From: an uncultured Bacilli bacterium
GTDB taxonomy: Bacteria; Bacillota_I; Bacilli_A; RF39; UBA660
Direction: 5' to 3'
DNA: 35,930 bases
Assembly: GCA_949439935.1 (NCBI GenBank)
Contig: CASRZA010000005.1
Span: 1-35,930 of the forward strand
Below, piece after piece: positions 1 through 35,930 of this stretch. Made by a program: the position numbers and the translations under genes. The stretch's first letter is position 1, and each line of letters starts with the position of its first letter. A model generated the notes under the pieces. The model saw only the letters and a list, made by a program, of their open reading frames with translations. It searched no databases and was not told where the DNA came from.

Positions 1-2
1 AG

Positions 3-95
3 AAATTCGAAAAACTTAAAGAAAAATATTCGGCGAATTTTGTAGAATATTTAGCCTATCATTTGAACATTTTAGAAGAAATGTATGACATGTAA
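3..95 (+). CDS. 3' end of a truncated CDS (…KFEKLKEKYSANFVEYLAYHLNILEEMYDM*), product unknown
   Basis: Open frame from the window edge to TAA at 93-95. Confidence 0.45.
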   Translation, partial: KFEKLKEKYSANFVEYLAYHLNILEEMYDM

Positions 96-109
96 AAATT
101 TTTTCGAAT

Positions 110-136
110 TCTTTTCACTCACACTTTTTAAATTAC
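110..136. repeat. Left copy of 27 bp target-site duplication (TCTTTTCACTCACACTTTTTAAATTAC)
   Basis: Identical to 4928-4954; abuts the outer edge of IS copy 1. Confidence 0.85.
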
Positions 137-926
137 TGTCAATAGTTTTTGAAAATGTCCTAAATTTTTATAAACATAAGCGGAAAAATTTATTCCAATT
201 TCCTTTTGACAAGCAGAAACATTTTATTGATTAAACGTCGTATTAATTATCAATTTTCAAAAAATGAAAATTAATAATTAAACTCCTAAAAAGGTATCAA
301 ATGTTTCTTTACTTGGTCAAAAGTTTTTTCGGCATAAAAATCCGCTTAAACATATTGATGAGAAGTGTGAGACATTTCTATTTGTCTTTGAAAAGAAGAA
401 ACTTTCCATGGATGTGTCATAGGTGGAATGTATTTTTTCTTTTCTTTTTTTTTTTCAGCTATTACTTCATCAAATTCTTTTGAAACTTTTGTATTTCTTT
501 CTAGTTTTTTTAATTCATAAACTTGCTCATCAATAGTTACTAGTAACGCTTCATCAAAGGCTTGTATGACAAGGCATTTTGTTTTAGGAAGAAAGCATTT
601 AAGTTCTCCATTTAGATATGGTTGATAGTATTCATTTTTAAACTTAATAGAGTTTCCATTATCAATTTTTCTAGGAGTAAGAATTGCTAGAGTATAGTTG
701 ATAGTTTCTTTAGACGGTTAATTTGCCGTATGGATAGATTGAGCTTTTTACTAGCTCTGTTTTTATTTCCATTGTGATTAACAAGTTCTTTGATCACATC
801 ATATTTTAATTGTTCATTCATTCTTAATTCAACCTTTCTCATTTCGTCACCTCAAGTGACATATTGTATATTAGTTTTGGGACATAATCAAATACTAACA
901 CTTAAGACATTATCATATACTAATCA
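137..926 (-). mobile_element. Internally deleted ISNCY/IS1202-type insertion sequence, copy 1
   Basis: ~790 bp direct repeat of 4136-4925 (constant offset 3999; one mismatch noticed, 916 T vs 4915 C); encodes transposase N- and C-terminal remnants on minus strand. Confidence 0.85.
346..842 (-). pseudogene. ISNCY-type transposase remnant: N-terminal HTH (MRKVELRMNEQLKYDVIKELVNHNGNKNRASKKLNLSIRQINRLKK, 842-687) joined out of frame to a C-terminal part (TPRKIDNGNSIKFKNEYYQP…YIPPMTHPWKVSSFQR, ~685-346); catalytic core missing
   Basis: Reverse-complement translation; remembered family motifs 'HNGNK.RA…L..S.RQINRL' and 'TPRKIDNG…PPMxHPWK.xSF'. Confidence 0.8.
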
Positions 927-955
927 CTATAAAAAGGCGATTATTAGACTTTTTC

Positions 956-984
956 TTGTCAAAACCCATTATATTGTTTATAAT
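956..984 (+). promoter_or_regulatory. Promoter of cargo gene 1: TTGTCA - 17 nt - TATAAT
   Basis: -35 at 956-961, -10 at 979-984. Confidence 0.75.
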
Positions 985-1009
985 AACACTCAAGAAAAGA
1001 GGAACACTG

Positions 1010-1777
1010 ATGACAAAAACAAAAGTAGATTACTGGGGGTTGAGACATATTTTTAGAAAAAATGGCAATGGAAAAAAGTTCGATAAAGTAATTCTACACG
1101 TTATAAACAGTTTAAATGCGGACTTTATTCGACAAGAAGTATTTCGATGTGTTGAATTCATCGAAGATTTCGAGTTACAAAAAGAAACTATTGACTGTTT
1201 AACAATTATACAGACATATTTGCTTATACGCCTCAAAGCGCAACCGAGGGATTTATTGCTCGCACACCTGGTTCGTTCGGAAGAAGCACGAAAAGAGTTT
1301 AGCGCTTTATACGAAAACGGTAACATCAGTATAATAGGATTCTTTATGGAAATATTTGGGAAAATGCCTTTAAATCAAAGAATAGATTTCCTTTACGAAA
1401 ATGATAGCTATCTGGCATTATTTCGAGAAGCAAAAGAAAAGATACAATCTCTTCAACATTTTGGATATGAAGATTATGAAAATTTTGAAAAAGCCGTAAA
1501 AGAATTTCTCGAATTCATCATAAAAAACGGTTATCCACATCTTTCTTTGGCTATGGATTTGATTCCTTTATTATATGAAAATCGATTTAAGATATTAAAC
1601 GAATGGATTAAAGAAGAAAAAGCACTGGAACTGGACATTTATGCATTGCCCTTTTTAGAGGATACTGTTTCACAGAACGAAGATGACTTGTATATTGAAA
1701 AATTGCAAAAAAGAGGACTAATAGGACCAGAGCACCCCTTAACCATAACTCCGGTTTCCGGTGATGATAAACAATAG
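1010..1777 (+). CDS. Cargo gene 1: uncharacterised, mostly helical ~255 aa protein (MTKTKVDYWGLRHIFRKNGNG…)
   Basis: ORF-track start at 956 overlaps the -35 box; ATG 1010 has an AGAGG-like RBS and follows the promoter. Confidence 0.8.
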   Translation: MTKTKVDYWGLRHIFRKNGNGKKFDKVILHVINSLNADFIRQEVFRCVEFIEDFELQKETIDCLTIIQTYLLIRLKAQPRDLLLAHLVRSEEARKEFSALYENGNISIIGFFMEIFGKMPLNQRIDFLYENDSYLALFREAKEKIQSLQHFGYEDYENFEKAVKEFLEFIIKNGYPHLSLAMDLIPLLYENRFKILNEWIKEEKALELDIYALPFLEDTVSQNEDDLYIEKLQKRGLIGPEHPLTITPVSGDDKQ

Positions 1778-1795
1778 AAGAAAAAAGTATATAAT

Positions 1796-1815
1796 GGAGT
1801 GATATGCTCCTTTTT
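1796..1815 (+). terminator. Rho-independent terminator after cargo gene 1 (GGAG…CTCC-TTTTT)
   Basis: Stem-loop followed by T run. Confidence 0.6.
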
Positions 1816-2460
1816 GTTTTAATACAATTTATAAAAAAATACGCTCTGTTCTAGATTGTAAGGGGTGAGTAATCATAATCTGCATAGACAGTGCTAAAAT
1901 CAATACCTGATGTATTATCATAAATGTTACTTGATGTGACATTACATTTTTTTTCAATTGATTTTTTCATCATGGCTAAAGGCTGTTTCAAAATTTGAGT
2001 AGTATAATTTATAAGATTTTGAAAATATGAGAGTAAGAACCATAAAGAGTATGAATAACTTAAATATGATGCTTACAATACATTTAGGGCATATAGCCTT
2101 TATAGCAGATAAAATCAACAAGAATCTACTTACGATAAAGATAATATATGCAAGTAAATCACTTAAGCAAAAAAGCATAGTGTGGTTAAGTCAAATAGCA
2201 AAAGGTATAAAAAATATATTAGCCTATGCTCATGATGGTCTTAAACAATGGCAACATATAGAAAAAAGTGAGTTTATTCAGTTAGAATTGAGGCTATAGT
2301 CATAATCTAATCTTATATTAGAAAAAACGGGCACTTCAAGTGTCCGAGCATATCGTGAAATAATTTTTATTTTCTCAATATTGTCAACATTAATTTTTAT
2401 TTTTTTATGGTCGAGCTCCCATGTTTTTCAGAAAATACCTAAACTTAAATTTTTAAGGAC

Positions 2461-2488
2461 TTGACGGTTTCAAGAAAAACTGTATAAT
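2461..2488 (+). promoter_or_regulatory. Promoter of cargo gene 2: TTGACG - 16 nt - TATAAT
   Basis: -35 at 2461-2466, -10 at 2483-2488. Confidence 0.75.
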
Positions 2489-2511
2489 ATTTGAAAAAGG
2501 AAGCGGTACGT

Positions 2512-4035
2512 ATGCAATATTATCTAACGAAAGGCCATAACGATGGAGAAATAATCATATATAAGAGAAATAAAAGTGGTATTGTAGAAGCTTATACAAA
2601 TACTGAGTTTGAAGAGCCATTGGTAAAATACATGACTCTTCCATATCTTGAGTTTCAAAGAAGATGGAAAGCTAACATCGATTCTGGTGATTTCGTTGAA
2701 GAATTTAAATTTGAAGATGGCATTCTGCATACGGAGTGTTTTATATTTTCTAAAAGTAGTGCAGAGTACTCTTTTGAAACATGGGACTATGAAATTGCAC
2801 TCAGTCTTTATCAAGACGAAGTCTTTAAAGCTATCCTGGATTCACTGTTAAAAGATTATGCAGAGGTATCCGAGAAAACAAAGGAAAATATAAAAAATCT
2901 AAAATCTAACATCAAGAAAATAGGTACCTATTTGAATGCTATATGGGCTTATTTTAAAAATGGTAATTTGGGACAACGCGATGAGTCTTTTATAAGCGAA
3001 CTGTATGATTATATCATTAATAATAGAGAAGGATTAAGAGATTTTTTTGGTAAAGAGATAATGAAAATTAGACATCCGTTTCGAAGTTTTTTTGGTAAAG
3101 AGAATTTTATGGTAACTATGGTCCTTTCATTCATTTGTTCTTTGATAAGCTTGTTTTTTAGTATGCTTTTGGGTTTTATGGATGATTGGATACTTGTTAA
3201 AATTTCTGCAGGATGTGTGGCTCTAAGTTTAGGTGGAGTTCTCGGTGGAGGATTCGCATTAAACAACAATTTCGTCAATGATTCTTTCGAAAAACTGTAT
3301 AGTGAACTAGTAGATGCTGTGGGGAAAGAAAAAGAAAAAACCGAAAATCTAAGTGTCACTCTCGACGAAAAGGATTTGACCCAAGAAGCTTTTTTAAGAT
3401 GTATCAAAAAGGCGAGCTCTTATATGGACAAACATCGTGAAGCCGATTTTTCTTGTGAAGCGCAGGCGTTGTATCATCTAGTACAAGACTATAAAGAAGC
3501 TTTAAAAAAAGGGGAAGTCGACAGATTTCAATTTTTAAGTACGTTGACAAAACTTGAGCTAAGTATTTACTCGAAATCGGCGTCTGACTCTATGAAATAT
3601 GCCTCTGTTAAGGAGTATATGGAGCAGAGATTAGAAGACCGATTGGAGTTTTTAGGACTTTCAGAAATTGCGAATATCAAAGACGGAAATCTCAAGGATG
3701 TTTATAATACGATTAAAAGGGTTTTAAGTTTTCCTTATGACGGGTGTGAAAGAGAAATCGTAGAGCTATTTCAAATAGCAAAAGACTATGTCGAAGAAAT
3801 GCAAGGAACCGAACCGAGTAGTACATTCGGTTGTACTCCAGCATCGGGGAAAATGATTAAAAGAGTTGCTCAGGTGGAACAGCGTATCGTAGAAGGTATA
3901 AACCGTTTCATCGACCATTCCAATTTAACAGAAGATTTAGTAGCGATACAAAGGGCTTTAACTACAGCGGGTATCGAAGCAACAACTGAGGAGTCTTCTC
4001 ACGAACCAGTGACAGGAACTCCTATGCAAATGTAA
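2512..4035 (+). CDS. Cargo gene 2: uncharacterised 507 aa protein with charged/helical arms and a central transmembrane hairpin (FMVTMVLSFICSLISLFFSMLLGFMDDWILVKISAGCVALSLGGVLGGGFAL)
   Basis: Long ORF; ATG 2512 preceded by AAAAGGAAG; upstream TTG 2491 is too close to the -10 to be the start. Confidence 0.85.
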   Translation: MQYYLTKGHNDGEIIIYKRNKSGIVEAYTNTEFEEPLVKYMTLPYLEFQRRWKANIDSGDFVEEFKFEDGILHTECFIFSKSSAEYSFETWDYEIALSLYQDEVFKAILDSLLKDYAEVSEKTKENIKNLKSNIKKIGTYLNAIWAYFKNGNLGQRDESFISELYDYIINNREGLRDFFGKEIMKIRHPFRSFFGKENFMVTMVLSFICSLISLFFSMLLGFMDDWILVKISAGCVALSLGGVLGGGFALNNNFVNDSFEKLYSELVDAVGKEKEKTENLSVTLDEKDLTQEAFLRCIKKASSYMDKHREADFSCEAQALYHLVQDYKEALKKGEVDRFQFLSTLTKLELSIYSKSASDSMKYASVKEYMEQRLEDRLEFLGLSEIANIKDGNLKDVYNTIKRVLSFPYDGCEREIVELFQIAKDYVEEMQGTEPSSTFGCTPASGKMIKRVAQVEQRIVEGINRFIDHSNLTEDLVAIQRALTTAGIEATTEESSHEPVTGTPMQM

Positions 4036-4036
4036 A

Positions 4037-4069
4037 AGATTTTCTAATTTTAAATTAGAATCTTTTTTC
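4037..4069 (+). terminator. Terminator after cargo gene 2 (AAGATTTTCTAATTT TAAATTAGAATCTTTTTT)
   Basis: Long inverted repeat plus T run. Confidence 0.75.
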
Positions 4070-4135
4070 TTTAAAGAGAAATGTCTAGAAGCTTTCTTTT
4101 TGGCGATTTGGCGTGGTTCCTTGGACGATTTTTGT

Positions 4136-4925
4136 TGTCAATAGTTTTTGAAAATGTCCTAAATTTTTATAAACATAAGCGGAAAAATTTATTCCAATTT
4201 CCTTTTGACAAGCAGAAACATTTTATTGATTAAACGTCGTATTAATTATCAATTTTCAAAAAATGAAAATTAATAATTAAACTCCTAAAAAGGTATCAAA
4301 TGTTTCTTTACTTGGTCAAAAGTTTTTTCGGCATAAAAATCCGCTTAAACATATTGATGAGAAGTGTGAGACATTTCTATTTGTCTTTGAAAAGAAGAAA
4401 CTTTCCATGGATGTGTCATAGGTGGAATGTATTTTTTCTTTTCTTTTTTTTTTTCAGCTATTACTTCATCAAATTCTTTTGAAACTTTTGTATTTCTTTC
4501 TAGTTTTTTTAATTCATAAACTTGCTCATCAATAGTTACTAGTAACGCTTCATCAAAGGCTTGTATGACAAGGCATTTTGTTTTAGGAAGAAAGCATTTA
4601 AGTTCTCCATTTAGATATGGTTGATAGTATTCATTTTTAAACTTAATAGAGTTTCCATTATCAATTTTTCTAGGAGTAAGAATTGCTAGAGTATAGTTGA
4701 TAGTTTCTTTAGACGGTTAATTTGCCGTATGGATAGATTGAGCTTTTTACTAGCTCTGTTTTTATTTCCATTGTGATTAACAAGTTCTTTGATCACATCA
4801 TATTTTAATTGTTCATTCATTCTTAATTCAACCTTTCTCATTTCGTCACCTCAAGTGACATATTGTATATTAGTTTTGGGACATAATCAAATACTAACAC
4901 TTAAGACATTATCACATACTAATCA
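4136..4925 (-). mobile_element. Internally deleted ISNCY/IS1202-type insertion sequence, copy 2
   Basis: Direct repeat of 137-926. Confidence 0.85.
4345..4841 (-). pseudogene. ISNCY-type transposase remnant, same internal deletion as copy 1
   Basis: Identical coding remnant at offset 3999. Confidence 0.8.
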
Positions 4926-4927
4926 AA

Positions 4928-4954
4928 TCTTTTCACTCACACTTTTTAAATTAC
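4928..4954. repeat. Right copy of 27 bp target-site duplication
   Basis: Identical to 110-136. Confidence 0.85.
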
Positions 4955-4983
4955 TTGTAATTTAGATGGCATTCTATTATAAT
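4955..4983 (+). promoter_or_regulatory. mutS promoter: TTGTAA - 17 nt - TATAAT
   Basis: -35 at 4955-4960 and -10 at 4978-4983, upstream of mutS. Confidence 0.65.
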
Positions 4984-5006
4984 AATTAATCGATGAGGTA
5001 CAGACT

Positions 5007-7559
5007 ATGAAAATGAGCGAAGTAAACTATGAAGAATTGAGCCCGATGATGAGGCAATATTATGATATTAAAAAGAATTACCAAGGGATTCTTCTTTTTT
5101 ACCGTCTCGGAGATTTTTATGAATTATTTTTTGAAGATGCTGAAATCGTCAGTAGGGAACTAGGCCTTACATTGACGGGAAAAAATGCCGGTTTAAAAGA
5201 ACGAATTCCGATGTGTGGAGCACCACACCATTCGATTAAAACCTATATTCAAGAAGCTTTGAGTAAAGGATTCAAAGTCGCGATATGCGAACAGATGGAA
5301 GATCCAAAAACGACCAAAGGCATGGTCAAAAGAGAAGTGACTGAAGTCATAAGTAAAGGAACGATGACTGATCTAGAATTTTTAGATAACAAAGACTTTA
5401 ACTACTTGGGAAGCATTTTAGAATACCCTTCTAGTTTTGTAGTGACGTATGCTGACATCTCGACAGGAGAACTGAACACCTGTACTATCGATAAAGATGA
5501 AACTAAATTGTTAAATATAATCATCAACAATGGATTTAAAGAAGTTGTCATGAACAACGAAGTAAATGCAAAATTAGAAAACACGCTTAAAAATGTATAT
5601 GGAATAGATACTTCGCGTTTCGATGAACTTTACGATAAAGAGCTTCCATTTACTGAAGGTCTCGATCTAAAAAGCATCAAGGGAATACGACATATCTTAT
5701 ATTATCTATGTATAATCGAACTAAAAGACATAAGTCATTTTGATAAAGTCAACGTTCAAGATGCAGATGAATATTTAAACATGGATATCCACACTATAAG
5801 AAACTTAGAGTTATTTGAGACTCTCAGGATGAAAGAAAGACAAAATTCATTGTTGTGGTTGATCGACAAATGTAAGACGAGCATGGGTTCTAGACGCCTT
5901 AAAGCATGGATGTTGAAACCTTTAAGAAATAAAAGTAAAATTGAAGCTCGATACGATAAAGTTGCAAAATTGAATGAAAGCTTTCTAGAAAGAAGCGAAC
6001 TCTTGGACGCTTTATACGAGGTTTATGACATCGAGAGGTTATGTGGAAAAATCACGTGTGGAAGTGCAAACGCTCGGGATCTTTTGCAACTAAAAAACTC
6101 TTTAAGAGTACTTCCCACTATAAAAATGTTGATCGAAAAGCTAGAGTTTGAATACAATATAGACACTTTTGAAGAACTGTTCCAGTCGATAGAAAATGGA
6201 ATAAACGAAGATGCTCCCATCACTCTTCGTGACGGATATTTAATAAAAGACGGCTATGACGTTGAACTAGACGAACTAAAAAAAATTCGTTCAGGTGGAA
6301 AAGATTTTATAAGTTCTATTGAACAAAAGGCCAAAGAGCTGACGGGAATTCAAAATTTAAAAGTCGGTTATAACAAAGTATTCGGTTATTTCATAGAAGT
6401 TACCAATTCCAACAAAGACAAAATAAAAGATGAATTCGGTTGGATTAGAAAACAGACTCTCGTAAACGCAGAGAGGTACATAAGTCCCGAATTAAAAGAA
6501 AAAGAGAGTTTGATACTCAATGCGGAAGAAAAGATCATAGAATTAGAATATTCGCTTTTCACCGAAATACGTTCTAAGGCAAAAAAACAAGTGCATAAAC
6601 TTATGAATTTAGCCCAAAACATAAGTGAAATAGATGCTCTAGTAAGCCTATCTATTGCCAGTGAAGAATTGAGATTATCAAGACCGATCTTAAACGACAA
6701 CAATGTCGTCGATATAAAAAATGGAAGACACCCAGTTGTCGAACACGTAAGTGACAAAGAGTATGTGCCAAATGACATAAAAATGCCGAATGAAATAGAT
6801 ACTCTCCTCATCACGGGACCGAATATGAGCGGAAAAAGCACTTACATGAGGGAGATGGCGATCATAGTAATCTTAGCTCAAATGGGGTCGTTCGTACCTG
6901 CCGATCGAGCTGACATTCCTATCTTCGATAAGATTTTTACGAGAATTGGCGCATCCGACGATTTAGTAAGTGGAGAAAGTACGTTCATGGTCGAGATGAA
7001 AGAAGCGAACAACGCCATCTCGGGAGCAACGAAAGACAGCCTTATCCTCTTCGACGAACTCGGTCGTGGAACCGCCACGTACGACGGCATGAGTTTGGCG
7101 GCCTCTATCCTCGAATATATCAATAAAAAAATAAAGTGTAAGACGATGTTTTCTACACACTATCACGAACTTACTATATTAGAAAACGAAATTTCGACTA
7201 TCAAAAACGTCCACGTAAGTGCTAAAGAACAAGACGGAAACGTATATTTCTTACACAAGATCGAAAACGGTCCAGTTGACAAGAGTTACGGCATACACGT
7301 TGCAAAACTTGCGGGACTGCCAAGCTCCTTAATCGAAAGAGCTAATGAAATTTTAGAAGATTATGAGAAAAAAGATCAAAGCATCAAGAATGACACGAGT
7401 CAAATCAGTTTCGATTTTGAAGAAAAAACAAAACCTACTACAGGCATCTCAAATAAACTGAAAGACTATATCGAATCGCTAGATCCGAACTCTATATCTC
7501 CAAAAGAGGCTTTGGATATCGTATACATTATAAAAGAACTGTCGAATGAAAATGAGTGA
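5007..7559 (+). CDS. mutS: DNA mismatch repair protein MutS
   Basis: MMRQYYDIKKNYQ…LLFYRLGDFYELFFEDA N-terminus; Walker A TGPNMSGKSTYMRE; FDELGRGTATYDG. Confidence 0.98.
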   Translation: MKMSEVNYEELSPMMRQYYDIKKNYQGILLFYRLGDFYELFFEDAEIVSRELGLTLTGKNAGLKERIPMCGAPHHSIKTYIQEALSKGFKVAICEQMEDPKTTKGMVKREVTEVISKGTMTDLEFLDNKDFNYLGSILEYPSSFVVTYADISTGELNTCTIDKDETKLLNIIINNGFKEVVMNNEVNAKLENTLKNVYGIDTSRFDELYDKELPFTEGLDLKSIKGIRHILYYLCIIELKDISHFDKVNVQDADEYLNMDIHTIRNLELFETLRMKERQNSLLWLIDKCKTSMGSRRLKAWMLKPLRNKSKIEARYDKVAKLNESFLERSELLDALYEVYDIERLCGKITCGSANARDLLQLKNSLRVLPTIKMLIEKLEFEYNIDTFEELFQSIENGINEDAPITLRDGYLIKDGYDVELDELKKIRSGGKDFISSIEQKAKELTGIQNLKVGYNKVFGYFIEVTNSNKDKIKDEFGWIRKQTLVNAERYISPELKEKESLILNAEEKIIELEYSLFTEIRSKAKKQVHKLMNLAQNISEIDALVSLSIASEELRLSRPILNDNNVVDIKNGRHPVVEHVSDKEYVPNDIKMPNEIDTLLITGPNMSGKSTYMREMAIIVILAQMGSFVPADRADIPIFDKIFTRIGASDDLVSGESTFMVEMKEANNAISGATKDSLILFDELGRGTATYDGMSLAASILEYINKKIKCKTMFSTHYHELTILENEISTIKNVHVSAKEQDGNVYFLHKIENGPVDKSYGIHVAKLAGLPSSLIERANEILEDYEKKDQSIKNDTSQISFDFEEKTKPTTGISNKLKDYIESLDPNSISPKEALDIVYIIKELSNENE

Positions 7560-7573
7560 ATTTTTGTAAAGCA

Positions 7574-7595
7574 AGCGTCTAACGTGACGCTTTTA
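7574..7595 (+). terminator. Terminator after mutS (AGCGTC taacgt GACGCT TTT)
   Basis: Perfect stem plus T run. Confidence 0.65.
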
Positions 7596-7625
7596 TTGAC
7601 ACTTATTAGAAAACACTGTTATAAT
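7596..7625 (+). promoter_or_regulatory. Consensus promoter TTGACA - 18 nt - TATAAT
   Basis: Exact -35 and -10 hexamers upstream of the 7648 ORF. Confidence 0.75.
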
Positions 7626-7647
7626 CAAAAATAGGAGGAAGTTTAAA

Positions 7648-8658
7648 ATGGGATTTTTCAACAGTTTAGTAAATAACGTAGTAGATGCTGGTAAAAAGTT
7701 AATAAATAAGGGTGAAGGGCAAAGCAACCCAGGTGGAACAGATCTTGGAATGGGAAATCAAGCCAGTACGTTCAGCGACATTCAAGCTGCTAGCAATATG
7801 AATGCTGCGGCGAATGTAGTTCAAAACAACTCAAATGTTGCAGGACCTTCAATGCCACCTCAACCAGATGCACAAATGCAAAATGGTTCTGGCATTCCTG
7901 TAATGCCACCGATGCAAGATACAGCAGGTACGACTTCAGGAGGATATTCGCAGCCAGAAAAGAGTATTAACCCTTACGAAATGAACCAAGGTACTGTAGG
8001 AACAACTGGCCCAGCAGTAAATCCTTTTGCAAATGGACCTACTAATCAGATGCCACCGATGCCGAATGGAACGAACGGAATGAGCAATTCCTACGACCAA
8101 TTTGCCATGCAAAATCAGAGTATGAACCAGATGCCAAATATGGGTATCCAAAACATGGAAGGTATGCAGAGTACTAACATGGTGAATCAAAATCCGATGG
8201 TAGGCATGAATATGACGACCGGCCAAGGCTTCGATGCGATGCAAAACCCACAGATGGTTATGCCAGATATGCAAACTGCCAACATGCCCACTGATCAAGC
8301 ACAGAATCCATCACAAAATTCATTTATGCCTAAAGATGAAACCGCAATACAACAAGGTCCTAAACCTGCATTCTTTGTTCCACAAGAGGCAAGTTTACAA
8401 ATGCCAGCAGAGCCGCCACAAGCACCCGCTGAACCGATAGGTCAACAATCAAATATGGGTGTACAACCTTCTGTAGGACAGATGAATGCTATGCCGGGTA
8501 TGGAAGCACCTATCCCTCAACAAAACCCAGCTTTTATAGATAATCAGAGTCAACCTCAGATGACAGGAACGAACAACTTCATAAATGACGGTTTTCCACA
8601 ATCAAACTTTAACGATGTCGGTTCGACAGACAATTCGACAAACAATTGGGGAGCATAA
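7648..8658 (+). CDS. Low-complexity Met/Asn/Gln/Pro-rich, probably disordered 336 aa protein with N-terminal amphipathic segment
   Basis: ORF with AGGAGG RBS and consensus promoter; strongly biased composition. Confidence 0.85.
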   Translation: MGFFNSLVNNVVDAGKKLINKGEGQSNPGGTDLGMGNQASTFSDIQAASNMNAAANVVQNNSNVAGPSMPPQPDAQMQNGSGIPVMPPMQDTAGTTSGGYSQPEKSINPYEMNQGTVGTTGPAVNPFANGPTNQMPPMPNGTNGMSNSYDQFAMQNQSMNQMPNMGIQNMEGMQSTNMVNQNPMVGMNMTTGQGFDAMQNPQMVMPDMQTANMPTDQAQNPSQNSFMPKDETAIQQGPKPAFFVPQEASLQMPAEPPQAPAEPIGQQSNMGVQPSVGQMNAMPGMEAPIPQQNPAFIDNQSQPQMTGTNNFINDGFPQSNFNDVGSTDNSTNNWGA

Positions 8659-8727
8659 AACTCTTCTTTTTTTCAAAGATCTTGATAATATGAATTTTAT
8701 ATGATAAAATCAGTTTATAAATTTTTG

Positions 8728-8919
8728 ACGGAAGACACGATTTTAATAGGCTAGAGACAAAAGAGATTTAGTGGATGGTGCAAACTAAACTGGCTTGTTA
8801 AGATTACTACTTCTCGAAAGAGCTAATAAGCTACGAATAACTCCCGTTAAAGAGTATAAAAGTTAAATAATAGGATGGTACCGTGCATTTAAACGCACTC
8901 CTTGAGTACTGTCCTTTTT
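8728..8919 (+). promoter_or_regulatory. T-box leader of thrS with antiterminator/terminator
   Basis: AGGA-TGGTACC-GTGC…GCAC-TCCT antiterminator with T-box bulge; competing terminator AGGATGGTAC (8872-8881)/GTACTGTCCT (8906-8915)+TTTT; start boundary approximate. Confidence 0.88.
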
Positions 8920-8964
8920 GTTTACCAAAGTCAAAAATTTAAATGCCGAAAAGGAGGCGAATTC

Positions 8965-9066
8965 TTGGAAGAACGAACATTTAAAAACATTAAAAGGAAA
9001 GATAGAACATCTTCCAAAAAAAGCCATTTTAACTTTATAAAAAATAGAAACGAGGAAAAACGATGA
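8965..9066 (+). CDS. Putative 33 aa basic leader peptide (TTG start; MEERTFKNIKRKDRTSSKKSHFNFIKNRNEEKR), stop overlapping thrS start (ATGA)
   Basis: AAGGAGG at 8951-8957, 7 nt before TTG; open to TGA 9064-9066. Confidence 0.4.
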   Translation: MEERTFKNIKRKDRTSSKKSHFNFIKNRNEEKR

Positions 9067-10799
9067 GAAATTTTAAAGAAGAAAAAGAATTGAATACGCT
9101 TAATCACAGCTGTGCACACATGCTTGCCCAAGCAGTAAAACATCTATATCCAGAAGCAAAATTTTGGGTAGGACCAGTAGTCGACGAAGGTTTCTACTAC
9201 GATATAGACTTAGGCGATAAAGTGATCACTGAAGAAGACATTCCAAAGATCGAATCTGAAATGAAAAAACTCGCCAAAGATGGAAAATACATCGTTAGAA
9301 ATGAAATCTCCAAAGAAGAAGCACTAGAAATGTTCAAAGGCGACGAATACAAGATCGATTTGATAAGTAGAATGGATGAAGCCGATACAGTCATCTCATG
9401 CTATACTCAAGGAGACTTTACAGACTTATGTCGAGGACCTCACGTCGAATCTACAAAACTTTTAAAAAACTTCAAACTGATAAAATTTAGTGGAGCATAT
9501 TGGAAGGGCGATGCTAAAAACAAGATGCTTCAAAGAATATATGGAGTTTGCTTTCCGACTAAAGAAGAGCTGGAGGCTCACTTACAAGATTTAGAGGAAG
9601 CAAAAGAAAGAGATCATAGGAAACTAGGAAAAGACTTAGGCATCTTTATGTTCGCGGATTTAGTAGGAAAAGGTCTACCGATGTGGTTACCAAACGGTTT
9701 CATCTTGAGACACACTCTTCAAGAGTACATCACGAACAAAGAATTGTCTCTTGGATATAAACACGTCATGACTCCATCTTTAGGAAACGTAGAACTATAT
9801 AAGACGAGTGGTCACTGGGATCATTACAAAGACGACATGTTCCCTATGATGGAACTCGAAAACGAGGCATACGTCTTGAGGCCGATGAACTGTCCTCACC
9901 ACATGATGATATACAAGAATTTTTTACATTCGTATAGGGACTTACCACTTCGCATGGCCGAGATCGCAAACGACTTTAGATATGAAGCATCTGGAGCTTG
10001 CTGTGGTATAGAAAGAACGAGAGCTTTCACTCAAAACGACTCTCACATCTTCTGTACACCTGATCAGATTGCCAGTGAAGTTCAAGGCGTAATCGACTTA
10101 ATTCTAGATGTATATAAGGATTTCGGCTTTGAAAACTATAAATTTAGGTTATCTTTAAGAGATAAAGAAAATACCGAAAAATACTTCGGAAACGATGAAC
10201 TTTGGGAAAAGAGCGAAAGTGCTTTAAGAGAGATTCTTAAAAACTCAGGAGCAGAATTCTACGAAGAAGAAGGAGAAGCAGCATTTTATGGACCTAAGAT
10301 CGACGTCCAAGTAAAAAGTGCGATAGGACACGACGTAACTTTATCGACGGTGCAACTAGACTATCAATTACCGGAAAGATTCGAACTAGAATACATAAAT
10401 GAAGAAGGACAAAAAGCTAGACCAGTCGTCATCCATAGAGCAATACTCGGTTCTTTAGATCGTTTTGTCGCATTCTTACTTGAAGAGACGAAAGGAATAT
10501 TACCTGTTTGGCTCGCACCTGTACAAGTTTATGTAATACCTGTCAACAACGAGATCCATTTAGATTATGCGAAATCCATCTACGAAAAATTAAAAGAGGC
10601 AGGCTTCCGAGTAGAACTAGACGACAGAAACGAAAAGCTTTCATACAAGATGCGTGAGAGTCAAATAAAGAAAATACCTGTAACGTTGATACTCGGAGAC
10701 AAGGAAGCCACAGATAATGTCGTAAGTTACAGGCTCATGGGTTCAAGAGATACTACGACAGTATCACTAGACGAACTGATAGAATACTTAAATAAATAG
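9063..10799 (+). CDS. thrS: Threonyl-tRNA synthetase without N-terminal TGS domain
   Basis: HSCAHMLAQAVKHLYP, RPMNCPHHMMIYK, anticodon-binding C-terminus; begins directly at the second additional domain. Confidence 0.97.
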   Translation: MRNFKEEKELNTLNHSCAHMLAQAVKHLYPEAKFWVGPVVDEGFYYDIDLGDKVITEEDIPKIESEMKKLAKDGKYIVRNEISKEEALEMFKGDEYKIDLISRMDEADTVISCYTQGDFTDLCRGPHVESTKLLKNFKLIKFSGAYWKGDAKNKMLQRIYGVCFPTKEELEAHLQDLEEAKERDHRKLGKDLGIFMFADLVGKGLPMWLPNGFILRHTLQEYITNKELSLGYKHVMTPSLGNVELYKTSGHWDHYKDDMFPMMELENEAYVLRPMNCPHHMMIYKNFLHSYRDLPLRMAEIANDFRYEASGACCGIERTRAFTQNDSHIFCTPDQIASEVQGVIDLILDVYKDFGFENYKFRLSLRDKENTEKYFGNDELWEKSESALREILKNSGAEFYEEEGEAAFYGPKIDVQVKSAIGHDVTLSTVQLDYQLPERFELEYINEEGQKARPVVIHRAILGSLDRFVAFLLEETKGILPVWLAPVQVYVIPVNNEIHLDYAKSIYEKLKEAGFRVELDDRNEKLSYKMRESQIKKIPVTLILGDKEATDNVVSYRLMGSRDTTTVSLDELIEYLNK

Positions 10800-10808
10800 G
10801 AGAAGATT

Positions 10809-11222
10809 ATGAATTTGAATTTAATAACGTTAAACACGAGGGGGAGAGTAGACTTCGACGAAGAAGTCGACATGAGTACTTGCAAAGATGACAGAATTCT
10901 TTCTTTCGAGAGAGTCCATGTAAAAGGAGCGATCCTCGACAATGGAACTGATGAATACGAAATAGATCTCGAAATAAAAGGTCGAATAAACCTTAAAAGC
11001 TCGATCAATGAAACACCAGTACCGTTGAAATTAGATATAAAATATTCAGATTTTATAAACAATTTAGTCGAGAAATACAAAAACAGTTCAAATTCACTTG
11101 ATATTTTGCCAATTATATGGGAGAATATATTACTGGAAATCCCCATTCGCGCGGTAAACGAAACTGATACTTTCGAAACGACACATGGCGAAGGCTGGGA
11201 AATACTCGAAGATGATGAGTAA
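10809..11222 (+). CDS. YceD/DUF177 family protein
   Basis: Position directly upstream of rpmF; FERVHVKGAILDNGTDEYEIDLEIKGRI. Confidence 0.7.
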   Translation: MNLNLITLNTRGRVDFDEEVDMSTCKDDRILSFERVHVKGAILDNGTDEYEIDLEIKGRINLKSSINETPVPLKLDIKYSDFINNLVEKYKNSSNSLDILPIIWENILLEIPIRAVNETDTFETTHGEGWEILEDDE

Positions 11223-11243
11223 GATAAAAGGAGGGAATTAAAT

Positions 11244-11444
11244 ATGGCAGTTCCATTTAGAAGAACAAGTAAAACTAAAAAAAGAATGCGTCGTACACAT
11301 TTAAAGAAAACTGTCCCTGGAATGACTGTTTGCTCAAACTGTGGTGCATCAATTAAACCACACAGAGTTTGTACAGAATGTGGTTTCTATAAAAATAAAG
11401 AAGCCATCAATACGACAAGCGTCACTGCTGAAGAAGAAAAATAG
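11244..11444 (+). CDS. rpmF: 50S ribosomal protein L32 (zinc-binding form)
   Basis: [24 protein letters not shown]…CTECG. Confidence 0.97.
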
Positions 11445-11577
11445 TTCTTCTTTTTCTTTTATTAAAGCAAAATCGCCGATCATGCTACTTGACAAATAGT
11501 TTGCAACTGATGCTAGAACACTTTACAATGGCGGACTTTTATTATAGAATATATTAAGTGAAGAGAGGTCGTTCTAG

Positions 11578-12729
11578 ATGATTACACAAAACCATGTAGA
11601 TAAACGAGACATGATACTTATGCAACTCGCCCATTACTTTATCACGGTTGAAAATTACACCCCGATCGTTGTAAAAGGCGTCAAAAACGAGATATGGCTT
11701 GAAAACATAGAAGCTCCATACAAGATTATAAGAATAAACGGAAACTATATTCACAATAACGAGCAGATGAATTTGGATTTATTCAAGATAGAAAATATCG
11801 TAAGACAAGTAAAACGTAAGACTCTGAGTTTTAGTGTTAAAACTTTAAATATTTTATTAGATGTCGGTTCGACTGTCGAAGTACGTGGAGAAAAAAAGAT
11901 AGAATCTGTTTTTATAGATGCCAACAAAGGCATAAAAAAGAACAAACAGATAAATAGTTTATATCCAGAATTGAAGAATAACCTAGTAGATACTACCGAT
12001 GGGCTTGAGTTCGTAATAAACATCACTAATGATATAAATACCAAGACAGAGGAAGAGAACAGAGAATACGAGAGAGTATTCAGTAAGAAGCCGAACATAA
12101 TAACTCATGTACTCATCGCAATAAACATCATTTTATTCATCGTAACTACTATTGGGATATTGACAGAAAGATTCGACTTGGCTATGAGTTTAGCCTTGAA
12201 TAAAGGATTTGTCGTGAATGGACAGATATATAGACTGATTACAGCGGCTTTTATGCACGTCAATATCTTTCACTTACTTATGAACATGTACGCACTTTAT
12301 ATCATAGGTGGACAAGTAGAATCCTATATCGGTAAAGCCAAATACCTGAGCATTTATCTGTTCAGTGCGATAATAGGTAACCTACTATCATGCGTAGTAA
12401 ACGGATTCTCTGGACTATCATTAGGTGCAAGCGGAGCGATATTCGGTCTGATGGGAACACTCGTCTATTTCGGTTATCATTACAGACTATATTTAGACAA
12501 TGCCCTTAAAACACAGATACTTCCTATTATACTATTAAATTTAATGATAGGTTTTATGATTCCTAATATAGACAATTCGGCTCATATAGGTGGATTAGTC
12601 GGTGGACTATTTTCGACGATGGCTTTAGGGATCGAAAGAAAATCCACTAAACAAGATACTATAAATGGAATAATATGTTCCATCATTACTTTGAGCTTCT
12701 TGTGTTATCTAGTATTTTTCGCTAGATAG
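11578..12729 (+). CDS. Rhomboid family intramembrane serine protease with N-terminal soluble domain
   Basis: HVNIFHLLMNMYALYIIG; catalytic GASGAIFGL; AHIGGLVGG. Confidence 0.93.
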   Translation: MITQNHVDKRDMILMQLAHYFITVENYTPIVVKGVKNEIWLENIEAPYKIIRINGNYIHNNEQMNLDLFKIENIVRQVKRKTLSFSVKTLNILLDVGSTVEVRGEKKIESVFIDANKGIKKNKQINSLYPELKNNLVDTTDGLEFVINITNDINTKTEEENREYERVFSKKPNIITHVLIAINIILFIVTTIGILTERFDLAMSLALNKGFVVNGQIYRLITAAFMHVNIFHLLMNMYALYIIGGQVESYIGKAKYLSIYLFSAIIGNLLSCVVNGFSGLSLGASGAIFGLMGTLVYFGYHYRLYLDNALKTQILPIILLNLMIGFMIPNIDNSAHIGGLVGGLFSTMALGIERKSTKQDTINGIICSIITLSFLCYLVFFAR

Positions 12730-12784
12730 CCTTTTTTCTTTCTAAAATCTATGATATAATGTTCCAAAAGAAAGAGGGAGTACT

Positions 12785-13597
12785 GTGGACAAAAAGATTT
12801 TTTACGTAATAGGAGCTATTTTTATAGGAGCAATATTATTTACAACTAGTTATATCATAGCAGAAAATAAACTTAAAGATGCGAACATAAAAAATAACGA
12901 CTATGAAAAACCTGAAATAAAAGATTCTATTTCTTTTAAAAGTGTTAAAACTAACGGAAAAAAGATCGTCGAAAGCTTTACGATCGCTATGAATGGCAAA
13001 AAGAGTACATTTGAAGTCGAATTCTCGACGACAAAAAATGAAACAGATACGGAGATAAAAGGAACTTTTAAAAAAGAAACTCTCTTCCTTAAAAGTAGAT
13101 CGAACGAAGATATTTCGAAAGAATTAGACGAAAAAACTGTAAAAAATCTTTTCTCTGAAAAGAACTTTCAATTTATAAAAGGCTCTGATGAAAAGACATA
13201 TCTTCTCGTTCTTGCAAATATCGATTCAAAAGGGGAAAAAGAAGATTTTTTGTACATATTGAACGATAAATTTGAACTACTCGAGGGGGACATGAATTAC
13301 AACGGATGTGGAAAAAACAATGCTCTAACTGTAAGATCTGATAAAGCTAAATACACTTTAGAAAACACTCCTTCTCTATATCACGATCAATTCGATGTGT
13401 GTAAAGATCAAACCGATTGTATGATAAACGTCAAGATCGAAGACTCAAAGATACATTACCTAAAAGTTTTTCCCAAATATGAAGAATTCGACTTCGGAAG
13501 CATCGAAGAAAGAATCTATACTATAAACGACAATAGGCTTAATTATACGGTTGAAAATACATACAGAATAGCATCCGCAACCCATCAAGTTTGTTAA
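12785..13597 (+). CDS. Uncharacterised membrane-anchored/exported protein (GTG start)
   Basis: N-terminal hydrophobic segment FYVIGAIFIGAILFTTSYIIA; AGAGGGAG RBS. Confidence 0.75.
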   Translation: MDKKIFYVIGAIFIGAILFTTSYIIAENKLKDANIKNNDYEKPEIKDSISFKSVKTNGKKIVESFTIAMNGKKSTFEVEFSTTKNETDTEIKGTFKKETLFLKSRSNEDISKELDEKTVKNLFSEKNFQFIKGSDEKTYLLVLANIDSKGEKEDFLYILNDKFELLEGDMNYNGCGKNNALTVRSDKAKYTLENTPSLYHDQFDVCKDQTDCMINVKIEDSKIHYLKVFPKYEEFDFGSIEERIYTINDNRLNYTVENTYRIASATHQVC

Positions 13598-13820
13598 ACA
13601 GCTACAGCCAGTTTTTTCTTAAATCTTTAATAGCAAGAAAAATGATGCAAAATAATATCTAAAAGGCTTAAAACCTTTTTTTTGATAAAAATTTAAAATA
13701 GGACACTAATATTATCGATCGTTGTGCTCTTTAAGGTCTGCATTTTAAAATTTTTTCATAAAAAAATGAGAAAAATGAAAGTTATCCGGAATAATAATAG
13801 TAGAGGGGTATAAAAATCCC

Positions 13821-14722
13821 TTGAAGATAGACTACAGTATCACAGACAAATACAAAACTAGTTTAGTTAAATATGCTGAATGACTGACCGATGAAGATAT
13901 AGTGCCTATCACGTATGACGTCATGTTTAAAGCTATGCTTGCAAATTCGAAGAATAAAAAGTACCTTTGTAGATTACTCTCTTTGTTATTCGAGATAAGC
14001 GAAGAAGAAGCTATGAAAAGTTTTAGATACTCGAAGAACGAACTCGATAGAGACAACGTGAGAAGTAGAGCGAATATCGTAGACATAGTGGGAACTCTAG
14101 GAAAGACGAAAGTGAATATCGAGATGAACAAGACTAACACGATTCCTAGAAATGTCCACTATTTGGAAGTCCTATCGAAAGAAGACATCTTGTCGGGAAC
14201 AAAATTTGGCGAAAGAAACTTGACAGTGCAGGTAAACTTAACCGACATATGCTTCAAAGGAGACAAGACAGTAAACTACTTTTGTAAGCAAGATATCTCA
14301 GATCGAACGATGGGTAACGAAGTTTTAGTAAATGCAAGCATACCAATGATCCGAAAAAAGATGTACACTTTAGGAGAAGAAAGTCTCGATGAGATAAGAG
14401 GTATGTAGCGATAGTAACAATGGATAAAAAGAAGGAAGCCGAGAAGTTAGCGAAAGGAGATGAACTGTACATGGAATACATAAAAGATGCGAAGAAGGCT
14501 GAGAAGAGTACTAGTTATTATGACGGCTTCGATTACGAAGTGCACTTGGCTGCGTACTACACTCAAGTTGGGATTAGAAAAGGTCTCGAAGAAAGTCATA
14601 AAGAACGTGACAAAGCGATTCTAAAAATGGTTAAAATGGGAATTCCGATGGAGACGATTTTAAAGTGTTATTAGTTATCTAGAGAAGAAATCGAAAAGAT
14701 AAATGATAAAATCGACGAATGA
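13821..14722 (+). pseudogene. Decayed PD-(D/E)XK (Rpn/TIGR01784-like) transposase/nuclease
   Basis: Family-like blocks ITYDVMFKAMLANSKNKKYLCRLLSLLF…KVNIEMN…YYTQVGIRKGLEESHKE; in-frame TGA 13881, TAG at 14406, frame change to 14420 ORF, TAG after KCY followed by LSREEIEKI. Confidence 0.75.
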
Positions 14723-14778
14723 TTTTGTATTCTTTCAAGAAATACTTGTTAAATAACCGATTTTTTGTTATTATATTG

Positions 14779-14885
14779 TTGGCTTTAAGCCAAATAAACA
14801 CCGATATGAATTTACTCATCGAGTGGCTTTTCTAGCTGTTGAGTTTTGGAAATATCGGGGTGAAATAACGAAGGAGGAAAAAAAC
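14779..14885 (+). promoter_or_regulatory. Structured 5' leader of rpsB
   Basis: TTGGCT-TTA-AGCCAA hairpin, then long-range CACCGATAT (14799-14807)/ATATCGGGGTG (14852-14862) pairing. Confidence 0.45.
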
Positions 14886-15746
14886 ATGGCTGTAGTTTCT
14901 ATGAGTTATCTTTTAGAAGCTGGTGTTCATTTTGGACATCAAACAAAAAGATGGAACCCTAAAATGAAGGAATACATCTTTACTGCAAGAGACGATATAT
15001 ACATTATCGACCTTGAAAAAACCGTTGCATGCATGGAAGCAGCATACGAAGAACTAAAAAAAATAAGTGAAAATGGAGGAAAATTCTTATTCGTCGGAAC
15101 TAAGAAGCAAGCTAGCGAAGTCTCTAAGGAAGAAGCACTCAGAAGTGAATCTTTCTACGTAACGGAAAGATGGCTTGGAGGAACTCTTACGAACTTCCGT
15201 ACAATCAGAAGAAGAGTCAAGAGATTAGAAGAAATCGAAAAGATGGAAGCAGATGGTACATTTGAACTTCTACCTAAAAAAGAAGTAATCGGTATCAAAA
15301 AAGAATACGAAAAGTTAAACAAAGTATTATCTGGTATCCGCGATATGGAAAAATTGCCTGACGCTATGATAATCGTCGATCCTAAAAAAGAGATCAACGC
15401 TATTAGAGAAGCGAGAAAGTTAAACATTCCAGTATTCGGATTAGTAGATACTAACTGCGATCCAGACGACGTAGATTTCGTAATTCCTGCAAATGACGAC
15501 GCTGTTCGTTCAGTAAAAGTCGTTTTAGGAGTCCTTAATAACGCTATATGCGAAGGAAAGAATTTACCTTTAGTAGACTATATAACTGAGGAAGAAGGTA
15601 CAGGAAAAGAAGGAAAAAAGCCTCTACAAACTGAACCTAAGACTATAGATTACTCAAAAAAGACAGTTGCAGAACTTAGAGAACTAGCAGAAAAAGCTGG
15701 AATCGAAGGAACTAGCACTATGAAAAAAGAAGAGCTAAACAAATAA
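14886..15746 (+). CDS. rpsB: 30S ribosomal protein S2
   Basis: [40 protein letters not shown] before ATG 14886 (track start 14823 too early). Confidence 0.98.
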
Positions 15747-15768
15747 TATTAAATTAGGAGGAAAAAAT

Positions 15769-16641
15769 ATGATAACTGCACAGATGGTTAACGAACTTAG
15801 AACTATGACGGGAGCAGGTATGATGGACTGCAAAAAAGCTTTAACAGAGACTAATGGAGACATGGAAGCTGCTGTCGAATTTCTAAGAGATAAAGGTATA
15901 GCAAAAGCTGCGAAGAAAGCTGGCAGAATTGCTGCTGAAGGACTAGCAAATGTCTATATCGATGGAAACAAAGCTGCTATCATCGAGGTAAATAGTGAAA
16001 CAGACTTCGTAAGTAAAAATGAAAACTTTACTTCTATGGTCGACGAAATTGGAAAAGCTGTAGTCGAAGGAAACGTTTCAAATTTAGAAGAAGCTCTTAA
16101 GGCTAAAACTTCTGAAGGAACCGTTGAAGAGTTGATCGTAGCTAAGACTGCTACTATAGGAGAAAAACTTTCACTTCGCCGTATAGAAATTAGAACAAAA
16201 GCTGATGACGAAGTTTTTGGTACATATCTACACATGGGTGGAAAGATCGCAGTCTTAACTGTAGTTAAGGGTGCTAACGAAGAAGTAGCAAAAGACGTTG
16301 CGATGCAAGCTGCTGCGATGAAACCAGAGTACTTAAACGAAGAAAGCGTACCTGCTGAAAGAGTCGAAAAAGAGAAAAAATTCTTAGTCGAACAAGCTAT
16401 GGAAGAAGGAAAACCTGCCGATATAGCTGAAAAGATGGTTGCAGGTAGACTTAAGAAGTTCTTTAAAGAGATCTGCCTAGTAGATCAAGCATTCATCAAA
16501 GACGGAGACATCGACGTTAAAACATACGTTAAAAACAACGGTGGAAGCGTCTTAGATATGGTTCGCTTCGAAGTAGGCGAAGGAATGGAACACCGTTCTG
16601 AAAACTTTGCTGACGAAGTAATGAGTCAATTGAACAACTAA
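15769..16641 (+). CDS. tsf: Translation elongation factor Ts
   Basis: VNELRTMTGAGMMDCKKAL; follows rpsB. Confidence 0.98.
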   Translation: MITAQMVNELRTMTGAGMMDCKKALTETNGDMEAAVEFLRDKGIAKAAKKAGRIAAEGLANVYIDGNKAAIIEVNSETDFVSKNENFTSMVDEIGKAVVEGNVSNLEEALKAKTSEGTVEELIVAKTATIGEKLSLRRIEIRTKADDEVFGTYLHMGGKIAVLTVVKGANEEVAKDVAMQAAAMKPEYLNEESVPAERVEKEKKFLVEQAMEEGKPADIAEKMVAGRLKKFFKEICLVDQAFIKDGDIDVKTYVKNNGGSVLDMVRFEVGEGMEHRSENFADEVMSQLNN

Positions 16642-16642
16642 T

Positions 16643-17203
16643 ATGAAAAACAAGACACTTCGAATAATTCTCGATTTAGTCTTGATCGTTGTAGGCATCA
16701 TATTCCTAGTCATTGGGATAAAAGATGCCTACAATTTCTATATTGAGAACAAAATTGAGGATAATGTTCGTTTTAAAAAAAGCTATGCTTCGGTACCTAA
16801 AGATAATATTTATAGATACGTAACCATCGAAGAAGCAGACGAAATTCTCTCAAATAAAACAGGCCTAATACTTCTCGGCAGAACTGATGATCCTTGGATG
16901 CAAGTTTTGGTGAAGCCTTTAAATGACATCGTCAAGGAACACTTTGATACTATCTACTACTTAGAACTAGATGAATTAAGCAACAGCGAGAAGAAAAAAG
17001 TCGATACGTCTCCGATCAGAACTCGCTTAGAGGATATGGAATTGCCATATATTTTCATAGTTAAAGATGGGAATATATTAGGTGAAATTGACAAATCAGA
17101 TCTCATAGATGATGAATTTGAAGGAGCGCCGATAGAATACTTCGACGATGAACATTTGATAGAATTAGAAAACAAGTTATCAAAAATTGCAGAGTTAAAA
17201 TGA
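16643..17203 (+). CDS. Membrane-anchored thioredoxin-fold-like protein without CxxC
   Basis: N-terminal TM; GLILLGRTDDPWMQVLVKPLNDIVKEHFDTIYYLELDE resembles thioredoxin-like 'GRPTCPxC' segments; ELPYIFIVKDGNIL like the cis-Pro region. Confidence 0.6.
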   Translation: MKNKTLRIILDLVLIVVGIIFLVIGIKDAYNFYIENKIEDNVRFKKSYASVPKDNIYRYVTIEEADEILSNKTGLILLGRTDDPWMQVLVKPLNDIVKEHFDTIYYLELDELSNSEKKKVDTSPIRTRLEDMELPYIFIVKDGNILGEIDKSDLIDDEFEGAPIEYFDDEHLIELENKLSKIAELK

Positions 17204-17306
17204 CTTTGCTTTTTTTAATTCAAAATTTTTGAATTTTTGCGAAATTATGACTTTAAAAAAAATACTTCTTCTGCTATAATAGAGTATAAAATGTGGAGGA
17301 AAAATT

Positions 17307-18281
17307 ATGTCAAGAGAATTGCTGAGTGATTATAAAGATAGACTAATGGAAAGACATGGATATGATGAAGGATTTGCCCAAGATTTAGCTGTAATGGCGG
17401 ACTCTATAATAGATTACTATGGTCCGGCATACAAAGATACAGTCGAAGAAGCGATCCTCTCGACCAAATACATCATTTCTAAAAGACTTAAAAACAGCAT
17501 AATATACGAAAGACCAGATAGCATTATCAAACGCGAACTGACGGATTGCATCACCGACAAGAAAGAGCCTATAAATGGACCTATAGGAGCATCAGCACCA
17601 TCTATTTCTTTCAATGGAACAGACTTTCACATCGACTCTATAGAAAGAGTTGTAGCCTTACCACATTACTTTGATTCGAATAACCCAGACTCTATGGCAG
17701 GAATAACTCGCGAGACGTTGGGGATAATAGACGAATATCTTCGCGGATACGAAATTGACGGAGAAAATTTAATAATCAGGAGAGGTCTTTCAGAACAGAT
17801 CGAAAAATTGAGCGTATCTTTAGACGGAAAGGTCGATAGAGAACCGATCGATAATTTCGGTATGAGTTTAGAAGAGGGTATTCTTAAGTACGACACATTG
17901 TCTATAATTAGAGAATCCTATGATCCAACCTATGATTCTTCACAAGAAACGGCTTCACGCCTCATCGCTGGATTCATCTCAGATGGATTAGAATTACGAG
18001 ACGTTTTAAGAGAAGGTCGCATAACTAAAAATATAGAGCTACTTAGAGAGGCCCTAGCATCGCGATTTGGCACGGATTTAGATGAATTATCTAGGAGAAT
18101 GGATTATCTATCTAACCTCGAAAAATCTAAGTTAAATAATCTATATGATGCATGCAGAGCCAAACAATTAGATGAAACTATAGATAGGTATTTTGAAAAA
18201 TCCGTTGCGCCAGCGTTCTTATCTCCTCAAGCCGATCTTGAAGCAGAAATTCCGTCAGGCTTTAGACCATCGGGTATGTAA
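17307..18281 (+). CDS. Uncharacterised 324 aa protein
   Basis: ORF with GGAGG RBS, tightly linked to the next gene. Confidence 0.8.
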   Translation: MSRELLSDYKDRLMERHGYDEGFAQDLAVMADSIIDYYGPAYKDTVEEAILSTKYIISKRLKNSIIYERPDSIIKRELTDCITDKKEPINGPIGASAPSISFNGTDFHIDSIERVVALPHYFDSNNPDSMAGITRETLGIIDEYLRGYEIDGENLIIRRGLSEQIEKLSVSLDGKVDREPIDNFGMSLEEGILKYDTLSIIRESYDPTYDSSQETASRLIAGFISDGLELRDVLREGRITKNIELLREALASRFGTDLDELSRRMDYLSNLEKSKLNNLYDACRAKQLDETIDRYFEKSVAPAFLSPQADLEAEIPSGFRPSGM

Positions 18282-18282
18282 C

Positions 18283-18993
18283 ATGGACTTTAAAAACGTC
18301 GACTGGAAAGAGGGCACTGCGCCTCTTTTAACTTATTTAAATACGATAAGCGAACCGACCTACAGAGATTTTTTAAAAAAAATAACTCCCGGAGAATTTA
18401 CAATTTTGGGAGTACGCATACCTATTTTAAGAAATATCGCCAAAACGATCTACGCTGGCAATTATAAAAATTTCCTCGCGACAGATGACGAAGATATATA
18501 TGAACTTAAACTATTAAAAGGACTAGTCATAGGAAAAATTAAAGACTTGGAAGAATATAAATCATATTTTAACGAATTCATACCAAAGATAGACAACTGG
18601 GCAATATGTGATACTTTTCTGTCTAGTTCAAAAATAATAACCGAAGATAGACCATACTTTTTCGACCTGAGTAGAAAATTGTTACAACCTCGAGATGAGT
18701 ATAAAAATAGAATAGCATTCGTCATACTCCTAGACTACTTTGTCGACAGAGAATACTTAAATAAAATATTCGATCTTATAAAAGATTATAGAAGCGAGCA
18801 TTACTATTCTAACATGGCTCTCGCATGGTTATTGTCCGTCATGTATGCTAAATTTCCACAAGAGACAAAAGAATACTTATTAAAAAACATGTTCGATATA
18901 GAAGTCTCTAAGTATATGATCCGCAAAATAAAAGACTCATACAGAGTCAGTAAAGAAGATAAAGCTTGGTTAGACGTCAACTACACAGTTTGA
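18283..18993 (+). CDS. DNA alkylation repair protein (AlkD-like, HEAT-repeat)
   Basis: GVRIPILRNIAKTI, DNWAICDTFLSSSK, MALAWLLSVMYAKFP; start revised from 18193 to ATG 18283. Confidence 0.88.
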   Translation: MDFKNVDWKEGTAPLLTYLNTISEPTYRDFLKKITPGEFTILGVRIPILRNIAKTIYAGNYKNFLATDDEDIYELKLLKGLVIGKIKDLEEYKSYFNEFIPKIDNWAICDTFLSSSKIITEDRPYFFDLSRKLLQPRDEYKNRIAFVILLDYFVDREYLNKIFDLIKDYRSEHYYSNMALAWLLSVMYAKFPQETKEYLLKNMFDIEVSKYMIRKIKDSYRVSKEDKAWLDVNYTV

Positions 18994-19001
18994 CGTTTTT
19001 T
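18974..19001 (+). terminator. Terminator inside the convergent CDS overlap (ACGTCAA…TTGACGT-TTTTT)
   Basis: Perfect 7 bp stem with T run; stops of both genes lie in its loop/stem. Confidence 0.65.
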
Positions 19002-19712
19002 CATAGCATCGATTATACTCGTCAAAATGACATACAATATCACTATTACCAATGCAGCGACTATTGCACCTATAAATTCGCTTGTTAGACACTTCAAGAA
19101 AAATTCGAAAGTGTTCACTCCGTCCTTCAAGTTCTGAGCTAAAAGCATAGGCATGAATAAAATTCTATCAACTATGTAACCTATAAAGATGCTCAATCCC
19201 ATTGCCAAATAATCTACAGTTAAATTGCTGATGGCATTGTAGACAGTCGCATATAACAAATGACTGACGACGAAAGATATCAAAGTTCCAAAAAATTGTC
19301 CTAGCATAGGATGATAAATTCTAAAATCACCTATCGAAAAAAAGTCGCTAGTAAATAAATACTGTATGGTTAAATTGTGACCAGACGTCACATCGTTAGA
19401 AGGGGGAAGCACTCCAACCATTACAATCCCGATAAATATCGTAAATAAAAGAGTACTCATAAATATTCCGTTGCGCGCATCTTTAAATCCATAATACTTA
19501 GAAATATAAGATATTACTAAGAAAGTAAAAGGATAGATAAGTATTCCACCTGTAATCATCACATTTGGCGCAGGTTCATATATCTTTATAGTAAAAATAT
19601 ATGTCGCTATCAATAAAATCGTTAGAAGTCCTACTGCAAAGTATGGTTTTTTCTTTTCTTCTGTCTTCTTTAAACTTGGCCTTTTCAACATAACCCCATT
19701 ATTATTCTCCAT
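18981..19712 (-). CDS. Queuosine precursor transporter (YhhQ/VUT family)
   Basis: Polytopic; GGILIYPFTFLVISYISKYYGFKDAR motif. Confidence 0.75.
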   Translation of the reverse strand: MENNNGVMLKRPSLKKTEEKKKPYFAVGLLTILLIATYIFTIKIYEPAPNVMITGGILIYPFTFLVISYISKYYGFKDARNGIFMSTLLFTIFIGIVMVGVLPPSNDVTSGHNLTIQYLFTSDFFSIGDFRIYHPMLGQFFGTLISFVVSHLLYATVYNAISNLTVDYLAMGLSIFIGYIVDRILFMPMLLAQNLKDGVNTFEFFLKCLTSEFIGAIVAALVIVILYVILTSIIDAMKKRQTV

Positions 19713-19828
19713 ATTCTATCACCAACTTTATAATACCCCATTTTAATTAAAAAGAAAAGTAAATCTTGTCGAAAGACTTTAAAAAGTGTCTACTTTATGA
19801 AAAAATTATTACGGTAAGGAGAGATATT

Positions 19829-19927
19829 ATGCCGAGAGTCGAAATTTACTTAGATAGTTTAATCGAAAAAATAAGCTATGCAAAGATGATCATTACAGTC
19901 AAAGAGACTTTAAAAGATAAAGATTAG
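19829..19927 (+). CDS. Possible 32 aa small protein (MPRVEIYLDSLIEKISYAKMIITVKETLKDKD)
   Basis: AAGGAGAG RBS upstream; not in ORF track because of size. Confidence 0.35.
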   Translation: MPRVEIYLDSLIEKISYAKMIITVKETLKDKD

Positions 19928-19988
19928 TTAGGACTTCCAGTTTTAGACATTTTCTGCTATAATTATAGAAAGTAGAAAGTGTGGTAGT

Positions 19989-21098
19989 ATGTTGGAATTC
20001 GTAATTAACATTTTTGAAAATGAAAAGTATGCCAAAAGAATAACGACATGTTTTATAGCTTTCGTTGTAATCGTCACAAGTTTCTTCATAACGAGTGCAA
20101 TAAAGATGTATCATACGAAAATCAAACCTTTAAACGAACTGAAACTGATCTATGAATTCAAACCGAATACCATCAAATATCAGGCGTTTAACGATACGAA
20201 CATATCGGGAGATATAAGCGAAAAATTCCTGTCATATGGCGTTTCCTACGGAATCGATGTCTCGGAGTGGCAAGGCTCCATCGATTGGGAAAAAGTCAAA
20301 GCTACGGGGATTTCTTTTGCTATGATAAGATGCGGTTTTAGACAAACAGAGGGATCGGAAGTTATAGAAGATGCCACTTTTAGACAAAACATCGAAGGTG
20401 CAACTAAAGCTGGGTTAAAAGTAGGCGTTTACTTTTTTGGAACGGCCAAAAATGAACGAGAAGCGATAGAAGAAGCAGAATTCACAGTAAATCTTATAAA
20501 AGATTATCATCTTACTTACCCAGTCGTATATGACATAGAAACTTTTAATTCAGGTAGATTAAAAAATATAGGGATGTCGACGATCACAAATAATGTTCTT
20601 GCATTCACGGAGACAGTGGGCTCCTTCGGTTATGAAACGATGATATATTCGTTCAAGGATGCTCTGAGCTACTACTTAGACATGGGTAGATTGGAAGGAA
20701 AACTAATCTGGTTAGCGCATTGGGTAAACAAGACTGATTATAATGGACAATACCACATGTGGCAATACTCTGATTCAGGAAGAGTTGACGGTATAAAGAC
20801 GAACGTCGATTTAAACATTTCTTATTTTGACTATGTCGATGATGAGGATAAGATAATACCTAGTCCAGACGGAGAACACTCTACAGACGTTTCTTTCACA
20901 CCAGTAGAAGAAGAGGTAAAGACTATAAAATCTGCTACTATCAGAACGAGTCCTACTTCGACTATTCCAAATAAACTTGGAACCGTCAAAAAAAATACGA
21001 CGATGTTGAGAACTGGAATCTCTGAAAAATACTCGAGAGTAATTTACGATGGAAGAACTGTATATATATTAAATAAGGATATACGTTTGAGCTCTTGA
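19989..21098 (+). CDS. GH25 lysozyme with N-terminal TM anchor and C-terminal SH3-like tail
   Basis: GIDVSEWQGSIDWEKVKATGISFAMIRCG…YPVVYDIE…MWQYSDSGRVDGI…DLN. Confidence 0.93.
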   Translation: MLEFVINIFENEKYAKRITTCFIAFVVIVTSFFITSAIKMYHTKIKPLNELKLIYEFKPNTIKYQAFNDTNISGDISEKFLSYGVSYGIDVSEWQGSIDWEKVKATGISFAMIRCGFRQTEGSEVIEDATFRQNIEGATKAGLKVGVYFFGTAKNEREAIEEAEFTVNLIKDYHLTYPVVYDIETFNSGRLKNIGMSTITNNVLAFTETVGSFGYETMIYSFKDALSYYLDMGRLEGKLIWLAHWVNKTDYNGQYHMWQYSDSGRVDGIKTNVDLNISYFDYVDDEDKIIPSPDGEHSTDVSFTPVEEEVKTIKSATIRTSPTSTIPNKLGTVKKNTTMLRTGISEKYSRVIYDGRTVYILNKDIRLSS

Positions 21099-21161
21099 GT
21101 ATATACCTTGACAAATACTTAAAAGGTTAGTAAAATGTTTCTTATAAGAAGGGTGAATGCT

Positions 21162-21497
21162 ATGTACGAAGTAGATATCAAATTGACTCCAGAGGATATA
21201 TTGGACAAAGAATTTAAGTTTGATACTAAAGGTTATCGGCCTAAAGAAGTCGACGAATACCTCGATATGATAATCGAAGATTATAAAGAGTTCATCCGAC
21301 TTGTCAAAAAGTTAGATAAAGAGAATCATGAATTAAAAGAAGAAAACAACAATCTCACTAATGAAGTTAGAAAACTCAAGATTTCTCTCGAAGCTCAAGA
21401 AGAAAGTGAATCGACGGGAAAATTTGGAACGAGCAATGTCGATATCCTTAAGAGAATTTCTAATCTTGAAAAGATCGTATACGGAAAGAATGAATAA
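21162..21497 (+). CDS. gpsB: Cell-division protein GpsB/DivIVA family
   Basis: LTPEDILDKEFKFDTKGYRPKEVDEYLDMIIEDYKEF; adjacent to rnpB as in Bacillus. Confidence 0.88.
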   Translation: MYEVDIKLTPEDILDKEFKFDTKGYRPKEVDEYLDMIIEDYKEFIRLVKKLDKENHELKEENNNLTNEVRKLKISLEAQEESESTGKFGTSNVDILKRISNLEKIVYGKNE

Positions 21498-21843
21498 TAC
21501 TCGGACAAACGCTGGTAGTGCATGCTACTTGAGGAAAGTCCTTGCTCACTCAGTCTGTGATGACTGGTAATGTTTGTGCTAGGGGAATGAATAACCCTAG
21601 GCATGTTTTACATGACGGCTTCGAAAAAACCTATCCATGGTTTGACTAGATATAAAAGTGCCAAAGAGACGAGTCTTACTGGAAACGGTAAGAGTGGAAC
21701 GTGGTAAACCCCGCAAGTGAGAAACCCAAATTTTGGTAGGGGAGTCTCGAGTGAAGAAACGAATTTAACTCGAGGTTTAGACTCTGTCTAAAAGATAAAT
21801 GTTTGTCACCCGAAAGGGTACAGAACAAGGCTTATAGAGTATT
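21496..21843 (+). ncRNA. rnpB: RNase P RNA (type B)
   Basis: GAGGAAAGTCC, GAGTGGAACGTGGTAAACCCC, GAGAAACCCAAATTTTGGTAGGGG, ACAGAACAAGGCTTATAG; P1 AATACTC/GAGTATT. Confidence 0.97.
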
Positions 21844-21872
21844 ATTTTTTTCATAAAAGGATGTGAAAAGTC

Positions 21873-22319
21873 TTGAACGAGATAGGAGAAAATTTTAAGG
21901 AGGCTAGACTTTCTTCGAGCATAAGCTTAGATGAAACTAGTGCCGACACTAATATCCCGATTGAAGCGTTAGAACAGATAGAAGAAGGCTCCATTGGAAG
22001 CTTCAAAGATATCTTTAAATTGAAAGAATATCTTCAAACTTATGCTAAGTATTTAGGGTTAGATGCAAATAAAGTAATCGATGATTTTAACGAGTACATG
22101 TTTGAATATACCTCTAAAATTCCACTCGACGACCTGGCCGAAAAGATGTTCGAACAGGAAAAAGAGAAGCAGAAAGAGGAGACTGGAGATATCAAAGTCG
22201 TATCCCCTTATTTAAATCCAAAAGAGGAATCCAAAATTGCAAAATACGTTTTTATGGCTATTTTAATAATAGTGCTCATCGCCATTGCGATGATATGGGC
22301 AATAAAGCAAGTTGCGTAG
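21873..22319 (+). CDS. RodZ-like helix-turn-helix protein with C-terminal TM (TTG start)
   Basis: MNEIGENFKEARLSSSISLDETSADTNIPIEALEQIEEG; TM near C-terminus; upstream of pgsA. Confidence 0.8.
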   Translation: MNEIGENFKEARLSSSISLDETSADTNIPIEALEQIEEGSIGSFKDIFKLKEYLQTYAKYLGLDANKVIDDFNEYMFEYTSKIPLDDLAEKMFEQEKEKQKEETGDIKVVSPYLNPKEESKIAKYVFMAILIIVLIAIAMIWAIKQVA

Positions 22320-22328
22320 GAGGTTAAC

Positions 22329-22925
22329 ATGAATTTACCCAACAAAATAACAGTGTCGAGAATCATACTTTCAATAGTAGTTCTCATCATGATGGTCATA
22401 CCGTTTTATCAAATAGGTTTTGAATGGCCCACATACATAGTGGCTGGCAGGATAGAAGTCAGTTTAAAATACTTGATCGTTGCCGTCTTGTTCATAATTG
22501 CCAGTTGTACAGACTTCTTAGACGGATACTTGGCAAGAAAGAACAACCTAGTCACGGATTTTGGAAAAGTGATGGATGCGATTGCCGATAAGATCCTCGT
22601 CAATGGAATTTTGATAGTACTAGCGGTCGACGGTTTTATTTCAGTAGCCATCCCCGTAATCATCATCACGAGAGATACTTTTGTAGATTCGATAAAGATG
22701 GTCGGTGGTAAAAGTGGAAAAGCTGTCGGAGCGAGTATGGCAGGCAAGATCAAGACGATCTGTATGATGACGGGAGTATCTCTGATGCTTCTTTACAACC
22801 TACCTTTTGAGCTCATCAACATAAAAGTTGCCGATGGCTTGATAGTACTTGCAACTATACTTTCCGTAGTTTCAGGTATCCAGTATTTTAATACTTACAA
22901 AGATGCTTTGTGTAAAGAGATGTAA
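22329..22925 (+). CDS. pgsA: CDP-diacylglycerol-glycerol-3-phosphate 3-phosphatidyltransferase
   Basis: MNLPNKITVSRI; CDP-alcohol phosphotransferase motif DFLDGYLARKNNLVTDFGKVMDAIADK. Confidence 0.95.
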   Translation: MNLPNKITVSRIILSIVVLIMMVIPFYQIGFEWPTYIVAGRIEVSLKYLIVAVLFIIASCTDFLDGYLARKNNLVTDFGKVMDAIADKILVNGILIVLAVDGFISVAIPVIIITRDTFVDSIKMVGGKSGKAVGASMAGKIKTICMMTGVSLMLLYNLPFELINIKVADGLIVLATILSVVSGIQYFNTYKDALCKEM

Positions 22926-23023
22926 CGTCTCTTTTTTCTTTACACTAGTTTTAAAACCATTAAAAAAAAATTTCACTTTAAAAATCTTTAGTTGTATAAT
23001 AAATCTAGAATAGGAGTGAAAAA

Positions 23024-24184
23024 ATGGGTTTAATAAAAGCCTTGACGAGTTCAGTCTCATCTGGATTAGGAGATCAATTTAAAGAATTTGTAGTATGTCC
23101 AGTTACTGACTCAAATATATTAATCCAAAAAGGAGAGGTAAAACATGGCGATGGAAATCGCAACCCAAGTGAGGGGATAATAACGAATGGAAGCGGAATC
23201 GTCGTTCCCGAAGGAATGTGTATGCTACTCATCGATAATGGAGCAATAGTAGAATTCGTAAGTGAAAGTGGAACTTATAAATATGATTCTAGTACAGAAC
23301 CAACCATATTTGAAGGCGGATTTTTCAAAGGAGTAAAGGAAACTATAAAGACGATCGGCAACAGAATAACTTATGGTGGTCAAGTTGCCCACGATCAAAG
23401 AGTTTACTATATAAATACCAAAGTGATAACAGGAAACAAATTTGGAAGTCCTCAACCTAAAAAAATCACCGATGAAAAGTATGGTATGTTAGAAGTTACT
23501 TTCTTTGGAGAATATGCTTTCCAAGTCGTCGATCCTGCCAAATTGATCTCGAGTGTCATCGGAACGAATGCTAAAGATACCATCACTACCGATGAAGTCG
23601 TAGGAGGACAATTGAAAACGAAGTTTATAGAGCAACTCACTCAAGCTATTGCAGTCGTAATGCGAAAGGCAAAAGTGTCCTTTGGAGATATTGCTCTTTA
23701 TGGTGGTGACCTATCACAAGAAATGAACGATTGTCTAGATGAATCTTGGAAAAAACAATACGGCCTTGAAATAACAGACGTCGCACTCGGCGACATCAAT
23801 CTCACAGAAGATTCGATGAAGAGAGTAAGTAGAATAGATGACGCCCAAATATTCAGTAATAAAAGTTTACAATCAGGTCTAATGGCTACGGCGACAAGCG
23901 AAGCAATGACAAACGCAGCATCTAATTCGAGTGGAGCAATGATGGGATTCGCCGGAATGAATATGGCTACGAACTTTGGAAATAACATCTTAAACTCAGT
24001 AAATCAGAATACCGACGATCTACCAGCATTTAACACGACAAATCAACCAGAACCAGGAACTATCTTTAAGAAAGATGAAAATCCACAAGAATCTAAGATC
24101 CAGTCTACAGAGAAATTTTGCTCTAACTGTGGAGTAAAGGCGTCTGGAAACTTCTGCTCTTCATGTGGAACTAAATTAAGTTGA
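23024..24184 (+). CDS. SPFH-domain, zinc-ribbon protein (YdjI/virion-core-like)
   Basis: YdjI-like N-terminus; C-terminal CSNCGVKASGNFCSSCGTKL. Confidence 0.85.
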   Translation: MGLIKALTSSVSSGLGDQFKEFVVCPVTDSNILIQKGEVKHGDGNRNPSEGIITNGSGIVVPEGMCMLLIDNGAIVEFVSESGTYKYDSSTEPTIFEGGFFKGVKETIKTIGNRITYGGQVAHDQRVYYINTKVITGNKFGSPQPKKITDEKYGMLEVTFFGEYAFQVVDPAKLISSVIGTNAKDTITTDEVVGGQLKTKFIEQLTQAIAVVMRKAKVSFGDIALYGGDLSQEMNDCLDESWKKQYGLEITDVALGDINLTEDSMKRVSRIDDAQIFSNKSLQSGLMATATSEAMTNAASNSSGAMMGFAGMNMATNFGNNILNSVNQNTDDLPAFNTTNQPEPGTIFKKDENPQESKIQSTEKFCSNCGVKASGNFCSSCGTKLS

Positions 24185-24191
24185 CGGACTT

Positions 24192-24725
24192 ATGAACGAA
24201 ATCTTAAAATACGACAAAGAATTTTCAGAAAGTAATTTCAAATCTTTTGTCGACAACGTTTTCATACAGATCCATCTAGCTATAATGACCAAAGAGATCG
24301 AAAAAGTTAAACACTTCATGTCCGACGAAGTATACGATGCATACTATTCCAAAGTCGAGAATCTTAAATCTCGTGGCAGAATACAGATGTACGATGAAAT
24401 AAACGTAAAATCCACGGCGATCATAGGAGCACAGATACTTGGCAATGCCATTTCCATAGAAGTTTTACTTATCTCTAGATATATGGACTATCTTCTCGAT
24501 GAAGAAGGAGTCTACGTGAGTGGAGAAAACACTTATAGAATCGAAAAAAACAACTATATGACTTTCACGAAAAAGCACTCAAACAAAACTTTAGGATCTG
24601 TAAGAAAATGTCCAGGTTGCCGTGCTCCCATAGATGTAAATGCGAATGGCCTCTGTTCTTACTGTGGTTCGACATTCGATTTGGAAGATAAAGGTTGGAT
24701 CTTAACCAGAATAGAAACGAGGTAA
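24192..24725 (+). CDS. Tim44-like domain protein with C-terminal zinc ribbon
   Basis: CPGCRAPIDVNANGLCSYCGSTFD; linked and similar to next ORF. Confidence 0.75.
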   Translation: MNEILKYDKEFSESNFKSFVDNVFIQIHLAIMTKEIEKVKHFMSDEVYDAYYSKVENLKSRGRIQMYDEINVKSTAIIGAQILGNAISIEVLLISRYMDYLLDEEGVYVSGENTYRIEKNNYMTFTKKHSNKTLGSVRKCPGCRAPIDVNANGLCSYCGSTFDLEDKGWILTRIETR

Positions 24726-24727
24726 CT

Positions 24728-25639
24728 ATGAAAAAACTCTCTAAAATTTTCATATTAGTTCTATTGACGATCGCGTTTATTATATCGAACTTTTCTGTAG
24801 TAAAAGCCGACTCTGGATGGGACGGAAGTTACGGCGGAGGAGGATCAACTGGTGGATGGTCCAGTGGAGGAAGCCACGGAGGCGGTTGGTCGAGTGGAGG
24901 TAATCATCGTCCAAGTAGTGGTGGGCACGGTGGCAAATCGACCAAAGAAGACATTTATACTGCAGTGGTTACTTTTGGCGTCGTCGTAATAATTATTGCC
25001 ATAGTGTATATAAGTCAGTTGAAAAAAAGTGCAAATTTCCAATCTAGCAAATCGCCACTTCCCGATACGACGACGACACCGGTCTCTATAAACTTACCTC
25101 TTTCAGATAAAGTTAAGAGAATACTTCCAAATTTCGATGAAAAACGATTCATCGATCAAGCTTACGAGATCTACAAAGACATACAAGTTGCTTGGATGGA
25201 CTTCGACTATGAGACGTTGAGAAAACTCACTACCGACGAACTCTATAACCTATATCATTCACAATTAGTAGCCTTAAGTGTTAAGAAACAAAAAAATATC
25301 ATGAAAGACTTTAAACTTTTTGGTGCCAAAATTACGAATGTCGAACATAACAATGCGAGTATTTCGATAAAGATCAACATGCAAATCGAATGTACCGATT
25401 ATGTAATCGACAAAAACGAAAAAGTGGTTCGAGGCGACGCAAACGATAGGATGTTTTACAATTATGAGATGACATTTATAAAAGGTCTGAACGAAAAAGA
25501 TAACAAATGTCCTAATTGTAATGCTCCACTAGAAAATGTCCATTCGTCCGTTTGTCCGTACTGTAACTCGACTATTATAAGCGACAATCACGACTGGGTA
25601 CTTTCAAAAAAACAGATGTTAAATCAATCTATAAAATAA
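24728..25639 (+). CDS. Tim44-like membrane protein with Gly/Ser-rich segment and zinc ribbon
   Basis: Signal/TM, GSYGGGGSTGGWSSGGSHGGGWSSGG, CPNCNAPLENVHSSVCPYCNSTI; start revised from 24695. Confidence 0.8.
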   Translation: MKKLSKIFILVLLTIAFIISNFSVVKADSGWDGSYGGGGSTGGWSSGGSHGGGWSSGGNHRPSSGGHGGKSTKEDIYTAVVTFGVVVIIIAIVYISQLKKSANFQSSKSPLPDTTTTPVSINLPLSDKVKRILPNFDEKRFIDQAYEIYKDIQVAWMDFDYETLRKLTTDELYNLYHSQLVALSVKKQKNIMKDFKLFGAKITNVEHNNASISIKINMQIECTDYVIDKNEKVVRGDANDRMFYNYEMTFIKGLNEKDNKCPNCNAPLENVHSSVCPYCNSTIISDNHDWVLSKKQMLNQSIK

Positions 25640-26040
25640 AGTTGAAGGACGATCTGTCTTTTTCTATCCACTTAAAAAAGGACTTTGCTTTTAAATGCTA
25701 AATTTATAAATCAAAGTGGAGTAAATAATATAATAGAAAATACTCAGATAGATTTTGAAAATAAATCTCAAACAGACTAGTAACTCAACGCTAAAGAACT
25801 ATATAGGCCTCACTTTGAAATTGAACATACCATCTTGGTCTAAACGCTAATCGATTGTTAGCTATGGCAACTCAAAAAGAGGCTTACACCCTAGCGTCCC
25901 AGAATCAGATGGAGGAACGGTCTAATGCTGATTAATGACGTTTGACGCCTATCAAGAATGAGATTTACAAATTATTTTGACAGAGCATGGGAACAATTGA
26001 AAATCCGTTCATCCTATAAATACAATCTTTAGATTTTTTC

Positions 26041-26067
26041 AAAAAAAAGAGAGCTTATCTCTTTTTT
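26041..26067. terminator. Bidirectional terminator AAAAAAGAGAGCTTATCTCTTTTTT
   Basis: Inverted repeat with T runs both ways, between convergent genes. Confidence 0.7.
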
Positions 26068-26849
26068 GTTATCTTGTCGATGATTTCTTGTCCACTTACG
26101 CTGCTGTTTCCGAATGCTTGCAGCACTTCTATAGGTACAGCAAATATTATCGTGTTAGATTGATCAGACGAAATGTCATTGATCGTAGCCAAAGTTCTCA
26201 AATGGAGAGCTCCCGGACAAGAAGCCATAGTACTAGCGGCTTCTGCTAAATTCTTACTAGCTTCGATTTCACCGATAGATTTTGTGATAACCGCTTGCTT
26301 CTCGCGTTCTGCCTCTGCAACCTTCGCGATAACCCTCTGCATCTCATCTGGCAACCTAATATCTTTTAATTCGACATTTTCGACCTTGATGCCCCAAGGA
26401 TCACTTGCTTCGTCTATAACTTTACAAATGTTTTCACTGATCTTTTCGCGTTCTGACAACAACTCATCCAAAGTGACTGCTCCGACTGCATTACGCATCG
26501 TAGTTTGTGCTAACTGTCCCACCGCATAATAATAATCTTGAACCGCTAAGATTGACTTAGAAGCATCGAAGATATTGTAATATATGACTGCGTTAATTCT
26601 TATCGATACATTATCTTTTGTAATCGCATCTTGTTCAGGAACGTCGACAGCCTTAGTACGGACATCTACCTTCCTATAACTTTGAATAACTGGCAATACC
26701 AAATTCCATCCGGGTTTCAATATTTTAGAGAATTTACCGAAACTGAATAAAACTCCTCTTTCATATTCTTCGATCTGTTTTATCGACATGAGAATCAATA
26801 CGACGACGATGATAGCTAAAATGATCAAAAATCCTTCCATTTTCCACAT
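26055..26849 (-). CDS. Slipin/stomatin-like SPFH (band 7) protein
   Basis: IEEYERGVLFSFGKFSKILKPGWNLVLPVI…VDVPEQDAITKDNVSIRINAVIYY. Confidence 0.92.
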   Translation of the reverse strand: MWKMEGFLIILAIIVVVLILMSIKQIEEYERGVLFSFGKFSKILKPGWNLVLPVIQSYRKVDVRTKAVDVPEQDAITKDNVSIRINAVIYYNIFDASKSILAVQDYYYAVGQLAQTTMRNAVGAVTLDELLSEREKISENICKVIDEASDPWGIKVENVELKDIRLPDEMQRVIAKVAEAEREKQAVITKSIGEIEASKNLAEAASTMASCPGALHLRTLATINDISSDQSNTIIFAVPIEVLQAFGNSSVSGQEIIDKITKKR

Positions 26850-26957
26850 ACTCCTTTCACCACATACTTTAATACATTTAATATGCTAAGTCAAGGGAAA
26901 ATATTACTGGAAATCAAAAACTTAAGTATGCTATAATTTAAGAACTAAAGGAGTTTG

Positions 26958-28703
26958 ATGACCATGAAATCTAAATCAGAATTATTTCAAAATGCGAAAA
27001 AAATGTGGAAATACATGAGAGAGAGCAAACCGAGCCTAATAGGCTATGCAATCGTTAGCATTGTGGAATCCATCATAAGCGTGATATTGCCACTGATCTC
27101 AGCTAAAATCATTTTAAATATGACAGAAGGTGCGATAGCCCAGCTGATATACGCGAGCTTAACCGTCCTCATAATAGAAATTCTATTTAATGTTGCTAAC
27201 AGTTATAAAGCTCATTTCTACCAGAATGTCTATAGAAAAACTCTAATAAACTTACAGATGGCAGTAGCAAAAGAGACTTTAAAACTAGAGATAAAAGAGA
27301 TCGACAAAAATTCATCTGGACTTTTCATCGATAGACTTAATAAGGATACCAAGGACATTTCGGGTATCTTTATGGAATATACTTATTGGCTCTCTTCTAT
27401 CATCTCGAACGTAGGAGTCCTCATCACGGTGTTTATTCTGAATAAATACTTATTTCTCTTTGCCATCGCATCGTCTATAGGAAACTTTCTGATAAACAAA
27501 AAAAGCTTGAGTAAACAATATGAAATACAAAAAGAAGTTCGTACTCTTCAAGAAAAGAAGACAGGTCTAACTGCCGAAGTAATAAGAGGAATAAAAGATA
27601 TCAAAGTGTTGAATGCTAGCAAGACAGTTCTAAGCCAAGTTGAGAACAAAATTAAAGGTACTACTGAAGAAGAAATTAAGATGTTAAACGTTCGAAGGAA
27701 ATATTATCTATTACGGTATATTATCAGCTCATTAAGCGACTTCTTATTTATCGTTTTAGGATGCTTTCTCTATACAAAAGGGCTCCTCGCCATTGCGACG
27801 TTCGTAATCGTATACAACTATCAATCGAAAGTTAAAAATCTCCTAAATGGAATAGGACAACTCATGGAATTTAATAAAAAGTTCATCGTATCCTCTTCGA
27901 GAATATTCGAGATCATAGACGATGAAAAATTCTCAAAAGAAAAATTCGGACACAAAGAGATACAAAAATTGACAGGTCATATAGAATTTAAGGATGTATC
28001 ATTCGGTTATGAAAATGATATGCCCATTCTTAATGATATGTGCTTCGAGATTAAGCCTAACGAAAAAGTAGCCTTCGTCGGAAAAAGTGGAGCAGGGAAA
28101 ACGACTGTTTTTAACCTTTTGACGAAACTGTACCAAACTACTGACGGTAAAATACTTCTAGATGGAACGAATATCGACGAGTTAGACTGCGATTCTATAA
28201 GGAACAACATGTCGATAATCACACAAAATCCATACATTTTCAACATGTCCATCAAAGACAATCTTCTTTTAGCTAAAGAAGACGCTACTATGGACGAAAT
28301 TAGACAGTCGTGTAAGATGGCATCGATCGACGATTTTATAATGACTCTGCCAGATAAGTATGACACCATACTGGGTGAAAATGGAGTTATTTTATCTGGA
28401 GGTCAAAAACAACGCTTAGCGATCGCCAGAGGTCTTCTCATGAAGACGGAGATAATGCTTTTCGACGAAGCTACCTCGGCTCTAGACAATGAGACTCAAA
28501 CAGAGATCCAAAATGCTATCGATAACTTAAAAGGCGAATATACGATTCTAATCGTAGCTCACAGACTTTCTACGATCATAGACAGCGATAAAATATTCGT
28601 AGTAGATGATGGCAAAATAGTCGCGAGTGGTACACACAAAGCACTATTAAAAAAATCAAAACTATATAGAAGTCTATATGAAAAAGATTTAGAGGCAATA
28701 TAA
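26958..28703 (+). CDS. ABC exporter, fused permease and ATPase
   Basis: Walker A GKSGAGKTTVFN; LSGGQKQRLAIARGLL; ILIVAHRLSTI. Confidence 0.95.
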   Translation: MTMKSKSELFQNAKKMWKYMRESKPSLIGYAIVSIVESIISVILPLISAKIILNMTEGAIAQLIYASLTVLIIEILFNVANSYKAHFYQNVYRKTLINLQMAVAKETLKLEIKEIDKNSSGLFIDRLNKDTKDISGIFMEYTYWLSSIISNVGVLITVFILNKYLFLFAIASSIGNFLINKKSLSKQYEIQKEVRTLQEKKTGLTAEVIRGIKDIKVLNASKTVLSQVENKIKGTTEEEIKMLNVRRKYYLLRYIISSLSDFLFIVLGCFLYTKGLLAIATFVIVYNYQSKVKNLLNGIGQLMEFNKKFIVSSSRIFEIIDDEKFSKEKFGHKEIQKLTGHIEFKDVSFGYENDMPILNDMCFEIKPNEKVAFVGKSGAGKTTVFNLLTKLYQTTDGKILLDGTNIDELDCDSIRNNMSIITQNPYIFNMSIKDNLLLAKEDATMDEIRQSCKMASIDDFIMTLPDKYDTILGENGVILSGGQKQRLAIARGLLMKTEIMLFDEATSALDNETQTEIQNAIDNLKGEYTILIVAHRLSTIIDSDKIFVVDDGKIVASGTHKALLKKSKLYRSLYEKDLEAI

Positions 28704-28734
28704 AAAAAGTGGATCATCTCAAAATCCACTTTTT
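28704..28734. terminator. Terminator AAAAAGTGGAT…ATCCACTTTTT
   Basis: 11 bp perfect inverted repeat with T run. Confidence 0.75.
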
Positions 28735-28755
28735 AACAGTTTATAAAATATACGT

Positions 28756-29097
28756 TTATAACGTCTTTTCATCATTATGTTTATACTCAAGATCGCGAAT
28801 ATAACCACATCCAGGATTTACACATTGCATAACTTCTACAGAATCGACTACGGCACGCTCAAATTTATGAGGGACGATCTCAGTCGCTCCGCAAGCACAA
28901 ACTAAAACCTCTTTGTCATCATCGACCTCAGAAATGACAAAATCGTGATGTGGAAGGTCATCTAAAGATTTACCGAAAAGCTTTTCTCTGATTCTTTCAA
29001 ATTGGATGGAATAAACTTTTTTTCCATTTTTAACACGAATCATATGCTCTATCTCTTCCTGAGTAAGAACTTTTCCCATTGGAAGAAATATCTTCAA
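28756..29097 (-). CDS. Small zinc-ribbon-like protein, uncharacterised
   Basis: VCACGATEIV…VMQCVNPGCGYIRD. Confidence 0.7.
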   Translation of the reverse strand: MKIFLPMGKVLTQEEIEHMIRVKNGKKVYSIQFERIREKLFGKSLDDLPHHDFVISEVDDDKEVLVCACGATEIVPHKFERAVVDSVEVMQCVNPGCGYIRDLEYKHNDEKTL

Positions 29098-29444
29098 AAT
29101 GCGAATTATCTTTATAATTTATATTTTCTATCTGTTTTACTATCTCTTTACACGAAGTCAAAAACAGAATTTGCACGACAAAGCTACTTATGGTATTAAA
29201 TCGTGCTGTTTTTTATCTTCAACTATAGTATGTCAACCGTTGTAAAAAACAAAGATTGAATTTCCGCTCCTCTAAGCACTGTTGAAGAAAATAACTCACT
29301 TATATTATATCTAAAAGGGAGAAACCGCATTTTTAAATTTTACCAATTTACTTTTAATCCGTCAAAAATTCGCCCTTTTTGTCGATTTATTTGACAAAAA
29401 AAAGAAAAAATATTATCATCATATTAAGAATAGGGTTGGTTATA

Positions 29445-29984
29445 ATGAAAAAATACTATCTCGCTCAACTGGTAATAGATTTTGTCATGATTATACTTGG
29501 ATTTCTAATTTTTATGTTTCCAAGTGTTGCATCTTTAAGTGCCAACATGGTTTTCTATACGATGATGAGTATCTATGCAGGACTCGAGTTATGCGAATAT
29601 TTTTTAAGCGAACGTAAATCGACTGAGAGCTTGTATTTATTCATCGCTAGTGCGACAGGCGCTTTCAGTGGTTTTTTCTTAAGAAATTATCCGTCTAATG
29701 GAGTTCTCTCAGTAACTTTAGTCGTGTGGATTTTGATGGTGAGCATCATAAAAATTATAAGTTTCGAAAAAATATATAAAAAGAAAACCAACCTTTTCAT
29801 CATCAAACTTTCTGCGATGAGCATCTTGATTTTAATCGCTCTCATGGTTTCAGTGAACATATATTTTAGAATATCGGCGATCGGATACATGCTCACGTTC
29901 ATGTATATTTGTTATGGTGTTTTAGAATTTATATGCGATGGTTTAGACTACTTGAGTATAAATTCATCATTTTTAAAGGAGTAG
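29445..29984 (+). CDS. Polytopic membrane protein (HdeD/DUF308-like)
   Basis: Hydrophobic helices; promoter TTGACA…TATCAT upstream; start revised from 29379. Confidence 0.6.
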   Translation: MKKYYLAQLVIDFVMIILGFLIFMFPSVASLSANMVFYTMMSIYAGLELCEYFLSERKSTESLYLFIASATGAFSGFFLRNYPSNGVLSVTLVVWILMVSIIKIISFEKIYKKKTNLFIIKLSAMSILILIALMVSVNIYFRISAIGYMLTFMYICYGVLEFICDGLDYLSINSSFLKE

Positions 29985-29990
29985 AAGAAT

Positions 29991-31220
29991 ATGAGTATTT
30001 TAGAGATTATAGAAAAAAAGAAAAACGGCTTAGAATTAAACAAAATCGAGATAACAGAAGCATTCATGGGATATATGAACGGTTCGGTAGAAGACTACCA
30101 AATGTCTAGTTTACTTATGGCTATAGTTATAAACGGTATGAGCTTTGAAGAAACGATAAACTTAACCGATATCATGCTTTACAGTGGAAAAAGACTGGAC
30201 ACCAAAAAAGTAGAAGGAATCATGGTAGACAAACATTCGACTGGTGGAGTAGGAGATAAAACGAGTCTCATAATCGGTCCTATCATGGCTGCTTTAGGGC
30301 TTAAAATGGGTAAGCTTTCTGGCCGAGGCTTAGGTTTTACGGGAGGTACGATCGATAAATTGGAAAGTATCCCAGGATTCCGCGTAGCGCTTACCACAGA
30401 TGAATTCATCTTCGATTTAAATAAAGTAGGTTTTACCGAATGTGAACAGACACCAGAATTCACGCCCTTAGATAAAAAGATATACGATCTTAGAAGTGTA
30501 ACTGGCACAGTCTCATCGATACCTTTGATAGCAAGTTCGATCATGAGTAAAAAATTAGCCGTAGGAGCCGAATATATCTTGATCGACATCAAAGTTGGAA
30601 GTGGTGCTCTAATCAAAACAAAAAAAGATGCCATCGAGCTCGCCAACACGATGATAGAGATAGGAAAAGCCTACAATCGTACTGTAATACCCGTTCTAAC
30701 CAACATGAGCAGGCCACTTGGAGATAATGTCGGAAATGCTCTCGAAGTCATAGAAGCTATGGACATTTTAAAGGGTAAAAATGGCTCATTGAAGGATTTG
30801 TGCATAGAACTTTCAAGTGCATTATATAGTCGATGCCGCCATATCAACCTCGACGTAGCCACTCGCGAAGTAAAAAAGGTATTAGACGATGGGTCGGCCT
30901 ACAATAAATTTATAGAATTTACTAAAATTCAAGGTGGCGATATAGAAAAGATTGAATTGTCCGAAAATATCATACCTATAAAATCAAAGACAAGCGGTAC
31001 ACTGAAAGATATTTCAGCAGAAGAAATAGGCAAACTTGCCTTAGAACTCGGTGGAGGCAGAAAGAAAAAGGGAGAGACGATCGATTATGGAGTCGGAGTC
31101 GTCATAAACAAGCATATCGGAAATTCGATAAACGAAGGAGACGTTTTATGCTACTTATACCAAAGAGATAACCTCGATCGCTCGTCAGAAGCATTAAAAG
31201 CATTTTCTATTGTCAAGTAA
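29991..31220 (+). CDS. pdp: Pyrimidine-nucleoside (thymidine) phosphorylase
   Basis: DKHSTGGVGDKTSLIIGPIMAALGLKMGKLSGRGLGFTGGTIDKLESIPGF. Confidence 0.96.
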   Translation: MSILEIIEKKKNGLELNKIEITEAFMGYMNGSVEDYQMSSLLMAIVINGMSFEETINLTDIMLYSGKRLDTKKVEGIMVDKHSTGGVGDKTSLIIGPIMAALGLKMGKLSGRGLGFTGGTIDKLESIPGFRVALTTDEFIFDLNKVGFTECEQTPEFTPLDKKIYDLRSVTGTVSSIPLIASSIMSKKLAVGAEYILIDIKVGSGALIKTKKDAIELANTMIEIGKAYNRTVIPVLTNMSRPLGDNVGNALEVIEAMDILKGKNGSLKDLCIELSSALYSRCRHINLDVATREVKKVLDDGSAYNKFIEFTKIQGGDIEKIELSENIIPIKSKTSGTLKDISAEEIGKLALELGGGRKKKGETIDYGVGVVINKHIGNSINEGDVLCYLYQRDNLDRSSEALKAFSIVK

Positions 31221-31279
31221 GTGTAATCTTAGTTAAAAATTTTTTGATTTTATTATATAATTAAAGGGGAGGGTTACTT

Positions 31280-32356
31280 ATGAAGGTAATAGTAACTGCT
31301 GGAGGTACTGGTGGGCACATCTATCCTGCCCTGGCAATTATAGATAAGATAAAAGAGTTAGAACCAAAAAGTGAATTTATATATGTCGGAACTACGAACA
31401 GAATGGAAAAGGACATCGTTCCAGATTTGGGTATCAAGTACGTCGGAATAGAGATGTACGGCTTATCCAAAAACATTTTGAGAGATATTAAAGTGCTATC
31501 TCTAATATTCAAAAATTCCAACAAAATCAAAAAAATAATAGATGACTTTGACCCTGACATAGTCATAGGTACTGGTGGCTATGTCACTTATCCAGTCATA
31601 AAGGCTGCCAAGGCCAAAGGAATCAAAACTTTCATCCACGAACAAAACTCCATTCCAGGAAAATCTAACAAGATGCTAGCTAAGCTCGCAGACAAAATAG
31701 GTGTGAGTTTTAAAGATAGCATTCACTACTTCGATGAGAATAAGACTGTATTTACGGGAAATCCTTGTAGTGAAAGAGCGTTGTCTACACCTAAAATTTC
31801 TCGTGCCAAATATGGACTTTCCTTAAAAAAGAAATTCGTCCTCATGGTCCAAGGAAGCTTAGGAAGTACGTCTGTAAACGATAAAATGTTAGAGTTTTTA
31901 AACTCTATAGACGACGAAAACTATGAAGTACTATACATTACAGGAAAAGCTTCCTACGACGAATTTTCTAAAAACAAGTTTAGCAAAAACGTTTTCATAG
32001 TTCCATACGTAGAAAACTTAGCAGGGCTAATGAAAGATGCCGACGTCATAATCAGTAGAGCAGGAGCTAGTTCGATAAGTGAAATAATAGCTTTAAAAAA
32101 ACTGTCTATTTTGATACCTAGTCCATATGTCGCGAACAATCATCAATTTTTCAACGCCTTATCAGTCGCGAACAATAAAGCAGGAGTCATGATAGAAGAA
32201 TCTGCTCTTACGACGAACATACTTAAACATCAAATAAAAGGTCTCTTAGAAGACTTGGAAAAACAAGTAAATATGAGATTAAATTTAACCAAAATGCAAA
32301 AAAATGACAGTAGTACAAAAATTTATGAAACGATAAAGGAACTGGTAAATAAGTGA
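31280..32356 (+). CDS. murG: UDP-N-acetylglucosamine transferase MurG
   Basis: AGGTGGHIYPALAI; SRAGASSISEI. Confidence 0.97.
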   Translation: MKVIVTAGGTGGHIYPALAIIDKIKELEPKSEFIYVGTTNRMEKDIVPDLGIKYVGIEMYGLSKNILRDIKVLSLIFKNSNKIKKIIDDFDPDIVIGTGGYVTYPVIKAAKAKGIKTFIHEQNSIPGKSNKMLAKLADKIGVSFKDSIHYFDENKTVFTGNPCSERALSTPKISRAKYGLSLKKKFVLMVQGSLGSTSVNDKMLEFLNSIDDENYEVLYITGKASYDEFSKNKFSKNVFIVPYVENLAGLMKDADVIISRAGASSISEIIALKKLSILIPSPYVANNHQFFNALSVANNKAGVMIEESALTTNILKHQIKGLLEDLEKQVNMRLNLTKMQKNDSSTKIYETIKELVNK

Positions 32357-33096
32357 GTGAAAAAAAGGCAAAAACTAAGAAAATTGTAAAAAGGAGACTC
32401 AAAATTAAGGGAGTCTTATTTTTGCTTGCCGTTTTTGCCTTTCTCTATCTATCGATAATGGTTCTCCTTAAAGTTAATGTTAAAAACATTTCTGTGAAGG
32501 GAACAGATTATCTTAAAGATTCACAAATAATAAAAGAGGCCGGTCTTACAGATGGAATAAAGTTCTTCGGTTTTACATCGAATTCGCTCTGTGCCAAGAT
32601 TAAAGAAAACCCGCTTGTAAAAACTTGCAAAATTAATAGATCTATCGACTTCAAAATCGAAATCGAGATCGAAGAAAATGTCCCATTATTCTACTATGCA
32701 AACGAACAGAGTATAGTTTTAAGTGATGGCACTAAACTCGAGAGTAATGCCAACAATTATGGAATACCGACTCTCATAAATCACACCGATGAAGAAGTTC
32801 TAAAAGATTTTATCGCTGGACTTAACGACGTGAAAAGTGATATAATACGCTCTATAAGTGAAATCGAGTATTCGCCAAGTGCTTCAAAAGAGGGCGTATA
32901 CATCGACAAAGAGAGATTTGTCTTAATAATGAACGACGGAAATACAGTCATCATAAACAATCGAAAATTGGAAACTTTAAATTATTACGAGACTATATAC
33001 GCAAGTATAGGTAATAAGAAAGGCACGTTCAATTTCGACTGCGATTTCGACAACTATCTCTTTACAGAATACGAGGTAGACGATGGATTACAATAG
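32353..33096 (+). CDS. divIB: Cell-division protein FtsQ/DivIB (GTG start)
   Basis: Single TM plus POTRA-like VKNISVKGTDYLKDSQIIKEAGL; follows murG. Confidence 0.85.
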   Translation: MSEKKAKTKKIVKRRLKIKGVLFLLAVFAFLYLSIMVLLKVNVKNISVKGTDYLKDSQIIKEAGLTDGIKFFGFTSNSLCAKIKENPLVKTCKINRSIDFKIEIEIEENVPLFYYANEQSIVLSDGTKLESNANNYGIPTLINHTDEEVLKDFIAGLNDVKSDIIRSISEIEYSPSASKEGVYIDKERFVLIMNDGNTVIINNRKLETLNYYETIYASIGNKKGTFNFDCDFDNYLFTEYEVDDGLQ

Positions 33097-33685
33097 AGAA
33101 ATGGAAAAGATAATAGAGTCTTTAGATCACACGCCAAGCTTACTTTTACACTCTTGCTGTGCGCCTTGTTCAAGTGCAGTCTTAGAAAGATTGATGGACC
33201 ACTTCGATATAACGATACTTTATTATAACCCTAACATAGAACCATATGAAGAATACTTGAAAAGAAAAGATGAAGAAAAAGAATTCATCTCTAAATTAAA
33301 AAGTCATAACAAGTTAGAGATGATCGACGCCGATTACGATAATGAAGTTTTTAAGACTCTTGCTCGAGGTCATGAAGATGATCCAGAAAGAGGACCTAGA
33401 TGCTATCTTTGTTATAAAGAAAGACTTAGTTATACTTTTAAAAAAGCAGAAAGAAACAATTTTGAATTTTTTGGTACGACTCTTTCAGTAAGTCCTTACA
33501 AATATAGTAGATGGCTAAACGAGATAGGCTTAGAATTAGAGACCGAAAAAACCAAATTTTTACCTGCTGACTTTAAAAAGAAGAACGGGTATAAAAGAAG
33601 TATAGAACTGTCCAAAGAATACGAGCTCTATCGACAAGATTACTGTGGCTGTATCTATTCTAGAAGAAAATCGAAAGTTGAGTAG
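33083..33685 (+). CDS. queH: Epoxyqueuosine reductase QueH
   Basis: LLHSCCAPCSSAVLERL, YYNPNIEPYEEYLKRK, GPRCYLCYKERL, YCGCIYSR. Confidence 0.93.
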   Translation: MDYNREMEKIIESLDHTPSLLLHSCCAPCSSAVLERLMDHFDITILYYNPNIEPYEEYLKRKDEEKEFISKLKSHNKLEMIDADYDNEVFKTLARGHEDDPERGPRCYLCYKERLSYTFKKAERNNFEFFGTTLSVSPYKYSRWLNEIGLELETEKTKFLPADFKKKNGYKRSIELSKEYELYRQDYCGCIYSRRKSKVE

Positions 33686-33693
33686 AGAAGAAT

Positions 33694-34425
33694 ATGAAGT
33701 TTTTAGAAATGAATGACGATCTAGATCCATGTGGCATGTTTACCATAGGCCACTTTTTATTATTATTTTTAACGATCACGACAGTACTTTTGGCTTTAAA
33801 GTACACCAAAGCTAAAAAAGAAGAGAAAGTAAAAAAGATAATTCAAGTTACTACTGTCTTTTTGTGGATACTTGAAATTTTCAAAATAGTCCTAACGATT
33901 AGACACTGTGGGTTAAGTGCTGTCAATAAATACGTTCCGCTTTATTTTTGCAGTTTAATTTTATATGCCGGAATACTTTCAGGATTCTCTAAGGGAAAAT
34001 TACAACATATAGGCGATGTTTTTCTATCGACAGGTGGTATAGTAGCAAGTCTAGTATTCCTAATATGTCCTTTGACATCACTTCCAAATTATCCCATGTT
34101 CCATTTTATAAGTTTCCACAGTTTCCTTCTTCACGGTTCAATGCTCTACATAGGCTTATTGTTAATAACCACAAACTACATAAAACTTACAAAAAAAGAT
34201 ATCTTATATTATTCTGGTTTGATAATCACTTTAAGTATAATAGCTCTGATTTTCAACAAGATTACAGGTGGAAATTTGATGTTCGTGTCCGAAAATTTCC
34301 CAGGAACGTTCATCGAAATAATATATGATGTGACCGGACCCTTTTTCTCAGCAGTAATGATTTTAACACAAGCGACGCTTCCTTTTTATATAGTGTACAC
34401 GCTAGTCGATCGAATCGAGAGATAA
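33694..34425 (+). CDS. YwaF/TIGR02206-like integral membrane protein
   Basis: Polytopic; GMFTIGHFLLLFL, YVPLYFCSL. Confidence 0.75.
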   Translation: MKFLEMNDDLDPCGMFTIGHFLLLFLTITTVLLALKYTKAKKEEKVKKIIQVTTVFLWILEIFKIVLTIRHCGLSAVNKYVPLYFCSLILYAGILSGFSKGKLQHIGDVFLSTGGIVASLVFLICPLTSLPNYPMFHFISFHSFLLHGSMLYIGLLLITTNYIKLTKKDILYYSGLIITLSIIALIFNKITGGNLMFVSENFPGTFIEIIYDVTGPFFSAVMILTQATLPFYIVYTLVDRIER

Positions 34426-34511
34426 AGCTGTCGATATCGGATATTTTTCTTGCAATAAATAACCAGTTGTGCTAAACTTTTATTAACAATAGAGAAAAAG
34501 GTGGTTGAATC

Positions 34512-35813
34512 ATGGGTACATTCATGAAATTTCTAACCGATGACCCAATTATGTTAGGGCTATGCATCGCGATCGTAGTTCTTATTATAATGTTCATCGT
34601 CGTACTTGTATTAGGAAAAAGAAAAGATAGTAAAAACTCGAAACTTAATAACACTTCCGAACTTTTAAAAACTGAAATAAATTTAGAAGCATTAGATAAT
34701 ACTAGAGAATACAGTGCAACTGAAAACAAACCTATGGAGGAACCTGTTGTAAAAGTTGCAGAAACAGAACCTGTAGTAACTCCGACAGAAGCTCCTACAA
34801 TTGAAATTCCAGTTGAAACGAAGACGGAACCTACAAAACTAGAAACAGAAGTTCCTAAATTCGAAAATCCTGCAGAAAACGAGATTCCAGAAATATTTAC
34901 TTTTGGAATCGATGGAACAAAAAAAATAGAAGAATTAGTCGATGCCTTAAGTGGATTCCCAGCACCAGAGGAGTTTAAATCGGAACCTGCTCCTATAATA
35001 GAGTCTAAAGTAGAACCGGTGATCGCACCAGAAACTCCAATTGTCGAATCTACTAATAACCCATCTCCTACGTTTCCAAATTTTAAAGATCCTAGCCCTA
35101 TCATCGAATCTACCGTCAATCCTATAGACGAAAATGATTTTCATGGTGCAGATTCACTCATAGATTTCACAACACCTGAAGAAAATGTTGTAGAAAATTT
35201 TATGGAAATCAAAGAAGAGAGTACCGCTGAAAATCCACAAAGCTTCGAACCGTTTAATTTTGGCTTTAACAACGATATTTCAACTCCGAACATATTCGAT
35301 GTACCAGCACCTGTCGAAACTCCATCTCCAAAAGAAGAACCAGTAGAAGAACCAACTAATTTCGAGCCTGTTCAAGAAGAAATTAAAAATAATGTCGAGC
35401 AGATGATTATAGTAGATCCAAAAGAAAACGGAATATTCGACCATACAGTCACATTCCCTAAAGTGGAAACTCCTGCTTCATTCGAACCTGTTCTTGAAGA
35501 GCAAGATGAATCTGACACAGATGGAGAGGTGAAAGAAATGGACCCTTATAATTCGATATATATGAATACTCAAAACATTGAGTTACCAGATATTCAGATA
35601 AGCGATTTTAGTAAAACAGCAATTATGAAACATATTCCTATAATGGAATCTATGCCAAATAATTTAGATAAAATTGATTTAGAAAAAAACAGTAAATCTA
35701 ATTCATCCGAAGATAGTGAATTAGATGACGTCGATTTACCAAAGTTGAATCTCAGTGAAGATACAAACTCAGCATTTAGAGTTTTACAAGGAGAATCGTT
35801 TAATATCGAATAA
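34512..35813 (+). CDS. Membrane-anchored acidic Pro/Glu-rich, probably disordered 433 aa protein
   Basis: N-terminal TM, then low-complexity EPVV/PTEAP/IES/FEPV segments. Confidence 0.85.
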   Translation: MGTFMKFLTDDPIMLGLCIAIVVLIIMFIVVLVLGKRKDSKNSKLNNTSELLKTEINLEALDNTREYSATENKPMEEPVVKVAETEPVVTPTEAPTIEIPVETKTEPTKLETEVPKFENPAENEIPEIFTFGIDGTKKIEELVDALSGFPAPEEFKSEPAPIIESKVEPVIAPETPIVESTNNPSPTFPNFKDPSPIIESTVNPIDENDFHGADSLIDFTTPEENVVENFMEIKEESTAENPQSFEPFNFGFNNDISTPNIFDVPAPVETPSPKEEPVEEPTNFEPVQEEIKNNVEQMIIVDPKENGIFDHTVTFPKVETPASFEPVLEEQDESDTDGEVKEMDPYNSIYMNTQNIELPDIQISDFSKTAIMKHIPIMESMPNNLDKIDLEKNSKSNSSEDSELDDVDLPKLNLSEDTNSAFRVLQGESFNIE

Positions 35814-35819
35814 TTAGAG

Positions 35820-35843
35820 GACGAGATATCGTCTTCTTTTTTT
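35820..35843 (+). terminator. Terminator GAGGACGA…TCGTCTTC-TTTTTTT
   Basis: Stem plus T run after the 34512 ORF. Confidence 0.7.
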
Positions 35844-35930
35844 GAAAAAAACTTTTTATATGCTTGCAATTATAACTATTTGATTATATACTTTTATCAT
35901 AGAACATACTCACAAAATAAGTATCACAAT

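What the first reader, a model, noticed from the sequence alone, without database searches (positions are those of the whole stretch)
110..4954. Composite-transposon-like unit of two core-deleted ISNCY/IS1202-type elements, bracketed by a 27 bp target duplication
Seen: 137-926 and 4136-4925 are direct repeats (~790 bp, one mismatch noticed). The 27-mer TCTTTTCACTCACACTTTTTAAATTAC sits just outside the left copy (110-136) and just outside the right copy (4928-4954). No matching duplication exists at either inner IS edge, so the outer 27 bp belongs to the whole unit rather than to two separate insertions. Knowledge: IS1202-type ISNCY elements are known for unusually long target duplications of about 27 bp. 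Inference: the ~4.8 kb unit with its two cargo genes moved as one block, with transposase supplied in trans.
Basis: partly seen in the sequence, partly recalled or inferred. Interest (0 to 1): 0.8.

Follow-up and report, generated by a model that had tools for sequence, protein, structure and literature searches.

The report
Promoter-targeting mobile DNA bracketing two genes
Two stripped-down copies of a jumping gene flank a pair of genes just upstream of the mutS promoter, and comparison with about 100 related insertions shows that this class of element, whose target had been reported as not found, inserts at a fixed distance from gene promoters.

Summary
Two direct 790-bp repeats (137-926, 4136-4925; one mismatch) are core-deleted IS1202-type (ISNCY) elements. 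The 27-mer (110-136, 4928-4954) is the only other exact repeat of that length in the window. Full-length relatives carry the same 27-28 bp duplication in the same geometry, so the outer repeat is a genuine IS1202-type target duplication. That the 4.8-kb unit moved as one block is plausible but not shown. A single IS insertion followed by recombination with an IS+cargo circle gives the same sequence, and so does a loop in a short-read assembly. In 77 of 98 distinct flanks of related IS, the best sigma-A promoter match starts 25-29 bp from the IS right end, in one orientation (8% in shuffles; P about 5e-65). Finished genomes from several families repeat the pattern. The window's duplication ends exactly at the mutS -35 box, and the left copy's inner end sits 27 bp from the promoter of the first cargo gene. 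Harmer et al. 2023 (PMC10132070) reported no target for this long-duplication subgroup. Promoter targeting is known only for unrelated Mutator-type elements (TnGBS, ISLre2, some ISKra4; PMC3942029).

The parts
110..136 (+). Left copy of the 27-bp target duplication (28 with T137)
   Evidence: Exact repeat of 4928-4954; same geometry as single full-length IS copies
137..928 (-). Left IS1202-type element, core-deleted, transposase remnant on the minus strand; inner terminus AATCACT instead of AATCAAA
929..955 (+). 27-bp spacer between the left copy's inner end and the ORF1 promoter: single remaining copy of what would be that insertion's own duplication
   Evidence: Geometry as in 77 of 98 related ends; no second copy found in the genome or genus
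956..984 (+). Promoter of cargo ORF1, TTGTCA-N17-TATAAT (11 of 12)
1010..1777 (+). Cargo ORF1, 255 aa, no known family
2430..2449 (+). Terminus of a second, multicopy IS, 11 bp upstream of the ORF2 promoter
   Evidence: Same 54-55 bp shared with five contig ends
2461..2488 (+). Promoter of cargo ORF2, TTGACG-N16-TATAAT (11 of 12)
2512..4035 (+). Cargo ORF2, 507 aa, member of a genus-restricted family found in tandem arrays (two hydrophobic segments read from the sequence)
   Evidence: Paralogues 20-30% identical in own genome (C9, C22) and in G002 and G004
4136..4927 (-). Right IS1202-type element, same core deletion, complete right terminus AATCAAA
4928..4954 (+). Right copy of the 27-bp target duplication, ending at the -35 box of mutS
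4955..4983 (+). mutS promoter TTGTAA-N17-TATAAT, the target feature
5007..7559 (+). mutS, gene downstream of the targeted promoter

Best explanation
The unit is a pair of non-autonomous, core-deleted IS1202-group elements in direct orientation that bracket 3.2 kb with two genes. SHOWN: the family, the common deletion, the exact 27-bp outer duplication, and that the duplication ends at the -35 hexamer of the mutS promoter. SHOWN by comparison: related elements insert in one orientation with their right end about 27 bp upstream of a sigma-A -35 box, so the duplicated 27 bp is the -36 to -62 region of the target promoter and each insertion leaves that promoter and its upstream region intact. INFERRED: a transposase encoded elsewhere joined the left end of the left copy and the right end of the right copy and inserted the whole 4.8-kb unit at the mutS promoter. 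INFERRED: the unit arose from two earlier insertions of the same derivative at a donor locus, one of them at the ORF1 promoter. INFERRED, not tested: the transposase recognises the promoter, perhaps occupied by RNA polymerase.
For: Full-length relatives: single 1.55-1.70 kb IS with exact 27-28 bp duplications and the same ends. The nearly identical IS in congener G004 has a 27-bp duplication across contigs C21/C10. Transposase family NF033594, E 1e-109 to 1e-110, and family-typical Q seven residues after the catalytic E (criterion from PMC10132070). Promoter rule: best promoter match at offset 25-29 in 77 of 98 distinct right flanks, against 5 of 89 windows 400 bp further on and 8% of shuffles; P 5e-65. 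Finished genomes and other families: 17 of 25 (26-33 bp duplications) and 5 of 6 (15-19 bp), controls 8.8%. The best plus-strand promoters in 1-5100 include exactly 956-984 and 4955-4983. Outer ends pair with a 28/28 duplication, inner ends do not.
Against: No occupied/empty pair for the whole unit. No transposase source in the assembled genome (91% complete). The inner terminus of the left copy lost its conserved last bases, so at least one junction is not pristine. The outer duplication would look the same if a lone IS had inserted first. About 20% of right flanks lack the promoter at the expected offset, and the 37-39 bp duplication group has its -10 box about 10 bp from the duplication instead.
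Confidence: 0.52

Rival explanations
1. A single core-deleted IS first inserted at the mutS promoter, making the 27-bp duplication. Later a circle carrying one IS and the cargo, formed by recombination between two IS copies elsewhere, joined it by homologous recombination across the 790 bp.
For: Gives the identical final sequence, including missing inner duplications. Needs no transposition of a 4.8-kb unit. IS copies are 99.9% identical, good recombination substrates. Inner flanks look like two different insertion sites.
Against: Needs an extra recombination step and a circle not seen in the assembly. Equally lacks a donor locus.
Confidence: 0.3
2. Assembly artefact. The chromosome has one IS at the mutS promoter, and the cargo-IS sequence exists as a separate circle or as an array, merged because the two form a simple loop in the assembly graph.
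For: Other repeats in this genome break contigs with 54-55 bp overlaps, as in a short-read k=55 assembly. The only resolved repeat is one that forms a closed loop. No reads or coverage available.
Against: The C4915/T916 difference and the differing terminal dinucleotide are each tied to their own flank, so two distinct IS-flank junctions exist. The cargo has no plasmid gene.
Confidence: 0.13
3. The promoter association reflects only survival: insertions elsewhere were lost, so IS are found in intergenic DNA that naturally contains promoters.
For: Insertions at promoters are upstream of genes and probably harmless; most flanks lead into a same-strand ORF (63 of 85).
Against: The offset is fixed to 27 +/- 1 bp, the orientation is constant, and windows 400 bp away show no signal. 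Selection alone does not set a single base position.
Confidence: 0.05

Closest known systems
IS1202 subgroup of the IS1202 family (IS1202, ISSeq2; ISNCY in ISfinder), PMC10132070
   Same: Transposase family, length of intact element, 27-28 bp duplication, subterminal repeats, TGT left end, Q seven residues after the catalytic E
   Different: Window copies are core-deleted and paired around cargo. Harmer et al. found no conserved target for the long-duplication members; here a promoter target is found
TnGBS / ISLre2 and some ISKra4-group elements (Mutator-type), PMC3942029
   Different: Unrelated transposase family; reported distance 13-17 bp rather than 27 bp; here the distance equals the duplication length
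Composite transposons such as ISApl1-mcr-1-ISApl1 (Tn6330), PMC5821093
   Same: Two direct IS copies around cargo, duplication outside the unit
   Different: Neither IS copy here encodes a transposase; movement of the unit has not been observed
ISAjo2 subgroup of the IS1202 family, PMC10132070
   Same: Same wider family, site-directed insertion
   Different: 5-bp duplications and dif/pdif targets, not promoters

Membership tests
IS1202 family, long-duplication (IS1202) subgroup | ISNCY/IS1202-type DDE transposase | tested here: met
   Full-length relatives over the NF033594 cut-off; window copies keep 66-77% identical N- and C-terminal remnants
IS1202 family, long-duplication (IS1202) subgroup | Unusually long target duplication (16-28 bp) | tested here: met
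   27 bp (28 with T) in the window; 27-28 bp in relatives
IS1202 family, long-duplication (IS1202) subgroup | Q at the seventh position after the catalytic E | tested here: met
   E288...Q295 invariant in alignment A1 of full-length relatives
IS1202 family, long-duplication (IS1202) subgroup | Outer ends 5'-TGT ... ACA-3' | tested here: inconclusive
   Left end TGT in both copies; outer right end AAA; inner right end of the left copy ACT
Composite transposon | Two IS copies flanking cargo with one duplication outside the unit | tested here: met
   Only the outer ends pair with a 28/28 duplication
Composite transposon | The unit moves as one block (occupied and empty sites, or assay) | tested here: inconclusive
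   mutS promoters of 7 congeners lack the IS but share no 27-mer; no strain of the same species available
Composite transposon | Functional transposase in one IS or supplied in trans | tested here: not met
   No NF033594 match over the cut-off in the genome; only the remnants. Draft genome, so absence is weak evidence
TnGBS/ISLre2/ISKra4 promoter-targeting Mutator group | Mutator-type transposase | tested here: not met
   Transposase is ISNCY_2, weak similarity to IS481
[quoted passage not shown]
   27 +/- 1 bp, right end next to the promoter

The most novel reading that the evidence does not exclude
The long-duplication IS1202 elements are a second, independently evolved lineage of promoter-directed DNA transposons. 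Their transposase recognises a promoter, possibly with RNA polymerase bound. The duplication is long because it spans the upstream promoter element, so each insertion regenerates the whole target and further copies can stack at the same promoter.
Probability: 0.5. Interest if true: 0.8.

Novelty: new variant of a known kind. Interest (0 to 1): 0.62.

Why it matters
The 2023 study that defined the IS1202 family examined the long-duplication members and found no conserved target, noting too few independent insertions. About 100 independent insertions here give a clear rule: one orientation, 27 bp upstream of a sigma-A -35 box. It explains both the odd duplication length and how these elements spread with little harm. 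It predicts which genes they sit beside (for example a transcript next to cfr(D) on an Enterococcus faecium plasmid). It turns an unexplained property into one testable with a small insertion library.

Tried and rejected
Empty site in congeners: mutS promoters of seven congeners were read; none carries the IS, none shares the 27-mer, and the upstream genes differ, so no test of block movement. Donor-site search for the inner flanks (929-955, 4108-4134; 3 mismatches): only the window's own copies. Left contig flank 1-136 elsewhere: no useful match. Cargo relatives in named genomes: none. IS transposase relatives in viral contigs: none. Cargo function: no Pfam, NCBIfam or PADLOC match; AlphaFold model of ORF2 (pLDDT 73, pTM 0.41) has no significant PDB match. 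Two independent insertions sharing a 27-mer by chance: rejected. Promoter signal as composition effect: rejected by shuffles and windows 400 bp away. Searches returned errors and no result. dif-like targets were not tested beyond inspection.

Full report
OBSERVATION. The two 790-bp repeats are real (137-926 and 4136-4925; one mismatch, T916/C4915) and their identity stops at exactly those ends. The 27-mer at 110-136 and 4928-4954 is exact, a 28th base (T) also matches, and it is the only other exact repeat of at least 27 nt in the window. Testing all pairs of IS ends, only the two outer ends have a matching flank (28 of 28), the inner ones do not. The window is the entire contig C5 of a 109-contig, 1.43-Mb draft genome, 91% complete. 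Its named family-level relatives are uncultured Bacilli genomes: for example the 23,913-bp contig of relative G033 has the same length as, and carries the same element as, CACYFN010000034.1, 'uncultured Erysipelotrichaceae RUG11890'.

FAMILY. Full-length relatives in the same bacterial family encode 430-466 aa transposases that match NF033594 transpos_ISNCY_2 (E 1e-109 to 1e-110) and only weakly IS481. The window copies keep the N-terminal 44 residues and the C-terminal ~120 residues; about 300 residues (roughly 900 bp) are missing and the junction is out of frame. Intact relatives measure 1.55-1.70 kb and are flanked by exact 27-28 bp duplications in the same geometry. In congener G004 the nearly identical IS (98-100% over the ends) shows TCCGACACAAAAAGAGACTTAAAACCA on both sides, on contigs C21 and C10. 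This matches the long-duplication IS1202 subgroup of PMC10132070 (IS1202 27 bp, ISSeq2 28 bp), including the Q seven residues after the catalytic E.

TWO CORRECTIONS. The right terminus is AATCAAA, two bases longer than the repeat: all four G004 right ends and the window's outer right end read so, and full-length relatives read AATCANA. The left copy's inner end reads AATCACT, with altered terminal bases.

TARGET RULE. Reading outward from the right end, the window gives 27 bp, then TTGTAA-N17-TATAAT, the mutS promoter (4955-4983). The left copy's inner right end gives 27 bp, then TTGTCA-N17-TATAAT, the promoter of ORF1 (956-984). A separate consensus scan lists these two and 2461-2488 among the best plus-strand promoters of 1-5100. 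The same holds in relatives. Over 98 distinct right flanks (near-duplicates removed) the best promoter match starts at offset 25-29 in 77. Windows 400 bp further on give 5 of 89, dinucleotide shuffles 8%, and outward left-end flanks 6 of 32; binomial P about 5e-65. The flanks are independent sites but come from related elements, so the P value is descriptive. Most lead into a same-strand reading frame (63 of 85). In other families of the class, mostly finished genomes, duplications of 26-33 bp (17 of 25) and 15-19 bp (5 of 6) end at a -35 box, against 8.8% of control windows. Two Enterococcus plasmid copies have their -10 box 50-51 bp from the IS end (E. casseliflavus EC291, E. faecium E8014; read by eye). 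A group with 37-39 bp duplications (G434, G194) instead has TATAAT about 10 bp beyond the duplication in several copies. A transposase tree places promoter-associated copies in several clades.

MECHANISM. The staggered cuts would fall at the upstream edge of the -35 box and 27 bp further up, so the duplicated DNA is the -36 to -62 region. After insertion the promoter again has its natural upstream DNA, and the target is regenerated. One locus shows the expected consequence: two full IS copies stacked as duplication-IS-duplication-IS-duplication-promoter (L111). That contig is a short-read assembly, so it needs confirmation. Whether the transposase reads DNA shape, sequence or bound RNA polymerase is not known.

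THE UNIT. The outer duplication proves that an IS1202-type insertion happened at the mutS promoter. It does not prove that the cargo came along. Three histories fit: transposition of the unit from its outer ends (favoured, as the single-step history); a lone IS insertion followed by homologous integration of an IS+cargo circle; or an assembly loop. Evidence that would separate them was looked for and not found: no second copy of the inner flanks, no empty site, no intact transposase. In this genome no contig ends in this IS, unlike G004, where seven left ends and at least four right ends lie at contig edges with no transposase assembled. So G000 may really lack a full-length copy and the unit may now be immobile.

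CARGO. ORF1 (255 aa) has no known family. ORF2 (507 aa) belongs to a fast-evolving family of about 450-510 aa found, among 98 genomes, only in this genome and two congeners, often in tandem. The cargo thus looks native to the genus. Its function remains unknown.

LITERATURE. In the held open-access library, PMC10132070 states that long-duplication members showed no conserved target and that independent data were lacking. PMC3942029 describes sigma-A promoter targeting for TnGBS, ISLre2 and ISKra4-group elements, all Mutator-type. Searches for IS1202 with promoter or target terms found no report of this rule. Subscription papers and preprints are not covered, so priority cannot be claimed.

Noticed in passing
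window 2395-2449; L005-L010: A second multicopy IS end (...AGAAAATACCTAAACTTAAA) in the same genome lies 11-13 bp upstream of TTGNNN-N16/17-TATAAT in all seven copies seen. This resembles the known ISLre2/TnGBS geometry, but its transposase was not recovered.
   Followed up: partly
L111 4945-8100: Two complete IS1202-type copies in tandem with the same 28-bp duplication before, between and after them, upstream of one promoter.
   Followed up: partly
L273-L275, L284-L286: IS1202-family members in other families of the class make 37-39 bp duplications, with TATAAT about 10 bp beyond the duplication.
   Followed up: partly
L200 (NZ_LR135354.1): An IS1202-like element on an Enterococcus faecium plasmid sits upstream of a promoter leading towards cfr(D) at the same offset.
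   Followed up: partly
G000 C9, C22; G002 C60; G004 C1: ORF2 belongs to a divergent family in tandem arrays, found in three species of one genus; N-terminal beta domain predicted.
   Followed up: partly
window 8710-9060: Leader of thrS looks like a T-box (GGATGGTACCGTG...), yet Rfam at gathering threshold reports only RNase P class B at 21497-21839.
   Followed up: no
G000 C32:10207-10287 (L003): An 81-bp left-end remnant of the same IS, 99% identical, internal to a contig.
   Followed up: partly
L245 (G445 C1): Two tandem IS copies share one 26-27 bp flank, but the outer right flank is a different 27-mer next to TTGACA-N17-TATAAT: a likely product of recombination between copies or of assembly.
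   Followed up: no
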